64,000 nucleotides of DNA from contig NZ_JAFBIS010000006.1 of assembly GCF_021531435.1 (NCBI RefSeq), positions 1 to 64,000 on the forward strand, given 5' to 3'. This stretch comes from Oscillibacter valericigenes. Lineage in GTDB: Bacteria > Bacillota > Clostridia > Oscillospirales > Oscillospiraceae. Made by a program: the position numbers and the translations under genes. The notes under the pieces were generated by a model. It was not told the origin of the DNA. It was given only the letters and a program-made list of their open reading frames with translations, and did not search any database. This document shows, one piece after another, positions 1 to 64,000 of this stretch. Position 1 is the first letter of the stretch. The number at the start of each line of letters is the position of its first letter.

Positions 1-408
1 TCCTTTATATAGTCCTATTGTATCATATTAGTACTATATAGTAAATGCTTTTATGACATTTTTTGCAAAGAACTTTTAGAAAAGCCAAGAGAATTGCAGC
101 TAAAAAACAGCTAAAAGCAAGTGTTCTTTGGCGATTTGTGGCCTCATTTCACGAATGGGTAGGCCTTTATAACCAGAAACTCAATACTTTTGGACTGTTC
201 TTCTATAGTCCAAAATCTTGGGATAGTTTTACTCAATTAGGTTCTGTAATGTTGCATTGTTGTTGGAAAGATTCAATCATCAGGATAAAACAGAACATAA
301 TCCGTTCATTGCTGTTAGCGCCGGGCGGAATTCGCCATTGGGGGGATGCGGACAAAATCTTGGAACAAATAAGGTTCAAAAGGAGCCTGTATGTACATTT
401 AAACAACG

Positions 409-830
409 GATTACGGCCGGCGCTATGCCGGATATAACCAGGTGGACGGCGTGATCCGCTGCGGATGCTGGAGCCATATGCGGCGATATTGGCGTAAGGC
501 GATGCCGAAGGGGGCAACGAAAGAGACCTCCAAGGCAGCCTGGGGCTATGACTATTGCAATAAGCTCTTTACTCTGGAGAAGAAATTTTTCCAAATGAGT
601 GATCTAATACGCAAAACAGCGCGTCGGGCAGCAAATTGGCTGATGCCGTGACATATGCTAAGAACCAGAAGAAATTCCTGAATGCGTTTTTGGAACATGG
701 CGAGGTAGATATCTCAAATAACCTGGCTGAAAACGCAATCCGCCCGTTTGTCCAAGGCCGTAAAGCATGGCTGTTCTGCGATACACCGAAGGGCGCAGAT
801 TCCAGTGCGACTGCTGCGGTCCGCAAGAAC
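409..830 (+). pseudogene. Decayed IS66-family transposase remnant
   Basis: Two reading frames together give recognisable pieces of the C-terminal half of an IS66 transposase. Positions 409-630 read GYNQVDGVIRCGCW then AMPKGATKETSKAAWGY, the typical zinc-knuckle and following block. A second frame from about 610 reads SKLADAVTYAKNQKKF then HGEVDISNNLAENAIRPF, containing the last catalytic-core block (DISNN-AENAIRPF). The frame switch at about 610-640, loss of the N-terminal half and divergence after about 825 show it is dead. No terminal inverted repeats are visible. Sequence 1-408 upstream is AT-rich and only doubtfully part of the element. Family assignment is from motif memory, not a search. 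Confidence 0.75.
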
Positions 831-1780
831 TGTATCCTTCCTACAAAAAAGATTTCACCCGAGGACCTCTGACGCGAGGCCATCGGGCGTTTTCTTTTTT
901 CCGGGTGATTATTGAGCACTTACAATAAGGAGGCGGGTAAGTGTTCCCAGAAGTGATATATGATTATCGAAAAATCTCTTAAAACAAAATTCCTCTTAGA
1001 CAGACCCTGGATATTTCCGCGGTCTGCAAGAGGGATTCTGACATTTATGCATTGGGCTCTCTGGGGACGGATCCTACATGACTGATCACAGCCGTATGAA
1101 CTGCGGGGTTCTTGCCGGAGTCTTGAAATCAGATGTCCCTTGTCTACCCGATCGATTGACTGCTTATCATACCTTTGACCGGTTTGGACTTATTGCCGAT
1201 TCCTTCAGCAGAGCGGATATTCTAAGAGATAAGACAGCGTTCTTTACAGTGGAAAGATCATTGAATAAGACTGTTCGCAGGGGGGCATCTATAAAATCCT
1301 GCGCATGTTCATCAAGTGTTTTCTGCAAAAACAGAGGTTTGCTTTTGGCGCGTTCCTGAGCGGCCGAACCGCTGCTGAAAAACCGCTGTATGAATCTCGT
1401 ATGTAATGGATAATCGCTCATAAAAAATTTGGGGATCAGGAGACCGGCACCTATCTTCAGAAAGAGATCCAACTTATCGTTGCGGATGAGGCAGAGCGTC
1501 TCCGAGTGCAGATTCCACAGCAGCAAATCCGCAACTCTTATCATGCTGAACCGTTTTCTGCCGGAGGGCTCGGAAGAAGGCTTCAGGTAGCCGGCACCGG
1601 TCCGACGGAAGATTTTTATGCGTCTGTATGCTCTCTGGCATCTTCAGAATCTCTTAAAACAAAATATAGTGGTTGTTAAATATATAATATAAGAGATAAT
1701 ATGATAATTTATAATACAGACACTGAAGAAAGCAATCCGGGATCACAGATTTCTCTGAAATAAAAAATGCGGAAAAGCAA
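831..1780. other. Degenerate sequence without an intact gene
   Basis: This stretch of about 950 bases has only short open frames on both strands and no convincing ribosome site. One plus-strand stretch at about 1470-1550 reads LIVADEAERLRVQ, which resembles the Walker B region of AAA-type transposition helper ATPases, but it lacks a start and a Walker A motif. I take the region as decayed mobile-element DNA; function unknown. Confidence 0.4.
973..1665. repeat. Pair of 18-bp direct repeats, 657 bp apart
   Basis: The 18-mer AATCTCTTAAAACAAAAT occurs at 973-990 and again at 1648-1665 in the same orientation. The copies bracket most of the degenerate DNA between the IS66 remnant and the tRNA gene. 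They could be leftover flanks of a mobile element or a duplicated fragment; there are no inverted termini to settle it. Confidence 0.6.
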
Positions 1781-1783
1781 AAA

Positions 1784-1829
1784 AGAAAGTACCGATTTTT
1801 AACCATTTTGGTTAAAAATCGGTACTTTC
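1784..1829 (-). terminator. Long hairpin terminator of tRNA-Pro
   Basis: A perfect 22-bp inverted repeat (arms 1784-1805 and 1809-1830, 3-base loop) lies directly 3' of the tRNA on the minus strand and is followed by T-rich sequence. The distal arm reaches the final base of the encoded CCA. The stem is much longer than a usual intrinsic terminator. Confidence 0.7.
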
Positions 1830-1905
<76 letters not shown>

Positions 1906-2210
1906 ATATTTTCTTTTCCTGCTCGTCTTGAGTCAGCTTGTTTATATTAGCATGGCTTTCCGGAAAAAGCAACCCCTATTTTTGATTTTTTTAAAATTTT
2001 TGATCGAGTGCCACATTGAAAAGCAGAAGCTGTCCAGTTTTTGGGACATGCCGGATGTTAAACTGATGAAAAACACAGGGAGCTCAAGCCCCTATATGCG
2101 CAAGAGCGCCTTCTCCCCATCAGGCTGGGCGCAATAACCAGCCAACAATCTATGTTGTCTTTGATAAATCTTGTATCAACTACGATCACCATAAAAAAGC
2201 GAATAAGGAA
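1906..2210. other. Intergenic gap, no gene seen
   Basis: About 300 bases between the tRNA and the cas promoter. I see only a short unsupported frame with no ribosome site or recognisable product. Confidence 0.5.
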
Positions 2211-2240
2211 TTGTCAAAAACTGTAAAAATATGTTATAAT
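2211..2240 (+). promoter_or_regulatory. Sigma-A promoter of the cas operon
   Basis: TTGTCA at 2211-2216 and TATAAT at 2235-2240 are separated by 18 bp, with an extended TG at 2232-2233. Transcription would start near 2247, giving a short leader with the ribosome site AGGTGG (2275-2280) ahead of the cas3 ATG at 2285. Confidence 0.75.
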
Positions 2241-2284
2241 TTAACAAAAAGTGATAATCTGCACAGCAGGAGTGAGGTGGTACG

Positions 2285-4687
2285 ATGGAGTTTCCGGCAC
2301 ATATACGCATTCAGGAGGACGGTACGCGGAACATTCAAAGTGTTGCGGAACATTGCCGCGGGGCAGCGCGCTGCGCAGCCGAGTCTCTGGGCGGTATCGG
2401 CTTATCCAAAGCGGCCTATCTGACCGGACTGCTGCATGACTTGGGCAAGGCCACGCCGGAATTTCAGGCTTACATCGAGAGTGCGGTCAACGGGGAAGCA
2501 GTCCGGCGCGGAGCGGTGGTCCATACCTTTGCAGGGGTGCGGCTGCTGCTGGAGCAGTACCACGGGCCAACGCCGGCTTCTTACGATGACATCACATGCG
2601 AGCTTCTGGCGTTCGCCATCGGCTCCCATCACGGATCATTCGACTGTGTCGGTGAAACACGCTCCTCCGGTTTTCAGCACAGGCTGCTGTCCCATGACAG
2701 CGAGTACCGCGAAGCCGTGCAAAACTTTTTGAGCAGCTGCGCCGGTCAGGATGAAATCGATTCATTGTTTCGGGCTTCCTGCCAGGAGCTGACAGGTGTT
2801 TTCGAAAAAATCCAGGACCAGTTGTGTACAGATGCCGCCCTTGCCCGTCGGGAGCTTCCCTTCTATGTCGGACTTACGGCACGGCTTCTGCTGTCAGCGG
2901 TGATTCAGGGCGACCGCCGGGATACCGCGGAATTTATGACCGGAACGGCCCGGCCCGTGTTTCCGGAAGACAGGCGTCCGCTCTGGGAAGCCCGGCTCCG
3001 GTATATGGAGCAAAAGCTCGCTCGCTTTCCGTCTGAGACGGACATTCAAAAAGCCCGGCGGCAAATTTCAGACCAGTGCCGTCTTTTTGCGGAACGGCCG
3101 GGCGGGGTCTTCCGGCTGAACGTGCCCACCGGGGCGGGAAAGACTCTGAGTTCCCTGCGCTATGCCCTGACCAATGCCGCGCGATGGAACAAATCCCGCA
3201 TTATTTTCACCGCGCCGCTGCTGACGATTTTGGAGCAGAACGCCCAGGTCATCCGGGACTACGTAGGCAATGACAGCATCATTCTGGAGCATCACTCCAA
3301 CCTCGTCCGCACACAGGAGACCCCTGAACAGCTGGACCTTCAGGAGCTGCTGGCCGAGGATTGGAGCGCACCTGTCATCATTACCACGCTGGTCCAGCTG
3401 CTGAACACCCTGTTCAGCGGAAAGACCACCTGCATCCGCCGGTTTCAGGCCCTCTCCAACAGCATCATCATTCTGGACGAAGTGCAGACCGTGCCCGCAA
3501 AAATGCTGACGCTTTTCAATCTGGCCGTGAACTTCCTGTCGGAGGTCTGCGGCACCACCGTGGTGCTTTGCTCCGCCACGCAGCCCTGCCTGGAAAAGAC
3601 CGCGTATCCGCTGGTATCCGTTCCAAAGGACATCGTCCCCTATGACCGGGAATTGTGGAAGGCATTTCGCAGAACGCAAATTCAAAACGCCGGGAATATG
3701 CGGCTGGAGGATATTCCGGCCTTCGCGCTGGAAATTCTGGAGAGCGCGGACAGCCTGCTGATCGTATGCAACAAGAAAGACGAGGCGGCGTATCTCTACC
3801 GGGAGCTGTCCCATGGTGATCTCTATTGCTGCCACCTGTCCGCCGCCATGTGCACAGCCCACCGCCGGACGGCGCTGGCCGGTCTCCAGACTGCATTGGC
3901 CTCGGGTGAAAAGACCGTCTGCGTGTCCACGCAGGTCATTGAGGCGGGTGTGGACATCTCCTTTGAGCGGGTGATCCGGCTCTCCGCCGGGATGGACAGC
4001 GTGGTGCAAGCCGCCGGGCGCTGCAACCGCAACAGCGAGCAGGCCGGTCCCGCTCCGGTCTACCTGGTGCAGTGCCAAAACGAGAATCTGGCAAGGCTGC
4101 CGGATATTCAGCGTGGAAAAGACGCCACGGGAGAACTGCTGGCGCAGTACTGCCGGCGGCCGGAGCGGTTCCAGAACGATCTGGCCTCCGACGAGGCGAT
4201 CGGTTATTACTATCACCGCCTTTATCAGGAGATGCCGGATGGATTTCAGGATTACAGAGTCGAGGGAAAGCACTATACGGTCTTCTCGCTCCTGTCCGAC
4301 AACAGCTTTTTCTCCGATGACCGGGCGGAGGCCCACGGCACCTACTTTTTGAACCAGGCTTTTCAGCTGGCCGGCAGGCTGTTCCAGGTGTATGACGAGG
4401 ACAGCCTGGATGTCATCGTTCCATATAGGGAAGGCCGGACGGTAATATCCGCTCTGCGCTCCGACCGGGCCAGGCGGGATCTGGCATACCGCCGGAGCTG
4501 TCTGGAGCAGGCCAAGCCATACACGGTCTCCCTGTATCAATACCAGCGGCAGAAGCTGGAGCAGGCGCACGGCCTGCTGCCCATCCGGGACGATGACGCC
4601 AGCGTCTGGGTACTGGCAGAGGGGTTCTATGACGAGGAGACCGGCTTCTCACAAAACGGAACCACAGCACAATTTTGGGAGGTGTAA
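2285..4687 (+). CDS. cas3: Cas3 nuclease-helicase, type I-C
   Basis: Encodes the effector nuclease-helicase that is recruited by Cascade to nick and unwind target DNA. The N-terminal HD nuclease domain has LLHDLGK at about residues 48-54, a later IGSHHG histidine pair, and space for the usual metal site. The superfamily 2 helicase follows: Walker A PTGAGKT at about 281-287, motif II DEVQ at about 398, SAT in CSATQP, and motif VI QAAGRCNRN at about 576-584. At 800 residues it is normal for I-C. It is first in an operon in which every downstream gene overlaps or nearly touches its neighbour. No inactivating change was seen, so interference should be possible. Confidence 0.96.
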   Translation: MEFPAHIRIQEDGTRNIQSVAEHCRGAARCAAESLGGIGLSKAAYLTGLLHDLGKATPEFQAYIESAVNGEAVRRGAVVHTFAGVRLLLEQYHGPTPASYDDITCELLAFAIGSHHGSFDCVGETRSSGFQHRLLSHDSEYREAVQNFLSSCAGQDEIDSLFRASCQELTGVFEKIQDQLCTDAALARRELPFYVGLTARLLLSAVIQGDRRDTAEFMTGTARPVFPEDRRPLWEARLRYMEQKLARFPSETDIQKARRQISDQCRLFAERPGGVFRLNVPTGAGKTLSSLRYALTNAARWNKSRIIFTAPLLTILEQNAQVIRDYVGNDSIILEHHSNLVRTQETPEQLDLQELLAEDWSAPVIITTLVQLLNTLFSGKTTCIRRFQALSNSIIILDEVQTVPAKMLTLFNLAVNFLSEVCGTTVVLCSATQPCLEKTAYPLVSVPKDIVPYDRELWKAFRRTQIQNAGNMRLEDIPAFALEILESADSLLIVCNKKDEAAYLYRELSHGDLYCCHLSAAMCTAHRRTALAGLQTALASGEKTVCVSTQVIEAGVDISFERVIRLSAGMDSVVQAAGRCNRNSEQAGPAPVYLVQCQNENLARLPDIQRGKDATGELLAQYCRRPERFQNDLASDEAIGYYYHRLYQEMPDGFQDYRVEGKHYTVFSLLSDNSFFSDDRAEAHGTYFLNQAFQLAGRLFQVYDEDSLDVIVPYREGRTVISALRSDRARRDLAYRRSCLEQAKPYTVSLYQYQRQKLEQAHGLLPIRDDDASVWVLAEGFYDEETGFSQNGTTAQFWEV

Positions 4688-4689
4688 GC

Positions 4690-5418
4690 GTGAAGAATAC
4701 GAAATATCCGAATATCGTGGAATTTCAGGTGACCGGAAACTATGCCTTGTTTTCCGATCCCATCCTGCGTCTCGGCGGAGAAAAATGCACCTATCAGGTG
4801 CCGACCTACGAGGCGCTGAAGGGCATTTTATCTTCAACGTATTGGAAGCCTACGTTTATTTGGTACATCGATGCCGTCCGGGTAATGAACCCCATCCAAA
4901 CGGAGGTCAAGGGTATCCGGCCCGTCAAGTACCACGGCGGCAACGACCTGGCGTATTATACATACCTCAAGAACTGCCGCTACCAGGTGCGGGCCCATTT
5001 TGAGTGGAACGAAAACCGCCCGGAGCTGGCCGGAGACCGCAGCGAGAACAAGCACCATGAGATCGCCAAAAAGATGATCCGCAAAGGAGGCCGCCGGGAT
5101 ATTTTCCTGGGCGCCCGGGAGTGTCAGGGCTACGTGGAGCCCTGTGTGTTCGGCGAGGGGGCGGGCCATTACGATTCCCTCCCGGAGCTGGGCTTCGGCC
5201 TGATGTACCACGGCATCACCTACGCGGACGAGGCGTACTCCGAGGAAACGGCGGGCAAAATGACGGCGAATTTCTGGAGCCCGGTCATGCGGCAGGGCGT
5301 GATCACCTTCCCAAAGCCGGAGGAATGTCCCCTGCACAAGATGCTGCGGACTATGGAGGTCAAGCCCTTCGGCGAGGGCAGCTTCACCGGCCTGCGGGAA
5401 TTCGGGGAGGTGAACTGA
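4690..5418 (+). CDS. cas5c: Cas5c, crRNA-processing endoribonuclease
   Basis: In type I-C systems Cas5c replaces Cas6: it cuts the repeat transcript to give the 5' handle and stays on the crRNA end in Cascade. The protein reads NIVEFQVTGNYALFSDP then RLGGEKCTYQVPTYEALKG near its start, typical of the family. It has an aromatic STYWKP segment near residue 50 and an NKHHE motif near 120, where the Bacillus halodurans enzyme carries its catalytic tyrosine and Lys-His. I chose GTG at 4690 because GGAGGTG (4678-4684) precedes it, 2 bases after the cas3 stop. Length is 242 residues. The residue equivalences are inferred by position only. Confidence 0.93.
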   Translation: MKNTKYPNIVEFQVTGNYALFSDPILRLGGEKCTYQVPTYEALKGILSSTYWKPTFIWYIDAVRVMNPIQTEVKGIRPVKYHGGNDLAYYTYLKNCRYQVRAHFEWNENRPELAGDRSENKHHEIAKKMIRKGGRRDIFLGARECQGYVEPCVFGEGAGHYDSLPELGFGLMYHGITYADEAYSEETAGKMTANFWSPVMRQGVITFPKPEECPLHKMLRTMEVKPFGEGSFTGLREFGEVN

Positions 5419-7221
5419 ATGGGACTGCTGCAAAAGGCCTGTGAGACCTATGACTGCCACGCCCACTATGCGGGCCTGCCGCGGGAGGGCCATGAGACCC
5501 TGGCGCCTGTCTCCCACATCCTCACCTCCGCGCAGATCGAAATTACCCTGGATCAGGACGGAAACTTCGTGAGTGCCCGGGCGGTGGACAAAGCAGAGCC
5601 GAAAATCGTGATCCCGGTCACGGAGGAGTCCGGCGGGCGCACCTCCGCTCCCTGCGCCCACCCGCTCTGTGAGCAGTTGGGATACCTGGCGGACTATGAT
5701 GAAAAGAAGCATGCCCTGTATGTGGACCAGCTGGCCGACTGGGCGGACTCGCCTTACGGACATCCCAAGCTCCGGCCCATTCTGGCCTATGTCAGGGGCG
5801 GAACGATTTTGACCGACCTGGCCGGGAGCGATGTGATCCATCTGGATGAAACGGGCCGTCCAAAGGACGAGAAGGCGCTGGTGCGGTGGCGTGTCATCGG
5901 CCTGGATGCCGAGGAAAACGCCGCCTGCTGGACGGATCAAAGCCTGTTCCGCGCGTTCATCGGCTATTACAGGGCAAAAACGGAGCAGCAGGCGCAGGCG
6001 CTGTGCATGATCGGCGGAAATCTGGCCAGGCCCGCCAGCCAGCATCCCAAGGGGATCATCCCCCTGTGCGGCGGCAACGCCAAGCTGATCTCCTCTAATG
6101 ACAGCAGCGGCTTTACCTACCGGGGCCGTTTTTCGGAGGACTGGCAGGGGGCCACGGTCAGCTATGAGGCGTCTCAGAAGGCCCACAACGCCTTGCGCTG
6201 GCTGGCGGCGGAGCAGGGCGCGCAGGCGGTATACGGCGGCAGAGCCTTTTTATGCTGGAATCCCCAGGGGAAAAAGGTGTGCGGTGTGACCGGACCGTTC
6301 CGGATCAACACGGAGCCCGTCACGGAGCCCACGGAATATCAGGAGGATCTAAAAAAGGTCCTGCTGGGCTACAAGGCGGCGCTGCCGGAGAGCGCAGGCG
6401 TGGTGATCGCCGCCTTTGACGCCGCCACCACGGGGCGCCTGTCCCTGACCTATTACAACGAGCTGCTGGGCTCCGATTTTCTGGAAAGGCTGTACGACTG
6501 GGACGCGTCCTGCTGCTGGCCGAACCGAAGGGGCGAGATCTGGTCGCCCTCCCTTCTTCAGATTGTCAACTGTGCCTTTGGAACCCAGCAGGGACAGCTG
6601 CTGAAAACCGACGACCGCGTGCTGAAGCAGCAGATGCAGCGGCTGGTATCGTGCCGGGTGGACCGGGCCAGGCTGCCCGCCGACATCAAGCAAGCACTGG
6701 TACAGAGGGCCTCCAGGCCGCTAGCCTACGAGAAGGCGGTGCGGGAAAAAATTCTGTTTACCGCATGTGCCGTTTTGAAAAAATATGATTTTGACCGAAA
6801 CAGGGAGGAATGGAACATGGAACTGGACCCCAGCAAGCATGACCGCAGCTATCAATTTGGACGACTGCTGGCCGTTCTGGAAAAGGTGGAGCGGGATACC
6901 TACGGCAGTGACGAGGGGCGGGAGCCCAATGCCATCCGGCAGCAGTCGGTGTTCTGCCAACGGCCCATGTACGCGGCAGCCAACATTGAAAAACAGCTGG
7001 AACGGGCCTACTTCCCCCGTCTGCGGCCCGGTACGCGGGCGTTTTACAAAAACCTGATCAGTCAGATCATGGAAGAGATCCACAAGTTCCCGGACAGCCA
7101 GTGGAACCAGCCTCTGGCAGATACGTATTTGATGGGCTACTATCTCCAGCGCGGCGCGCTGTACGCACCCAAGGAAAAACATATTGAGGAGGACAACGAA
7201 AATGAGCACATTGCAGAATAA
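5419..7221 (+). CDS. cas8c: Cas8c (Csd1), large Cascade subunit
   Basis: Large subunit of the type I-C surveillance complex, which recognises the PAM and holds the R-loop. It starts with ATG immediately after the cas5c stop, with GGGGAGGTG just upstream. The 600 residues match the family's usual length. Characteristic stretches include YFNELLG-type text (LTYYNELLGSDFLERLYDW at about 350) and SPSLLQIVNCAFGTQQG near 376. The C-terminal 134 residues form the small-subunit region, which has its own internal start (separate entry). The 3' end overlaps cas7 by 20 bases. No frameshift is visible. Confidence 0.93.
   Translation: MGLLQKACETYDCHAHYAGLPREGHETLAPVSHILTSAQIEITLDQDGNFVSARAVDKAEPKIVIPVTEESGGRTSAPCAHPLCEQLGYLADYDEKKHALYVDQLADWADSPYGHPKLRPILAYVRGGTILTDLAGSDVIHLDETGRPKDEKALVRWRVIGLDAEENAACWTDQSLFRAFIGYYRAKTEQQAQALCMIGGNLARPASQHPKGIIPLCGGNAKLISSNDSSGFTYRGRFSEDWQGATVSYEASQKAHNALRWLAAEQGAQAVYGGRAFLCWNPQGKKVCGVTGPFRINTEPVTEPTEYQEDLKKVLLGYKAALPESAGVVIAAFDAATTGRLSLTYYNELLGSDFLERLYDWDASCCWPNRRGEIWSPSLLQIVNCAFGTQQGQLLKTDDRVLKQQMQRLVSCRVDRARLPADIKQALVQRASRPLAYEKAVREKILFTACAVLKKYDFDRNREEWNMELDPSKHDRSYQFGRLLAVLEKVERDTYGSDEGREPNAIRQQSVFCQRPMYAAANIEKQLERAYFPRLRPGTRAFYKNLISQIMEEIHKFPDSQWNQPLADTYLMGYYLQRGALYAPKEKHIEEDNENEHIAE
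6817..7221 (+). CDS. cas11c: Cas11c small subunit from an internal start in cas8c
   Basis: Type I-C complexes contain several copies of a small subunit translated from inside the cas8c message (established for Desulfovibrio I-C). Here the signal is clear: AGGGAGGA at 6802-6809 lies 7 bases before an in-frame ATG at 6817, in the middle of cas8c. The product would be 134 residues beginning MELDPSKHDRSYQFGRLL, mainly helical by appearance, which matches the expected size. It ends at the same stop as cas8c. The expression is inferred from the ribosome site and precedent, not shown. Confidence 0.8.
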   Translation: MELDPSKHDRSYQFGRLLAVLEKVERDTYGSDEGREPNAIRQQSVFCQRPMYAAANIEKQLERAYFPRLRPGTRAFYKNLISQIMEEIHKFPDSQWNQPLADTYLMGYYLQRGALYAPKEKHIEEDNENEHIAE

Positions 7222-8044
7222 GATCGATTTTGTGGCGCTGATCTCGGTCAGCATGGCCAACGCCAACGGAGATCCCCTCAACGGGAACCGGCCCCGGACG
7301 GATTACAATGGCTTCGGTGAGATCTCCGACGTGTGTATCAAGCGGAAAATCCGCAACCGGATGCAGGACCAGGGATACAAGGTCTTTGTCCAGTCTGACG
7401 ACCGGAGCGACGACGGCTGCGGCAGCCTGAGCGAGCGGGCCTCCGCCGTTCTGAAGGGCATGAAGGACCGGGAGGAGGCTGTCAAAAAAGCCTGTGAGAC
7501 CTGGCTGGATGTACGTACCTTCGGACAAGTATTTGCGTTTAAATCCAAAGATGCCGGTCCCTCCATAGGTGTGCGGGGCCCGGTCTCCATCCATCAGGCG
7601 GTCAGCGTCTCCCCCATTGAGGTGCAGTCTCTCCAGATCACCAAAAGCGTCAACGGCGAGCCGGGCGAGAAGCGCTCCTCCGACACCATGGGCATGAAGC
7701 ATTTCGTCCAGTTTGGACTGTATCAGCTCAAGGGCTCCATCAATGTGCAGCTGGCGGAAAAGACGGGCTTTTCAGAGGAGGACGCGGAGGTCGTCAAGGA
7801 ATGCCTGCGGACCCTGTTTGTCAACGACGCCTCCGCCGCCCGCCCGGACGGCTCCATGGAGGTCGTCAAGCTCTACTGGTGGCGCCACAACTGCAAAGAG
7901 GGACAATACTCTTCGGCCCGGGTGCACCGTTCGGTAAAGGCCACGCTGAAGGACCCGGAGCTGCTCCCCTCTTCCGTCGACGACTATGTCATCACGCTGG
8001 AAGAGCTGCCCGGTCTGGAGCCGGAAGTGATCGATGGAGTATAA
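7202..8044 (+). CDS. cas7c: Cas7c (Csd2), crRNA backbone subunit
   Basis: Backbone protein of Cascade; multiple copies coat the crRNA spacer. The start reads KIDFVALISVSMANANGDP followed by GNRPRTD, the Csd2 signature, and DTMGMKHFVQFGLY lies mid-protein. I chose ATG 7202 because GAGGAGG at about 7186-7192 is well spaced, rather than the TTG at 7184 that is part of the ribosome site itself. Length is 280 residues, normal. It overlaps cas8c by 20 bases and cas4 by 11, suggesting translational coupling and high expression from one message. Confidence 0.95.
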   Translation: MSTLQNKIDFVALISVSMANANGDPLNGNRPRTDYNGFGEISDVCIKRKIRNRMQDQGYKVFVQSDDRSDDGCGSLSERASAVLKGMKDREEAVKKACETWLDVRTFGQVFAFKSKDAGPSIGVRGPVSIHQAVSVSPIEVQSLQITKSVNGEPGEKRSSDTMGMKHFVQFGLYQLKGSINVQLAEKTGFSEEDAEVVKECLRTLFVNDASAARPDGSMEVVKLYWWRHNCKEGQYSSARVHRSVKATLKDPELLPSSVDDYVITLEELPGLEPEVIDGV

Positions 8045-8693
8045 AGAGGAGGACTATCTCCAGATCTCCGGCCTCCAGCACTTCAAATTCTGCCGCCGGC
8101 AGTGGGCGCTGATCCACATCGAAAACCAGTGGGCGGAGAGCTGGAGGACCACGGACGGGAAGATCATGCATGAAAAGGCCCATGACGCATCGTCGAAAGA
8201 GCGGCGCGGCGATCTGCTGGTCACCCGGGACATGCCTGTCTTTTCCCGCGTGCTGGGTATTTCCGGCGCCTGCGATGTGGTGGAGTTCCGCAGGTCCGAG
8301 GCAGGGGTGCCCCTCCACGGGCAGGAGGGCCTATATCAGCCCTTCCCCGTGGAGTATAAGCGCGGCTCGCCCCGCGGGGACACCTCCAACGCCCTGCAGC
8401 TCTGTGCCCAGGCTATGTGCCTGGAGGAGATGCTGTGCTGCGGGATCCCGGAGGGCGCCCTGTATTACGGGGAACCCCGCCGCCGGGAAACGGTAAAACT
8501 GACGCAGGAACTCCGGCAGGAGGTCCGGGACTGTCTTGCGGAAATGCACGCGCTGTACGAAAGGGGTTACACCCCCAGGGTGAAACCCACAAAAGCCTGC
8601 AGCGCCTGTTCCCTGAAAGAGCTCTGCCTGCCCAGGCTCCTGCGCGGCGGTTCCGCCCGGGACTATGTGAAGGCGAGATTGGAGGAACTATGA
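8034..8693 (+). CDS. cas4: Cas4 Fe-S exonuclease for spacer processing
   Basis: Cas4 trims prespacers and selects those with the right PAM together with Cas1-Cas2. The 219-residue protein shows QHFKFCRRQWALIH at the N-terminus, giving the first iron-sulfur cysteine, and CSACSLKELCLP near residue 193, giving the other three. RecB-family nuclease residues appear as GACDVVEF (Asp) and FPVEYKRG (Glu and Lys). It overlaps cas7 by 11 bases, and its stop overlaps the cas1 start codon as ATGA. The gene looks intact although its partner cas1 is not. Confidence 0.94.
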   Translation: MEYKEEDYLQISGLQHFKFCRRQWALIHIENQWAESWRTTDGKIMHEKAHDASSKERRGDLLVTRDMPVFSRVLGISGACDVVEFRRSEAGVPLHGQEGLYQPFPVEYKRGSPRGDTSNALQLCAQAMCLEEMLCCGIPEGALYYGEPRRRETVKLTQELRQEVRDCLAEMHALYERGYTPRVKPTKACSACSLKELCLPRLLRGGSARDYVKARLEEL

Positions 8694-9789
8694 GGCATTT
8701 GCTGAACACCCTTTTTGTGACATCAGAAGATGCCTATTTGACTCTGGACGGCGAAAATGTAGTGGTCAACCGGGACAAGCAGGAGATGGGGCGGTTTCCT
8801 CTGCACAACCTCTCCGGCATCATCTCCTTCTCTTACGCCGGCGCGTCCCCAGCCCTGATGGGGGCCTGTGCCGCGCGGGACATCGGTCTGGCGTTCTGCA
8901 CGCCGAGAGGCCGCTTCCTGGCCCGCACCACCGGGTTCAGCAATGGAAATGTGCTGCTGCGCCGGATGCAGTACCGCGCGGCGGATGACCGGCTTGTCCA
9001 GATGCTTGCCGCTCATTTCTGTGGCTGCGCCGGATGCAGTACCGCGCGGCGGATGACCCCGTCCAGAGCTGCCGGATCTCGAAATACATGATATTCGGAA
9101 AATTGTATAACGCCCGCTGGAGTATCGAGCGCACCCGCAGAGACCACGCCCCCCGGATTGACGGAGAAAAGTTCCGGGCCGCGTCAGAGACCATCAGGGG
9201 GCTGCTCTCCCAGGTCGCGGAGGCGTCCTCCCCGGAGTCTCTGCGGGGTCTGGAGGGTGTCGGCGCGGCGGCGTATTTCAAGGTATTCGACGACATGATC
9301 CTCCGGGAGAAGGCGTCCTTTTATTTCCACGGCAGAAACCGCCGGCCGCCGCTGGACAACGTCAACGCCATGCTGTCCTTTGCCTATGGCCTTTTGGCCA
9401 ACGACTGTGCCTCGGCACTGGAGAGCGTGGGCCTGGACGCCTACGTAGGATTTCTCCACAGGGACCGTCCCGGAAGGGTCTCTCTGGCCCTGGATCTGAT
9501 GGAAGAGCTGCGTCCCTGCATGGCGGACCGGTTCGTTCTGACAATGATCAACAACCGGGTTATGACGCCCGATGATTTTGATGAATCGGAAAACGGTGCG
9601 GTCCGCATGTCAGACGACGCCAGGAGAAAATTTCTGAAAAGCTGGCAGGAGCGCAAGCAAGAGGTCATTACCCACCCTTACCTGGGGGAAAAACTGCCAT
9701 GGGGACTGGTGCCATATATGCAGGCATTGCTGCTGGCGCGGTATCTCCGGGAAGATCTGGACGCATATCCGCCCTTTTTATGGAAGTGA
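8690..9789 (+). pseudogene. cas1: cas1 integrase, frameshifted by a 68-bp insertion
   Basis: Cas1 is the integrase that inserts new spacers. From ATG 8690 the frame reads HLLNTLFVTSEDAYLTLDG and matches Cas1c for about 100 residues, then leaves frame at about 9000 and stops at 9091 (133 residues). A second frame, from ATG 9034 to 9789 (251 residues), resumes at MQYRAADDPVQ and contains the active-site region, with SLRGLEG then YVGFLHRDRPGR. Removing 68 bases restores one frame of 343 residues, the family's normal length, so the gene was intact recently. The insertion is a 35-bp exact duplication around 33 bp of other sequence. Either the gene is dead or it yields two fragments. The downstream ATG has no good ribosome site. 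Confidence 0.9.
8956..9058 (+). repeat. 35-bp exact duplication flanking 33 bp inside cas1
   Basis: Positions 8956-8990 and 9024-9058 are identical over 35 bp (GCTGCGCCGG to GGCGGATGACC), with 8991-9023 between them. The offset is 68 bp, which is not a multiple of three, so it breaks the cas1 frame. The copies contain the palindrome CCGCGCGG. Perfect identity means the event is recent or an assembly artefact. Confidence 0.95.
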
Positions 9790-9799
9790 GGCACGCCAA

Positions 9800-10090
9800 A
9801 TGCTGGTACTGATCACCTATGACGTCAACACGGAAGACGCTGCGGGACGCAAGCGGCTGCGGCAGATCGCGAAACAATGTGTGAACTATGGTCAACGCGT
9901 TCAGAATTCTGTATTTGAATGCGTTGTCGATGCAGCACAGGCTAAAATGCTGCAGCACAAGCTCTGCGCGATCATGGATGACAAACGGGACAGTCTGCGG
10001 TTCTATTATTTGGGAAATCATTATCAAACCAAGGTCGAACACTTTGGAGCAAAAGCGACTTATGAAGCGGAAGGTGTGCTGATCATTTAA
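9800..10090 (+). CDS. cas2: Cas2, Cas1 partner in spacer acquisition
   Basis: Small ferredoxin-fold protein that dimerises to bridge two Cas1 dimers. The 96 residues begin MLVLITYDVNTED, with the conserved strand and aspartate, continue RLRQIAKQCVNYGQRVQNSVFEC and end AEGVLII, all typical of I-C Cas2. It starts 10 bases after the cas1 stop behind GTGAGG. It is intact. Its value without a whole Cas1 is doubtful, though a Cas1 supplied in trans could use it. Confidence 0.95.
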   Translation: MLVLITYDVNTEDAAGRKRLRQIAKQCVNYGQRVQNSVFECVVDAAQAKMLQHKLCAIMDDKRDSLRFYYLGNHYQTKVEHFGAKATYEAEGVLII

Positions 10091-10203
10091 AGGTGCGAAG
10101 CGGAAGTGAACAGAGATTCCCGTGTCTGTTCGCACTGTGTTTCTGCCTCGCATATCTGTGTTTTGGAAAAACGCATCCGTTTTCTGCGATTTCCGAATGT
10201 CGT

Positions 10204-10233
10204 TTGCCGTTTCTTTTGTCGTTACCGTATAAT
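10204..10233 (+). promoter_or_regulatory. CRISPR leader promoter
   Basis: The leader spans 10091-10271 between cas2 and the first repeat and is AT-richer than its neighbours. TTGCCG at 10204-10209 and TATAAT at 10228-10233 are 18 bp apart, which would start transcription about 30 bases before repeat 1. This direction agrees with the repeat ending ATTGAAAT (handle side) and with decay of repeats at the far end. Confidence 0.55.
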
Positions 10234-10271
10234 GCAGTGCAATAAAAGGGAATTATTTTGTATACTTTTAC

Positions 10272-11106
10272 GTCCCACCCCGCACGGGGTGGGTGGATTG
10301 AAATGATTTGCTCCAGGAAGTTGTACCATACTCTCCCAGTCCCACCCCGCACGGGGTGGGTGGATTGAAATTGCCGTATGACCTCACATTTGCACTCCCG
10401 ACTGAGTCCCACCCCGCACGGGGTGGGTGGATTGAAATTTCAGCTGATACATAAAGCCCTCCCGTTACTCTCAGTCCCACCCCGCACGGGGTGGGTGGAT
10501 TGAAATGTTGCTTGCCGCTGACTGCGTCGGATGCCATGCCGGTCCCACCCCGCACGGGGTGGGTGGATTGAAATTGCGGGGTAAATCACATCGCCAACCG
10601 CGGAAGTCGTCCCACCCCGCACGGGGTGGGTGGATTGAAATTTTATAGCCCGTCCGGGCCTGTACCGCCTGTATGGTCCCACCCCGCACGGGGTGGGTGG
10701 ATTGAAATTCCACAGTTCCGGCAGTAGAACGCCTTGAACCAGTCCCACCCCGCACGGGGTGGGTGGATTGAAATACCGGCCGCCGGGTCCAGGGCGACGC
10801 CGCCCAGGGTCCCACCCCGCACGGGGTGGGTGGATTGAAATTTCACGCCGTGCTCCACCAGGTCCGCCACCACGCCGTCCCACCCCGCACGGGGTGGGTG
10901 GATTGAAATTTCTGACTGACCCTCCATATGGCGTTGCTCTTGGGTCCCACCCCGCACGGGGTGGGTGGATTGAAATATCGCCCTGCGTAAGGGTATCTCT
11001 TTCCTGATTTGTCCCACCCCCACGGGCAGGTGGATTGAAATGAATTCGGCACAGAGCAAATCGTCGCCCACCATGAGTCCCATTCAACGGAATGGGTGAA
11101 TGAGCT
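10272..11106 (+). CRISPR. Type I-C CRISPR array, 12 repeats plus one relic
   Basis: The 33-bp repeat runs from GTCCCACCCCGCACGGGG to TGGGTGGATTGAAAT. Starts are 10272, 10339, 10406, 10474, 10542, 10609, 10676, 10742, 10809, 10877, 10944 and 11011. Repeats 1-11 are identical. Repeat 12 (11011-11041) is 31 bp with several changes, and a 13th, much altered copy lies at 11077-11106. The twelve spacers are 33-35 bp and all different. The inverted core CCCACCCC/GGGGTGGG forms the hairpin that Cas5c cuts below. Leader is on the left, trailer on the right. None of the spacers obviously matches this window by eye. Confidence 0.98.
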
Positions 11107-11452
11107 CTGCCTGCGTAATCTGATCACCCGAACAGAAGTCTTTTTATGAGTCAGGCCTGTCTATTCATAACCTTTTGCCGCAATCTTTAAAACAGAGCAG
11201 GTATACACAGATCCATGAAAATCTGTTTTAACATTTTGTTTCCCGGCAGGAACTGCTCCCACCCGTCCAGTATACTTTGCCCTGCTTACCCGGAGCAGCG
11301 GCAGGGTCGTTCCATCATTCTTCTGAGCAGCAAAAATTTCCCCGGAGCATCTGTTCGGTCTTGACTACCGGATCATTTTCACCATAATGATATTAAGCAT
11401 ATGACCAATTCCACAGGCGCCCCCCGCTGCAATCAACTGAATTCTTATGGTG
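11107..11452. other. Intergenic gap between CRISPR trailer and iolI
   Basis: About 350 bases with no supported open frame. I see no clear promoter or RNA element. Further decayed repeats were sought at the expected 67-bp spacing and not found. Confidence 0.5.
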
Positions 11453-11464
11453 AAGGTGAACACA

Positions 11465-12325
11465 ATGAAAATTGGCTTTAACGAAGGCTGCAACCGCTTC
11501 TGCGCGGGCCACTCCGTTCTGGAGGACCTGACCCTGTGTGAAAAATACGGCTTCGACTGCATTGACATCCAGTCCGAATGCCTGGACCGCGATCTGGCTG
11601 CCGGAACGTGCACTCTTGAGGAACTGGGCGATTTCTTCCGCACCCACAAGCTGAAGATGCTGTCCTACAATGCCCTCGTCGGCTTTAATATGAAGCAGAC
11701 ACAGGCGGAAAAGGACGCTGTCATGGACCATCTGGATGAGATCATTCGCCGCTGCCAGATTCTGGACTGCAAGATGATCGTGGTGGTGCCCTCCATGGAC
11801 CTGACTGTCCACGCCACACTGGACGACATCAAGGCCGACGCCGTGGCCGTCCTGCGGGAGATGGTGAAGAAGGTGGAGCCCTACGGCATCAAGCTGTCCC
11901 TGGAGTTCTGCGGCTGCCCCACCATGTCCATCAACCGCTTTGAGGATGCCTATGCCATCGTGGAGGAAGTTGATCACCCCCTGGTCGGCCTGACGCTGGA
12001 CCAATACCACTTCCACGCCATGGCTTCCGGCTGGGACGCCCTTGAAAAGGCAGACGGCAGAAAAATTTTCATCTGGCACCTGAACGGCATGGAGAATATG
12101 CCCTGCGGCGCAGCCTATAACACCGACGAAAAACGCCTGTGGCCCGGTGAGCCTGGCGACTGCCTGGACCACAAGCGGTACGCGGATACCCTGAAGAAAA
12201 TCGGCTTCGACGGCGGCGTCTGCACCATCGAAGTGTTCCGCCCCGACTACTACAAGCTCTCCAATGAGGAGAACATCAAGAAGGCCGCTGAGGTCACCCG
12301 CGCCCATGTGGAGACCTACTGTTGA
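11465..12325 (+). CDS. iolI: IolI-like inosose isomerase (TIM barrel)
   Basis: A xylose-isomerase-like TIM barrel of 286 residues. The text MKIGFNEG, LCEKYGFDCIDIQ, YNALVGFN, EPYGIKLSLEFCG, LDQYHFHAMASG and EVFRPDYYKLS follows Bacillus subtilis IolI closely as I remember it; that enzyme interconverts 2-keto- and 1-keto-myo-inositol using a metal held by Glu, Asp, His and Glu. The start at 11465 is preferred over the ATG at 11447 because AAGGTG (11453-11458) is spaced for it. It stands alone, 30 kb from the main iol cluster, and ends in a strong terminator. A generic sugar-phosphate isomerase remains possible. Confidence 0.8.
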   Translation: MKIGFNEGCNRFCAGHSVLEDLTLCEKYGFDCIDIQSECLDRDLAAGTCTLEELGDFFRTHKLKMLSYNALVGFNMKQTQAEKDAVMDHLDEIIRRCQILDCKMIVVVPSMDLTVHATLDDIKADAVAVLREMVKKVEPYGIKLSLEFCGCPTMSINRFEDAYAIVEEVDHPLVGLTLDQYHFHAMASGWDALEKADGRKIFIWHLNGMENMPCGAAYNTDEKRLWPGEPGDCLDHKRYADTLKKIGFDGGVCTIEVFRPDYYKLSNEENIKKAAEVTRAHVETYC

Positions 12326-12555
12326 ACGGAACGAACCGCCCCGCCCGGCCACTTCCCCATTTGGCACTTGATCCGCTCCGCCGAACACCGATGATGTCCC
12401 CCTGCTGTTCCGCGGTCGAGGAAACAGCTTTCTTCCATGCCTCTTCCGAAGGCATCGCCGACAGCGGCAGGCTGTGTCGTGCCGCGCTCTGGACGCCGAA
12501 TGGCCCCGCCGTCATTTGGGACACGGACAGGTGCAAGTCGCTTCGCCGTATAAGC

Positions 12556-12590
12556 AAGCCCGCGCCCCGGAATGTGGGGCGCGGGCTTTT
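12556..12590 (+). terminator. Intrinsic terminator after iolI
   Basis: Stem AAGCCCGCGCCCC/GGGGCGCGGGCTT with a 7-base loop, followed by TTTT. The 230 bases between the iolI stop and this hairpin hold no supported gene. Confidence 0.75.
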
Positions 12591-12625
12591 ATGACCGGTT
12601 CAGCTGTACGGCCTGGGGCTGCCGC

Positions 12626-13189
12626 TTACTTCTTGTAGCCGCACTTGGGGCAAACGCCCTTTTCATTCAGCGCAATGCCGCACAGGGGGCAGCGGTCGAT
12701 GGTCTTACCGGGGGTATACTCCTGGGAGGCCGCGTTGACGCCGCTGGTAAAGGTCAGCTTGGCTATGTTCAGCTTATCCTTCAGCAGCTCGTAGACGATC
12801 TTGATCATACCCTCCACGATCATAGTCTCCTTGGTGACGACCAGGCGGCAGTCGGGATAGGCAGTGGCCAGCTCCGTCTGGAAAGCAGGGCCCTTCATCT
12901 TGTTGGTGGGGGCGCCGTCCTTGATGCCCTGCTCTTCGTAAACCTTCAGGATGGCGGGCAGGAGGGGATCATCCTCCCGCAGGATCAGCGCATGGTCAAA
13001 ATTCTTCAGGACCTCCCAGGCGGTCTTCTGGATCTCATTGCAGGGGAACACCATGTTGACGCCGGGTTCCACAGAATCCTCGACCTCGATGGTCAGGACG
13101 CCGGTATGCCTGTGCAGATACTGAGCTTCTCCCTTGAAGCCATAAAATCTATGGGCGTACTGCAGGTCCAGTGTGGTAATACTTCTCAT
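12626..13189 (-). CDS. 6-pyruvoyl-tetrahydropterin synthase (QueD)-like protein with C-terminal zinc ribbon
   Basis: The first 150 residues look like the PTPS/QueD tunnel fold. LDLQYAHRFYGFKG carries the first metal histidine and YLHRHTG the other pair; PTPS enzymes bind zinc through these three histidines and act on dihydroneopterin triphosphate. VEDSVEPGVNMVFPCNEIQK corresponds to the VxxxGMVxDF region, but the match is loose. The last 30 residues are a CPLCG-x9-CPKCG zinc ribbon, which is not part of standard QueD. No other queuosine gene is nearby. The ribosome site GAGGGG precedes the ATG at 13189. The substrate is therefore unknown. Confidence 0.7.
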   Translation of the reverse strand: MRSITTLDLQYAHRFYGFKGEAQYLHRHTGVLTIEVEDSVEPGVNMVFPCNEIQKTAWEVLKNFDHALILREDDPLLPAILKVYEEQGIKDGAPTNKMKGPAFQTELATAYPDCRLVVTKETMIVEGMIKIVYELLKDKLNIAKLTFTSGVNAASQEYTPGKTIDRCPLCGIALNEKGVCPKCGYKK

Positions 13190-13291
13190 AACAACTACCC
13201 CTCATATCCAAAATTTGCAGACGGTTTATAGTGGGTCTGCTTGGTTCACTTATTGAGATCACAGGCCGCCGGCTCGTGAGACAATCAGACA

Positions 13292-13654
13292 TCAACCGTT
13301 CACATCCGCTTTGTTCTTGTACGCCGGACAGACACCGGAGAAGATGATGTCATGGCCGGTGAAATCGAAGCCATGGGTATCCCGGATGCGTGCCTCCAAA
13401 TCCTCCATATACGGCATATCCACATCAAAAATGCGGCCGCACTTTTCACAGCGGACGTGATAGTGCTTATGGCTCCAATGCTCAAACCTGTCGGCGCCGT
13501 CGGGCACCTCGATTTTGCGGATCTTTCCCATTTCCGCCAGCCGGTTCAGATTCCGGTACACGGTTGCCCTGCTGATGTTCGGACGCTCCGCCGCGATGAC
13601 ATCGTAGACCTCATCCGCGGAAACATGCCCCGTCATACGGTTGACCGTCTCCAA
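13292..13654 (-). CDS. Fur/PerR-family metal or peroxide-responsive repressor
   Basis: A small winged-helix repressor. HVSADEVYDVI and ISRATVYRNLNRLAEMG form the DNA-binding helices, HKHYHVRCEKCGRIFDVD is the metal-binding hinge, and GVCPAYKNK ends the dimer domain. Only one CxxC is complete; the second has lost its last cysteine, so the structural zinc site is unusual. The start is uncertain: TTG 13654 gives 120 residues, ATG 13636 gives 114 and follows GGAG, and both are short because family members normally begin 10-20 residues earlier. In-frame upstream codons encode ICAIQCSLVLETVN, which resembles the usual first helix but has no ordinary start codon. Confidence 0.85.
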   Translation of the reverse strand: METVNRMTGHVSADEVYDVIAAERPNISRATVYRNLNRLAEMGKIRKIEVPDGADRFEHWSHKHYHVRCEKCGRIFDVDMPYMEDLEARIRDTHGFDFTGHDIIFSGVCPAYKNKADVNG

Positions 13655-13692
13655 AACCAGGGAACATTGAATGGCACAAATCTGACAAGATA

Positions 13693-13721
13693 TGTCATTC
13701 CGTCCGGAATCGTGCTATAAT
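13693..13721 (+). promoter_or_regulatory. Promoter of the HPr-like gene
   Basis: TATAAT at 13716-13721 with TGTCAT at 13693-13698, 17 bp apart. The -10 is perfect and the -35 weak. The site sits between the divergent fur-type gene and the HPr-like gene, so the repressor could act on both. Confidence 0.5.
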
Positions 13722-13779
13722 AAAAAAGTGCTCCGCGCACAGCACACTTCTGGTTTTTTGATACGGGGGAATGTTCAAT

Positions 13780-14031
13780 ATGACAAGCAAGGAGATCATC
13801 GTCACACGGGACGGCGGACTCAAGGAACAAGACGCCGCCCTTTTCATCCGAAACGCCAATGAATACCAGAGCCAGATCCGCATCCGGCTCGGTGAAAAGA
13901 GCGTCAATGCCAAGAGCCTTCTGGGCGTCCTTTCCATGGGCGTCCGGCACGGCGCCGTACTGACGGTCACGGCGGAAGGGCCGGATGAGGAAGACGCGGT
14001 CAATGCCCTGCGGCGGTATTTTGAAGCGTAA
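13780..14031 (+). CDS. HPr-like protein lacking the catalytic histidine (Crh-like)
   Basis: An 83-residue protein with the HPr fold signature: KSLLGVLSMGVRHG corresponds to the regulatory Ser46 helix, followed by GPDEEDAVNALRRYF. The PTS active site, normally GLHARPA with phospho-accepting His15, reads GGLKEQDAALF, so it cannot carry phosphate for sugar uptake. This matches the logic of Bacillus Crh, which keeps Ser46 but loses His15 and acts with CcpA. GGGGGA (13765-13770) suits ATG 13780 better than ATG 13771. It has its own promoter and terminator. A CcpA-cofactor role is inferred. Confidence 0.75.
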   Translation: MTSKEIIVTRDGGLKEQDAALFIRNANEYQSQIRIRLGEKSVNAKSLLGVLSMGVRHGAVLTVTAEGPDEEDAVNALRRYFEA

Positions 14032-14033
14032 CG

Positions 14034-14068
14034 AAACGCGGACGATGGAACCTCCATCGTCCGCGTTT
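14034..14068. terminator. Bidirectional terminator
   Basis: AAACGCGGACGATGGA and its perfect complement enclose a 3-base loop, with A/T runs on both sides. It sits between the convergent HPr-like gene and the large surface protein and can serve both. Confidence 0.8.
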
Positions 14069-14111
14069 CTGTATGCCCGCGCAGGTATTTGGCCGCTGCT
14101 CCTGTCCTTCC

Positions 14112-17100
14112 TTACTTCACGACCTCGCCGCCGGGGGCGGAGTGGGCAGTGGCCCAGGCATGCTCGAAAGCAGCCCAGTCACGCTGCGGCAGCTTTTTGG
14201 TCCACTCCTCCAGATACTTCTTGTCGCTCCCGCTGGTCAGCCATTTGTAATCATGGCTGTTGGTAGCCTCCTGCATGTCGGCGTAGAACCAGTCGCCGGG
14301 CTCGCAGTCCGGCCAGGTAACCATCTTGCTCTGGGGCAGCAGGTGGTCCTTCTGGGGCTTGCGGTCCAGGGCACGGTTCACAATGACACAAGCCTGGGCA
14401 CGGGTGATGTTGGTGTCGGGCTGGAACGTATCGTTGTCAAAGCCCTGGACCAGGCCGACCCGGGCGGCGGCCTCCACATAGCTTGTATACCAGGCGTCTT
14501 CGGGGACATCGGTGAAATAGCCCTTGTACTCCTCTTTGGTGGTCTCGAAGAAGCCCACCGCGATCTTGGCAAACTGGGCGCGGGTGATCTTTCCATAGGG
14601 CCGGAACAGGCCGTCCTGATAGCCGTCGATGATGCCCATGTTCGTCAGGGTGGAGATGGCGTTGTTGCACCACAGGTCGGAATCGCAGTCGGCGTAGCTG
14701 TTGGTCTGGCACCAGTATTTCTCCCGGGTCTCGTCCGTCAGCATGCGGAAGAAAATGGTGGCCACCTCCCCCCGGGTGATGGTGCCGTAGGGGCGCAGCA
14801 TGCCGTCCTTGTAGCCGATGATATAGGAATAGTGGTCATCGGTATTCAGTACGGTGTCGGGCTTGCTTCCGCCGCCGCTGGAACCGCCGCCGCCGCTGGA
14901 ACCGCCGCCGGTGTAGGTGTTGGTGTAATGGGCTACAGCCGCGCTGCCGCCCACGACGGTGCCGGAAGCGGTGCTGCCGGAAACCGTGCCCGCCATCAGC
15001 GCGTCATTGCCGGAAATGGCGGTCTTATAGTTGGCCGCGGCCTTCTCCGTGATCTGATACCCGGCGCCCGCGGGCAGGTTGTTGATGGCGATGCTCTCGC
15101 CGTTTTTCAGCGTAACCGTCTCGCCGCTCTTGATGGTGCCGGTCTTGGAGCCGGTGTAGGCGTAAGCGCCGTCAGCGCCGGTCAGGTTCACGGTGAAGGT
15201 GAATTCCTGCGCGGTGCTGCCGCCGTTCACGGTCTTGCTGATGACCAGCGCGCCCTCGCCCTCGGGCACATTGACCACCACGGCGGTATCGCCGCTCCCG
15301 GAGCCGGTGATGGTGCCGGTGCTGTTGAAATAGTTGGCGGTATAGCCGTGGGAGTCCGTCTCCAGCACCGTATATGCGGCACCCACCGGGAGGCCGGAGA
15401 TGGCTTTGGTCTCTCCCGCCCGCAGCTCAAACGCCTGCTCCGCGTCGCCGGCCGTGACCAGGAAGGAGAATGTCTGGTTCTGGTCCGCCTGGCTGTCCAG
15501 CACGTATTTGGTCACATACAGCGTGCCGGTGGGCTCATTTTTGACCTCGTAGGACACAGCGGGCCTGGAGAAGTCCTCGGGCTGGACCTCCCTGCCGTTA
15601 CTGTCCACAGGATACAGCGTAGCGCTCTTGTTGGTGAACAGAAATTCGCTGCCCGCCAGCTGCTCGCCGTTTTCATCCAGGCCGTCCTCGTCATATGTGC
15701 CGTATACGCCGACCTCCAGCTGGGGATTGGTCAGCCGGACCTTGTAGGTCAGCTGGACCTGCTCGAAGTTGGTGATGGGCACATTGATCTCCCACACGAA
15801 GCACTCGTCGGACTGGCCGTCCCGGCCATTCTCATAGTAGTGCAGGACGAATTCATATTCGTCCTCACCCAGCTTCTCTCCGAATCCGTAGGTCGTATCG
15901 TCGATTGGGACCTTCAGCAGCTCCACCGGATTGCCGGTTTCATCCTTGCCCCGGGTCAGGGTCAGGCTGTCAAAATCGTTGACGAAATCGAAGTCATAGG
16001 CGAAACGGTCCGTCGTGCCGTAGGTGCCCTTGCCAATGACATCCACAACTTCCGAGCCGCTGCTCACCAGATAGTAGATGTCGTTCTGGATCGCCTCGAA
16101 GCTGACTTCCTCGCCGCCGGCCAGGTAGTCCATAAAGCTGCTCGCCCAGGGGTAGCTGGCATCGGACTCGGCTGTCATGGCGTAGCAGTGATAGCCCTCC
16201 GCTCTTGCATCCTGATACACCTGATTGGTCAGATACAGGGCTTTGTCGATGGAGTTGGCGTAGGCTGTCTGCCAGTCCTCCTGCGGTGTGGCCTCCCCGA
16301 CAGTTCCTTTATAGGGGTACTCATACTTGGTTCCCTGCGCTGCGACTTTCTCACCGATGTCATCAAACCAGGCATCCCAGTCCGCGGGGGCGTCATTGGT
16401 GTCGTACTTGGATTTCCAGTTGTCCGGTCCGGCCCAGTCTTTCCACGCATCCGCCCAGAATGTCCAGGCGGTGACAGTCGGCTCCGCGCCGTACATGTAG
16501 GTGATCGCGTCGCTGACGAAGATCAGATACTTGCGGCTGGCATCCACCTGAGTGTCGCTGTCCAGCATGGCCTTGCCGGCCAGCAGGCCCGCGTGGGTGT
16601 TCGTGCCGCTTTTGATCTCCTGCCGGATTGCTTCCTCGATTGCCTCATACTCTTTGGACAGGTCAAAGAACTTGCCTCCGTTGGCAACATGGGCCTCCTT
16701 GTTGAAGATGACCACGCCGACCTGAATTTTTGCGCTGGTAGCGTCCAGCCGTTCTTTCAGGCTGCTGAGCATCGCCAATGCCTGATCCTCCACATCGGCG
16801 CTGGTGGACTTATCCAGCACCAGCACCACATCACTGACCAGCTGTTCCTGGGCAGAAGGCAGGGACAGCGTCACATCGGAGGTATAATTGCCCTCGCCGT
16901 CTTTCACCAGATTCGTAGCCGTCTTGGATTTGGAGACATCCCACTCAGGAACGACCGGAGTAGGCTCCGGCTCAGGCAGAAGTCCATGGGCGGCTTTCAG
17001 GGCTTTCTGGTTCCGGATGGCCGCCAGGCCGTCTTTGCCAAAGCCGGTAAACTCATCAACATAGAGGCTGTCTTCATCATGCGCTTCCCAGCGGCTTCCC

Positions 17101-18416
17101 GCCGGATCGTCATACCAGCCGTCGATGGGATCGTCGCAATGGGCGGGCACGCCGTCCAGGCTCCAGTCTTCACCGACACGCCCGAACGTGATCGCCGCGC
17201 CAGCCTCGTTGTAAATGTCGTCGCCGGCGTCCGCCGCGTGGTTGTCATAGACGACCGCGTCGGAAGGGATGGTCAGTGCGCCCTTGTTCCAGATGCCGCC
17301 ACCAGTGGTGTTGTACTGTACGCCATCCGTTTCCAGCGCCTTTCCGTTCCGAACAATGGTCAGGTCGGAGCCCTCAGCAAAGACGTAACTGGCATCGGCG
17401 GAATTGCAGCGCAGGCCCACGCCGTAGTTGTCAGCGATATTGACCGTTACATCTTCGCCGATGTTTGCGTTGCCGGTCAGCCGAAGCGCGGCAAAGCTGT
17501 CGGCTTTGAAGGCATTCCACGTATTCCCGGTCAGCGTCAGCTCTGTGGCGTATTTTCCGGTTCCGGTGGTGCTTGCGTCGAACGTTCCTTGGACGTGCAG
17601 GCCGGTATAACCATTGTTGAGCCCGTTAAAAACAGAATCTTGGAAAACCACATTGCCGGCGGAAAGGCCATGGCCCCGGTTGTTCAAATATTCGACCTTT
17701 GCGTTGATAGCCGTAAATTCTCCGCCATTGGAGCCATTGGCCGTGCAGTTCTGAACGGTAAATGTGGAGTTCTCAACATAGGTCGTGGGGCTGTTCACAT
17801 ATCCGCGGTTCGCACCGTCGATCAGGAATTCACTCTCTCCCGTAACAAAAATTCCCGTGTTCGCTGTGGAATCGAGCTGAATTCCCTGGCCGGGGACTCC
17901 TCCCGTGTTTTTTCCGTAAATACGGAATGCAGAGTGGTCTTCGACATTGAGCGAAACGCCGCCCTTCCCCGCATAGATCGCGCAGTTCGTTCCGCCGGCG
18001 GAGTCAAACGTAAAGGTCACAGCCGCTCCGTTCCTGGCGCTGATAGACCCGCCAAGGACCATTGTGACCCATCGTGCCGCTGCGCCATTATCGGCAGCGG
18101 GCGAATCTGCGTCAGTATGAATGTTCAGGTTCGCACCATCAAAGACCAGGTCACCGTCATACCTCCAGCCGTATACATTCAAATCCATGGTATGTCCACC
18201 GGTGAAGGTAAGTGATTTATAAAAAGTCTTTGTGACCTGTGCGTCCGTCAGCAGCTCGATGGTATCTCCGTCTTTGGCCTCCTTAATGGCCTCGTCCAGA
18301 GTTTCATACGCAGTTTCTCCGTTTTTTGCCTCATAGCCGTCCGCCAGAGCCGTGGCGGGCAGCAGGCCGAAAAGTATGACGCATGTCAGCAGGCCCGCTA
18401 ACACTCTCCTCTTCAT
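14112..18416 (-). CDS. Large secreted surface protein: parallel-beta region, VWA domain, Ig-like repeats, three SLH domains
   Basis: A 1434-residue exported protein anchored to secondary cell-wall polymer. Signal peptide: KRR, a hydrophobic run LAGLLTCVILFGLLP, then ATALA. Residues about 35-420 are repetitive, glycine/asparagine-rich and look like a right-handed beta-helix. A von Willebrand A domain starts near 525 with the MIDAS motif DKSTS. Two SpaA/DUF5979-like Ig modules lie at about 965-1165 (ITKYV-type strands, GLPVGAAYTV, NLPAGAGYQITE). A Gly/Ser linker near 1175 precedes three SLH domains (IIGYKDGMLRPYGTITRGE, IIDGYQDGLFRPYGKITRAQ, LVQGFDNDTFQPDTNITRAQ). ATG 18416 follows AAAGGAGG; the earlier ATG lies within that ribosome site. 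Probably an adhesin; the ligand is unknown. Confidence 0.88.
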   Translation of the reverse strand: MKRRVLAGLLTCVILFGLLPATALADGYEAKNGETAYETLDEAIKEAKDGDTIELLTDAQVTKTFYKSLTFTGGHTMDLNVYGWRYDGDLVFDGANLNIHTDADSPAADNGAAARWVTMVLGGSISARNGAAVTFTFDSAGGTNCAIYAGKGGVSLNVEDHSAFRIYGKNTGGVPGQGIQLDSTANTGIFVTGESEFLIDGANRGYVNSPTTYVENSTFTVQNCTANGSNGGEFTAINAKVEYLNNRGHGLSAGNVVFQDSVFNGLNNGYTGLHVQGTFDASTTGTGKYATELTLTGNTWNAFKADSFAALRLTGNANIGEDVTVNIADNYGVGLRCNSADASYVFAEGSDLTIVRNGKALETDGVQYNTTGGGIWNKGALTIPSDAVVYDNHAADAGDDIYNEAGAAITFGRVGEDWSLDGVPAHCDDPIDGWYDDPAGSRWEAHDEDSLYVDEFTGFGKDGLAAIRNQKALKAAHGLLPEPEPTPVVPEWDVSKSKTATNLVKDGEGNYTSDVTLSLPSAQEQLVSDVVLVLDKSTSADVEDQALAMLSSLKERLDATSAKIQVGVVIFNKEAHVANGGKFFDLSKEYEAIEEAIRQEIKSGTNTHAGLLAGKAMLDSDTQVDASRKYLIFVSDAITYMYGAEPTVTAWTFWADAWKDWAGPDNWKSKYDTNDAPADWDAWFDDIGEKVAAQGTKYEYPYKGTVGEATPQEDWQTAYANSIDKALYLTNQVYQDARAEGYHCYAMTAESDASYPWASSFMDYLAGGEEVSFEAIQNDIYYLVSSGSEVVDVIGKGTYGTTDRFAYDFDFVNDFDSLTLTRGKDETGNPVELLKVPIDDTTYGFGEKLGEDEYEFVLHYYENGRDGQSDECFVWEINVPITNFEQVQLTYKVRLTNPQLEVGVYGTYDEDGLDENGEQLAGSEFLFTNKSATLYPVDSNGREVQPEDFSRPAVSYEVKNEPTGTLYVTKYVLDSQADQNQTFSFLVTAGDAEQAFELRAGETKAISGLPVGAAYTVLETDSHGYTANYFNSTGTITGSGSGDTAVVVNVPEGEGALVISKTVNGGSTAQEFTFTVNLTGADGAYAYTGSKTGTIKSGETVTLKNGESIAINNLPAGAGYQITEKAAANYKTAISGNDALMAGTVSGSTASGTVVGGSAAVAHYTNTYTGGGSSGGGGSSGGGSKPDTVLNTDDHYSYIIGYKDGMLRPYGTITRGEVATIFFRMLTDETREKYWCQTNSYADCDSDLWCNNAISTLTNMGIIDGYQDGLFRPYGKITRAQFAKIAVGFFETTKEEYKGYFTDVPEDAWYTSYVEAAARVGLVQGFDNDTFQPDTNITRAQACVIVNRALDRKPQKDHLLPQSKMVTWPDCEPGDWFYADMQEATNSHDYKWLTSGSDKKYLEEWTKKLPQRDWAAFEHAWATAHSAPGGEVVK

Positions 18417-19163
18417 ATTGCTGTTATCCTCCTTTATTTGATTCATTTATGTAAAGCACCGCTGTGGCCCTGCCCGGGAGTAAATGACAGCTTTCCAGAG
18501 ATGTCCCGCCGGGCACTGCCGCCAGGTCCTCCGAGAGCCGCTCGCCGCCGGTTCCCGCCGCCCGGTCACGGCTGCCGCTCCGTGCTCCGCGCACTCGCGC
18601 GGCCGGATTTTTTTCAATCACACAACCCCCTCTCGTCCGCGGAACATCCAGAGCTTGTTTCAAGCCGGGGCCTCGGCTTGATTTTGCATAAAATTTCATT
18701 TTTTCTCCGAATAATTCCGCAGTGTCCGCTGCCGTTCCATTCCATTCCATCTTCCGGCAATTCCGGCTTCCTCCTTGTGGATTTCCATTTTCTGCATTTC
18801 TATTGTCTCACTTTAAATGTGCATTTTTTGTCATTTTTTGTATTTAAAGCGGTTAGTTTAACAATAAAAAGTGCAATAATACTATCATCCAAAAATCATA
18901 ATCCGTCGAAACCGAGTGGAATTTGCAGCAAATTGAGGAAGGGCGTCCGCTTTTCTTTCATAATGTATAAAATTGTATATAATATGAATATTTTGCAGAA
19001 AAAATCAGAAAGACCGGCGGACGGCTCGAAAAGAGCCGTCCGCCGGTCTGCATATTATCCAAAACCAGTTTCCGCCGAGTGGGCGGAAACGAAAGGGCGT
19101 CTGTGCATATATACCGCAGATTTTTGAAGAAGCTGTAAACAATCATTTTGCATATTGTGAACT
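18417..19163. other. Long intergenic region upstream of the surface protein, with one strong hairpin
   Basis: About 750 bases without a supported gene. The half near the surface-protein gene is GC-rich; the half near clpB is AT-rich. A 17-bp perfect hairpin at 19011-19049 (AGACCGGCGGACGGCTC, loop GAAAA, complement) is followed on the minus strand by TTTCTGATTTTTT, as if it ended a minus-strand transcript, but no gene lies between it and the clpB promoter. The surface-protein promoter was not identified with confidence. Confidence 0.5.
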
Positions 19164-19205
19164 TTAGCACTCTCGCCTTGACAGTGCTAAAATCAGAGCT
19201 ATAAT
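19164..19205 (+). promoter_or_regulatory. CIRCE operator (HrcA) overlapping the clpB promoter
   Basis: TTAGCACTC at 19164-19172, nine bases, then CAGTGCTAA at 19182-19190: eight of nine arm positions fit the CIRCE consensus TTAGCACTC-N9-GAGTGCTAA. TTGACA (19178-19183) lies inside the operator and TATAAT (19200-19205) follows after 16 bp. HrcA binding would cover the -35 box, giving heat-shock control of clpB. Confidence 0.92.
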
Positions 19206-19283
19206 AAAGCCGAACCTGAAGAACATATGTATGCGGTCCGGCAGTCCTTCACGGCGCCGGCCTTTTGAATCGAGGGAAAAACG

Positions 19284-21875
19284 ATGAGCACGGAAAAATA
19301 CACGCAAAAAACGCTGGAGGCCATCCGGGACGCCCAGGCCCTGGCGCAGGAAAAGCACAACCAATATCTGACGCCGGAGCACCTGCTGTACGCCCTGCTG
19401 TCCCAGGACGGCGGTCTTATCAGCTCCATTTTCAGTCGGATGGGCGTGGACTGCGGCGGATTGCTGACGGAGCTGGGCGCCAAAATCGACGAGCTCCCCA
19501 AGGTGTCCGGCGGCAGCGGGGAGGTCTACGCCTCGCCCGAAACCGGAAAAGTCCTCACTGTGGCGGAAAAGACGGCGGAAAAACTCCACGACGAATACAT
19601 CTCCGTGGAGCATCTGATGCTGGGCATCTTCGCCGAGGGCTCCAGCGCCCTCAAGCAGCTTTTGCAGGATCATGGCATCACCCGCAGCCGGTTCAGCGAG
19701 GAGCTGTCCAAGGTAAAGTCCAATCCCGTCACCTCCGACAACCCGGAGGACACCTATGACGCCCTGAAAAAGTACGGCACCGACCTGGTGGAGCGGGCAC
19801 GGAAGAAGGAGCTGGACCCGGTCATCGGCCGTGACAGCGAAATTCGGAACGTCATCCGCATCCTGTCCCGCAAAACGAAGAACAACCCGGTGCTGATCGG
19901 CGAGCCCGGCGTGGGCAAGACCGCCATCGCCGAGGGACTGGCCCAGCGCATCGTCCGGGGCGACGTGCCGGACAGTCTGAGGGACCGCACCATCTTCTCC
20001 CTGGACATGGGCGCCCTTATCGCCGGCGCCAAGTACCGGGGCGAGTTTGAGGAGCGCCTCAAGGCCGTCCTGGAGCAGGTGCGCAAATCCGAGGGCAAGA
20101 TCATCCTGTTCATTGACGAGCTGCACACCATCGTGGGCGCAGGCAAAACGGAGGGCAGCATGGACGCCGGCAACCTGTTGAAACCCATGCTGGCCCGGGG
20201 CGAGCTCCACTGCATCGGCGCCACCACCCTGGACGAGTACCGCCAGTATATTGAAAAAGACGCCGCCCTGGAGCGCCGGTTCCAGCCGGTGCAGGTGGAT
20301 GAGCCCACGGTGGAGGACACCATCTCCATCCTCCGTGGCCTGAAAGATCGCTATGAAATTTTCCACGGCGTCCGCATCCACGACAACGCCCTGGTGGCCG
20401 CCGCCACCCTCTCCAACCGCTATATCACTGACCGGTTCCTGCCGGACAAGGCCATCGACCTGGTGGACGAGGCCTGCGCCATGATCCGGACGGAGATCGA
20501 CTCCATGCCCGCCTCTCTGGACGACCTGCGTCGGAAGATCATGCAGCAGGAAATTGAGGAGATGGCTCTGAAAAAAGAGGACGACCAGCTCTCCCGGGAC
20601 CGTCTGGAAGAACTCAAGAAGGAGTTAGCTGACGAAAAAGAGCAGTTCAATGCCCTGAAATCCCGCTGGGAGGCGGAAAAGCACGGCGTGGACAAGGTCA
20701 AGGAACTGAAAGGCAAGCTGGAACAGCTCCAGGGGCAGATCGAGCAGGCCCAGTCCCGCCTGGAATACGAGAAGGCCGCCAAGCTGAAATACTCCGACCT
20801 GCCCGCCCTGGAAAAGGAACTGAAAGAGGCCGAGGCGCTGGCCGAGCAGCACGCCGGAGACAACACCATGGTCCACGACACGGTGACGGAGAACGAGATC
20901 GCCGACATCGTGGCCAAGTGGACGGGCATCCCCGTCAGCCGCCTGATGGAGGGCGAGCGGGAGAAGCTGCTGCACCTGGATGACGTCATCCACAAGCGGG
21001 TAGTGGGCCAGGACGAGGCCGTCCGGCTGGTGACAGAGGCCATCCAGCGCTCCCGGGCCGGCATCGCGGACCCCAACCGGCCCATCGGCAGTTTCCTGTT
21101 CCTGGGCCCCACCGGTGTAGGCAAGACGGAGCTTGCCAAATCCCTGGCGGAGTGTTTGTTTGACGACGAGCACAACCTGGTGCGCATCGACATGACGGAG
21201 TATATGGAGAAATTCTCCGTGTCCCGGCTCATCGGCGCGCCTCCGGGATACGTGGGCTACGACGAGGGCGGCCAGCTGACGGAGGCCGTCCGCCGCAAGC
21301 CGTACAGCGTCGTGCTGTTCGACGAGGTGGAGAAGGCCCACCCGGACGTGTTCAACATCCTGCTGCAGATTCTGGATGACGGCCGCATCACCGACTCCCA
21401 GGGCCGGACGGTGGACTTCAAGAACACCATCATCATCCTGACCTCCAACCTGGGCTCCCAGGAGCTGCTGGGCGGCATCCAGCCCGACGGCAGCATCTCC
21501 GACGACGCCCGGAACGGTGTCATGGCGGAGCTGCGGGCCTCCTTCCGGCCCGAATTCCTGAACCGGCTGGACGAGATCATCCTGTTCAAGCCCCTGACCA
21601 AGGAGAACCTGAAGGGCATCATCGACATCCTGATGCGGGGCCTGAAGCGGCGCCTGGCGGACAAGACGCTGAAGCTGGAGGTCACCGACGGTGCCAAGAC
21701 GCTGCTCATCGACCGGGGCTTCGACCCGGTGTACGGCGCCCGGCCTCTGAAGCGGTATCTCCAGAGCAGCGCCGAGACGCTGATTGCAAAAGAAATTCTG
21801 CGGGGCGAGCTGCCCTCCGGCAGCACCCTGGTGCTGGACGCGGAAAACGGGGAACTGGTCTGCAAAAAGCAGTAA
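19284..21875 (+). CDS. clpB: ClpB disaggregase chaperone
   Basis: Hexameric AAA+ machine that pulls proteins from aggregates with DnaK. The 863 residues are full length. The N-domain has two Clp-N repeats ([34 protein letters not shown]). AAA-1 has Walker A GEPGVGKT near 207-214 and Walker B LFIDELH. A long coiled-coil middle domain at about 410-530 distinguishes ClpB from ClpC. AAA-2 has GPTGVGKT near 609-616 and [11 protein letters not shown]. There is no IGF/L loop, so it is not a protease partner. ATG 19284 follows GAGGG. Single-gene unit, from the CIRCE promoter to the terminator at 21893. Confidence 0.97.
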
Positions 21876-21892
21876 CCTTTCAGCGCATATAA

Positions 21893-21924
21893 AAAAGGCC
21901 ACCATGTCGACATGGTGGCCTTTT
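21893..21924. terminator. Bidirectional terminator between clpB and the DUF255 gene
   Basis: The 32-base sequence from AAAAGGCCACCATG to its complement is a perfect palindrome centred on TCGA, with A and T runs at the ends. Confidence 0.85.
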
Positions 21925-21931
21925 CTATTGC

Positions 21932-23863
21932 TCACAGGACCTCATTCAAATCGTTGACAGGAGGCAGGCAGCTCTGATTCCGGCACACATAGAACGTGGT
22001 CTTTCCATCCTTGAGCGGAAACTCCTTTGTGGGCCCGGACAGCAAACGTGCCACCGCGTCCGGCGGAACGGTGAATTTCTTCTCCTGCCCTGCCAACACG
22101 ACCGTCACCTTGGGCGGTGGGCTCTCCCAGTCCAGCAGGGCCAGCAGGAACATGGCGTATCCGGCGGGATACTGCTCCGCGTCCGCCGCCAGGAAGTTAA
22201 GCTGGCGCTCCGCCTCCCGCTCATAACCACGGTCAGAGGTCAGCTGCGCCAAACGCACCAGGTTCCAGGCCATCATGGAGTTCCCGCTGGGGATCGCCCC
22301 GTCGCAGGTCTCCTTCGGGCGCAGGAGCAGCGTCTCACTGTCCGAGCCGTACAGGTAGAAGCCGCCGTTTTCCCCGTCCCGGAAAGAAGCAAGCACATCC
22401 CCGCACAGCCGCTCCGCCCGGTCCAGATGCTCCTGCTCCAGCGTCGCCTCATACAGCGCAAGCTGGGCATAGAGATAAGCGGCATAGTCATCCAAAAATC
22501 CCTTCGCGCCCCGCCGTCCGGCCCGGAAGCTGACAAACAGCCTCCCATTTTCCCACAGGTACTTCTGTATGAAGTCCTCCGCCCGTTTCGCGGCGGTCAG
22601 ATACATGGCCTTCCCGCTAACGCGGTAAAGCCGGCACAGGGCGGCGGTCATCAGGGCGTTCCAGGAGGTCAGCACCTTATCATCCAGATGGAGCGCGCAC
22701 CGCTTTTTGCGGTACTGGTAAACCTTTTCCAGAAGGCCGTCAAACGTGTTGTCCTGTGGTTCGCTGTTCAAAAGATTCGGGATGTTCTTCCCCTCAAAAT
22801 TGCCCGTCCCGCTGATACCGAAGCGGCGGTTAAACGCCTCCCCGTCTGTCTGCCCCAGCAGTCCGGTGATCTCCTCCGGCGTAAAGAGGTAGTATTTGCC
22901 CTCTTCTCCGTCGCTGTCGGCGTCCTGGGCGCTGTAAAAGCCGCCCTCGGGCGACGTCATCTCCCGCAGGACATAGGCGGCGGTCTTTTCCGCGATCTCC
23001 AGATACAGCGTCTTTTTCGTCACGGCATACGCCTTGCAGTAAGCCAAAATCAGCAATGCGTTGTCGTACAGCATTTTCTCGAAGTGGGGGACCAGAAACC
23101 GCCCGTCCGTGGAATAGCGGCAGAAGCCGAAGCCGATGTGGTCGAACAGCCCGCCCCGGTACATCTGCACCAGCGTCCGCTCCGCCATCTCCAGACAGGC
23201 CGCGTCCCGGCGGCGCTCATAGTACGTCAGCAAAAACAGGAGATTGTGGGGCGTCGGAAACTTTGGCGCATCCCCGAAGCCGCCGTTTTTCCGGTCGTAG
23301 CTCTGCTTGTAAAGCAGTACGGCAGAATCCAGCAGTCCAGCGTCTGCCGTCCCGGGTTCTCCGCCGCCCTGCTCCAGCGCCGAAACAACAGCATCCGCCT
23401 GACGCAGCAGGGCCGTTCGGTCTGTCTCCCACTTTTCGTGGATGACGAGCAGCAGCTCCCGCAGGCCGGGTCTGCCGCCCCAGCCGCTTTTCGGGAAGTA
23501 CGTCCCCGCGAAAAAGGGCTTCTGCTCCGCCGTCATAAAAATGCTGGTGGGCCAGCCGCCGCTGCCGGTAAAGGCCTGGCAGACGGCCATATAGATGCTG
23601 TCAATATCCGGCCGTTCCTCCCGGTCCACCTTGACGGACACAAAATAACGGTTCAGGATCTCCGCGATCTCCGCATCCTCAAAGCTCTCATGGGCCATCA
23701 CATGGCACCAGTGGCAGGTACTGTATCCGATGCTCAGGAAAACCGGCTTGTCCTCTTCCCTTGCCCGCCGGAACGCCGCCTCGCCCCAGGGATACCAGTC
23801 CACCGGATTTTCGGCGTGCTGGAGCAGATAGGGACTGGTCTCATGCTGTAAATGGTTGGGCAT
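21932..23863 (-). CDS. yyaL: DUF255 thioredoxin-like protein with (alpha/alpha)6 barrel (YyaL/SPATA20 family)
   Basis: A 643-residue cytosolic protein. The N-terminal thioredoxin-like domain has [20 protein letters not shown], with the CxxC at about 51-54 characteristic of the family, then [15 protein letters not shown]. The rest resembles an N-acylglucosamine 2-epimerase-type helical barrel ([40 protein letters not shown]). The biochemical role of the family is unsettled. I set the start at 23863, where AGAGGTG precedes ATG and [14 protein letters not shown] matches homologues; the longer frame upstream is not coding-like. Confidence 0.9.
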
Positions 23864-23980
23864 ACGGTCACCTCTTTGCCGTTTTGAATGGATTTGCTTC
23901 AAATGTGTGCATTCACTGTAACTAAGATGGCCCCGGGCAGAAAAAGTATGCGTCAAAACGGATGTCTGCACAAAAACCCC

Positions 23981-24020
23981 AAAAAAGATGGCAAACGGCT
24001 GAGATCGGGCCATCCTTTTC
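23981..24020 (-). terminator. Probable terminator of the ABC-ylmH-DUF896 operon
   Basis: On the minus strand, GATGGC/GCCATC (arms 24009-24014 and 23987-23992) with a 16-base loop is followed by six T residues. The loop is large, so strength is uncertain. Confidence 0.5.
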
Positions 24021-24049
24021 GGGGTTCCTCGCAGTGGGTCGTATTCGCT

Positions 24050-24259
24050 TTACTTCCCTTTTTTCTCCAGCTTCTTCTTGTTGCCCTTCTCATCCACAAA
24101 ATAGGTGTTGTCCAAGTGCCCCTGCAAGCTCCCCAGCACGGAGTCGATATAGGCCCGGCGCAGAACGGCCCGCTCCTCCTTCTCCCACTCCGTCAGCCCC
24201 TCCGGGGTCTTGGCCTTCCGGGCCAGCTCGTTGATGCGGTCAATGCCTTTTTGATCCAT
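24050..24259 (-). CDS. DUF896 (YnzC/UPF0291) small protein
   Basis: A 69-residue basic protein reading RINELARKAKTPEGLTEWEKEE then LRRAYIDSVLGSLQGHLDNTY, the DUF896 helical hairpin signature. Members such as Bacillus YnzC are small and helical, with no settled activity. It is the last gene of a three-gene minus-strand group, 12 bases after the S4-domain gene. The lysine-rich tail (KGNKKKLEKKGK) may contact nucleic acid, which is only an inference. Confidence 0.85.
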   Translation of the reverse strand: MDQKGIDRINELARKAKTPEGLTEWEKEERAVLRRAYIDSVLGSLQGHLDNTYFVDEKGNKKKLEKKGK

Positions 24260-24271
24260 GGTGTTCTCCTC

Positions 24272-25069
24272 TCAGACGTATCGTTTCAGTACGATGGCGG
24301 TGCGGCCCTTTTTTGTCACGCCGCCCACCTCTGTCAGTTCAAATTTTCCAAAGCCCCGGGCGGAGACCGTGTCTCCCGCCGCAAGCAGCTTGTCCGGCTT
24401 CGTACACTCCCGCCAGTTCACCTGCACCCGCCCGGAGGCGATGAGGTCGGCCGCCTTGCCCCGGGCCATGCGGAAGCCCGTGGAGGCCACCGCGTCCAGC
24501 CGCAGGGAGGAAACGGTGTCCCGCACCTCCTGGCACTGCACCTGGGGGATGTGGATATAGGCGGGGTCGATCTCCGTGACAGTCAGCTTTGCCCGTCCGG
24601 CGGAAGCCCAGCTTTGCAGCAGAAAGTCCGCCACGGTGTCCAGCACCAACAGATCGGCGCTGCCGGGGCCTACCAAAATATCCCCGACTTTCTCCCGGAC
24701 GATGCCCATGCCCATGAGACTGCCCAAAAAATCCCGGTGGGTCAGCTTTTCCTCCTCCCGGAACGCGGCCCGCAGACAGCGAATAGGGCTCTGGCTCTCC
24801 GTGTCCCCGGGCTCCAGCCAGTCCGGTAGAAAGAGGAACAGGTTCCGCTCCGCGCCCTCATAGCCGCCAAGCCGCGCATACCCCGTCTCCGGGACGCCCG
24901 CCAGCCGCAGCAGGTCCAGCGTCATCATCTGCTGCTGGGGGCTTAAAAAATCCGTGGCGGCGGGGATGTTGCGGCTTTGGGCCTGCTCCGCCCGGTCCAG
25001 GACCTTTGCCAGCAGCAGGCGGTCATCGCCCACGGCGCCCACCCGGTCCAGCAGTTTCGATTTATCCAT
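24272..25069 (-). CDS. ylmH: S4-domain RNA-binding protein, YlmH family
   Basis: A 265-residue protein matching YlmH: FLSPQQQMMTLDLL, GGYEGAERNLFLFLPDW, HRDFLGSLMGMGIVREKVGDI, then the S4 domain from about 185 (SSLRLDAVASTGFRMARGKAADLIASGRVQVNW) and VSARGFGKFELTEVGG. YlmH (RqcP2) binds 50S subunits and acts in rescue of stalled nascent chains in Bacillus. Here it is not in the usual division/ylm cluster but overlaps the preceding ABC exporter gene by 8 bases. Translation is therefore probably coupled. Confidence 0.88.
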   Translation of the reverse strand: MDKSKLLDRVGAVGDDRLLLAKVLDRAEQAQSRNIPAATDFLSPQQQMMTLDLLRLAGVPETGYARLGGYEGAERNLFLFLPDWLEPGDTESQSPIRCLRAAFREEEKLTHRDFLGSLMGMGIVREKVGDILVGPGSADLLVLDTVADFLLQSWASAGRAKLTVTEIDPAYIHIPQVQCQEVRDTVSSLRLDAVASTGFRMARGKAADLIASGRVQVNWRECTKPDKLLAAGDTVSARGFGKFELTEVGGVTKKGRTAIVLKRYV

Positions 25070-26813
25070 GGCGCAGCTCCTGGGTCCGTACCAAGGCGGC
25101 GTAGGCGCCGTTCTTTGCCATCAGCTCCTCATGGCTGCCCAGCTCCGCGATGCGGCCGTCCTCCACCACGGCGATGCGGTCGGCGTTTCGGACGGTGGAC
25201 AGGCGGTGGGCAATGATGATGGTGGTCCGGCCCTGGGACAGCTTTTCAAAGGTCTCCTGCAGCTTGGCCTCCGTCACGCTGTCCAGCGCGGAGGTCGCCT
25301 CGTCCAGGATCAGCACAGGAGGATTTTTCAGGAAGATGCGGGCGATGGAAATGCGCTGCTTCTGGCCGCCGGAGAGCAGGGTGCCCCGCTCGCCCACATA
25401 GGTGTTGAAGCCGTCGGGCATCGCCACGATGTCGTCGTAAATTTCCGCCAACTTCGCCGCCTGAGCCACCTCCTCCTCGGTGGCGCCGGGGCGGCCGTAG
25501 CGGATGTTTTCCAGAATGCTTGCGGCAAACAGGAACACGTCCTGCTGCACCACGCCCACGTTCTGCCGCAGAGACTCCTGGGTCACCTGCCGCACGTCCT
25601 GGCCGTCGATGCGGATGGCGCCGCTGGTCACGTCGTAGAACCGGGGGATGAGCTGGCAGAGGGTGGATTTTCCGCCGCCGGAGGGCCCCACCACCGCCAC
25701 TGTCTCGCCGGGGCGGATGTGCAGCTCCACATCGTGGAGCACCGCCAGGTCGTCCTGATAGGCAAAGCTGACGTGGTCCACGTCGATGCGGCCCTCCACC
25801 CGCTGGAGCACCTTAGCGTCCGGCGCGTCCTGCATGGCGGGCTCCGTCCGCATCAGCTCGATGAAGCGGCCCAGGCCCGCGGTGCCGTTGGCAAACAGCT
25901 CGGCGAAGGTGGACAGCTTCCGGACGGGGTTGACAAAGGTGGTGATATACAGGCTGAAGGTGATGAGGTCCACGGTGTCCATCTCGCCCCGCATAATGAA
26001 CACGCCGCCGGCGGCGATGACCGCCACGGACAGGATGCACAGGAAGAACTCCATGGTGGCGTTGAACCGGCCCATGGCCTTGTGGAACTGGCGTTTGGAG
26101 GTCTTGAAGCTGTCGTTGGAATCCTCGAACTTCCGCAGCTCCGCCTGCTCATTGGCAAAGGCCTTGGCGGTGCGGATACCGGAGAGGCCGGACTCGATGT
26201 CGGCGTTGATGACGGCGGTCTTCTGCTTCACCCGGCGGGAGGCCTCCTGCATGGAGGCCCGGCACTTCCAGACCACCAGGAAGAAGATGGGCAGAATGAC
26301 GGCAATGACCAGCGCCAGCCGCCACTGAATGGAGAACATAATGGCCAAAGCGCCCACAATGGTGACGCCGGATATAAAAATATCCTCCGGGCCGTGGTGG
26401 GCCAGCTCCGTGATGTCGAACAGGTCGGCGGTCAGGCGGCTCATAAGCTGGCCGGTGCGGTTGCGGTCAAAGTAGTCGAAACTCAGCTCCTGCATGTGGC
26501 GGAACAGGTCCCGCCGGATGTCCGCCTCCACCAGGATGCCGAAGGTATGGCCCCAGTAGCAGATGACGTAGGTCAGCAGCGCCCGCAGCAGAAAGGCCGC
26601 GAACACCACCGCCATCACCGCGAAGAAGGTCCGGTAGGCGCTCTTCGGCAGCAGCTCATACATGCACCAGCGGGAGATATACGGAAAAGCCAGGTCGATC
26701 ACGGAGATCATCAGCGCACAGCCGAGGTCCATGATGAACAGCTTTTTGTGGGGTTTGAAATAAGACAGGAAAATCTGTAACGAAGATTTCTGCTGAAATT
26801 CCTTGGTCGTCAT
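25062..26813 (-). CDS. ABC exporter, fused permease-ATPase (multidrug/lipid type)
   Basis: A half-transporter of 583 residues. Six membrane segments occupy about 20-310, and the second half is the ATPase: Walker A GPSGGGKST near 378, Q-loop VVQQDVFLFAAS, signature LLSGGQKQR near 483, Walker B LILDEATSALD near 505, and the H-loop IIAHRLSTV. It probably works as a homodimer, exporting lipids, drugs or peptides; the substrate cannot be told. ATG 26813 is chosen because AAGGAG lies 7 bases upstream; the TTG start 24 bases earlier has no such site. It leads the operon with ylmH and the DUF896 gene. Confidence 0.92.
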   Translation of the reverse strand: MTTKEFQQKSSLQIFLSYFKPHKKLFIMDLGCALMISVIDLAFPYISRWCMYELLPKSAYRTFFAVMAVVFAAFLLRALLTYVICYWGHTFGILVEADIRRDLFRHMQELSFDYFDRNRTGQLMSRLTADLFDITELAHHGPEDIFISGVTIVGALAIMFSIQWRLALVIAVILPIFFLVVWKCRASMQEASRRVKQKTAVINADIESGLSGIRTAKAFANEQAELRKFEDSNDSFKTSKRQFHKAMGRFNATMEFFLCILSVAVIAAGGVFIMRGEMDTVDLITFSLYITTFVNPVRKLSTFAELFANGTAGLGRFIELMRTEPAMQDAPDAKVLQRVEGRIDVDHVSFAYQDDLAVLHDVELHIRPGETVAVVGPSGGGKSTLCQLIPRFYDVTSGAIRIDGQDVRQVTQESLRQNVGVVQQDVFLFAASILENIRYGRPGATEEEVAQAAKLAEIYDDIVAMPDGFNTYVGERGTLLSGGQKQRISIARIFLKNPPVLILDEATSALDSVTEAKLQETFEKLSQGRTTIIIAHRLSTVRNADRIAVVEDGRIAELGSHEELMAKNGAYAALVRTQELRHG

Positions 26814-26880
26814 TGCGAATGCTCCTTGCTTTGTCAATTACAGTTGAATATCATACCATGTTTTTCAAATAAACGCAATG

Positions 26881-26916
26881 AAATATCCCCGGATACCAAG
26901 GTATCCGGGGATATTT
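26881..26916 (-). terminator. Terminator of the SH3-domain protein gene
   Basis: Perfect 17-bp stem AAATATCCCCGGATACC and its complement with a 2-base loop, T-rich on both sides, directly after the stop at 26921 on the minus strand. Confidence 0.8.
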
Positions 26917-26920
26917 TGTG

Positions 26921-27880
26921 TCAGTTGTTCGCCAGGTACTCGCCCTTCATGTAGCCGGTCGTCGTCGCGCCGCCCACAGCGGAGAAGGTGATCTTGTACC
27001 AGCCGTCGCCCGCGCTCTCCACGATCTTCACGGAGCCGCCGTTGGGGATCGTGGCCAGAATATCATAAGTCGTACCGGGGCCGGAGCGCACCCGGACGCC
27101 GTTGCCGCCGTTGATGACCTTGGCGGAGCCCGCTTTCAGGCCGCTGCCGGAGACGGGCGTTGTCCCGGTATCGCCGGTGGAAGGCGTCGTCGCCGCGGCG
27201 CTGCCGCTGACATTGCACCGGACGACGCACACGCCCTTCTTGCTGCCGTCGGACACCACGACGTTGATCGTACCCCGGGAGATGGCGGTGACCTTGCCAT
27301 TGCCGTCCACAGCGGCAACGCCGTCGTCCTCACTGGCCCAGGTGTAGCTGCCGCTGCCGCCGGAGACCCTGATGGTAGCCGTCTCGCCCACATTCTTCAA
27401 GGTGAAGTCCGTGGTGCTCAGGGTCAGGCCGCTGGGCAGGGCCATGATCTTATCATAGTCCGTCTGGGCCGCCGGCATGTCCGGCGTCGTGGCGGCATTG
27501 GGGTCCTCCTCCGGCATGGTGCCGGGCTCCTCCCCGCTGTTTTCAGGCTCCGTGACGTCCGGTTTCTCCTCAGTCGGCGCCGGCTTCACCGGGGTCACTT
27601 CCTCTGTGGAGGGCTTGTCCGGTTCGCTGTCCTTGCCGAACTTCTCCTTGAGCTGGTCGCCGTACAGCAGATAGACCAGCAAGCCCGCCATGATCAGGAT
27701 CAGCACGATCAGCGTGGGCGTGATGAGGCTGAACTGCCGGGTTCTGGACGCCCGGTGTCCGCCCCGGCTCCGGCGGAGCTTCTCACCCTCCCGCAGCGCC
27801 TCTTCTTCCTCACAGAAAGGACAATCTCTATATGTATCGGAGTATTTTTCCCCGCAGACGGGGCAGCGTTTCATTGCCAT
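26921..27880 (-). CDS. Membrane protein: N-terminal zinc ribbon, TM helix, Ig-like and SH3b domains
   Basis: A 319-residue single-pass protein. Residues 5-24 form a CPVCG/CPFCE zinc ribbon inside the cell, and a hydrophobic helix follows at about 52-74 (LITPTLIVLILIMAGLLVYLL). A Pro/Glu/Thr-rich linker leads to a bacterial Ig-like (Big_2) domain at about 150-220 (WASEDDGVAAVDGNGKVTAISRG) and a C-terminal SH3b domain (NGVRVRSGPGTTYDILATI, GYMKGEYL). SH3b domains commonly bind peptidoglycan. The arrangement suggests wall sensing or anchoring, but the function is unknown. Single-gene unit. Confidence 0.8.
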   Translation of the reverse strand: MAMKRCPVCGEKYSDTYRDCPFCEEEEALREGEKLRRSRGGHRASRTRQFSLITPTLIVLILIMAGLLVYLLYGDQLKEKFGKDSEPDKPSTEEVTPVKPAPTEEKPDVTEPENSGEEPGTMPEEDPNAATTPDMPAAQTDYDKIMALPSGLTLSTTDFTLKNVGETATIRVSGGSGSYTWASEDDGVAAVDGNGKVTAISRGTINVVVSDGSKKGVCVVRCNVSGSAAATTPSTGDTGTTPVSGSGLKAGSAKVINGGNGVRVRSGPGTTYDILATIPNGGSVKIVESAGDGWYKITFSAVGGATTTGYMKGEYLANN

Positions 27881-27995
27881 GGTAGACCTCCCGCTTGTTT
27901 CTGTCTATGCTTTACATAATATCGGCTTTTCTCTGCTCCGTCAAGTCCGGCGCGTCGAATTTTCCGGAAATCCGCACTTTATCGTCTCCCTTCCC

Positions 27996-28024
27996 TTGCT
28001 TTTGCCCTTCGGCGCTCTTATAAT
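27996..28024 (+). promoter_or_regulatory. Promoter of udk
   Basis: TTGCTT (27996-28001) and TATAAT (28019-28024) with a 17-bp spacer; GGAGGAG just before ATG 28081 is the ribosome site. Confidence 0.7.
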
Positions 28025-28080
28025 AATGCAAAAAGAGTTCCGTTTTGTGACATTTCTGCAAAATCTGGAGGAGACTGCCT

Positions 28081-28698
28081 ATGAACACCATCCTCATCGG
28101 CATCGCCGGCGGCACCGGCTCCGGCAAGACTACCCTGACCCGGCATTTGAAGGAGCATTTCGGCGACCATGTCACCGTCATCGGCCACGACAGCTATTAT
28201 AAGCGTCAGGAGGGCAGGACCTATGAGGAGCGGGCCAAGGTGAACTATGACCACCCCAGCGCCTTTGACACGGACCTGCTCATCCAGCACCTGAAAGAGC
28301 TGAAGGCGGGACACGCCATCCAGTGCCCGGTATACTCCTACGTGGAGCACAACCGCACCGATGAGACAGTGACAGTGCGGCCCAACAAGGTCATCATCGT
28401 GGAGGGCATTCTGATTTTCCAGAACCCCACCCTGCGGGACATGTTCGACATCAAAATTTTCGTGGAGACCGACGCCGACGTCCGCATCCTCCGCCGCGCC
28501 CTGCGGGACGTGGAGGAGCGGGGGCGGACGCTGCAGTCAGTGGTAGACCAGTACCTCACCACAGTGAAGCCCATGCATGAGCAGTACGTGGAGCCCTCCC
28601 GGAAGTACGCGGACATCGTGGTGCTGGAGGGCGGCCACAACCTGGTGGCCCTGGAGATGATCATGCAGCGCATCCAAAACCATATCGACGAAGCATGA
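28081..28698 (+). CDS. udk: Uridine kinase
   Basis: Phosphorylates uridine and cytidine in pyrimidine salvage. The 205 residues start ILIGIAGGTGSGKTTL, with the P-loop at about 10-17, then VTVIGHDSYYK, the substrate loop YDHPSAFDTD, IIVEGILIF, and the lid RRALRDVEERGRTLQSV. All are standard Udk features at normal length. It is monocistronic, with a good promoter and terminator. Functionally it pairs with the uracil permease 6 kb away, but they are not co-transcribed. Confidence 0.96.
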   Translation: MNTILIGIAGGTGSGKTTLTRHLKEHFGDHVTVIGHDSYYKRQEGRTYEERAKVNYDHPSAFDTDLLIQHLKELKAGHAIQCPVYSYVEHNRTDETVTVRPNKVIIVEGILIFQNPTLRDMFDIKIFVETDADVRILRRALRDVEERGRTLQSVVDQYLTTVKPMHEQYVEPSRKYADIVVLEGGHNLVALEMIMQRIQNHIDEA

Positions 28699-28703
28699 AA
28701 AAC

Positions 28704-28730
28704 GCCGGAGGCTGTGCCTCCGGCATTTTT
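28704..28730. terminator. Terminator between udk and the chromate transporter
   Basis: Stem GCCGGAGGC/GCCTCCGGC with loop TGT, followed by ATTTTTT on plus and preceded by an A run, so it can serve both convergent units. Confidence 0.8.
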
Positions 28731-28743
28731 TGTGCGGAAATCG

Positions 28744-29358
28744 TTATACGCCGGCAAAGCCGAACACCACGCCCACCACGGCGGACAGGCCAATGAACAC
28801 GATGGGATGGAGGTTTTTCGTGGGCTTCACCCAGTTGGTCAGCACCAGCAGCACCGCCGCCAGGATCAGCCCCCGCAGGTTCAGCAGGCTCCCGCCTGTC
28901 ATCTCGAAGCTGTTCAGCAGGGAGCCGTCGGCGGAGGCCACCCGGATGCAGGTCAGCACCTCCAGGATCACAGACACGCAGGCGGCGCCGATCAGTCCGG
29001 TGGACGCGGGCCGCAGGCCGTAAAAGGCGTTGTTGACATACTTGCTGTCCCGGAACTTTTTCAGCATGACCGCAATGATCAGGATGATGATGATAGAGGG
29101 CGCCACCTCGCTGAGCGTGGCCAGAATAGCGCCGGGGACGCCGCCCACGGTAAAGCCCACATAGGTCGCCATATTGATACCGATGGGGCCGGGGGTGGAT
29201 TCGGACACCGCCAGCATGTTCATCAGCTCCGTCTGGGTGTACCAGCCGGTGGTCTCGCCGATGTTGGTCAGGAAGGGCAAGGTCGCCATGCCGCCGCCGA
29301 TGGCGAACAGGCCGGTCTTGAAAAACTCCCAGCAGAGCCGCAGATACGTCGCCATCAT
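28744..29358 (-). CDS. Chromate transporter family, half-size subunit B
   Basis: A 204-residue CHR-family membrane protein: RLCWEFFKTGLFAIGGGMATLPFL contains the family's FxxIGGG, with SESTPGPIGINMATYVG later. Short-chain CHR proteins come as adjacent pairs that together equal one long ChrA. The partner is directly upstream, and its stop overlaps this start as ATGA, with GGAGGTG 8 bases before ATG 29358. The real substrate in gut anaerobes is unknown; chromate is only the family name. About six membrane helices are visible. Confidence 0.88.
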   Translation of the reverse strand: MMATYLRLCWEFFKTGLFAIGGGMATLPFLTNIGETTGWYTQTELMNMLAVSESTPGPIGINMATYVGFTVGGVPGAILATLSEVAPSIIIILIIAVMLKKFRDSKYVNNAFYGLRPASTGLIGAACVSVILEVLTCIRVASADGSLLNSFEMTGGSLLNLRGLILAAVLLVLTNWVKPTKNLHPIVFIGLSAVVGVVFGFAGV

Positions 29359-29906
29359 ACTGCCTTCACCTCCAGATTCTTCAGAACGATGCCCGCCACC
29401 GCCGCGGCGATCACATACCACACCGGGGAGAGGTCCAGGAAAATGCCTCCCGCCAGCACCAGCAGGAAGATCACGCAGGTCCGCTTATCCACAACGGACT
29501 TCTTCCACAGCTTCCGCACAGCGTTGAAGATCAGCACGCATACACAGACCTGGATACCGGCGAAGGCGTTCTGCACCCAGGTCAGATGGGCGAAGTTGGT
29601 GATGAGCCCGGCGAGGATGGAGATAATGACCAGGGACGGGAACACCACGCCCAGCGTGGCAGCGATGCCGCCGGCCACCCCCATGTACTTCTGCCCGATA
29701 AAGGTGGCGGTATTCACCGCGATGATGCCCGGCGTACACTGGCCGATGGCAAAGTAATCCGTCAGTTCCTCCTCGGTGGCCCAGTGCTTGTTCTCCACCA
29801 CCTCCCGCTGCAGAATGGGCAGCATGGCGTAGCCGCCGCCGAAGGTCATGGCGCCCATTTTCGCAAAGGTCCAGAACAATTCCAAAAGTTTCTTCAAAAC
29901 ATTCAC
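29355..29906 (-). CDS. Chromate transporter family, half-size subunit A
   Basis: A 183-residue CHR-family protein: ELFWTFAKMGAMTFGGGYAMLPIL carries the conserved FGGG with YAMLP, then IGQCTPGIIAVNTATFIG. It is the first gene of the two-subunit pair and is translationally coupled to the second. The start at 29906 has AGGAGTGA very close to the ATG. The BirA gene ends just upstream on the same strand (30932-29931), 24 bases away, so the three may share a message. Confidence 0.88.
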   Translation of the reverse strand: MNVLKKLLELFWTFAKMGAMTFGGGYAMLPILQREVVENKHWATEEELTDYFAIGQCTPGIIAVNTATFIGQKYMGVAGGIAATLGVVFPSLVIISILAGLITNFAHLTWVQNAFAGIQVCVCVLIFNAVRKLWKKSVVDKRTCVIFLLVLAGGIFLDLSPVWYVIAAAVAGIVLKNLEVKAV

Positions 29907-29930
29907 TCCTATCGCTTCGTTCCAAGCGCC

Positions 29931-30932
29931 TCATTCCACGTAGCCGTACATGCCCCGGACGGAGACCTCGCCGGAGCGGACGGTCTTTTCCGCGCCGTCC
30001 GCCCGCCGCACCACCAGACCAAACTCCGGGTCGACGCCCACGGCGGTGACAGTCTCCCGCCCGGCCGGGGAGATGAGCTGCACAGTCCTGCCCAAATTCA
30101 CGCAGTCCCTGCGGTACTCCGCCAGATACTCCGTCAGATTCCCGGCTTTCAGCCCGTCATACAGGCTGTCCAGCTCCCCGATCAGCGCCGCCGCCAGAGC
30201 GGGCCGGGACACAGGGCGTCCCAGCTCCATGGCGAGGGAAGTCGCCATGGCCGCCACATCCGGGGAAAAGTCCTCCGCCGTGTGCAGCACATTGATGCCG
30301 ATGCCCAGCACCAGGTATTGGAGCCTTCCCGTCTCCGCCTCCACGGACAGCTCGGTCAGGATGCCGCAGAGCTTTTTATGGCCCAGCACCGGGTCGTTGG
30401 GCCACTTCAATCCGGGCCGGACGCCGCAGACCTGCTCCACCGCCCGGCACACCGCCACGCCCGCCAGCGCCGTCACCGGCATCAACCGCTCCGTGGGCAG
30501 GTCGGGCCGCAGGAGGGCCGTCAGATAAATGCCCTTATCCCGGGGAGACTGGAAGGCGCGGTCCATCCGCCCCCGGCCCGCCGTCTGGCAGTTGGCCACT
30601 ACCACCGTGCCGTCCGCCGCGCCCTCCAGGGCGATCTGCTTGGCGTAGGTGTTGGTGGAGTCGACCTCGTCAAAGCACCGAAGCTCCCGGCCCACTGATG
30701 CCGTCGGCCGCAGAAGGGGCCGGATCTCCGCCTCCGTCAGGGCGTCGGGCGTTCCGTTCAGCCGGTAGCCCATGCCGGTGCGGGCCTCAATGTCATAGCC
30801 GTCCTTCCGCAGGGCATCCACCGCCTTCCAAACGGCGGTGCGGCTCAGTCCCAGCCGGCGGCTCAACTCCTCGCCGGAGAGGAACGCGCCCCCGCTGGCC
30901 CGCAGAAGCGCCAAAACCGTATCACGGCTCAT
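29931..30932 (-). CDS. birA: BirA biotin ligase with N-terminal repressor domain
   Basis: Attaches biotin to carboxylases and represses biotin genes. Residues 1-65 are a winged helix (LSGEELSRRLGLSRTAVWKAVDALR). The catalytic domain has DEVDSTNTYAK, the biotinyl-AMP loop TAGRGRMDR near 114-122, and LKWPNDPVLGHKKLCGIL. The C-terminal SH3-like cap contains AVGVDPEFGLVVRRADG. The 333-residue length is that of bifunctional BirA. No biotin synthesis or transport gene is in the window. Confidence 0.95.
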   Translation of the reverse strand: MSRDTVLALLRASGGAFLSGEELSRRLGLSRTAVWKAVDALRKDGYDIEARTGMGYRLNGTPDALTEAEIRPLLRPTASVGRELRCFDEVDSTNTYAKQIALEGAADGTVVVANCQTAGRGRMDRAFQSPRDKGIYLTALLRPDLPTERLMPVTALAGVAVCRAVEQVCGVRPGLKWPNDPVLGHKKLCGILTELSVEAETGRLQYLVLGIGINVLHTAEDFSPDVAAMATSLAMELGRPVSRPALAAALIGELDSLYDGLKAGNLTEYLAEYRRDCVNLGRTVQLISPAGRETVTAVGVDPEFGLVVRRADGAEKTVRSGEVSVRGMYGYVE

Positions 30933-30995
30933 ATCCGTCTCCCCTTTCCTCTGAAATCGGAAACCAGTGTACCACGTTCTCCCATAAATGTAAAC

Positions 30996-31019
30996 CGCCC
31001 GGTTCCGAAGAACCGGGCG
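30996..31019 (-). terminator. Terminator of the NhaC-family transporter gene
   Basis: CGCCCGGTTC/GAACCGGGCG with loop CGAA, just after the stop at 31040 on the minus strand. The T tract after it is weak. Confidence 0.6.
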
Positions 31020-31039
31020 ATTATGGAAAACAGGATCTA

Positions 31040-32668
31040 TCAGGCTTTCGCCGTGACCTTCTTGATGCCGAACAACACAGCGACGGTCAGCACCGCGCCG
31101 ATCAGCAGGCAGATGACCGCGTTCTGCACAAAACCGGCAATGATGTAGTTGACAAAGCTGATGGCAGCCACGGTGACGGCATAGGGCAGCTGGGTCTTCA
31201 CATGGTCAATGTGGTCGCACTGAGCGCCTGCAGAAGCCATGATGGTAGTATCGGAGATGGGAGAGCAGTGGTCGCCGCAGACAGCGCCGGCCAGACAGGC
31301 GGACATGCCGATGACCAGCAGTTCGCTGCCAGTGGGGAAGATCGCCGCCACGATGGGAATGAGAATGCTGAACGTACCCCAGGAAGTGCCGGAGGAGAAG
31401 GCCAGAATGCAGGCTGCCACGAAAATAACGGCGGGCAGCATGCTGTACAGAGAGGAAGCTGCGCCGGTCATAACGGTCTCAAAGAAGGCATCCGCTCCCA
31501 AACTGCCGATCATATTCTTCAGAGCAACGGCCAGCGTCAGGATGGTGATGGGGGGAACCATGGCGACGAAGCCCTTGGGGATGCATTCCATCGCGTCCTG
31601 GAAGGTGATGACCCGGCGGCACAGGAAGTAGATCATCGTGAAAGCCAGAGCGATAATACCGCCCCAGGGCAGGCCCACAAAGCAATCGGTGTTGCTGAAA
31701 GCCGCGAACAGGTCGCCGGCGCACTCGGTGCCGCCCCAAATGTCAACGCCGAAGAAACCGCCGACATAGATCATACCCACAAAGCAGGCAACGATCAGAA
31801 CCACCACGGGCAGCAGCAGGTCGATCACCTTGCTGCGGGGATTGGACACATTCTCTTCCGAGCCGGAGAGTGCGCCCAGATCACCCGTGAGCTGGGCATT
31901 CATCTCGCGCAGCTGCATGGGGCCGTAATCAAACTTCATGAAAGCCAGCGCCACCACGAATACCAGGGTCAGCAGAGAGTAGAAGTTATAGGGGATCGCG
32001 CGGATAAACAGCTCGATGCCGGTATAACCCACATCCAGATCAGCAGTAGCCACAGCCATAGCAGCAGCCCAGGAGGAGATGGGGGCGATCATGCAGATGG
32101 GAGCGGCGGTGGCGTCGATCAGATAGGCCAGCTTAGCGCGGGAGATCTTGTGGCCGTCTGTGACGGGCTTCATCACGGAGCCCACCGTCAGGCAATTGAA
32201 ATAGTCGTCAATGAAGATCAGAACACCCAGAGCGAACGTGGCCAGCATAGCGCCGGTCTTGCTCTTGATGTTTTTCTCGGCCCAGCGGCCAAAAGCGGCG
32301 CTGGCGCCGCTGGCATTGACCATGGCCACGATGATGCCCAGCAGCACCAGGAACAGGAAGATGCCGGCATTGCCGGAAATGGAATCGATCAGTCCGGCGT
32401 TCAGGACCGTGTCCAGGGTTGTGATGGGGGCAAAATCACAGACGAACAGGCCGCCCACGATCACGCCCAGGAACAATGACAGGTAAGCCTGCTTGGTGAT
32501 CAGCGCCAGGATGATCGCCACGAAGGGCGGGATCAGCGCCCAGAATGTGCCATACATACTGGGAGCCGCGGCCTCATCGCCGGCGGCGAAGGCGGTGACG
32601 GTCATGGCGCTGCATACCAGCAGTACCACCGCCAGAAGGGGCAGCAGCCGTCTTCTCAGGTTTCTCAT
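31040..32668 (-). CDS. NhaC-family transporter, probable lysine importer
   Basis: A polytopic protein of 542 residues with about 12 membrane helices; an N-terminal basic-hydrophobic segment ending TVTAFA may be a cleaved signal. The NhaC/ArsB-type text is clear: LGVLIFIDDYFNCLTVGSVMKP, SRAKLAYLIDATAAPICMIAP, FSSGTSWGTFSILIPI, and AGAVCGDHCSPISDTTIMAS. By sequence alone it would be called a Na+/H+ antiporter. However, a lysine riboswitch with its own terminator lies in its leader, and NhaC-family genes under L-box control have been proposed as lysine transporters (LysW). Uptake of lysine is therefore the better guess. AGGAGAG precedes the ATG. Confidence 0.85.
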   Translation of the reverse strand: MRNLRRRLLPLLAVVLLVCSAMTVTAFAAGDEAAAPSMYGTFWALIPPFVAIILALITKQAYLSLFLGVIVGGLFVCDFAPITTLDTVLNAGLIDSISGNAGIFLFLVLLGIIVAMVNASGASAAFGRWAEKNIKSKTGAMLATFALGVLIFIDDYFNCLTVGSVMKPVTDGHKISRAKLAYLIDATAAPICMIAPISSWAAAMAVATADLDVGYTGIELFIRAIPYNFYSLLTLVFVVALAFMKFDYGPMQLREMNAQLTGDLGALSGSEENVSNPRSKVIDLLLPVVVLIVACFVGMIYVGGFFGVDIWGGTECAGDLFAAFSNTDCFVGLPWGGIIALAFTMIYFLCRRVITFQDAMECIPKGFVAMVPPITILTLAVALKNMIGSLGADAFFETVMTGAASSLYSMLPAVIFVAACILAFSSGTSWGTFSILIPIVAAIFPTGSELLVIGMSACLAGAVCGDHCSPISDTTIMASAGAQCDHIDHVKTQLPYAVTVAAISFVNYIIAGFVQNAVICLLIGAVLTVAVLFGIKKVTAKA

Positions 32669-32690
32669 GTTTTCTCTCTCCTAACAAAAA

Positions 32691-32720
32691 ATGAAGTCAT
32701 GACTTCTGCCATGACTTCAT
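32691..32720 (-). terminator. Riboswitch-controlled terminator
   Basis: ATGAAGTCATG (32691-32701) and CATGACTTCAT (32710-32720) pair across an 8-base loop, and on the minus strand six T residues follow. It lies between the lysine aptamer and the ribosome site, as expected for an expression platform that stops transcription when lysine is bound. Confidence 0.88.
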
Positions 32721-32744
32721 ACGGCGATCAGCGTATGGACCCAC

Positions 32745-32915
32745 GACAGCGCTCCGCCTCCCTGAGGAGACGACAGTCCGGAGGATCTTCTCCCTCGGCC
32801 CGGCCCCGTGCTCTCCAGGCAGAAAGCTCCGAAACCTCGGCGAAAGCCCCTTTTGTCCATCCCGGTGCCTGTCCCTGTGGGATGGACGACTCTTGACTTT
32901 CGCGCCTCTATCATG
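32745..32915 (-). promoter_or_regulatory. Lysine riboswitch (L box) of the NhaC-family gene
   Basis: The minus strand contains the conserved blocks in order: GATAGAGGCGCGAA at the 5' side, AAAGGGGCTTTCGCCGAGG in the core, GGGCCGGGCCGAGG, then GGACTGTC, a small hairpin (GTCTCC/GGAGGC) and the closing GCGCTGTC. These match the Bacillus lysC L box point by point from memory. It acts in cis by changing fold on binding lysine. Confidence 0.9.
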
Positions 32916-32927
32916 CTTAGCGGTTCT

Positions 32928-32955
32928 ATTATATAGGAGTTTTGGGAAAAGTCAA
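32928..32955 (-). promoter_or_regulatory. Promoter of the riboswitch-NhaC transcript
   Basis: On the minus strand, TTGACT (32955-32950) and TATAAT (32933-32928) are 16 bp apart, just ahead of the L-box aptamer. Confidence 0.75.
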
Positions 32956-32996
32956 TGAACTTTTCCAAATTTCCCTGTCTTTCTCTGAAAAACAAA

Positions 32997-33022
32997 AGGA
33001 GCGCCGCAAAAGCGGCGCCCCT
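32997..33022 (-). terminator. Terminator of uraA
   Basis: GCGCCGC (33001-33007), loop AAAA, GCGGCGC (33012-33018), with extra pairing outside. T-rich sequence follows on the minus strand. Confidence 0.75.
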
Positions 33023-33033
33023 TCCGGTAAAGC

Positions 33034-34392
33034 TCAATACTGGCCCAGGTTGGCAGAGGCGTCGGAGTTGGCGCTCTTGCCGAAGTGGAAGTCGTTGCCG
33101 GGCAGGATGGCGTTGAGGATGATGCCGGCGATGGCGGCGATGGCCAGAGAGGTCAGGGTAATGGAGGCGCCGCCCACCTGGAAGGTCAGGCCGCCGGTAA
33201 AGCCCAGGCCGCAGACCAGAATAACAGCGGCGATGATGAGGTTGCGGCTGTTGGTGAAGTCCACCTGGTTCTCCACCACGTTCCGCACGCCGATGGCGGA
33301 GATCATGCCGTAGAGGATGAAGCTGACGCCGCCGATGATGGCCGCGGGGATGGAGTTGATGAAAGCGGCGAACCAGGGGCTGAAGGACAGCACCAGAGCA
33401 TAGACAGCAGCCAGCCGGATGACCCGGGGATCATGGACCTTGGACAGCACCAGCACGCCGGTGTTCTCGCCATAGGTGGTGTTGGCGGGGCCGCCGAACA
33501 GGGCGGACAGGGAGGTTGCGATGCCGTCGCCGATGAGGGTCCGGTGCAGGCCGGGGTCCTCGATGAAGTTCTCGCCCACGGTGGCGGAGATGGCGGACAT
33601 ATCGCCGATGTGCTCCATCATGGAGGCGATGGCGATGGGCGCCATCACCAGGATGGCGGAGATGTCGAACTTGGCGATGCTGCCGCCGAAGTCAGTGAAG
33701 AAGGGCTGCAGGCCCACGATAGCCACGCCCTCCATGGTGGAGAAGTCCACCTTGCCGGCGATGAGGGCCACGATATACGAACCCACCACACCCAGCAGGA
33801 TGGGGATGATCTTGATCATGCCCTTGCCCCAGATGTTGGCCACGATGATGATGGCCATAGCCACCAGGGCCAGCCACCAGCAGGTGGAGGCGTTGGACAC
33901 GGCGGAGGGGGCCAGATTCAGGCCGATGAGGATGATGATGGGGCCGGTGACCACAGGGGGCAGGTAGTGCATGACGCGATGGACGCCCACCGCCTTGATG
34001 ATGGCAGCCAGCACCACATACAGCAGGCCCGCCGCCACAATGCCGCCGCAGGCATACTGCAGCTTTTCGGAGGCGTCCATGGCGGCGTAAATGCCCTGGT
34101 CCATAGCGCCCATGGCGGCGAAGCCGCCCAGGAAGGCGAAGGAGGAGCCCAGGAAGGCGGGGACCTTCATCTTCGTGCAGACATGGAAGAACAGGGTGCC
34201 GATACCGGCGAAGAACAGGGTGGTCTGGATGCTGAGGGGCAGGCCGTAGCTCTGGACCAGGATGGGCACCAGAACGGTGGCGCCGAACATGGCGAACATG
34301 TGCTGCAGGCCCAGGATCAGCATCTTGGGGATACCCAGCGTCCGAGCGTCCCGGATGGGCTGCTGACCGATGTTGGATTTTTTCTCGTTCAT
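33034..34392 (-). CDS. uraA: Uracil/xanthine permease, UraA family
   Basis: A nucleobase-cation symporter of 452 residues with about 14 membrane segments. LGLQHMFAMFGATVLVPIL is the NCS2 signature near the start, ASMMEHIGDMSAISA carries the family glutamate, and GGPANTTYGENTGVLVLSKV is typical of uracil permeases rather than xanthine ones. ATG 34392 follows AGGAG. The longer upstream frame is leader sequence. The leader contains a promoter, a short peptide gene and a terminator, which suggests attenuation by pyrimidine supply. Confidence 0.92.
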   Translation of the reverse strand: MNEKKSNIGQQPIRDARTLGIPKMLILGLQHMFAMFGATVLVPILVQSYGLPLSIQTTLFFAGIGTLFFHVCTKMKVPAFLGSSFAFLGGFAAMGAMDQGIYAAMDASEKLQYACGGIVAAGLLYVVLAAIIKAVGVHRVMHYLPPVVTGPIIILIGLNLAPSAVSNASTCWWLALVAMAIIIVANIWGKGMIKIIPILLGVVGSYIVALIAGKVDFSTMEGVAIVGLQPFFTDFGGSIAKFDISAILVMAPIAIASMMEHIGDMSAISATVGENFIEDPGLHRTLIGDGIATSLSALFGGPANTTYGENTGVLVLSKVHDPRVIRLAAVYALVLSFSPWFAAFINSIPAAIIGGVSFILYGMISAIGVRNVVENQVDFTNSRNLIIAAVILVCGLGFTGGLTFQVGGASITLTSLAIAAIAGIILNAILPGNDFHFGKSANSDASANLGQY

Positions 34393-34426
34393 TTCTGATC
34401 TCCTCTCTTTTGATACGCACACAGGC

Positions 34427-34456
34427 AAAAAAAATACCGGCACCAATAGCCGGTCA
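34427..34456 (-). terminator. Attenuator-type terminator in the uraA leader
   Basis: On the minus strand, ACCGGC (34454-34449), a 7-base loop, GCCGGT (34441-34436), then eight T residues (34434-34427). It sits 35 bases before the uraA start codon, so it must be read through for expression. The leader-peptide stop codon touches its first stem base. Confidence 0.85.
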
Positions 34457-34522
34457 AACATAGGGAAAATAAGAAAAAGAGGAAACTGCCGCCAGATGCT
34501 TTCCAAACGCCGGATACAGCAT
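34454..34522 (-). CDS. uraA leader peptide, 22 residues
   Basis: A short frame MLYPAFGKHLAAVSSFSYFP plus YV, with a strong ribosome site (GGGAGGG, 7 bases before ATG 34522). The second half of the gene is a U-rich tract in the RNA, and the stop codon overlaps the terminator stem. This is the geometry of the E. coli pyrBI leader: slow RNA polymerase at low UTP lets the ribosome reach the stop and block the hairpin. The peptide itself probably has no function. Translation is inferred. Confidence 0.65.
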   Translation of the reverse strand: MLYPAFGKHLAAVSSFSYFPYV

Positions 34523-34552
34523 ATGCAGTCCCTCCCTTCGTTATTTTCGCTT

Positions 34553-34581
34553 ATTATACAGAAAGGTACGACGTATTGCAA
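34553..34581 (-). promoter_or_regulatory. Promoter of the uraA leader
   Basis: On the minus strand, TTGCAA (34581-34576) and TATAAT (34558-34553) are 17 bp apart, giving a leader of about 155 nt before uraA. Confidence 0.75.
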
Positions 34582-34630
34582 GGTTTCTTTTCCATGAGTT
34601 GGCGATAAAAAATCCGTCGGAAATTGTCAA

Positions 34631-34663
34631 AAATGACGGTGGAATCTTTTTCCACCGTCATTT
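34631..34663. terminator. Terminator of the NUDIX-DUF3783-DUF523 operon
   Basis: AAATGACGGTGGA (34631-34643) pairs with TCCACCGTCATTT (34651-34663). It overlaps the last codons of the DUF523 gene and is followed by TTTTGACAATTT on the minus strand. Confidence 0.75.
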
Positions 34664-35086
34664 CAGCAATTTTTCGATCTGGGATTCCCCATACACCGGG
34701 ATACCGTGGGCCGCCAGCAGCTCCGCCGTCACGCCGTCTCCCGCCGTCAGGGTGCCGGAAAAGGTGCCGTCGTAGACCTGGCCCCGGCCGCAGGAGGGAC
34801 TGCGCTCTTTCAGCACCGCCGCCTCACAGCCAAGGAGTTTACATAACTTCAACGTCTCCTCCGCGCCCCTGAGGTACTGCTCTGTCACATCGCCGCTCCG
34901 GGTCACCACCCGGCCTCCCCGCCGCTCCGCTGGCGGGCGGGGCGTGGGCAGACCGCCCAGCTGCTCCGGGCAGACGGGCACCAGAGTGTGGCGCTCCGCC
35001 AGCAATGCCGCCAGCGGGTGGGCCTTGGACGCGCCGTCATACCGGCAGCAAGCCCCCAGCAGGCAGGCGGAGATCAGAATTTTCAT
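34658..35086 (-). CDS. DUF523 family protein
   Basis: A 142-residue protein beginning MKILISACLLGACCRYDG, the hallmark of DUF523, with LVPVCPEQLGGLPTPRPPAE and AVLKERSPSCGRGQVYDG. The conserved cysteines in ACLLG-CCRYDG, PVCPEQ and SPSCG suggest a metal or Fe-S site; the activity of short DUF523 proteins is not established. It is third in a tightly packed group with NUDIX and DUF3783 genes, overlapping the latter by 4 bases. The start was chosen at the conserved MKIL. Confidence 0.88.
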   Translation of the reverse strand: MKILISACLLGACCRYDGASKAHPLAALLAERHTLVPVCPEQLGGLPTPRPPAERRGGRVVTRSGDVTEQYLRGAEETLKLCKLLGCEAAVLKERSPSCGRGQVYDGTFSGTLTAGDGVTAELLAAHGIPVYGESQIEKLLK

Positions 35087-35466
35087 CCTTTTCCGCCTTT
35101 CTGGAACGCCCGGCGCTCCTTTTGCAGCTCCGCGTACAGCATCACGCCGTTCCAGCCCCGGTTGTGAGGCGTCAGCACAGCTTTCAGGCAGTCCGGCCCG
35201 GCCCCTGCCTGGGACAGGGCGGGCAGCAGCGTATCCAGCTGCTTCTCCAGGCCGCACAGCACGATCATCCGGCCCCCCAGGGTGCCCCCGGCGTAGTCGG
35301 CCATGGGGCCGGGAGCGGTATCCTGCCCCGCCATCACCGCCAGGGGCTTGTTATAGTCCTTCCGGGCCACAGGCACCAGCTCCACGCCAAGCGGCCCGAC
35401 CGCCGTCTCCAGGGCCAGCACGCTCAGCAAAGAGTCAAAGCCGAACAGCAGAAGTTTTCCACTCAT
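35083..35466 (-). CDS. DUF3783-type small protein
   Basis: A 127-residue protein reading LLLFGFDSLLSVLALE, RMIVLCGLEKQLDTLLPAL and CLKAVLTPHNRGWNGVMLYAELQKERRAF. The last block (LTPHNRxW, L-EL-KER) is what I associate with DUF3783, found in clostridia without known function. Its ATG overlaps the NUDIX stop (ATGA) and its stop overlaps the DUF523 start, so the three are translated together. I cannot assign a role. Confidence 0.7.
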   Translation of the reverse strand: MSGKLLLFGFDSLLSVLALETAVGPLGVELVPVARKDYNKPLAVMAGQDTAPGPMADYAGGTLGGRMIVLCGLEKQLDTLLPALSQAGAGPDCLKAVLTPHNRGWNGVMLYAELQKERRAFQKGGKG

Positions 35467-35933
35467 AAAACGTCCTCCTTCCCGTCCAGCACCGCCAGCA
35501 CCAGCTTTTCTCCCTCGTATTTCAGTTTCAGGGAGAAAAAGGGCCGTGCCGTGTCCAGCAGCCGCAGGAATATCTTGTCTCCTTCCCACAGGGGCAGGGA
35601 CAGCAGCTCCGCCTTTTTGATCCACGCCAGCTCCCCCTCGTCGCAGGGATGGGACTCCCCCGTCCAGCCGGTGGCGGTAAACAGGTGCATGTACTCCGTG
35701 GGATACTGGTCGGACACAAAAGTCACCAGCCCCCGGTAACGGTAGTCCGTCAGGGTCAGGCCCGTCTCCTCGAAGGTCTCCCGCAGGACGCAGTCCTCCG
35801 GGCTCTCCCCCTCCTCGAACTTGCCGCCCACGCCGATCCACTTGTCGTGGTTCATATCGTTTTTCTTTTTCACCCGGTGGAGCATCAGGTACTGGTCTCC
35901 CCGCTCCAGGTAACACAGGGTAGAGTTGATCAC
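35463..35933 (-). CDS. NUDIX hydrolase, 8-oxo-dGTP diphosphatase type
   Basis: A 156-residue MutT-like enzyme. The NUDIX box begins GGKFEEGESPEDC and ends RETFEETGL, satisfying Gx5Ex7REUxEExGU, at about residues 37-59. Preceding text KKKNDMNHDKWIGVGGKFE and the later HLFTATGWTG fit the bacterial MTH1-like group that removes oxidised purine nucleotides. It is the first gene of the operon with the DUF3783 and DUF523 genes. The substrate is by family likeness only. Confidence 0.9.
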   Translation of the reverse strand: MINSTLCYLERGDQYLMLHRVKKKNDMNHDKWIGVGGKFEEGESPEDCVLRETFEETGLTLTDYRYRGLVTFVSDQYPTEYMHLFTATGWTGESHPCDEGELAWIKKAELLSLPLWEGDKIFLRLLDTARPFFSLKLKYEGEKLVLAVLDGKEDVL

Positions 35934-35976
35934 AGAGCCTCTCCCTCCTCTTTTTGTATCATTATACCCGTATCCC

Positions 35977-36018
35977 GCCCAAAAGAAAAGCCCCGGTTTC
36001 GGAGCTTTTCTTTTGGGC
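35977..36018 (-). terminator. Terminator of the P-type ATPase gene
   Basis: GCCCAAAAGAAAAGC (35977-35991) pairs with GCTTTTCTTTTGGGC (36004-36018), immediately after the stop of the minus-strand ATPase gene. Confidence 0.75.
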
Positions 36019-38592
36019 TCAGCCGCGGGACCGCAGCGCCTTTAAAAGCTGGATCATCAGCATGGAGCCCGCGGACAACCCCACGACGGCGCCCAGCAGT
36101 CCGGCGGACAGCCGGGCAACTTTAAAAAGCGGCTCCAGCGCGGGAACCAGCAGCACCGCCGTCAGCAGGGCCGCGCCCGAGGCAAAAGCCCCCAGCAGCC
36201 AGCGGTTGTTCCAAAACCGCTTCGTCAGCAGCACGGGCCGCTGGGATTTGCAGTTGAAGCCATGGAACAGGCGGGAAAGGCACAGCGTTGCAAAGGCCAT
36301 GGTACTGCCCGCCGCCTCGCTGTGCCCCAGTCCGATGCGGAACGCAATTACAGTGGCGGCGGCGATGACCAGCCCCTCCACGCCCACATTCGTAAGAAAA
36401 TCCCGGGTCAGGATCCCCTCGTTCCGGGGCCGGGGCCGCTCTTTCATCACTTCGTCGGTATGGGGCTCCAGCCCCAGGGCGATGGCGGGCAGGGAATCCG
36501 TCAATAGGTTGATAAACAGCAGGTGCACCGCCTCAAAGGGCACCGGCAGGCCCATGAGGGAGGCATACAGCACCGCCAGAATGCCCGCCGTGTTGCCGGA
36601 CAGCAGAAACTGGATGGCCTTTTTGATGTTGGCGTAGACGTTCCGGCCGTTTTTCACCGCTTGGACGATGGTGGCGAAGTTGTCGTCTGTCAGCACCATC
36701 CCGGCGGCGTCCTTTGCCACCTCCGTGCCGGTGACGCCCATGGCAACACCGATGTCCGCCTGCTTCAGGGCCGGGGCGTCGTTGACGCCGTCTCCCGTCA
36801 TCGCCACCAGGTCCCCCCGCTCCTGCCATGCCCGGACGATGCGAATTTTATGCTCCGGCGTCACCCGGGCGTACACGCTGACATGCGGAACGAACTCCCG
36901 CAGCTCCTCATCACGCATTCCGTCCAGAACAGCGCCCTCCACCGCCTGCGTACCCTCTCGCAGAATCCCGATCTCCTTCGCGATGGCGGAGGCGGTGACC
37001 TTGTGGTCTCCGGTGATCATAACGGGCCGGATACCGGCGGCAACGCACGATGCCACCGCCTGCTTCGACTCCTCCCGGGGCGGGTCCATCATGGCGATGA
37101 GCCCCAGGAAGTCCAGGCCGTTTTCGTCCTCCGGGCTGACGGATTCCCGGTCAATGCGGCGGCAGGCAAAGGCCAGCACCCGCAGCCCCGCCTCGGAAAA
37201 CTGCTCATTGACTTGTTCCACCGCCGTCCGCTCCTCCGCGGAGATGACGCACCTGTCCAGCAGTACATCCACGGCACCCTTAGTGAACATCAGCCGCCCG
37301 CCGGCCATCTGGTGGACGGTGCTCATGAGCTTCCGTTCGGAGTCAAAGGGGAGCTCCGTCAGCCGGGGCCAGCGGGAGCGGGTGGTCTCCTCGTCAAAGC
37401 CGTGTTCCTCTCCCAGCCGCACCAGGGCGGTCTCCGTGGGGTCGCCCACCTCGCCGCTGTCGTCCACCGTGGCGTCACTGCACAGCAGCGCCGCCCGGAG
37501 CAGAGGCTCCTGGATGGGGTCGGAAAAATCCGCGTCCGCCGCGCTGATGACCCGCCCGGCGGCATACAGCTTCCGCACCGTCATTTTGTTCTGGGTCAGG
37601 GTGCCGGTCTTGTCGGAGCAGATGACGGACACGCTGCCCAGCCCCTCCACCGCCTGGAGCTTTCGGATAATGGCATTCTCTTTCGCCATCTTCTGGGTGC
37701 CGAAGGACAGCACGATGGTCACAATGGAGCTCAAGGCCTCCGGGATGGCCGCCACCGCCAGAGCCACGGTGAACAGGAACGCATGCATGGGGTCCTCCCG
37801 CCGTATCAGCACGCTGACAGCGAATAAAACGGCACAAATTATCAATATAATGGCAGAAAGGTGGTGCCCGAACCGGTCCAGGCTGACTTGCAGCGGTGTC
37901 TTTTTCTCCTCTGTGCTCTTGAGCAGTGCGGCGATCCTGCCTATTTCCGTGTCCATGCCGGTATCGGTCACCAGGAATTTTGCCCGGCCGTAGGTGACAA
38001 AGCTGCCGGAGAACACCATGTTTTTCCTGTCGCCCAGGGGCACCTCTCCTGTCAGCTCCCCCGTCTCTTTCTCCACCGGGAGGCTCTCGCCGGTAAGGGT
38101 GCTTTCATCGCATTTTACTCTGGCGCACTCCAACAGGCGGCCGTCGGCACAGACGGAATCCCCCGCCTCCAGCACCACCACATCGCCGGGCACCACTTCC
38201 CGACCCGGGATCTGGACCACATGGCCATCCCGCTCCACCTTGGCGGTGGAGGCGGACATACGCTTCAAGCTGTCCAGGGACGCGGCGGCCTTCACCGTCT
38301 GGACGGTGCCGAGGACCGCGTTCATGGTGATGACCGCCAAAATCACGATGGCGCTCTCCCCGTCTCCCAAAAAGGCGGACACTGCCGCCGCCAGAATCAG
38401 GATGACCACTAAAAAATCCCGGAACTGCTCCAGAAACACCCGAAAAACACGTTTCTTCCCCCCGGCCTGGAGCTCGTTGGGGCCGCAGGTTTCCAGCCGC
38501 TGACCCGCCTCCGCTGCCGTCAGTCCTCCCTCCCGGCAGCCCAGCTCACGGAACAGCTCCATCCGGCTTTTCTCCCAGGTACGCTTCTTCAT
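36019..38592 (-). CDS. Calcium-type P-type ATPase
   Basis: An 857-residue P2-type cation pump. In order: an N-terminal cytosolic part with EAGQRLETCGPNEL, the actuator motif TGESLPVEK, the ion-binding helix AAIPEALSSIVTIVLS (PEAL as in SERCA-like pumps), the phosphorylation site CSDKTGTLTQNKM near 330, KGAVDVLLDRC, the hinge MTGDGVNDAPALKQADIGVAMG, and the C-terminal membrane helices NLLTDSLPAIALGLEP. It probably exports Ca2+ (or Mn2+) to keep the cytosol low. ATG 38592 (MKKRTWEK) follows AGGAAAGGA. The upstream 220 bases hold nothing recognisable. Confidence 0.92.
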   Translation of the reverse strand: MKKRTWEKSRMELFRELGCREGGLTAAEAGQRLETCGPNELQAGGKKRVFRVFLEQFRDFLVVILILAAAVSAFLGDGESAIVILAVITMNAVLGTVQTVKAAASLDSLKRMSASTAKVERDGHVVQIPGREVVPGDVVVLEAGDSVCADGRLLECARVKCDESTLTGESLPVEKETGELTGEVPLGDRKNMVFSGSFVTYGRAKFLVTDTGMDTEIGRIAALLKSTEEKKTPLQVSLDRFGHHLSAIILIICAVLFAVSVLIRREDPMHAFLFTVALAVAAIPEALSSIVTIVLSFGTQKMAKENAIIRKLQAVEGLGSVSVICSDKTGTLTQNKMTVRKLYAAGRVISAADADFSDPIQEPLLRAALLCSDATVDDSGEVGDPTETALVRLGEEHGFDEETTRSRWPRLTELPFDSERKLMSTVHQMAGGRLMFTKGAVDVLLDRCVISAEERTAVEQVNEQFSEAGLRVLAFACRRIDRESVSPEDENGLDFLGLIAMMDPPREESKQAVASCVAAGIRPVMITGDHKVTASAIAKEIGILREGTQAVEGAVLDGMRDEELREFVPHVSVYARVTPEHKIRIVRAWQERGDLVAMTGDGVNDAPALKQADIGVAMGVTGTEVAKDAAGMVLTDDNFATIVQAVKNGRNVYANIKKAIQFLLSGNTAGILAVLYASLMGLPVPFEAVHLLFINLLTDSLPAIALGLEPHTDEVMKERPRPRNEGILTRDFLTNVGVEGLVIAAATVIAFRIGLGHSEAAGSTMAFATLCLSRLFHGFNCKSQRPVLLTKRFWNNRWLLGAFASGAALLTAVLLVPALEPLFKVARLSAGLLGAVVGLSAGSMLMIQLLKALRSRG

Positions 38593-38816
38593 CTCGTCCT
38601 TCCTTTCCGGCAAGGCGCAAAAAGGCGAGGCCTTTGCATCCATGCCTAACAGCATTGTTGCAAAAGTCTCGCCATTTCAATCCGAAGCGGGGAAATTTTC
38701 CCGGCCTGACGCCGCGGATGCACGGAAACCGTGCCAGCTACTCCCTTTTCTTGTGGGTATCTTATGCCCTTCCGAACCGGAAATCAAGGGTTTTGCCCGT
38801 TCAGGTTTTGTAAAGC

Positions 38817-39269
38817 TTACTCCCCCATCACCTGGAACACGATGTCCCGCACCCGGTTTTTAGTATCGCACTCCACCAGGGTCAGATTCTGCCAAGGGCC
38901 GATGGTGATTTTGCCGGACACAAAGGGAATGGTGATAAAGGGGGACAGCAGCGCCGCCTTGATGTGGGAGGAACCGTTGTCGTCGTGCCAGGTCTCATGG
39001 TGCCAGTAGGGTACCACCCGGCCCTTCTCGTCCAGGTAGGGGGAGAACACGTCCAGCGCCGCCTTCAGGTCGTGGTTCACCATGCCCGGCTCGAACTCCA
39101 GGGTGGTCAGGCCCGCCACGCCGCCGGTGGTGAACCCGGTGACGGTGCCGGCGGAAATGCCGTATTGTTTGCAGGCCTCCGATACCGCGTGCTGGAAGTC
39201 CTCCGTCACGTCGATCATGCCCATGTGGGCCTTGGTGTGGTAGGTTTTCGTCTCCGTATAAACTGCCAT
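38817..39269 (-). CDS. yjbQ: YjbQ family protein (UPF0047)
   Basis: A 150-residue protein with GMIDVTEDFQHAV, GTVTGFTTGGVAGLTTLEFEPGM, the metal-binding-like histidines WHHETWHDDNGSSHIKAALL and ITIGPWQNLTLVECD, all hallmarks of YjbQ. The E. coli protein has weak thiamin-phosphate synthase activity, but its physiological role is unclear. ATG 39269 follows AAAGGAGG. It is divergent from the Smr gene, with only 80 bases between them. Confidence 0.92.
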   Translation of the reverse strand: MAVYTETKTYHTKAHMGMIDVTEDFQHAVSEACKQYGISAGTVTGFTTGGVAGLTTLEFEPGMVNHDLKAALDVFSPYLDEKGRVVPYWHHETWHDDNGSSHIKAALLSPFITIPFVSGKITIGPWQNLTLVECDTKNRVRDIVFQVMGE

Positions 39270-39349
39270 GAAACTGGCCTCCTTTGCCGTTTTTCGCATT
39301 GTAACACATTTCCGCCCGTGGTACAATGGCTTTGAAACGAGGTGAGCGC

Positions 39350-39598
39350 ATGAACGAGGCCATTGTCACCGTGGATCTCCACGGCAAAACCACCTATCAG
39401 GCCCAGGTGACCATCGACGCCCTGCTGCGCCGGACGAGGGCGGGGACCTACCGCATCCGGCTCATCCACGGCAGTCACGGCGGCACGGCCCTGCGGGACT
39501 TCATCCGCTCCGCATACAGCCGCCATCCGAAAGTCAAGCGGCTCATCCTCTCCCCCGACGGCGGCGCCACGGAGCTGGTGCTGCGGGAATATGTTTAG
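39350..39598 (+). CDS. Stand-alone Smr domain protein
   Basis: An 82-residue Smr domain: VTVDLHGKTTYQAQVTIDALL gives the conserved DLHG, RIRLIHGSHGGTALRDFIRS the HGxGxG-like loop, and LILSPDGGATELVL the end. Smr domains, known from MutS2, nick or bind branched DNA or RNA near stalled ribosomes. Here the loop reads HGSHGG instead of HGKGxG. GAGGTG precedes ATG 39350. It is the first of three genes in one direction, with the nitrilase-family gene 11 bases later. Confidence 0.85.
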   Translation: MNEAIVTVDLHGKTTYQAQVTIDALLRRTRAGTYRIRLIHGSHGGTALRDFIRSAYSRHPKVKRLILSPDGGATELVLREYV

Positions 39599-39609
39599 GA
39601 GGCTTTTCC

Positions 39610-40425
39610 ATGCGTATCGCACTCATTCAGATGACGGTAACGGCGGATAAGGCGGGCAATCTCCAAACCGCCTGCGAAAAGCTGCGGGAAGCCGCCGCCC
39701 ACGGCGCGGACATCGCCGTCCTGCCGGAGATGTTCTGCTGTCCCTATCAAAACGACTGCTTCTGCTCCTACGGTGAGGCGGAAAACGGCCCCGCCCAGGC
39801 AGCCCTATCCGCCCTGGCGGCGGAGCTCGGCATTTACATCGTGGGCGGCTCCCTCCCGGAGCTGGCGGAGGGAAACGTCTATAATACCAGTTACGTTTAC
39901 GGTCGGCGAGGCGAGCTGCTGGCAAAACACCGCAAGGCCCACCTGTTCGACATCGACGTGGCGGGCGGCCAGCGGTTCCGGGAATCAGACACCCTTTCCC
40001 CGGGAAACGCCGTCACCACCTTTGAGACGGAATTCGGCACCATGGGCCTTTGCATCTGCTTCGACCTGCGGTTCGAGGAGCTGGCCCGGTGCATGTGCCT
40101 CCGGGGTGCCAAGGTCATTTTCGTCCCCGCCGCTTTCAACATGACCACCGGCCCCGCCCACTGGGAGCTGCTGTTCCGCCAGCGGGCTGTGGATAACCAG
40201 TGCTTCACCGTGGGCGTCTCCCCCGCCCGTGATGAATCCGCGGGCTATGTGGCCTACGGCAATTCCATCGCCGTAGACCCCTGGGGCACGGTTCTGTGCC
40301 GGGCCGGGGCGGAGGAAACTACCCTGTACGCCGACTTAGCGCTCTCCCGGCTGGATGACGTCCGCCGGCAGCTCCCCATCCTCTCCGCCCGCCGGACAGA
40401 CCTGTATGAGGTGCGGGAGAAATGA
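39610..40425 (+). CDS. Carbon-nitrogen hydrolase, omega-amidase/NIT2-like
   Basis: A 271-residue nitrilase-superfamily enzyme with the Glu-Lys-Cys triad: Glu in AVLPEMFCCPY near 41, Lys in LAKHRKAHLFDID near 110, and Cys in GLCICFDLRFEEL near 150. The DLRF after the cysteine is the omega-amidase subgroup (NIT2), which repairs alpha-ketoglutaramate and similar compounds; other amides cannot be excluded. Its stop overlaps the start of the MGMT-family gene, so they are coupled. Confidence 0.92.
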   Translation: MRIALIQMTVTADKAGNLQTACEKLREAAAHGADIAVLPEMFCCPYQNDCFCSYGEAENGPAQAALSALAAELGIYIVGGSLPELAEGNVYNTSYVYGRRGELLAKHRKAHLFDIDVAGGQRFRESDTLSPGNAVTTFETEFGTMGLCICFDLRFEELARCMCLRGAKVIFVPAAFNMTTGPAHWELLFRQRAVDNQCFTVGVSPARDESAGYVAYGNSIAVDPWGTVLCRAGAEETTLYADLALSRLDDVRRQLPILSARRTDLYEVREK

Positions 40426-40730
40426 GCGGGCCGCTATTCGCGGTGTTCATTGACATCGTCCGGCAAATCCCTGCAGGAAAGGTCGCCACCTACGGCCAGG
40501 TGGCTCGGCTGGCCGGAATGCCCCGGTGCGCCCGGACAGTGGGCTACGCCATGGCAGCCTGCCGGGACGCTTCCGTCCCCTGCCACCGGGTGGTGGACCG
40601 CTTCGGCGGCACCAAAAGCTGCTTCGACACCCATGCCCCAGGCACCCAGCGGGCGCTGCTGGAAGCGGAGGGCGTGGTCTTCACGCCGGAGGGCAGGGCG
40701 GACCTGAAGCGCTGCCAGTGGCAGCCATAA
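40422..40730 (+). CDS. MGMT-family DNA-binding protein (alkyltransferase domain)
   Basis: A 102-residue protein equal to only the C-terminal half of O6-methylguanine-DNA methyltransferase: VRQIPAGKVATYGQVARLAG is the helix-turn-helix with the arginine finger region CARTVGYAM, followed by PCHRVV with the alkyl-accepting cysteine near 53. Alkyltransferase-like (ATL) proteins of this length usually have Trp in place of that Cys; this one keeps the Cys, so it may transfer alkyl groups or only flag damage. It overlaps the nitrilase gene by 4 bases. Confidence 0.88.
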   Translation: MSGPLFAVFIDIVRQIPAGKVATYGQVARLAGMPRCARTVGYAMAACRDASVPCHRVVDRFGGTKSCFDTHAPGTQRALLEAEGVVFTPEGRADLKRCQWQP

Positions 40731-40736
40731 CGCTAA

Positions 40737-40772
40737 AAAATCAGGAGACGGCTTTTGCCGTCTCCTGATTTT
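40737..40772. terminator. Bidirectional terminator
   Basis: AAAATCAGGAGACGGC pairs perfectly with its complement around TTTT, between the convergent MGMT-family and VanY-type genes; it overlaps the last codon of the latter. Confidence 0.85.
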
Positions 40773-41490
40773 CGTTCGTATGTATATTCTTTTCCGCATT
40801 TTCCAGCGCGGTCAGGTACTCCTCCAGACAAAGGCCGCTGTCTTGTATGGCCTTGGAGGTTTCCCTGCCCACGTAGCGGTAGTGCCACGGCTCGTAGCCG
40901 ATGCCGGTGACGGCACTTTTATCCGACGGATAGCGGAGGATAAAACCATATTCCCAGCAGTGCTCCATCAGCCATTTCTGCTCCGCCGTCTGTTCCTGCT
41001 TCCGGTCCAGCACCTGGTAACTGGACGCCACCAGGTCCACCGCCAGGCCGGTCTGGTGCTCGCTGGTACCGGGTACCGCCACCCAGCGGCCCGCCTCCCG
41101 GATGGCGGCCTCCTTGCTGTAACCGGCGGCCCGGAGCCGGGCGATCTTGTTGTTGTACAGCCGGGTCTGGGTCTCGGAAGAACGGTAAGCGGAGCAGACC
41201 AGGGGCCGCAGCCCCGCCTTCCGGCAGTCTGACAGCATGGCCGTCAAATCGTCATAGATCCGGGCGTCCACCTGCAAGCCGTTGGGCAGCTTTTTCAGTT
41301 CCACCGTATAGTCCTCCGGCAGCTTGTTCCAGGGATTCACCAGCAGAAGCTGCCAGTCCTGCTCCGCCTGAACAGGCGTTGTTTGTACGGTACCCGCCTG
41401 TGTCGCCGGGGCCCCATCCGCCGCATATGTAGCAGGGCTCATAAGCATCAGCGCCGTCAGCAAAGCGGCGGCGCACCGCGCAACATTCAT
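40741..41490 (-). CDS. Secreted D-alanyl-D-alanine carboxypeptidase, M15B (VanY/DdcY type)
   Basis: Trims terminal D-Ala from peptidoglycan. The 249-residue precursor has a signal peptide (MNVARCAAALLTALMLMS then TYA). The catalytic domain shows LVCSAYRSSETQ, PGTSEHQTGLAVDL (zinc His and Asp near 143-150) and GYEPWHYRYVG (catalytic Glu and third zinc His). AAAGGA precedes the ATG. There is no van cluster around it, so this is wall maintenance rather than resistance. Confidence 0.92.
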   Translation of the reverse strand: MNVARCAAALLTALMLMSPATYAADGAPATQAGTVQTTPVQAEQDWQLLLVNPWNKLPEDYTVELKKLPNGLQVDARIYDDLTAMLSDCRKAGLRPLVCSAYRSSETQTRLYNNKIARLRAAGYSKEAAIREAGRWVAVPGTSEHQTGLAVDLVASSYQVLDRKQEQTAEQKWLMEHCWEYGFILRYPSDKSAVTGIGYEPWHYRYVGRETSKAIQDSGLCLEEYLTALENAEKNIHTNENQETAKAVS

Positions 41491-41583
41491 CGTGATTCCT
41501 TTCCGGCCCGCCGGGCCTTTGATAGCTTGTCTCCATCATACACCCGCGGCATCAAAAAAGGAGTAACAATTTGTAAACAAAAT

Positions 41584-41608
41584 CAGCCGGCCCAAAATGG
41601 GCCGGCTG
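41584..41608 (-). terminator. Terminator of iolG (minus unit)
   Basis: CAGCCGGCCCA, loop AAA, TGGGCCGGCTG, with ATTTTG following on the minus strand. Confidence 0.8.
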
Positions 41609-41623
41609 AAGATTTTCGGGCAA

Positions 41624-42637
41624 TCAGATCTTCACGATCTTGCCGGTCTTCCACGCCTCGGTGGTAGCATAGCCGATGATGGTGGACTTGGTGCCGTCAT
41701 ACACGGTGGTGCCGGGCTGCTTGCCATCCAGCGCGCAATTGACGAACTCCTCCATCTCGGTGAGGTAGGACTCGGCGAACCGCTCGGGGAAGGAGCCCAC
41801 GCACTCGGTGCAGGCGCCGTTGACATTGTAGACCATGGCCTGGTTCTTCTCAGGCACGGCGGAGATGCGGATGGTGCCCTCGGTGCCCACGATCTCGGTC
41901 TCCACATGGTAGCCATAGGGAGCGGTGCGGCCCACATGGACCATGCCCATGGCGCCGTTCTCAAACTTGTACACGGCCACGCCGGTCTCGTCGTCACCGG
42001 CCTCCTTGAACTCGGGGTGCTTGAAGGTGGCGCCCATGGCGTAGACCTCGGTGGCCTCGCAGCCCAGGAACCAGCGCATCAGGTCGATGTCGTGAATGGC
42101 CATGTCCAGGAAGATGCCGCCGGAGGTCTTGGCAAAGCGGATGGCGCCGTCCACGAACGCCTCGGGGTCGATGCCGGTGGCCTTCACCAGGTAGGGCGTG
42201 CCGATGGCGCCCGCCTCGATCTTCTGCTTGGCATAGGCGTAGGACTTGTCATAGCGGCGCATGAAGCCCAGCATGAAGGTCAGGTCGGGGTGGCGCTCCA
42301 CGGCGGCCTCAGCCTGCTTGCACTGGGCCACGTCCACGCCCAGGGGCTTCTCGGAGAACACGTGCTTGCCGGCGTCCAGAGCGGCCTCGATCTGCCAGCA
42401 GTGCTCGGAAGAAGTGGTGACGATGACCACGGCGTCGATGTCAGCCTTGGCCAGCATCTCCCGGTAGTCGCTGTAAACGTCCGTGATGCCCAGCTCCTGC
42501 TTGGCGTACTCCAGCTCCGCGGGCACGATGGAGCAGGCGGCAGCCAGCTCCGCGTTGGGGATCTTGTAGGCGATGTTCTGTGCGTGGACCTTGCCCAGGC
42601 GACCCAGGCCCACAATGCCGATGCGCAGTTTCTTCAT
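41624..42637 (-). CDS. iolG: Inositol 2-dehydrogenase, IolG type (first copy)
   Basis: A Gfo/Idh/MocA-family NAD-dependent dehydrogenase that would oxidise myo-inositol to 2-keto-myo-inositol. The 337 residues begin LRIGIVGLGRLGKVHA (Rossmann fold), then HVFSEKPLGVDV with the conserved EKP lysine near 93, and GGIFLDMAIHDIDLMRWF with the catalytic Asp-x3-His near 168-172. GGAGG precedes ATG. It follows the sugar ABC transporter on the same strand but has a 167-base gap with hairpins and an inverted repeat, so it may have its own promoter. A related sugar dehydrogenase (scyllo-inositol) is possible. Confidence 0.85.
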   Translation of the reverse strand: MKKLRIGIVGLGRLGKVHAQNIAYKIPNAELAAACSIVPAELEYAKQELGITDVYSDYREMLAKADIDAVVIVTTSSEHCWQIEAALDAGKHVFSEKPLGVDVAQCKQAEAAVERHPDLTFMLGFMRRYDKSYAYAKQKIEAGAIGTPYLVKATGIDPEAFVDGAIRFAKTSGGIFLDMAIHDIDLMRWFLGCEATEVYAMGATFKHPEFKEAGDDETGVAVYKFENGAMGMVHVGRTAPYGYHVETEIVGTEGTIRISAVPEKNQAMVYNVNGACTECVGSFPERFAESYLTEMEEFVNCALDGKQPGTTVYDGTKSTIIGYATTEAWKTGKIVKI

Positions 42638-42715
42638 GATCTTTCCTCCATGTTCAGCGCGGCGCTCCGCGCAAATTTCCGGTAGTTTACCAGTCGCAGC
42701 AGTAAAACTGGCGTC

Positions 42716-42743
42716 CGATAAAATGTGTTAAACGATTTTATCG
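42716..42743. promoter_or_regulatory. Inverted repeat, candidate operator before iolG
   Basis: CGATAAAAT at 42716-42724 and ATTTTATCG at 42735-42743 form a perfect 9-bp inverted repeat around GTGTTAAACG. Its AT-rich symmetric form suits a repressor site upstream of the minus-strand iolG; the binding protein is not encoded in the window. Confidence 0.4.
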
Positions 42744-42762
42744 ACCTCATATTGCCATAATT

Positions 42763-42790
42763 GTGCCCGGCCTGTCAACAGGCCGGGCAC
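42763..42790 (-). terminator. Hairpin after the sugar ABC permease gene
   Basis: GTGCCCGGCCTG pairs with CAGGCCGGGCAC around TCAA. On the minus strand it is followed by AATTATGG rather than a T run, so it may be a partial terminator or an RNA-stability stem separating the transporter from iolG. Confidence 0.55.
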
Positions 42791-42804
42791 AGAAAAATGC
42801 GAAA

Positions 42805-43782
42805 TTATTTCGCGGCGGCCAGACGGCGGCGCTTGGCCTCCATCTGAGCACGGATGACGTCCATCAGAACGGCCAGGATGATGACCAGGCCCAGGACGAT
42901 ATTCTGGACAGCGGAGTCGATGGACAGCAGGGTGAAACCATTCCGCAGAACGGAAATGATCAGGCAGCCCAGCATGGTGCCGAACATGGTGCCCTTGCCG
43001 CCGGTGAAGGAGGCGCCGCCGATGATGCAGGCCGCGATAGCGTCCGTATCATAGGGCTGGGTGGCGTTGGCGCCGTTGCAGATACCGGAACGGCCCACGG
43101 AGACGATACCGGCCAAGGCAGCCATGATACCGGACATGGTGTAGCAGAAGGTCAGCACGTTGGCGGTATTGATACCGGACAGACGGGTGGCCTCCATGTT
43201 GCCGCCGGCGCAGTAAATGGAGCGGCCCAGAGCGGTCTTGCTCAGGAAGATGTGCATGACCACATACAGAACGATGACCACGATGAAGCTGACGGGGAAG
43301 CCGCCGATGGTGGTCAGGCCCAGCCACTGGACAGAGGCGGGGAAGACATTGATCATCTGGCTGCCCGTGACCAGCAGTGCAAGGCCCCACAGCACGTTCT
43401 TCATGCCCAGGGTGGACACGAATGGATGAGGCAGATGCAGGCGGGTCAGCAGCGTGCCGTTGATGAAGCCGACCACACCGCCGGCCACGATGCCAATGAT
43501 CATCAGGACGATGCCGCTGCTCATACCGGCCTTGGCCAGAGCACCCATCAGGCAGGCGCAGAACACCGCGTTGGCGCCCACGGACAGGTCAATGCCGGCG
43601 GTGATCAGGCACAGAAGCATACCGACCGCCAGGAAGGCGTTGAACGCGGTCTGCTTCAGAATGCTCATCAGGTTCGAATAGCTGTAAAAGTTCTTATTGG
43701 AGATCGCCAGGAACAGGCACATGATCACCAGTGCCAGGATGGTGCCCAGCTGAAAGCCGGAGCCCTTCTTTTTCTTAGTCAT
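42805..43782 (-). CDS. Sugar (probably inositol) ABC transporter permease, RbsC type
   Basis: A 325-residue polytopic permease of the ribose/inositol class. About nine to ten membrane helices are evident, with LITAGIDLSVGANAVFCA near 60 and AACIIGGASFTGGKGTMFG near 240, the standard signatures. It overlaps the ATPase gene by 8 bases, and GGGGAGG precedes its ATG. With the neighbouring ATPase and binding protein it forms a complete importer; inositol is inferred from the flanking iol genes. Confidence 0.92.
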   Translation of the reverse strand: MTKKKKGSGFQLGTILALVIMCLFLAISNKNFYSYSNLMSILKQTAFNAFLAVGMLLCLITAGIDLSVGANAVFCACLMGALAKAGMSSGIVLMIIGIVAGGVVGFINGTLLTRLHLPHPFVSTLGMKNVLWGLALLVTGSQMINVFPASVQWLGLTTIGGFPVSFIVVIVLYVVMHIFLSKTALGRSIYCAGGNMEATRLSGINTANVLTFCYTMSGIMAALAGIVSVGRSGICNGANATQPYDTDAIAACIIGGASFTGGKGTMFGTMLGCLIISVLRNGFTLLSIDSAVQNIVLGLVIILAVLMDVIRAQMEAKRRRLAAAK

Positions 43783-45277
43783 CTAAACTTCCTCCCCATG
43801 CCGCTTTCATGATGTCTTCCTGATTGAAATGCTTGCTGTCACGGTCGATCGTGGCCATGACCTTGCCGCCCCGCATGACGACCACGCGGTCGCTCATGCC
43901 CAGGACCTCCGGCATTTCAGAGGAGATCATGATGACGCATTTTCCAGCCTTGACCAGGCTGTTCATAACATTGTAGACCTCGACCTTGGCGCCCACGTCG
44001 ATACCGCGGGTGGGCTCGTCGAAGATGTAGATATCGGCGTCGGTGTTGATCCATTTGCCGATAACGACCTTCTGCTGGTTACCGCCGGACAGCTGTCCGA
44101 CGATCTCGTCAATGGAAGGCGTCTTGATCCGCAGGGACTCGATGTGGCCCTGGCCGGTCTCTTCGATGCGCTTCTCGTTGAGGAAGACTCCGTCACTGTG
44201 CTTTTTGAAGCTGGACATGATGAGGTTGGTGCGGATGCTCTCGCCCAGCACCAGGCCGGAGCCCTTGCGGTCCTCGGTCAGCAGGGCGATGCCCGCCGCG
44301 ATAGCCTGCTTGGGGCTCTTGATCTTGGTCTCCTTGCCCTTGATGTAGATCTTGCCGCCGTCAATGGGGTCAGCGCCGAAGATCGCGCGGACCGTCTCGG
44401 TGCGGCCGGCGCCCACCAGACCGCTCATGCCCAGGATCTGGCCGCCGTAGGCCTCGAAGCTGACGCCGTTGAGAACGCCGCCGATAGACAGGTCCTCGAC
44501 CTTCAGCATGCACTCACCCTTGACGCCGAACTCCTTGGGGAACTGGTTCTCCAGAGTACGGCCCACCATGGCAGTGATAAGGGAGTCGTTGGTCCAGTCC
44601 TTGATGTCGCGGGTCTCGATGTACTCGCCGTCGCGGATGACCGTCACGCGGTCGCACAGCTCAAACAGCTCCTCCAGCTTATGGGAGACGAACAGGATGC
44701 CGATACCCCGGGCCTTCAGCTCCCGGCAGGTCTTCATCAGCTGCTCGACCTCTTTTTCGCCCAGAGAGGAAGTCGGCTCGTCCATGATGATCATTTTCGC
44801 GTCGATCAGAACGGCCTTCGCGATCTCGATCATCTGCTGAACGCCCATGCCCAGGGTGCCCGCCGCCTTGCGGGGGTCCACATCCTGGCCCAGGGACTTC
44901 ATGACCTCCTCGGCCTTCTTATGCATGGTGTCATAGTCCAGCAGAGCGCCCTTTTTCAGCCACTTGTTGATAAAAATGTTGTCCGTCACGCTCAGCAGCT
45001 TTTCAATGTTCAGCTCCTGATACACGCAGGCAATGCCCGCGGCAGCGGACTCGTTGGGGTTTTTAAAGACCTTCTTTTCGCCGTTGACGTAGATCTCACC
45101 CTCATCGGCCATATGAACGCCGGTGAGGACCTTGATCAGTGTGGATTTACCTGCGCCGTTCTCACCGATCAGGCCGTGAATCTCGCCCGGCTTAACAGCA
45201 AGCTGCATATTTTTCAACGCAACTACGCCTGGAAATCGCTTCGTAATATTTTTTAGCTCAACTACGTATTCGCCCAC
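43775..45277 (-). CDS. Sugar (probably inositol) ABC transporter ATPase, RbsA/MglA type
   Basis: A double-ATPase of 500 residues. The first domain has Walker A GENGAGKST near 37 and Walker B IIMDEPTSSLG; the second has the degenerate Walker-A region LVGAGRTE, signature LSGGNQQKVVIGKW near 398, and YIFDEPTRGIDVGAK. This two-domain layout is standard for CUT2 sugar importers. The start codon is GTG at 45277, with GAGGTGA 8 bases upstream. The 228-base gap to the binding-protein gene contains a terminator-like stem, probably lowering expression relative to the binding protein. Confidence 0.93.
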   Translation of the reverse strand: MGEYVVELKNITKRFPGVVALKNMQLAVKPGEIHGLIGENGAGKSTLIKVLTGVHMADEGEIYVNGEKKVFKNPNESAAAGIACVYQELNIEKLLSVTDNIFINKWLKKGALLDYDTMHKKAEEVMKSLGQDVDPRKAAGTLGMGVQQMIEIAKAVLIDAKMIIMDEPTSSLGEKEVEQLMKTCRELKARGIGILFVSHKLEELFELCDRVTVIRDGEYIETRDIKDWTNDSLITAMVGRTLENQFPKEFGVKGECMLKVEDLSIGGVLNGVSFEAYGGQILGMSGLVGAGRTETVRAIFGADPIDGGKIYIKGKETKIKSPKQAIAAGIALLTEDRKGSGLVLGESIRTNLIMSSFKKHSDGVFLNEKRIEETGQGHIESLRIKTPSIDEIVGQLSGGNQQKVVIGKWINTDADIYIFDEPTRGIDVGAKVEVYNVMNSLVKAGKCVIMISSEMPEVLGMSDRVVVMRGGKVMATIDRDSKHFNQEDIMKAAWGGSLDD

Positions 45278-45434
45278 CTGAATATCACCTCAATTTCTCC
45301 CGGTTCGGGGACGCGCGCCGTCAAAGCAGCGCGCGGTGAAAGCCCGCCGCAGCCGCGGGCTGATGCTCAAAAACGGGCTGCCGCCCGTCATATTCGGTCT
45401 GCAGCCGAAAAATGGAAATTCAGCGAGGGAAAAA

Positions 45435-45465
45435 GGCCCCGCCCCAGTTCCACCGGGACGGGGCC
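45435..45465 (-). terminator. Stem after the binding-protein gene
   Basis: GGCCCCG (45435-45441) and CGGGGCC (45459-45465) with further inner pairing, followed by TTTTT on the minus strand. Placed between binding-protein and ATPase genes, it probably acts as a partial terminator. Confidence 0.7.
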
Positions 45466-45504
45466 CCACCCTTGCTTCAAGTCAACTGTTTCTAAGTGCT
45501 GGAA

Positions 45505-46527
45505 TTAGGCCAGATAGCCCTGCAGCAGCTCCAGACGGGCCTGGGCGCTGTCGGGATCAACGATGGAAGCCTTCGCCTCGATGAAGCTGTCCAGCTTCTC
45601 GCCCTGCAGTGCGCGGACCACGGCGTCGACAGACTGGTAGCCCATGTCATAACCGGCCTGGCAGACAGACATGGTCTCTTCACCGGCCAGGATGGACTTG
45701 CAGGCGGACTGGATGCCGTCGAAGCCCAGGAACACGGTGTTCTTATAAGCCTCGTTGCCAGCGGCGGCACGGGCGGCGGCCATGGCCATATCGTCGTTGT
45801 TGGCGCAGATCACGGCGATGCCCTCGGGATGGTTCTGCATGATAGCCTCCATGCAGGTAACAGCCTGGTCAGCCACGGCGTTTGCGTACTGGATCTCATC
45901 GTACAGGAAGGTGCCGCCAGCGGCCTCGATGCCGGCAGCGTAGCCCTTCATACGGGCCTCGTTGGTGGAGTCGCCCTGAACGCCGGCGATCTCAATGCAC
46001 TTGATCTCTTCCCAGCCGCGCTCCTTGGCCAGCTTGGCAGCAGCCTCGCCGCCCAGCTTGCCGGCGTCCTCGTTGCTGGTGCCGACGAAGGACAGGACCT
46101 CGGGAGCGGTGATGTTGGTGTCGACGGCCACGATGGGCTTGGTCTGACCCTTGATCATGTTGGCGACCATGTCGGCCTGCAGGGGAGCGATGACATAACC
46201 GTCGATGTCAGCGTTGTTCATGTCGGTCTCGATCATGTTCTGCTGCTCATCGTAAGCGGTCTCGGAGGTAGCGCCCTTGATCTCGACCTTGACATTGGGA
46301 TGATCAGCCATGTAAGCCTCAGCACCGGCAACAACATAGCCCCAATACTCGGAGGAGGTGGTCTTCAGGATAACGGAGATGTTATACTCCTGCTCGCCGG
46401 AGGCGGCGGGCTCCTCGGTCTTCGCGGGTTCCTCAGTCTTGGCGGGGGCCTCGGTCTTGCTGCCGCCGCAAGCGGCCAGAGACAGGGCCATAGCCAGAGC
46501 AAGGATCATGGCAAGGTACTTTTTCAT
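45505..46527 (-). CDS. Sugar-binding lipoprotein (probably inositol), RbsB type
   Basis: Extracellular receptor of the importer. The 340-residue precursor has a lipoprotein signal peptide ending LSLAACGG (cysteine 20), an Ala/Pro/Glu-rich spacer, then the type-1 periplasmic binding fold: ISVILKTTSSEYWGYVVAGAE, GYVIAPLQADMV, PIVAVDTNI, GVQGDSTNEARMKGY, ICANNDDMAMAAARA and FLGFDGIQSA. The Asp and Arg/Asn contacts of CUT2 receptors are present. AAGGAG precedes ATG. As first gene of the minus-strand unit it faces the iolE promoter region. Confidence 0.9.
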   Translation of the reverse strand: MKKYLAMILALAMALSLAACGGSKTEAPAKTEEPAKTEEPAASGEQEYNISVILKTTSSEYWGYVVAGAEAYMADHPNVKVEIKGATSETAYDEQQNMIETDMNNADIDGYVIAPLQADMVANMIKGQTKPIVAVDTNITAPEVLSFVGTSNEDAGKLGGEAAAKLAKERGWEEIKCIEIAGVQGDSTNEARMKGYAAGIEAAGGTFLYDEIQYANAVADQAVTCMEAIMQNHPEGIAVICANNDDMAMAAARAAAGNEAYKNTVFLGFDGIQSACKSILAGEETMSVCQAGYDMGYQSVDAVVRALQGEKLDSFIEAKASIVDPDSAQARLELLQGYLA

Positions 46528-46626
46528 TTCTTCTTTTCTCCTTTTCGACTAATTTCCGGATGCCGTGGGACCCTCCTCTTCCGCGCTGGGAAGAAAACGA
46601 TTACTGCCACCCGGTGAATTCATTTT

Positions 46627-46677
46627 ATCCTAACATAAATTCTATAACTTCGTCAATAGAATGCACAAATTCTGTGC
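46627..46677 (-). promoter_or_regulatory. Promoter of the sugar ABC unit with an upstream inverted repeat
   Basis: On the minus strand, TTGACG (46656-46651) and TAGGAT (46632-46627) are 18 bp apart. Directly upstream of the -35, GCACA-AATTC-TGTGC (46663-46677) is a perfect inverted repeat placed where an activator would bind. Confidence 0.5.
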
Positions 46678-46967
46678 GTTTTTCAAGAATTATTTATTTA
46701 CTTTTTGGTTAAAATAGAAAATTTGTGTCTTGAAATTTCTCCTTTGTTCCCCTTTTCTCTTTCAAAATTTTACTTAAATTTTACTTTTTTCCCGCGGCTC
46801 CCAGTTTCACGCCCTCTCTTTGAAAAAACGCGTTCTTTCCCATGGTTTGTATCTTTCCGTCATATCCATAAAAAAACGGGAAAGGGCTTTGGCTAAATCG
46901 GAAAAAATCAAAATCAGAGCAGAAAAACCGTTGATTTTTACCGAAAACGATGATACTTTTTATAAGA

Positions 46968-46983
46968 GCGAAAACGATTGCGC
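46968..46983 (+). promoter_or_regulatory. LacI/CcpA-like operator candidates upstream of iolE
   Basis: GCGAAAACGATTGCGC at 46968-46983 is a near palindrome around CG, like LacI-family or cre sites; a second CGAAAACGAT lies at 46942-46951. They are 110-150 bases before iolE. The remainder of the 560-base divergent region (46528-47091) is AT-rich and holds no gene. Confidence 0.4.
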
Positions 46984-47091
46984 CCGCAGTGTGGTTTTTC
47001 CATTTCTGTGAACGCACACAGAACTGTGCGGCTCTGCCGCGGAGCTCTGTTCCGCTTTCTGGACACTATTATTTTTAAGGAGGACTTTTTT

Positions 47092-47994
47092 ATGTTTGAT
47101 CCCAAAAACGTCTCCCTGGGCATTGCTCCCATCGGCTGGTGCAACGACGATATGCCGGAGCTGGGCGGTGAGAACACCTTCCAGCAGATCGTCAGCGAGA
47201 TGGCGCTGGCCGGCTTCACCGGCTGCGAGATTGGCAACAAGTACCCCAAGGATCCCGCCGAGCTGAAGAAGGCCCTGGACCTGCGCGGCATGCGCATCGC
47301 CAGCCGCTGGTATTCTTCCTTCATCCTGACCCGTCCCATCGAGGAGGAGATCGCCGACTTCACCGCCAACCTGGACTTCCTGGCCGCCGTGGGTGCCAAC
47401 TGCATCAACGTCAGCGAGCAGAGCTATTCCATCCAGGGCCAGATGGACACCCCCGTCCTCACCGGCGGCCACAAGCACGTGATGAACGACGAGGAGTGGG
47501 ACCGCTTCTGCGCCGGTCTGAACACCCTGGGCAAGATCGCCGTGGAGCGGGGCTTCAAGCTGTGCTTCCATCACCACATGGGCACTGTGGTCCAGACCTC
47601 CGAGGAGACCGACCGCATGATGGCCAACACCGATCCCCGCTATGTCTTCCTGTGCTATGACACCGGCCACTTCACCTTCGCCGGCGAGGATCCCCTGGCC
47701 ATGCTGAAGAAGTATGTGGACCGCGTGGGCCATGTCCATCTGAAGGACATGCGTCTGCCCGTGGTCGAGGAGGCCCGCAAGAACAACTGGAGCTTCCTGC
47801 AGGCTGTCCGCAACGGCGCCTTCACCGTCCCCGGCGACGGCGACGTGGACTTCGACCCCGTGTTCAAGGTGCTGTCTGACGCCGGCTACCAGGGCTGGCT
47901 GTTGGTGGAGGCCGAGCAGGATCCCGCCAAGGCCAATCCTCTCGAGTACGCCATGAAGGGCCGCAAGTACATCCGCGAGCACACCGGCCTGTAA
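47092..47994 (+). CDS. iolE: Myo-inosose-2 dehydratase
   Basis: Removes water from 2-keto-myo-inositol, giving the diketone substrate of IolD. The 300-residue TIM barrel begins VSLGIAPIGWCNDDMPELG, diagnostic of IolE, with FTGCEIGNKYP, KLCFHHHMGTVVQ, YVFLCYDTGHFTFAGED and GWLLVEAEQDP. Glu, Asp, His and Glu metal ligands fit this family. TAAGGAGGAC precedes ATG 47092. It is the first gene of the plus-strand iol group, ahead of iolB, iolD and iolG. Confidence 0.95.
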   Translation: MFDPKNVSLGIAPIGWCNDDMPELGGENTFQQIVSEMALAGFTGCEIGNKYPKDPAELKKALDLRGMRIASRWYSSFILTRPIEEEIADFTANLDFLAAVGANCINVSEQSYSIQGQMDTPVLTGGHKHVMNDEEWDRFCAGLNTLGKIAVERGFKLCFHHHMGTVVQTSEETDRMMANTDPRYVFLCYDTGHFTFAGEDPLAMLKKYVDRVGHVHLKDMRLPVVEEARKNNWSFLQAVRNGAFTVPGDGDVDFDPVFKVLSDAGYQGWLLVEAEQDPAKANPLEYAMKGRKYIREHTGL

Positions 47995-48141
47995 GCTTTC
48001 AAAGGGGAGCAGGCTCCCCCCTTGAGAATCCCCTGCACCGTCGCGGCATGACGATTCCCGGATACTTCGTATCCGCCAATCGTGCCGCTTCCTCGAAACA
48101 GCCTCGCTTCATCCGCCGCTGGCGGCGCTTCGGCTGTTTCC

Positions 48142-48235
48142 ACCAGTGACGTCGGTCACTGGTGAACGCCGCCCCTGGCGGCTGGGTCAAGGTATTTTCG
48201 CCACGCGCATGTCGCGGCGAAAATGATTTCATTTA
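48142..48235 (+). repeat. Structured intergenic repeat, copy A (iolE-iolB gap)
   Basis: This 94-base block in the 278-base gap recurs at 51062-51151. It contains three stems: CACCAGTGAC/GTCACTGGTG, GCCGCCCC-TGGCGGC, and ATTTTCGCC/GGCGAAAAT. Upstream, the shared GGGGAGCAGGCTCCCC hairpin lies at about 48004. Copy A has about 110 extra bases with more small hairpins between these parts (for example CGGATACTTCGTATCCG). No protein is encoded. Confidence 0.85.
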
Positions 48236-48272
48236 CTTTTTTAACGCAATTCTAAAATAGGAGATGTTTCCG

Positions 48273-49076
48273 ATGACCTATTTTAATAAGAACGCCGAGC
48301 TGAAAAACGGCTACAACACTTATATCGACGCCGATACCGACGATATGGGCACCCAGATGGACGTGGGCCTGCTGCTGATGGAGGACGGCGACGTCTTCAC
48401 CTTTGACGAGGCTGACAAGGAGATCGCGGTCCTGCTGTTCTCCGGCAAGGTCACCTATGAGTGGGACGGCAAGAAAGTCGAAGCCGACCGGCCCGACTGC
48501 TTCCACCACGAGGCCTACTGCCTGCTGGCCGGCAAGGGCACGAAGATCACCTTGACTGCCCACGCCCACAGCGAGCTGTACATTCAGAAGACCCTGAACG
48601 ACAAGCCCTATGAGGCCGTCATGTACACCCCTGAGACCGTGCAGACTGAGTATAAAGGCTCCAATGGCGAGCTGATGGGCTGCATGGAGCGGGAGATCAA
48701 GACCTTCTTCGACCTGGACAACGCTCCTTTCTCCAACATGGTCCTGGGCGAGGTCCTGAACCATCCCGGCAAGTGGTCCTCCTATCCCCCTCACCATCAT
48801 CCTCAGCCTGAGGTCTATTTCTACCGCTTCGACTATCCCGACGGCTTCGGCGCGGGCTTTGCCAACGGTGAGATCTTCAAGACCGGTCACAACGGCCTGG
48901 CTGTCATCAACAACGGCTTCCACTCCCAGACCGCCGCGCCCGGCTATGCCATGTGCTACGCCTGGGGCATCCGCCATCTGGAGGGCGATCCCTGGGACAA
49001 GACCCGCATCGACGACCCCGAGCACGCCTGGCTGTGGAAGGCCAACGCCAATGACCACATCTATCCCAATCATTGA
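48273..49076 (+). CDS. iolB: 5-deoxy-glucuronate isomerase
   Basis: Converts 5-deoxy-glucuronate to 2-deoxy-5-keto-gluconate. The 267-residue bicupin has KEIAVLLFSGKVTYEW, CFHHEAYCLLAGKGTKITLTAH, NHPGKWSSYPPHHHPQPEVYFYRFD (histidine and glutamate metal ligands) and FHSQTAAPGYAMCYAWGI, all typical of IolB. ATG 48273 is preferred because AGGAG lies 9 bases before it; ATG 48264 abuts that site. It is separated from iolE by a structured repeat and is 17 bases ahead of iolD. Confidence 0.94.
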   Translation: MTYFNKNAELKNGYNTYIDADTDDMGTQMDVGLLLMEDGDVFTFDEADKEIAVLLFSGKVTYEWDGKKVEADRPDCFHHEAYCLLAGKGTKITLTAHAHSELYIQKTLNDKPYEAVMYTPETVQTEYKGSNGELMGCMEREIKTFFDLDNAPFSNMVLGEVLNHPGKWSSYPPHHHPQPEVYFYRFDYPDGFGAGFANGEIFKTGHNGLAVINNGFHSQTAAPGYAMCYAWGIRHLEGDPWDKTRIDDPEHAWLWKANANDHIYPNH

Positions 49077-49093
49077 CAGGAGGTAAGATCCCC

Positions 49094-51022
49094 ATGAAAA
49101 CCGTACGTTTGACCATGGCCCAGGCCCTGGTCCGGTTCCTGGAGAACCAGTACATCGAAGTGGACGGCGTACAGAACCGCTTCGTCCGCGGTGTGTTCAT
49201 CATCCCCGGCCACGGCAACGTGGTGGGCCTCGGCCAGGCGCTGACCCAGGAGGCTAAGCACCTGGAAGTCTGGCACGGCCAGAACGAGCAGGGCATGGCC
49301 CAGGCTGCCGTGGCCTTCGCCAAGCAGATGAAGCGCAAGCAGATCTGCGTCGCCACCTCTTCCGTGGGCCCCGGCGCCGCCAACATGGTCACCGCCTGCG
49401 GCACCGCCACCGCCAACAACATCCCCCTGCTGGTGCTGCCCGGCGACGTGTATGCCTGCCGCCAGCCCGACCCCGTTCTGCAGCAGGTGGAGCAGACCCA
49501 CAACCTGTCCATCTCCACCAACGACGCTTTCAAGGCCGTCTGCCGCTACTGGGACCGCGTCGTCCGTCCCGAGCAGCTGATGAGCGCCATGCTCTCCGCC
49601 TTCCGGGTGCTGACCGACCCCGCCAACACCGGCGCCGTCTGCGTTGCCATGCCCCAGGACGTAGAGGGCGAGGCCTATGACTATCCCGAGACCTTCTTCA
49701 AGAAGCGCGTGTGGCGTCTGGAGCGCCGCCCCGCCACCGAAGCCGCTCTGAACGACGCTGCCGAGGCCATCAAGAAGGCCAAGCGCCCCATGCTGATCTG
49801 CGGCGGCGGCGTCCGCTACTCCGAGGCGCACGAGGAGTTCCGCGCCTTCGCCGAGGCCACCGGCATTCCCTTCGCCGAGACCCAGGCGGGCAAGAGCGCC
49901 ATCGAGTGGACCCATCCCCTGAACCTGGGCGGCGTGGGCGTCACCGGCTGCTCCGCTGCCAACGACATCGCCAAGAAGGCGGACCTGGTCATCGGCGTCG
50001 GCACCCGCTACACCGACTTTACCACCGCCTCCAAGTGGCTGTTCAAAGACAGCTGCAAGTTCGTCAACATCAACGTCTCCGAGTTCCAGGCCCTGAAGAT
50101 GGAAGCTATCCCCGTGGTGGCTGACGCCAAGGACACCCTGCCCCGCCTGCTTGCCAAGCTGGACGGCTATAAGGCCCCCTACACCACCGAGGTGACCGCC
50201 GCCCGCGAGAAGTGGCAGAAGGAGCTGGACCGTCTGGACAGCATCGTCTTCGAGGACAAGAAGTCCTGGAAGCCCATCATCAACGACGCCAACGCCGACT
50301 CCGCCAAGCGGTTCGCCAAGGATCTGAACGCCGGCCTGTGCCAGACAACCGTTCTGGGCGCCATCAACCACATGATGAGCGAGGGCGACGTGGCCATCGG
50401 CGCCGCCGGCTCTCTGCCCGGCGACATGCAGCGCATGTGGCGTCCCACCGGCATCGACTGCTACAACATGGAGTACGGCTACTCCACCATGGGCTATGAG
50501 GTCGCCGGCGCTCTGGGCGTGAAGCTGGCCATCGGCGACAAGCGCGAGGTCTACGCCATGTGCGGCGACGGCAGCTTCAACATGCTGCACGGCGAGCTGG
50601 TGACCGCCGTCATGGAGCACAAGAAGATCAACATCTGCCTGTTCGACAACGCCTCCTTCGGCTGCATCAACAATCTGCAGGTGGGCCACGGCAACAAGAC
50701 CCTGTGCACCGAGCTGCGCTTCCGCAATAAGGACGGCCTGTGCGGTGACTTCCTGAACATCGATTACGCAAAGGTGGCCGAGGGCTACGGGTGCAAGACC
50801 TACTCCATCCGCACCATGGAGGAGTTGGTCGCCGCTTTCGAGGACGCCAAGAAGGTCAAGAACGTCCCCGTTCTGTTCGACATCAAGGTCCTGCCCAAGA
50901 CCATGACCGACGGCTACGGTTCCTGGTGGCGCGTGGGTGACACCGAGGTGTCCGAGCGCCAGGAGAATCTGGACGCCTACGCTAACCATCTGGAGCATGT
51001 GAAGGACGCCCGCAAGTATTGA
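49094..51022 (+). CDS. iolD: 3D-(3,5/4)-trihydroxycyclohexane-1,2-dione hydrolase
   Basis: Thiamin-diphosphate enzyme that opens the ring to 5-deoxy-glucuronate. The 642 residues carry the N-terminal TPP glutamate in EVWHGQNEQGMAQAAVAFAK, SSVGPGAANMVTACGTA, the middle FAD-like domain (ICGGGVRYSEA), and the C-terminal TPP/Mg motif CGDGSFNMLHGELVTA near 487-502 followed by FDNASFGCINNLQ. AGGAGG precedes ATG 49094. It follows iolB closely, so the two are probably on one message. Confidence 0.95.
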   Translation: MKTVRLTMAQALVRFLENQYIEVDGVQNRFVRGVFIIPGHGNVVGLGQALTQEAKHLEVWHGQNEQGMAQAAVAFAKQMKRKQICVATSSVGPGAANMVTACGTATANNIPLLVLPGDVYACRQPDPVLQQVEQTHNLSISTNDAFKAVCRYWDRVVRPEQLMSAMLSAFRVLTDPANTGAVCVAMPQDVEGEAYDYPETFFKKRVWRLERRPATEAALNDAAEAIKKAKRPMLICGGGVRYSEAHEEFRAFAEATGIPFAETQAGKSAIEWTHPLNLGGVGVTGCSAANDIAKKADLVIGVGTRYTDFTTASKWLFKDSCKFVNINVSEFQALKMEAIPVVADAKDTLPRLLAKLDGYKAPYTTEVTAAREKWQKELDRLDSIVFEDKKSWKPIINDANADSAKRFAKDLNAGLCQTTVLGAINHMMSEGDVAIGAAGSLPGDMQRMWRPTGIDCYNMEYGYSTMGYEVAGALGVKLAIGDKREVYAMCGDGSFNMLHGELVTAVMEHKKINICLFDNASFGCINNLQVGHGNKTLCTELRFRNKDGLCGDFLNIDYAKVAEGYGCKTYSIRTMEELVAAFEDAKKVKNVPVLFDIKVLPKTMTDGYGSWWRVGDTEVSERQENLDAYANHLEHVKDARKY

Positions 51023-51061
51023 TTCTCGAGGGGGAGCAGGCTCCCCCTCGACCTCCCCCAC

Positions 51062-51151
51062 CACCAGTCTGCGGACTGGTGAACGCCGCCCCCGGCGGCT
51101 GGGTCAAGGTATTTTCGCCACGTACACGCCGCGGCGAAAATGATTTCATTT
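51062..51151 (+). repeat. Structured intergenic repeat, copy B (iolD-iolG gap)
   Basis: Ninety bases closely matching 48142-48235. The first stem is CACCAGTC/GACTGGTG with a TGCG loop, two pairs shorter than in copy A yet still perfectly paired; the last stem ATTTTCGCC/GGCGAAAAT is unchanged while its loop differs. It is preceded by the shared GGGGAGCAGGCTCCCC and followed by CTTTTGCCTCCAGCAAAAG and GGGGAAACCCATGGTTTCCCC hairpins up to about 51200. Confidence 0.85.
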
Positions 51152-51275
51152 TCTTCTTTTGCCTCCAGCAAAAGAACTGGGGAAACCCATGGTTTCCCCT
51201 AGCCCCCTTCCATAGGGCGGTATCCTAAATGTACAAATCCTACCACTTTATAAAAGAAAAGGAAGGTAAATAAAC

Positions 51276-52313
51276 ATGGATAAGGTTCTGAAAATCGGTA
51301 TCATCGGCTGCGGCGCTATCGGCCGCGATCACTGCCGCCGCATCATCGAGACCGTCCCCGGCGCTACCGTCGTGGCTGTCTCCGACTATGTGGCCGCCGC
51401 CGCTGACGACACCGCTGCCAAGTATGGCATCCGCTCCTTCGGCAACGACTGCGACGGCATGATCAAGGACCCCGAGGTCGAGGCCGTTGTCATCACCTCC
51501 ATCGACCCCACCCATCACGACTACGTCATGAAGACCCTGGCCGAGGAGAAGTGGTGCTTCTGCGAGAAGCCCCTGAGCCAGAACGCCAAGGACTGCGAGG
51601 ACATCATCAACCGCGAGCTGGAGATCGGCAAGCGCCTGGTGCAGGTGGGCTTCATGCGTCACTATGACCGCGGCTACGCCGAGATGAAGCGCATCATCGA
51701 CTCCGGTGAGCTGGGCGCTCCCCTGCTGATCAAGGCCTGCCACCGCAACGTCTCCCAGGGCCCGGGCTTCAAGACCGAGAACGGCGTCACCAACGTGGCC
51801 ATCCACGAGCTGGACATCTGCCGCTGGCTGCTGGACGACGAGTACGAGGACGTGCAGTGCGTCAAGGTCCGTCAGTCTGCCAACTCCGACAAGGGCTATG
51901 ACAACCCCCAGGTCATGCTGATGCGCACCAAGAAGGGCTGCTTCATCGACGTGGAGGTCCAGGTCGCCGATGGCTATGGCTATGACATCCAGTGCGAGGT
52001 CGTCTGCGAGAACGGCACCGTCAAGCTGCCCGATCCCTACGCTGTTGTCCGCCGCTCCCGTCCCGCCGGCTGGGATTCCGTGCAGCCCGCCGAGTCCATG
52101 CCCATCATGACCGACTGGAAAGAGCGCTTCATCGAGGCCTACGACATCGAGTTCTGCAAGTGGGTCGAGTCCGTCAACGCCGGCAAGCTGACCGGTCCCT
52201 CCGCCTGGGACGGCTATGTTGCCTGCGTCGCCGGTGACGCTCTGAACGCTTCCCGTGGCACCTCTCAGTTCCTGAAGGTGGAGACCATGGAGAAGCCGGA
52301 GATGTACAAGTAA
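51276..52313 (+). CDS. iolG: Inositol 2-dehydrogenase, IolG type (second copy)
   Basis: A second Gfo/Idh/MocA dehydrogenase of 345 residues: LKIGIIGCGAIGRDH (Rossmann), WCFCEKPLSQNAKD with the EKP lysine near 97, and TNVAIHELDICRWLL with catalytic Asp/His spacing. It is clearly diverged from the copy at 41624, so the pair may divide myo- and scyllo-inositol, or forward and reverse roles. It is last in the plus-strand iol group, behind a 253-base structured gap and ahead of a strong terminator. GGAAGG precedes ATG. Confidence 0.88.
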   Translation: MDKVLKIGIIGCGAIGRDHCRRIIETVPGATVVAVSDYVAAAADDTAAKYGIRSFGNDCDGMIKDPEVEAVVITSIDPTHHDYVMKTLAEEKWCFCEKPLSQNAKDCEDIINRELEIGKRLVQVGFMRHYDRGYAEMKRIIDSGELGAPLLIKACHRNVSQGPGFKTENGVTNVAIHELDICRWLLDDEYEDVQCVKVRQSANSDKGYDNPQVMLMRTKKGCFIDVEVQVADGYGYDIQCEVVCENGTVKLPDPYAVVRRSRPAGWDSVQPAESMPIMTDWKERFIEAYDIEFCKWVESVNAGKLTGPSAWDGYVACVAGDALNASRGTSQFLKVETMEKPEMYK

Positions 52314-52324
52314 TCTCTCCAATT

Positions 52325-52359
52325 AAAAATGGAGGACCACACTGTGGTCCTCCATTTTT
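52325..52359. terminator. Bidirectional terminator after iolG
   Basis: AAAAATGGAGGACCAC pairs with its complement around ACT, giving a T6 tail on plus and an A/T run for the convergent MBL-fold gene. Confidence 0.88.
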
Positions 52360-52373
52360 TATCTTTCTTGTTG

Positions 52374-53324
52374 TCACTCGATTTCAATATGCACCGACTC
52401 ATGGAACTCCGGCTCTACCAGGCCGGGGATGTCCACCGCGTCGGTGAACCGGACGTCATCCGTATACTCCCGCAGCAGGGAGATGATGGCGGGGTGCGGC
52501 CGCTCATCGGGCCGCCGGGCCGCCACGCTGACAACCGCCGTCTTGGGGCGCATCATATCCACCATCTTCCGGGTGGTGGAGGACAGGCAGGCATGGTGGG
52601 GCACCTTCAGAATATCGCAGGGGGCAAGGGTGTCGTTGTCCCACACCACGGCGTAGGCGTCGCCGCCCAGAACGATGTCCTTCCCATGGTAATGCAGCCG
52701 CTGGCGCAGGCTGGAGACATTCATGCACTTGCCCCAGTGCATCAGGGCGTAACGGTCCCGCACGCCCCGGAAGGCGGCGTCGTAGACCTCCTTCTGCCGG
52801 GGGTACAGGGCCGGCTCGCCGCAGACGATCTCCAGGGTCAGGTCATCCGTCGGCCGGAGGACTTCCAGCTTGTCGCCGGGCAGCTCCACCAGCTCCCGCA
52901 CCCGGCCGGGATGCTCCCGCAGGGCGGTGGCATAGATGTTCACGCACCGCAGCAGGTTCCGGGCCGCCTTGGGGAATTCCATGTCCTTATCCGGCTCCAG
53001 GTCCCGGCTGTCCGCCGGAGGAATGTAGGTGGCAATGAGCTTGTCCACCGTCACCGCCTCCAGCACCCGGCCAAGGCCGCCGATATGGTCCCGGTGAAAG
53101 TGGGTCAGGATGACCATGTCCAGATGGGTGATCCCCTGCTTTTTCAGGAAATCCCCGGCGTAGATCCGCTGGGACCGGGGGTCCAGTTCCGCCGAATGGT
53201 CATCCCGAATCAGGCTGTCGTGTCCGCAGTCCACCAGCGCGGCAAACCGCTGGACGCCGTTTTCCATATCTCGAATCAGGGTAGAGTCTCCGTTGCCAAC
53301 GTTGATAAAATCCAGTACCAGCAT
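52374..53324 (-). CDS. Metallo-beta-lactamase-fold hydrolase, ComEC-C-terminal type
   Basis: A 316-residue MBL-fold protein: FINVGNGDSTLIRD at the N-terminus, the metal motif VILTHFHRDHIGGL near 73, GKDIVLGGDAYAVVW (Asp), and LKVPHHACLSSTTRKM (His). This is the stand-alone version of the hydrolase domain found at the end of ComEC. It has no signal peptide or membrane part, so it is cytosolic, and its substrate (nucleotide or phosphoester) is not known. It is monocistronic. Confidence 0.88.
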   Translation of the reverse strand: MLVLDFINVGNGDSTLIRDMENGVQRFAALVDCGHDSLIRDDHSAELDPRSQRIYAGDFLKKQGITHLDMVILTHFHRDHIGGLGRVLEAVTVDKLIATYIPPADSRDLEPDKDMEFPKAARNLLRCVNIYATALREHPGRVRELVELPGDKLEVLRPTDDLTLEIVCGEPALYPRQKEVYDAAFRGVRDRYALMHWGKCMNVSSLRQRLHYHGKDIVLGGDAYAVVWDNDTLAPCDILKVPHHACLSSTTRKMVDMMRPKTAVVSVAARRPDERPHPAIISLLREYTDDVRFTDAVDIPGLVEPEFHESVHIEIE

Positions 53325-53443
53325 ACTTGTTCCCCCTGCGTTTGTTTTTTACAGGATACCACAATTGGTTGCACCTCCGCAACGAAAACAGTCCCGTGTG
53401 CTTTACAAATTTTTACTTCAAATTTTGACAAACTGACGAAGAA

Positions 53444-53467
53444 GCCGGGAGCGTTTCCGCTCCCGGC
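53444..53467 (-). terminator. Terminator of the dapA-dapB-dapH operon
   Basis: GCCGGGAGCG and CGCTCCCGGC around TTTC, just past the dapH stop at 53479 on the minus strand; only a short T-rich tail follows. Confidence 0.65.
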
Positions 53468-53478
53468 CCATTTGCTTT

Positions 53479-54174
53479 TTACAGTTTCCGCAGGGCATCC
53501 ACCAGCGCGGTCTTGCCCTCGGTTTTGGCGTCCTTCATCTTGATGACACGGGCGGGGCTTCCCGCTACCACGGCGTTCTCCGGCACATCCTCAATGACCA
53601 CCGCTCCGGCGGCCACCACGGAATTCTTGCCGATGTGGACGCCCTCGATGACCACGGCGTTGGCGCCCACCAGCACGCCGTCCTCCACGATGACGGGGGT
53701 GGCGGAGGCGGGCTCCACCACGCCGGCCAGCACAGCGCCGGCACCGATGTGGCAGTGGTCGCCCACGGTGGCCCGACCGCCCAGCACGACGCCCATGTCG
53801 ATCATGGTGCCCTTGCCGATGACGGCGCCGATGTTGATGACGGCGCCCATCATAATGACGGCGCCCTCGCCGATCGTGACCTTCTCCCGGATGATGGCGC
53901 CGGGCTCGATACGGGCCTTGATGTTCTTCATGTCCAGCAGGGGCACGCCGGAGTTGCGGCGGTCGTTCTCCACCACGCAGTCAGTGATCTTGTCCGCGTT
54001 GGCCTCCAGAATAGGCTGGAGCTCGTTCCAGTCGGCGAACACGATGAAGCTGTTGTTTCCGCCAAAGACCTTGGCGGAGCCGAAATCCACGGGGGCGGTG
54101 GTGTTGACATAGACCTTTACCGGGGTCTTTTTCTCAGAATTGGCGATATAATCAATGATCTCCTGGGCGTTCAT
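53479..54174 (-). CDS. dapH: Tetrahydrodipicolinate N-acetyltransferase
   Basis: Acetylates tetrahydrodipicolinate in the acetyl branch of lysine/DAP synthesis. The 231 residues begin [22 protein letters not shown] like Bacillus DapH, then [27 protein letters not shown] and a left-handed beta-helix of hexapeptide repeats ([33 protein letters not shown]). It is third in the operon after dapA and dapB, behind a 100-base gap, and so is under the lysine riboswitch upstream of dapA. Confidence 0.96.
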
Positions 54175-54276
54175 AATATTCCTACTCTTTCACATAAAAT
54201 CAAGGTTTCTGCTGTTCAGAAAGTCTTTTGCGGGGAAAGCAGTTATTCATTAAAGTTCTTTTTGATTCTTTTTCTT

Positions 54277-55005
54277 TCAAGAAAAAGAGTCTCCAAATAA
54301 GATTTTTTGCAGGTCATAGACCCCGTTGGTTTTTCCCGGCAGCAGCCGGGCCATGTGCAGGGCGCCGTTCACAAAGATCTGGCGGCTGGCGGCTCGGTGG
54401 GTGAATTCCAGCTCCTCGTCGGGGCCGAAGAAGTGGACGGTGTGGGTGCCCGCCACGGTGCCGCCCCGCAGGGCATGAACGCCGATCTCGTCCTTCCCCC
54501 GCTTGCCGCAGTTCCCCTCCCGGCCATACACCGGGGTCAGGGCGTGGGCGGGGTCGATGGCCTCCAGCAGCAGCTTTGCGGTGCCGCTGGGTGCGTCGGC
54601 CTTCTGGTTGTGGTGGGTCTCGGTGAGTTCGATGTCAAAATCCGGCTTCAGCACGCCGGAGACCACCTCCAGCGCCCGGTACAGCACCGCGATGCCCAGA
54701 GAAAAATTGGCGCTCCACAGCACGGGGGCATAGGCGCCCAGGCTCTCCAGCTCCCCCTTTTGGGCGGGGGAGTAGCCGGTGGTGCCGGACAGCAGGGGCG
54801 TGCCGGTACGTTTCACATAAGCGCAGACGGCAGGCAGTGCCTCGGGCCGGGAGAAGTCGATGACCACGTCGGCCACTTTCCCGAAACCGGCCAGCTTTCC
54901 CAGGTCATCGTGACCGAAAGCGGCCACAATCTCGTCGCCGCCCGCCTGGGCAGTGGCTTCTATCAGCCTGCCCATTTTTCCCCGGCCGATCAGCAGAAAT
55001 CTCAC
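54277..55005 (-). CDS. dapB: 4-hydroxy-tetrahydrodipicolinate reductase
   Basis: NAD(P)H-dependent second step of the DAP pathway. The 242-residue protein starts RFLLIGRGKMGRLIEA (Rossmann GxGxxG), has PLLSGTTGYS, and the substrate motif ELTETHHNQKADAPSGTA with the catalytic histidine pair and lysine. GTG 55005 is the start; it overlaps the dapA stop as GTGA, implying coupled translation. Slightly short for the family but complete. Confidence 0.95.
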   Translation of the reverse strand: MRFLLIGRGKMGRLIEATAQAGGDEIVAAFGHDDLGKLAGFGKVADVVIDFSRPEALPAVCAYVKRTGTPLLSGTTGYSPAQKGELESLGAYAPVLWSANFSLGIAVLYRALEVVSGVLKPDFDIELTETHHNQKADAPSGTAKLLLEAIDPAHALTPVYGREGNCGKRGKDEIGVHALRGGTVAGTHTVHFFGPDEELEFTHRAASRQIFVNGALHMARLLPGKTNGVYDLQKILFGDSFS

Positions 55006-55889
55006 AGCAGGCCCGCCTCCTTCAAGCTGGCCCGGAGGATGGCCTGGTGCTCCTCGCTCATCTCACACAGGGGCAGCCGCATGGGGCCGACGTTCAGGCC
55101 CATCATGTTCATGGCGCTCTTGACGGGGATGGGGTTGACCTCGATAAACAGGTCGTTCATCAGCTTTAAGTACTTCAGGTGATTTTTCAGCGCCTGTGCC
55201 CGGTTGCCGCCCAGGTAATCCGCCACGATTTGGTGGCACATGGCGGGCATCACGTTGGCGTAGACGGAGATGACGCCGCTGCCGCCGATGCTCATGAGGG
55301 GCAGGGTGATGTCGTCATTGCCGGAGTACAGGGCGAAGTCCGGCCCGATGCAGTGGGCGATCTTCATGGCATAGGACATATCGCCGCTGGCCTCCTTGAT
55401 GCCGGTGATATTGGGGTGCCGGCTCAGCTTCTCCACCACGGAAACCGGAATGGAACAGCCGGTGCGTCCGGGGACGTTATACAGCAGGCAGGGGATATGC
55501 ACCGCGTCGGCGGTCTCCGCGAAGTGGCGGTACATGCCCTCGGGGTTGGCCTTGTTGTAGTAGGGGGAGATCAGCAGCAGGGCGTCGGCGCCCATGTCTT
55601 GATACAGAACGCTCTTTTCCAGCTGGGTAGACGTGCAGTTGGAGCCGCTGCCCACGATGACGGGCACCCGGCCGTTCACGACCTTGATGGTGTGCTCCAC
55701 CACGGAGGCATCCTCCTCATGGCTCATGGTGGGATATTCGCCGGTGGTGCCCAGAGTCAGGATACCGTCGGTGCCCTCCGCGATCTGCCGCTCCAGCAGC
55801 TCGGTCAGGACCTCAAAATTGACGCTGCCGTCCTCGTGGAACGGGGTGATCATGGCAACGATGGAACCCTTGATGTTTTCAAACTTCAT
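55002..55889 (-). CDS. dapA: 4-hydroxy-tetrahydrodipicolinate synthase
   Basis: Condenses pyruvate with aspartate semialdehyde, the committed lysine step. The 295-residue TIM barrel has GILTLGTTGEYPTMS, CLLYNVPGRTGCSIP with the catalytic tyrosine near 134, and ITGIKEASGDMSY with the Schiff-base lysine near 162. It is first in the dapA-dapB-dapH operon. Its 5' leader carries a lysine riboswitch and terminator, giving feedback at the RNA level. Confidence 0.96.
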   Translation of the reverse strand: MKFENIKGSIVAMITPFHEDGSVNFEVLTELLERQIAEGTDGILTLGTTGEYPTMSHEEDASVVEHTIKVVNGRVPVIVGSGSNCTSTQLEKSVLYQDMGADALLLISPYYNKANPEGMYRHFAETADAVHIPCLLYNVPGRTGCSIPVSVVEKLSRHPNITGIKEASGDMSYAMKIAHCIGPDFALYSGNDDITLPLMSIGGSGVISVYANVMPAMCHQIVADYLGGNRAQALKNHLKYLKLMNDLFIEVNPIPVKSAMNMMGLNVGPMRLPLCEMSEEHQAILRASLKEAGLL

Positions 55890-55970
55890 GTTGTGTGCCC
55901 TCCATACTTTCTTTCTTGGATAGGGTCTCTATCCCCCAAAGGTCTGACCGCTTTTTCGGACAGGCCAAAA

Positions 55971-56003
55971 ATAAAAAGTCGGTAGAGGCACGCTCCTACC
56001 GAC
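55971..56003 (-). terminator. Riboswitch-controlled terminator upstream of dapA
   Basis: On the minus strand, GTCGGTAG (56003-55996) pairs with CTACCGAC (55985-55978) and is followed by TTTTTAT. It sits between the L box and dapA as the lysine-responsive stop. Confidence 0.88.
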
Positions 56004-56040
56004 AGTACATGCACGCCCGATGGCGTCAGGCTCTGTAAGC

Positions 56041-56200
56041 GGATAGCGCACCTGCGGCCCGTGCCGCAGACAGTCCCGCGGGTATTCCCCCCGGCCCCAC
56101 TCGCCGCCTGCGCCCAGGCGGAAAGTTCGGCGGATTTGCCCTCCCCACGTTCTCAGCCTGCCGGCTCCCGTGGGTCCATCGCATCCGCGCCTCTATCTCA
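56041..56200 (-). promoter_or_regulatory. Lysine riboswitch (L box) of the dapA operon
   Basis: Minus-strand blocks in order: GAGATAGAGGCGCGG, GGGAGGGCAAATCCGCCGAAC, GAGTGGGGCCGGGGGG, CGGGACTGTC, the hairpin TGCGGC/GCCGCA, then GGTGCGCTATC closing P1. This matches the lysC-type L box and resembles the aptamer upstream of the NhaC-family gene in the conserved core. Confidence 0.92.
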
Positions 56201-56209
56201 TTTTTGGCT

Positions 56210-56238
56210 ATCATATCACCAACTGCTCCCGGTTGCAA
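56210..56238 (-). promoter_or_regulatory. Promoter of the dapA operon
   Basis: On the minus strand, TTGCAA (56238-56233) and TATGAT (56215-56210) with a 17-bp spacer place the transcript start just ahead of the L-box aptamer. Confidence 0.75.
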
Positions 56239-56320
56239 TAGAAATTTCCCAAAAAATCTACTTCTTTCCGCCCCGTTGTGTTATAGTAAATGCCAGAAAC
56301 TTACCTCAGGAGGTCCCTCT

Positions 56321-57427
56321 ATGTCTCAAACCGTCGTGAACCACCGCCGGGCCCTGCACCGCATCCCGGAACTGGACAGCCAACTGCCCGAAACCGCGGC
56401 CTATGTCCGGTCCGTGCTGGAGCCCCTGGGCTGCGCCCTGTCCAGCCCCATCCCCGGCAGCGTCTGCGCGTATTTTGACGCCGGGAAACCGGAAACCGTG
56501 GCCTTTCGTGCGGACATGGACGCCCTGCCGGTAACGGAGATCACGGGCCTGCCCTACGCCTCCGCCCATCCCGGAAAAATGCACGCCTGCGGTCACGACG
56601 GCCACACCGCCATGGCGCTGGCTCTGGCGGAATATGTGTCCGCCCACCGCTCCGAACTGCCCCGGAACGTGCTGTTCCTGTTCCAGCCCGCCGAGGAGAC
56701 CACCGGCGGCGCCAAGGGGCTGTGCGAAAGCGGCATTCTGGAAGCCCATCACGTCACCCGTGTCTTCGGCCTGCACCTGTGGCCGAACCTGCCCGCCGGG
56801 CAGGTGTTCACCCGCCCCGGCCCCCTCATGGCCCGATCCAATGAGGTCACAGTGACCGTCACCGGAAAAAGCGTTCACCTCTCCCGGGCCAGTCAGGGCC
56901 GGGACGCCCTGACGGCGGGCGCCGAGTACCTCCGCCGGGCCTACGCCATGGTAGACACCCTGCCCCCGGAGGAACCCCGGGCGTTTCTGTTCGGCAAAAT
57001 GACCTCCGGCACCGTCCGCAACGCCGTCAGCGGGAAAACGGTGCTGGAGGGGAGCCTCAGGACCTACCGGGAGGAGACGTACCGTTTTTGCAAGGAGCAG
57101 CTGGAGGCCATCGGCCAGGACCTTGCCGCCGGGACCGGCTGCGGCGTGGAGGTCTATCTCAACGAGGGCTACCCGGCGGTCTGGAACCATGAGGGGCTGT
57201 ATGAAACGGTCTGTGATGCCCTCGGCCCCGACGCTCCCTCCCTGCTGGACGCTCCCGCCCTGGCGGCGGAGGACTTCTCCTTCTACCAGCGGGCCGTGCC
57301 CGGGGTGTTCTTCTTCCTGGGCGTCGGGCAGACGCCGGAGCTCCACGCGCCGGACTTCTGCTTCGACGACGAAACGGTCCTGCCGAAGGGCGTGGAATTT
57401 TTGAAAGAGCTGCTTTTCATGGCGTAA
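56321..57427 (+). CDS. M20D amidohydrolase, possible N-acetyl-diaminopimelate deacetylase
   Basis: A metal-dependent amide hydrolase of 368 residues. The binuclear site reads AFRADMDALPV, HPGKMHACGHDGHTAMAL (Cys/His) and FQPAEETTGGAKGL (Glu pair), with a final DAPALAAEDFSFYQ histidine-type block. The lid domain has GKSVHLSRASQGRDAL rather than the GGHxAxPH of common hippurate hydrolases. Its position beside dapA and the aminotransferase fits deacetylation of N-acetyl-DAP, the last acetyl-branch step. AGGAGG precedes ATG 56321. A general N-acyl amino acid hydrolase is the alternative. Confidence 0.8.
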   Translation: MSQTVVNHRRALHRIPELDSQLPETAAYVRSVLEPLGCALSSPIPGSVCAYFDAGKPETVAFRADMDALPVTEITGLPYASAHPGKMHACGHDGHTAMALALAEYVSAHRSELPRNVLFLFQPAEETTGGAKGLCESGILEAHHVTRVFGLHLWPNLPAGQVFTRPGPLMARSNEVTVTVTGKSVHLSRASQGRDALTAGAEYLRRAYAMVDTLPPEEPRAFLFGKMTSGTVRNAVSGKTVLEGSLRTYREETYRFCKEQLEAIGQDLAAGTGCGVEVYLNEGYPAVWNHEGLYETVCDALGPDAPSLLDAPALAAEDFSFYQRAVPGVFFFLGVGQTPELHAPDFCFDDETVLPKGVEFLKELLFMA

Positions 57428-57428
57428 A

Positions 57429-57462
57429 AAAGGGCTGCCGTCCTGCGGGACGGCAGCCCTTT
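57429..57462. terminator. Bidirectional terminator between M20 and aminotransferase genes
   Basis: AAAGGGCTGCCGTCC pairs with GGACGGCAGCCCTTT around TGCG, between convergent stops. Confidence 0.85.
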
Positions 57463-57467
57463 GGCGC

Positions 57468-58604
57468 TTACAGCGTCTTGATGAACTTTTCGACCCGGTC
57501 CAGGCCCTCTTTCAAATCCTCGTCGGAGTAGCAGTAGCTCAGGCGCATATAGCCCTCGCAGTCGAAGTAGCAGCCGGGGATCAGCCCCACCAGGCCCTCC
57601 TTCAGCATCTTCTCGCAGAAGGTCAGGGAGTCCATCCCAAACTTCTTGATGTTGATGAACATGTAGAAGGCGCCCTCCGGCTCCTGGACCTCCAGGCCCA
57701 TGTCGGTGAGCCGCTTATACACATAGTCCCGGCGCTTGCGGAAGATCTCCACCATGCCGCTGGTGTCGCTCTCCAGCGCCGCCACGCAGGCGGGCTGGAC
57801 AAAGGAGGGCGCGGAGACCACCATGTACTGGTGGAAGATCTGCATCCGGTCCCGGATGGGGGCGTCCGCCAGGCAGTAGCCCAGGCGCCAGCCGGTCATG
57901 GCATAGGGCTTGGAGAAGCTGTTGATGACGATGATGCGGTCCCGCATATCCTGATACTCGGAGAAGCTGTGGTAATCCTCCGTATAGACCAGAGTGCGGT
58001 ACACATCGTCGCACAGGACGAAGATGGGCTTATCCACCAGGATGTCGTGGATGGCGTCCAGGGTCTCCTTGGTGTAGATACAGCCGGTGGGGTTGTTGGG
58101 AGAGGTCAGGATAATGGCCTTGGTCTTTTCATTGATGGCGGCCTTCAGCGCCTCCGGGTCCACCTGGAAGTGGTTGTCCTCGGTGGGCAGGTTCACCGGC
58201 ACGCCCCGGCACAGCCGGGTGATGGAAGCGTACAGGCTGAAAGAGGGCGTGGGGATGATGACCTCATCGCCGGGATTCAGCACGGTGGCAAGCGCGATAT
58301 GCAGGCTCTCCGTGGCGCCGATGGTCAGGATGATCTCCTCGGGGTCATAGTGCAGGCCGTGGGCCTTTTCCTCAAATTTGGAGATAGCCTCCAGCATATA
58401 AGGATAGCCGTTGCCGGGAGGATAGTGGGTATCGTTGGCGTCCAGCGCGGCCTTGGCGGCCTCCTTCACCACGTCCGGGGTATTCTGGTCCGGCTCGCCG
58501 ATGGTCAGGGCACAGGCGCCGGGGGTATCCCGCACCAGGAAGGTAAACCGGCGGATACCGGACAGTTCCTCACCGAGCACGGCGTTATTCAGCTTCAATT
58601 CCAT
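57468..58604 (-). CDS. PLP aminotransferase class I/II, possible N-acetyl-DAP aminotransferase (PatA type)
   Basis: A 378-residue fold-type I enzyme: ALTIGEPDQNTPDVV, THYPPGNGYPYMLEAISKF, LTIGATESLHIALATVL, TSPNNPTGCIYTKE, and the PLP lysine in NSFSKPYAMTGWRLGY near 230. The N-terminal LNNAVLGEELSGIRRF matches PatA-like enzymes that aminate N-acetyl-L-2-amino-6-oxopimelate. With dapH and the M20 gene nearby it would complete the acetyl branch. Activity on aspartate or aromatic amino acids is possible. AGGAG precedes ATG 58604. Confidence 0.88.
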   Translation of the reverse strand: MELKLNNAVLGEELSGIRRFTFLVRDTPGACALTIGEPDQNTPDVVKEAAKAALDANDTHYPPGNGYPYMLEAISKFEEKAHGLHYDPEEIILTIGATESLHIALATVLNPGDEVIIPTPSFSLYASITRLCRGVPVNLPTEDNHFQVDPEALKAAINEKTKAIILTSPNNPTGCIYTKETLDAIHDILVDKPIFVLCDDVYRTLVYTEDYHSFSEYQDMRDRIIVINSFSKPYAMTGWRLGYCLADAPIRDRMQIFHQYMVVSAPSFVQPACVAALESDTSGMVEIFRKRRDYVYKRLTDMGLEVQEPEGAFYMFINIKKFGMDSLTFCEKMLKEGLVGLIPGCYFDCEGYMRLSYCYSDEDLKEGLDRVEKFIKTL

Positions 58605-58676
58605 GCGTTTCACGCTCCTAAGTTTGAATAAAATCAGTATAGGCGTGAAAAAAGAGGATGTCAATGCGGATTTTGC

Positions 58677-58715
58677 CAAAAAAGGCGGCCCTTCCTTTCG
58701 GAAAGGCCGTCTTTT
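58677..58715 (-). terminator. Terminator of the 603-residue membrane protein gene
   Basis: On the minus strand, AAGACGGCC and GGCCGCCTT flank a smaller TTTCC/GGAAG stem, followed by a T6 run. It lies just after the stop at 58727. Confidence 0.75.
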
Positions 58716-58726
58716 GAGGATGGGAT

Positions 58727-60538
58727 TCAGGCGTTGGCCGCAATGTCCGCCAGTTCTTCCGGCGGGGTCTCCCCGTTGAACCAGAAGCCGGTGGCGGTGA
58801 CGATGCCATTCACCGGGAAGGACGCCGTCTCCAGCACGTAGGTGTACCAGATGTGGTCGCCCTTGTCCATCAGCACCGCCCGGGGCGTATCCGCCGCGTT
58901 GAAGTCCAGATACCCGAGGCCGTGCTCCATGCGGACGTAATAGTGGGTGTTGCCGTCGATGACGGCGGTGCGGATCTCGGCGATGGTGCCGTTATCCACC
59001 TGCTGCTCCCCGATCAGGGAGCTCTCCCCCGCCGCGATCAGCCCGGCGTGGGCCAGAGCCTGGCGGTAGGCCGCCTCGCACTCCGCCACGGTGCCGCCGG
59101 TCTCCACCAGCTGATACTGCTGGACGTTGACCATGGCGTACATCTTCACCAGGCCGTCGGCGCCCTTCAGGGCCATGAAGTAGGTGGGCTGGTCGGCGAT
59201 ATTCAGCAGCAGCGGGAAGGTGGCCTCATAGCGCATCTGCTGCACCTGGCTCTGGGCGGAGTCCATGGCAGAGGTCTCCGTGGCGCCGGCGCAGGGGTAG
59301 AAGTGGGTCTCCTTGGTCCGCTGGTTGGTGAGGATGAAGCCGATGTTGGACTGGTCGGAGGTGACGGAGGTGACGCCGGTGTACATGTACACGTCGTCGT
59401 TGATGGCGATATAGTTGTAGCCGTCCGTGGTCAGCGTCACATCCCGCTGGCCGAACAGGGAGTTGATGAAGCCGTTGTGGTACATCCCATAGTAGTCGTA
59501 CTGGTCCATGATGATCCTGGAGGAGTACACCCGGTCCACCCAGGAGGGCACCTGCTCGTAATACTCGCTCTCGCCGGTGACGGCGTTGACCAGCACGGCG
59601 CCCTTGATGTCCGTGCCGCCGAAGAGTCCGATGGTCTTGACGATGCGGGAGCAGACCCAGTAGGGCGTGCCCTCCTCGTCGATCTCAAACACCGGCTCGT
59701 CGAACATCATGGTGGGATAGTGGAACCGCAGATAGCGGTACAGGTTCCGGCCGAAATGCTCCGCCGTGGTGTACTTCATCCCCTGGTTCAGCCGGACCAC
59801 CTCCGCCTCCTGGGTCACCATGTCGATGACGATATAGGCGGGCAGGCCGTTGGTGCGGTTGGTGAACCACTTGATGATGTCGCCGTAGGCCAGGGAGGTG
59901 ACCCGCACGGGGCGGCCCTGGTAGTTGATCTGGGTGTAGGAGGGCAAAATCTCGAACTGGGACACCATGTCGGACAATTCGCCCAGCTTCCGGCTGCCCA
60001 GGCGGGCGGCGGAGTCGGCGTCCAGCATGGGGATCTGGTCGTAGCTGATCTCCTCCACCTCGGCGGTGAAGTCGCCGCTCTCGATGGGCAGCAGCTGGCT
60101 GTACGCCCCCGCCCGCAGCACCACCCAAGAGCTGATGGCGCCGATGGCGATGGCGGCGATCAGGGCGATGAACGCCAGGAAGGGGATGGTGCACTGCTTC
60201 TTGACAAAGTGGACATACCCCTTGACACCCTCCCCCTGGAAGCCAGAGGTCACCACGGCGCAGACGCAGTACACCGCGCACAGCAGGAAGGCAAAGACGT
60301 AAAACTCCTCGGCGTGGAGGTTGATGGCCGGCAGCTCCACATAGAAATACGCCAGGCCGAACACCAGCGTCACCGCCAGGTTGATGAGGGTCCGGGTAAA
60401 GGCGTTGCCGATGGCCTTCCGGGGCTTGCGGGGCCGCTTGGGCGGCGGTGTGTAGTTCTGGCCGGTCTCACCGGCGGCCGGATTGAAGCCGCCGAACGCG
60501 CCGCCGTCAAAGCCGCCGAAATTGAATGAAAACGGCAT
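58727..60538 (-). CDS. Uncharacterised membrane protein with large extracytoplasmic domain
   Basis: A 603-residue protein I do not recognise as a named family. The N-terminus is glycine/phenylalanine-rich (FNFGGFDGGAFGGFNP) and then very basic (PPPKRPRKPRKAIG). Three hydrophobic segments follow at about 48-70, 80-100 and 117-145. From about 150 on it is soluble and presumably outside: repeated units read YIVIDMVTQEAEVVRLNQGMKY, KGAVLVNAVTGESEYYEQVPSW and FMALKGADGLVKMYAMVNVQQY, resembling PepSY-like or propeptide folds. Short AT-rich leader. The gene is monocistronic and divergent from the next. No function is assigned. Confidence 0.85.
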   Translation of the reverse strand: MPFSFNFGGFDGGAFGGFNPAAGETGQNYTPPPKRPRKPRKAIGNAFTRTLINLAVTLVFGLAYFYVELPAINLHAEEFYVFAFLLCAVYCVCAVVTSGFQGEGVKGYVHFVKKQCTIPFLAFIALIAAIAIGAISSWVVLRAGAYSQLLPIESGDFTAEVEEISYDQIPMLDADSAARLGSRKLGELSDMVSQFEILPSYTQINYQGRPVRVTSLAYGDIIKWFTNRTNGLPAYIVIDMVTQEAEVVRLNQGMKYTTAEHFGRNLYRYLRFHYPTMMFDEPVFEIDEEGTPYWVCSRIVKTIGLFGGTDIKGAVLVNAVTGESEYYEQVPSWVDRVYSSRIIMDQYDYYGMYHNGFINSLFGQRDVTLTTDGYNYIAINDDVYMYTGVTSVTSDQSNIGFILTNQRTKETHFYPCAGATETSAMDSAQSQVQQMRYEATFPLLLNIADQPTYFMALKGADGLVKMYAMVNVQQYQLVETGGTVAECEAAYRQALAHAGLIAAGESSLIGEQQVDNGTIAEIRTAVIDGNTHYYVRMEHGLGYLDFNAADTPRAVLMDKGDHIWYTYVLETASFPVNGIVTATGFWFNGETPPEELADIAANA

Positions 60539-60742
60539 GAAATATGCTCCCTTCTTCAGATGGTCTTTCTATTTGTTAAAATTCAAATTAACGATGATAT
60601 TTATGATACACGAAAAGTATGAACAAATCAAGTTTCCCCCTGCGTTGAAAAATTTATCCCCACTCACCTCGCCGCTTTCTTTTTCCTTCTCTCCATGATA
60701 CAATATAGAAAACGCTCCCGCCACGTACAGAAAGGAGATGCC

Positions 60743-61489
60743 ATGAAGCTCACACCGCTGGAACGCCGAAAGGTTCGGCTGCTTCTGATACTTCTGGGCC
60801 TACTCCTGTTTTTGGCGACAGTACTTTCCCTCCGCGAGCATCATACGGAGGAGCCGCAGTGGGATACCTTGCCCTATGTAGAAGTAAACGGTGTCAAGTA
60901 CCTACCCTCCTCCCACGGCGTAGTTTTTGATGAATGCCCGACGGGTTTTGTCTATGGCGGAGATACGAAACTGGACGGTCAGAATACTCCCTACTATGTC
61001 AATCCGGCAGTGCCTGAATGGGTCTACCTCTATCAGACGTGCTACAATCAATGGACACGAGAGTATTATCCGGCCTACGTCCGCTATGTGGAGGAGACCC
61101 TGCGTGGACTGGAGTTGCTGCGGTGCAACGGGCAGCTGTATGCCCGCCTACTGGATATAGATTACCTGCTCCTTGATTCAGCCTATCAGCGGGACGCAGC
61201 GCTGGTGAAACGGTTTGACGACGCGGATACCCGCTATGGCTGGCGGTTCGAGGGTGCGGCTCCGGCAGGCTTCTCTCCGCTGGACGTCACGGTATTTGAC
61301 GGCTATGACACCATCCCATCCTCGGAGCTGGGCGTCAATTCCCTTGGGAAAAGGCAGGTCTGGCGTTCCTCCGCCGAGCCGGACGTGCTGCTGGTGGGGG
61401 ACTCTTGGTACACCCACACGTCTCAGGAAAGCGGTCAAACACGGCACGACGGCTTTCAGGTATATATCCGCTTTGATTTTCAAAATTGA
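60743..61489 (+). CDS. Hypothetical membrane-anchored protein
   Basis: A 248-residue protein with a single N-terminal hydrophobic helix (KVRLLLILLGLLLFLATVLSL, shown in part: LLLILLGLLLFLATVL at about 13-29) after a basic start, so most of it is extracytoplasmic. The remainder has many aromatic residues (YYVNPAVPEWVYLYQTCYNQ) and no motif I recognise. AAAGGAG precedes ATG 60743. Its codon use is less GC-rich than neighbours. It may be secreted or lipid-associated, but no cysteine lipobox is present. Confidence 0.75.
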   Translation: MKLTPLERRKVRLLLILLGLLLFLATVLSLREHHTEEPQWDTLPYVEVNGVKYLPSSHGVVFDECPTGFVYGGDTKLDGQNTPYYVNPAVPEWVYLYQTCYNQWTREYYPAYVRYVEETLRGLELLRCNGQLYARLLDIDYLLLDSAYQRDAALVKRFDDADTRYGWRFEGAAPAGFSPLDVTVFDGYDTIPSSELGVNSLGKRQVWRSSAEPDVLLVGDSWYTHTSQESGQTRHDGFQVYIRFDFQN

Positions 61490-61492
61490 CAC

Positions 61493-61529
61493 AAACAGTC
61501 CCCTGCCGCAGCGCGGCAGGGGACTGTTT
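61493..61529. terminator. Bidirectional terminator before clpC
   Basis: AAACAGTCCCCTGCCG pairs with its complement around CAGCG, between the convergent hypothetical gene and clpC. Confidence 0.85.
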
Positions 61530-61530
61530 C

Positions 61531-63987
61531 TTATTTCGTGACGCAGAGCTTGTCATCCTCCACGGTGAGGCGGGCGGTGTCGCCCTCCTTGAGGGTGCCG
61601 TCCAGCATCTTTTCCGCCACGGCGTCCTCCACCTTGCTCTGGATGGCCCGGCGCAGGGGACGGGCGCCGTATTTGGGGTCGAAGCCCTCCTTGGCAAGCT
61701 CGGCCACGGCCTCATCGCTGGCGTCCAGGTGGATGCCCATGGTCTCCATCCGGGCGGAGACGGTCCGCAGCATCCGGCGGGCCACCTCGCGGATATCATC
61801 CTCGCTCAGGGCGCGGAACACGATGATGTCGTCGATGCGGTTCAGGAACTCGGGGCGGAAGGTCTGGCGCAGCTCGCCCATGACGGTCTCCTTCGCCCGC
61901 TCGAAGGCCTTTTCCGCGTCGGGATCATGGTGCTCCTCGGCGGAGAAGCCCAGCTTCGCCCCGGCGGCGGTCAGCGCCTTGGCGCCGATGTTGCTGGTCA
62001 TGACGATGACCGTGTTCTTAAAGTCCACGGTGCGGCCCTGGGAATCGGTAATGCGGCCGTCGTCCAGAATCTGCAGCAGGATGTTCCACACATCCTCGTG
62101 GGCCTTTTCGATCTCGTCGAACAGCACCACGGAGTAGGGCTTGCGGCGGACCTTCTCAGTGAGCTGGCCACCCTCCTCATGGCCCACATAGCCGGGAGGA
62201 GAACCGATGAGGCGGGACACCGTGTGCCGCTCCATGTACTCGGACATGTCGATGCGGATCATGGCGTTCTCGTCGCCGAACATGGCCTCGGCCAGGGACT
62301 TGCACAGCTCGGTCTTGCCTACGCCGGTGGGTCCCAGGAAGAGGAAGGAGCCGATGGGCCGCTTGGGGTCTTTCAATCCCACACGGCCACGGCGGATGGC
62401 ACGGGCCACAGCCTTGACAGCCTCGTCCTGGCCCACGACCCGCTCATGGAGGGTATCCTCCATGTGCAGCAGGCGCTGGCCCTCGTCCTCGGTAAGCCGG
62501 GTGACGGGGATGCCGGTCCAGCCGGACACCACGGCGGCGATGTCCTCCGCGGTGACGGGCCGGTGCTGGGTATTGTTTTTGCGGCGCTTGTCCCGCTCCA
62601 TCTCCACCTGGTCCTGATAGTTCTTCTCAATGTCACGGAGCTGGGCTGCGGTCTCGTAATCCTGCCGCTGGATGGCGGCTTCCTTATCCTTGGCCAGCGC
62701 CGCGATCTTCTCCTCCAGGCTCTTCAGCTCGGGAGAAATTTCCTCCGTCTCCATGCGGACACGGGACGCGGCCTCGTCCATCAGGTCGATGGCCTTGTCG
62801 GGCAGGAAGCGGTCGTTGATATACCGGGCGGACAGGGACACGGCGGCCTCCAGGGCCTCGTCGGTAATGGTCAGCTTGTGGTGCTGCTCATATTTCTCCC
62901 GCAGGCCCTTCAAAATCTCCAGAGAGGCCTCCTGTGTCGGCTCGCCCACCGTCACCGGCTGGAACCGGCGCTCCAGGGCGGCGTCCTTTTCGATATACTT
63001 GCGGTACTCGTTCAGAGTGGTGGCGCCGATGACCCGAATTTCGCCCCGGCCCAGGGCGGGCTTGATGATGTTGGCGGCGTCCACGGCGCCCTCGGCGGAG
63101 CCGGCACCCACGATGGTGTGCAGCTCGTCGATGAACAGAATGACGTCGCCGGACTTCTTGACCTCCTCCAGGGCCTTCTTGATGCGCTCCTCGAACTCGC
63201 CCCGGTACTTGGTGCCCGCCACCATGCCGGAGAGGTCCAGGGACAAAATCTTCTTGTCCAGCAGGTCGTCGGGCACGTCGCCCATGACGATCTTCCGGGC
63301 CAGGCCCTCGGCGATGGCGGTCTTGCCCACGCCGGGCTCACCGATGAGGCAGGGGTTGTTCTTGCTCCGGCGGGACAAAATCTGGATGACCCGCTGAATT
63401 TCAGCGTCCCGCCCAATCACAGGGTCCAGCTTGCCCGCCCGGGCGTCGGCGGTGAGGTCCCGGGTGAACTCCTTCAGGGTCTTGTTCTTCCCGCTGTCCT
63501 CCTTGGCGGCGGCAGCGGCGGCCTTGGCTTGACTGGCCTGGCCCCGGGGCGTCTCGTTCAGCTTCTGCATAAGGGCGGTGTACAGGTGCTTGGCGTCCAC
63601 ACCGGCGGTGCGCAGGATGCGGACGGCCATGTTGTTGCCCTCCCGCAGGATGCCCGCCAGCAGATGCTCAGTGCCGATATAGTTGTAGCCGCCCCGGACG
63701 GAATCCTCCATGGCGATCTCCACCACCCGCTTTGCACGGGGGGTGAGGCCCTGGGCGGGGTTGCTGCCGGGCAGCCCCGCTCCCACGCTCTTCTTGATGA
63801 TCTCCACGATCATGTCGTCGGTCAGGCCAGCCTCGGTGAGGACCTCATGGGCCGTGCCCTCTTCCTCCCGGATCAGGCCCAGCAGCAGGTGCTCGGTGCC
63901 AACGTATCCGTGGCCCAGCTCCCCCGCCGCCTCCTGGGAAAGCCGCAGGGCTTCCTCTGCCCTGGGCGTGAATTTATTTTCATTCAT
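61531..63987 (-). CDS. clpC: ClpC AAA+ unfoldase for the ClpP protease
   Basis: Feeds substrates into ClpP. The 818 residues include an N-domain with two Clp-N repeats ([37 protein letters not shown]), AAA-1 with GEPGVGKT near 220 and LFIDELHT, a UVR motif in the short middle domain ([16 protein letters not shown] near 442), and AAA-2 with GPTGVGKT near 555. The short middle domain and UVR motif separate it from ClpB. It begins 13 bases from the window edge, so its promoter and any ctsR-mcsA-mcsB partners lie outside. Confidence 0.96.
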
Positions 63988-64000
63988 AGTTGTTTACCTT

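Follow-up and report, generated by a model that had tools for sequence, protein, structure and literature searches.

A spacer-sized, phage-like insert flanked by a target duplication breaks cas1 in a type I-C CRISPR-Cas locus: a probable off-target integration by the system's own integrase

In the type I-C CRISPR-Cas locus of an Oscillibacter-like bacterium, the cas1 gene is broken by an extra 68 bp, and we consider it very probable that these were left behind when the cell's own type I-C Cas4-Cas1-Cas2 machinery integrated a single spacer off target. This reading is supported because the insert is spacer-sized and phage-like and because it is flanked by a target duplication of nearly repeat size. 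A preliminary description of the locus had proposed off-target spacer integration into cas1, and both the phage-like character of the insert and the uninterrupted cas1 genes of relatives now speak in its favor.

The analyzed window, that is, the whole 64,000-nucleotide stretch of DNA, belongs to a contig 125 kb long. The genome measures 2.8 Mb in 93 contigs and is 96.8% complete, with an estimated contamination of 0.02%. The cas1 site is located about 9 kb inside the 125-kb contig. All genes of the locus are on the plus strand, in the order cas3 (2285..4687; TIGR01587 and TIGR01596), cas5c (4675..5418; TIGR01876), cas8c, or csd1 (5419..7221; TIGR01863), cas7c, or csd2 (7184..8044; TIGR02589), cas4 (8034..8693; TIGR00372 and PF01930), the split cas1, and cas2 (9800..10090; TIGR01573 and PF09827). 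Together with the adjoining array, this order defines a type I-C locus. Every gene apart from cas1 is an open frame, the starts of cas5c and cas7c being unrefined. The CRISPR array (10272..11041, plus strand) holds 11 exact 33-nt repeats, spacers of 33 to 35 nt, and a last repeat (11011-11041) that, read by eye, is degenerate and shortened to 31 nt, as is usual at the trailer end of arrays. The ten spacers between exact repeats measure 34, 34, 35, 35, 34, 34, 33, 34, 35, and 34 nt, and the last one measures 34 nt; the periods between exact repeats are 66 to 68, so that the array has the dimensions claimed for it at the outset. The array repeat occurs nowhere else in the assembled genome at up to three mismatches.

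Within cas1, a repeat search of the window revealed a 35-bp direct repeat formed by positions 8956-8990 and 9024-9058, with a start spacing of 68 and a 33-bp insert (8991..9023) between the two copies. The duplication described earlier is real, and its copies are 100% identical (35/35). The 33 bp of the insert compare with array spacers of 33 to 35 nt, and the 68 bp of duplication plus insert compare with array periods of 66 to 68. The extra 68 bp shift the reading frame, and the gene is broken as had been claimed: the 5' part (8690..9091, plus strand, with the start at 8690 read by eye) encodes about 100 native residues before the frame shift and ends at a stop codon at 9089-9091. The 3' part (9034..9789, plus strand) is an open frame of 251 amino acids whose ATG lies in the second target copy. 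This part comprises the C-terminal (catalytic) domain, is recognized as Cas_Cas1 by Pfam (E value of 7.7e-76), and aligns to residues 94-343 of a solved Cas1 chain (PDB 8d3l). It covers positions 92-340 of the 340 in the NCBIfam Cas1c profile TIGR03640, with a score (356.7) below the whole-protein cut-off (385). The break looks recent, since the 3' part is otherwise open and remains close to its relatives, with up to 78% identity.

The duplication in cas1 is more than chance. Direct repeats were surveyed over 370,749 bases, including 5,275 N, that comprise the window and 20 further stretches of this genome. Counting the cas1 pair, seven direct repeats that are perfect over 30 bp or more and spaced 12 to 399 apart were found outside the array. 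Three of them have period 63 and belong to one tandem repeat, one is a 33-bp pair at a spacing of 190 that by eye resembles a tRNA, and one is a run of 15-bp units extending over 30 bp. The remaining one is a perfect 41-bp direct duplication on contig C30 (locus L052, 11155-11195 and 11368-11408; start spacing of 213).

Because the relatives examined read straight through the site, the 68-bp insertion is not the ancestral state. The preliminary description had considered that the 33 bp might match the same position of related cas1 genes; they are absent there, both from the 12/12 genus loci (compared at the protein level, eleven by pattern and the twelfth by direct reading) and from 80/80 loci of a second collection, in which 30 or 31 residues span the uninterrupted site. 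The 80 loci rank highest among 104 that a search with the cas1 3' part returned, and seven contigs, recognized by their length, are common to both sets. The genus search at the DNA level matched 16 of 86 genomes, of which, the own genome aside, 12 were counted and three were dropped for short matches (G059, 174 bp; G028, 35 bp; and G026, 26 bp, the last being the phage-locus match discussed below). In the genus, cas1 DNA aligns to the query from position 1 to about 300 and from 334 on, and in the best pairs the two aligned pieces overlap in the subject by 33 to 35 bases, which is the length of the duplicated target. Furthermore, the 80 loci (618,670 bases) were surveyed for comparable scars, defined as direct repeats that are perfect over 22 bp or more and spaced 50 to 89 apart. 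This survey produced 1,330 matches, and the isolated pairs listed were CRISPR-like repeats. Only 15 matches lie before the end of cas1, all of them in a single locus, and the four shown are CRISPR repeats.

Judging by its counterparts in the genus, the insert is phage-like DNA and not cas1 DNA. Its reverse complement is CACAGAAATGAGCGGCAAGCATCTGGACAAGCC. On this minus strand, CAG AAA TGA closes one frame (..QK, stop), and the next frame opens in overlap with it as ATG AGC GGC AAG CAT CTG GAC AAG CC and reads MSGKHLDKP, so that the insert would hold the end of one lysis-module gene and the start of another. Minus-strand positions 8-33 match G026:C15:36754-36779 at 25/26 bases, and the same 26 bases match G063:C3:65071-65096 at 24/26. 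In both loci, the first matching bases are precisely the ATG that opens a small gene of the same family (MSGKRLDKP...). This start overlaps the preceding gene's stop codon, and another small gene and a PHROG endolysin then follow. The first 14 bases of the insert's minus strand, where the G026 and G063 matches fail, are identical (14/14) to a third locus, G234:C1, at what is by eye the same gene overlap upstream of an endolysin gene; with an E value of 0.09 on its own, this match counts only for its position. Under a uniform random model, about 6e-5 matches of 26 bases with no more than one mismatch, and about 2e-3 with no more than two, would be expected over the 86 genomes, and a reversed control pattern was found in 0/86 genus genomes at up to three mismatches. 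Among IMG/VR viral contigs, 27 relatives of the lysis-cassette gene family were found, and in the one examined (L142) tail and tail-fibre genes are located upstream. A phage or plasmid match had been named beforehand as a test of the integration proposal, and a phage-like one was thus obtained at two prophage-like lysis-cassette loci of the same genus. The frame LVQMLAAHF, which had been called faintly Cas1-like, reads instead as the antisense of a phage gene start.

The own genome also carries a diverged homologue of the lysis-cassette gene (G000:C11:21256-21543; 58-61% at the amino acid level). Because this homologue matches the insert at only 18/26 bases, the insert would have come from another phage or from one that is absent from the assembly. 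Downstream of the homologue, a lysozyme-like frame can be seen by eye. In the G026:C15 locus (L016, about positions 600-700), the lysis cassette directly abuts what is, again by eye, an ABC-transporter ATP-binding gene; the 3' end of that gene runs on into the phage portion. This junction could represent a misjoin or the attachment boundary of a prophage.

The exact source of the insert was sought in several collections. At up to three mismatches, the insert occurs in the own 96.8%-complete assembly only at the cas1 site itself, and the whole 33 bp were likewise found only at that site among 400 family genomes, the own one included. Viral contigs gave no match to exact or degenerate patterns of the insert, and genome contigs gave none to a 24-mer of it. 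A phage database returned 17 records (best E value of 0.03) and a plasmid database returned five (best E value of 0.3); the true array also gave nothing better than an E value of 0.07 among phages, so such nulls say little. At the protein level, one relative of the lysis-cassette protein was detected in phages (E value of 3e-6, 35% identity, query from G026) and none in plasmids (query from G063). Additionally, the insert has an 11-bp word in common with array spacer 4 (10509-10519), one of many matches of 10 to 13 bp, and an 18-bp match with one mismatch on contig C5 of the own genome (E values of 0.07 to 0.09).

The duplicated target measures 35 bp and the array repeat 33 bp; the 2-bp excess could come from a base that happens to agree at either edge, or from a loose ruler. 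The loose resemblance of the target to the repeat that had been claimed is weak and holds in one orientation and for the leader-proximal half only. Against the full 33-nt repeat, the target agrees at 13/33 positions, a value that about 6.5% of positions reach, and this ordinary full-length likeness was rejected as evidence. Against the first 16 nt of the repeat, it agrees at 11/16 in one of six possible placements (33-bp register, minus strand), a comparison picked after seeing the result. So placed, one base in, the minus-strand target starts with GTC. A half-site likeness of this degree is reached at about 0.065% of window positions per strand and is among the best five of the 3,986 strand-positions in cas4-cas1-cas2, two of these five being the target copies themselves. 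We regard the half-site likeness as suggestive. The one-base-in placement would assign the flanking bases to the insert as a 35-nt spacer, and the homologues do not confirm those bases. As for the TTC-type PAM that had been anticipated, TTC is absent beside the match in the G026, G063, and G234 loci in both orientations, but these three loci diverge outside the match; in G234, whose match reaches the end of the insert, the PAM position reads AGA.

The spacers of the array itself were compared, at an ungapped identity of at least 74%, with 35 loci. Spacer 11 (10977-11010) matches G074:C9 at 30/34 with TTC immediately 5'; this could be a protospacer, TTC being the PAM that a type I-C system is expected to use. 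In other genus genomes, spacer 9 reaches 26/35 with TTC and 27/35 with TTT, and spacer 8 reaches 29/34 and 26/34 without TTC. Reversed control spacers gave no match of at least 74% in the same 35 loci.

Other origins of the 68 bp have to be weighed against integration. If cas1 had recombined with a second cas1 allele, or had been misassembled against one, the 33 bp would be diverged cas1 DNA. The similarity noticed earlier between the insert and the DNA after the second copy is real: GTCCAGA-GC-TGCCG is common to both (14/16 columns, two gaps), and this likeness, equalled by 1.3-2.1% of window or operon 40-mers, is reached by only 0.2-0.4% of shuffled inserts. The LVQMLAAHF frame points the same way. 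However, all 80 of the 80 relatives have 30 or 31 residues at the site, none of them with MLA, AHF, or LVQ, and the insert matches phage-like DNA at 25/26. The likeness to the following cas1 DNA is taken as chance, and recombination between alleles, rejected by the uninterrupted sites of the relatives examined and by the phage match, retains a negligible probability. Alternatively, the 68 bp might exist only in the assembly, which consists of 93 contigs, and not in the cell's DNA. Phage DNA between two target copies should require reads joining both junctions. With the target, the insert has no more than 5 bp in common, and with the 60 bp of each flank it has 6-7 bp in common, so little that both junctions must exist in some molecule, and an origin in assembly is therefore unlikely. 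The position of the site, some 9 kb inside a 125-kb contig of a genome with 0.02% contamination, argues in the same direction, and we consider such an artefact highly improbable.

A genuine insertion could still have been made without Cas1-Cas2, by generic double-strand-break repair in which a break with a stagger of some 35 nt underwent fill-in and trapped a scrap of phage DNA by end joining. End joining can capture such scraps, and degradation products of the phage would be present during infection, so the ingredients would be at hand. Nevertheless, this route needs both a spacer-sized insert and a near-repeat-sized stagger to arise by chance, and to do so beside the gene set of a spacer integrase. 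In about 365 kb of the own genome, the cas1 pair was the sole isolated one of 30 bp or more at a spacing of 50 to 90, and up to the end of cas1 in the loci of the 80 relatives no such pair was found outside CRISPR-like repeats. Break repair thus appears improbable, if somewhat less so than an assembly artefact.

Off-target spacer integration, the explanation we favor, would follow the course of normal adaptation. In that process, Cas1-Cas2 links each 3' end of a prespacer to a different strand of the repeat, one at either end of it. The repeat is then duplicated by gap repair, as outlined in passages of PMC6895254. Applied to cas1, an infecting phage would have been cut at the overlap of two lysis-cassette genes, giving a prespacer of about 33-35 bp, and the integrase would have joined its ends to opposite strands about 35 bp apart in cas1. 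Gap repair would then have copied the intervening 35 bp, leaving the order duplicate-insert-duplicate, and the 68 bp would have shifted the frame, with the loss of full-length Cas1. That Cas1-Cas2 made the scar, the order of these events, and the loss of acquisition are all points that we infer. Acquisition has most likely stopped. With a regular array and with open frames for cas4, cas2, cas3, cas5c, cas8c, and cas7c, the likeliest state of the locus is interference without new acquisition. It seems unlikely that self-hits of the integrase into its own repeat-like gene act as a recurrent natural off-switch, by which the array is frozen and interference is kept. Part of the same unlikely reading is that the cell might even produce the two Cas1 halves, an N-terminal domain and a catalytic domain with its own ATG in the second copy, as individual proteins that act together as a split integrase.

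The mechanism of off-target integration is itself already known. In 2018, Nivala, Shipman and Church (Nat Microbiol 3:310) reportedly observed, with the E. coli I-E system, target duplication at sites resembling the native array, and they are said to have proposed a few putative natural cases in other species. Later papers state that, when Cas1-Cas2 is overexpressed, integration also takes place off target, in chromosomal regions outside arrays (PMC11788318, which cites Nivala et al. 2018; also PMC9456107). That non-canonical integration likewise placed spacer-sized foreign DNA at chromosomal sites outside the array; Cas1-Cas2 was overexpressed there, whereas in the present case a type I-C system of an Oscillibacter-like bacterium is concerned and cas1 itself is the site. 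Ectopic acquisition in S. thermophilus (PMC7999890; review PMC8047081) similarly occurs away from the leader-proximal repeat, but within the array, while the target here is coding sequence. Passages of PMC6895254 further indicate that off-target sites of S. thermophilus Cas1-Cas2 in vitro resemble the leader-repeat junction, and that a ruler element determines the second site, which shifts when the surroundings of this element are changed. That work used a type II-A system and plasmids, and its products were, according to the authors in those passages, likely half-site ones, in contrast to the full-site scar fixed in a genome that we describe. Full-text searches of an open-access library gave no report of a spacer integrated into cas1. 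The striking part of the present case is that the integrase would have struck its own gene.

Natural writing by Cas1-Cas2 outside arrays seems to be rarely documented. A scar of this kind would probably escape CRISPR array finders and resemble an ordinary frameshift. Its signature, a phage-like, spacer-sized insert together with a repeat-sized duplication, could be searched for, which would allow us to measure how often the integrase mutates its host. The scar in cas1 would represent a concrete route by which adaptive immunity may lose its acquisition arm.
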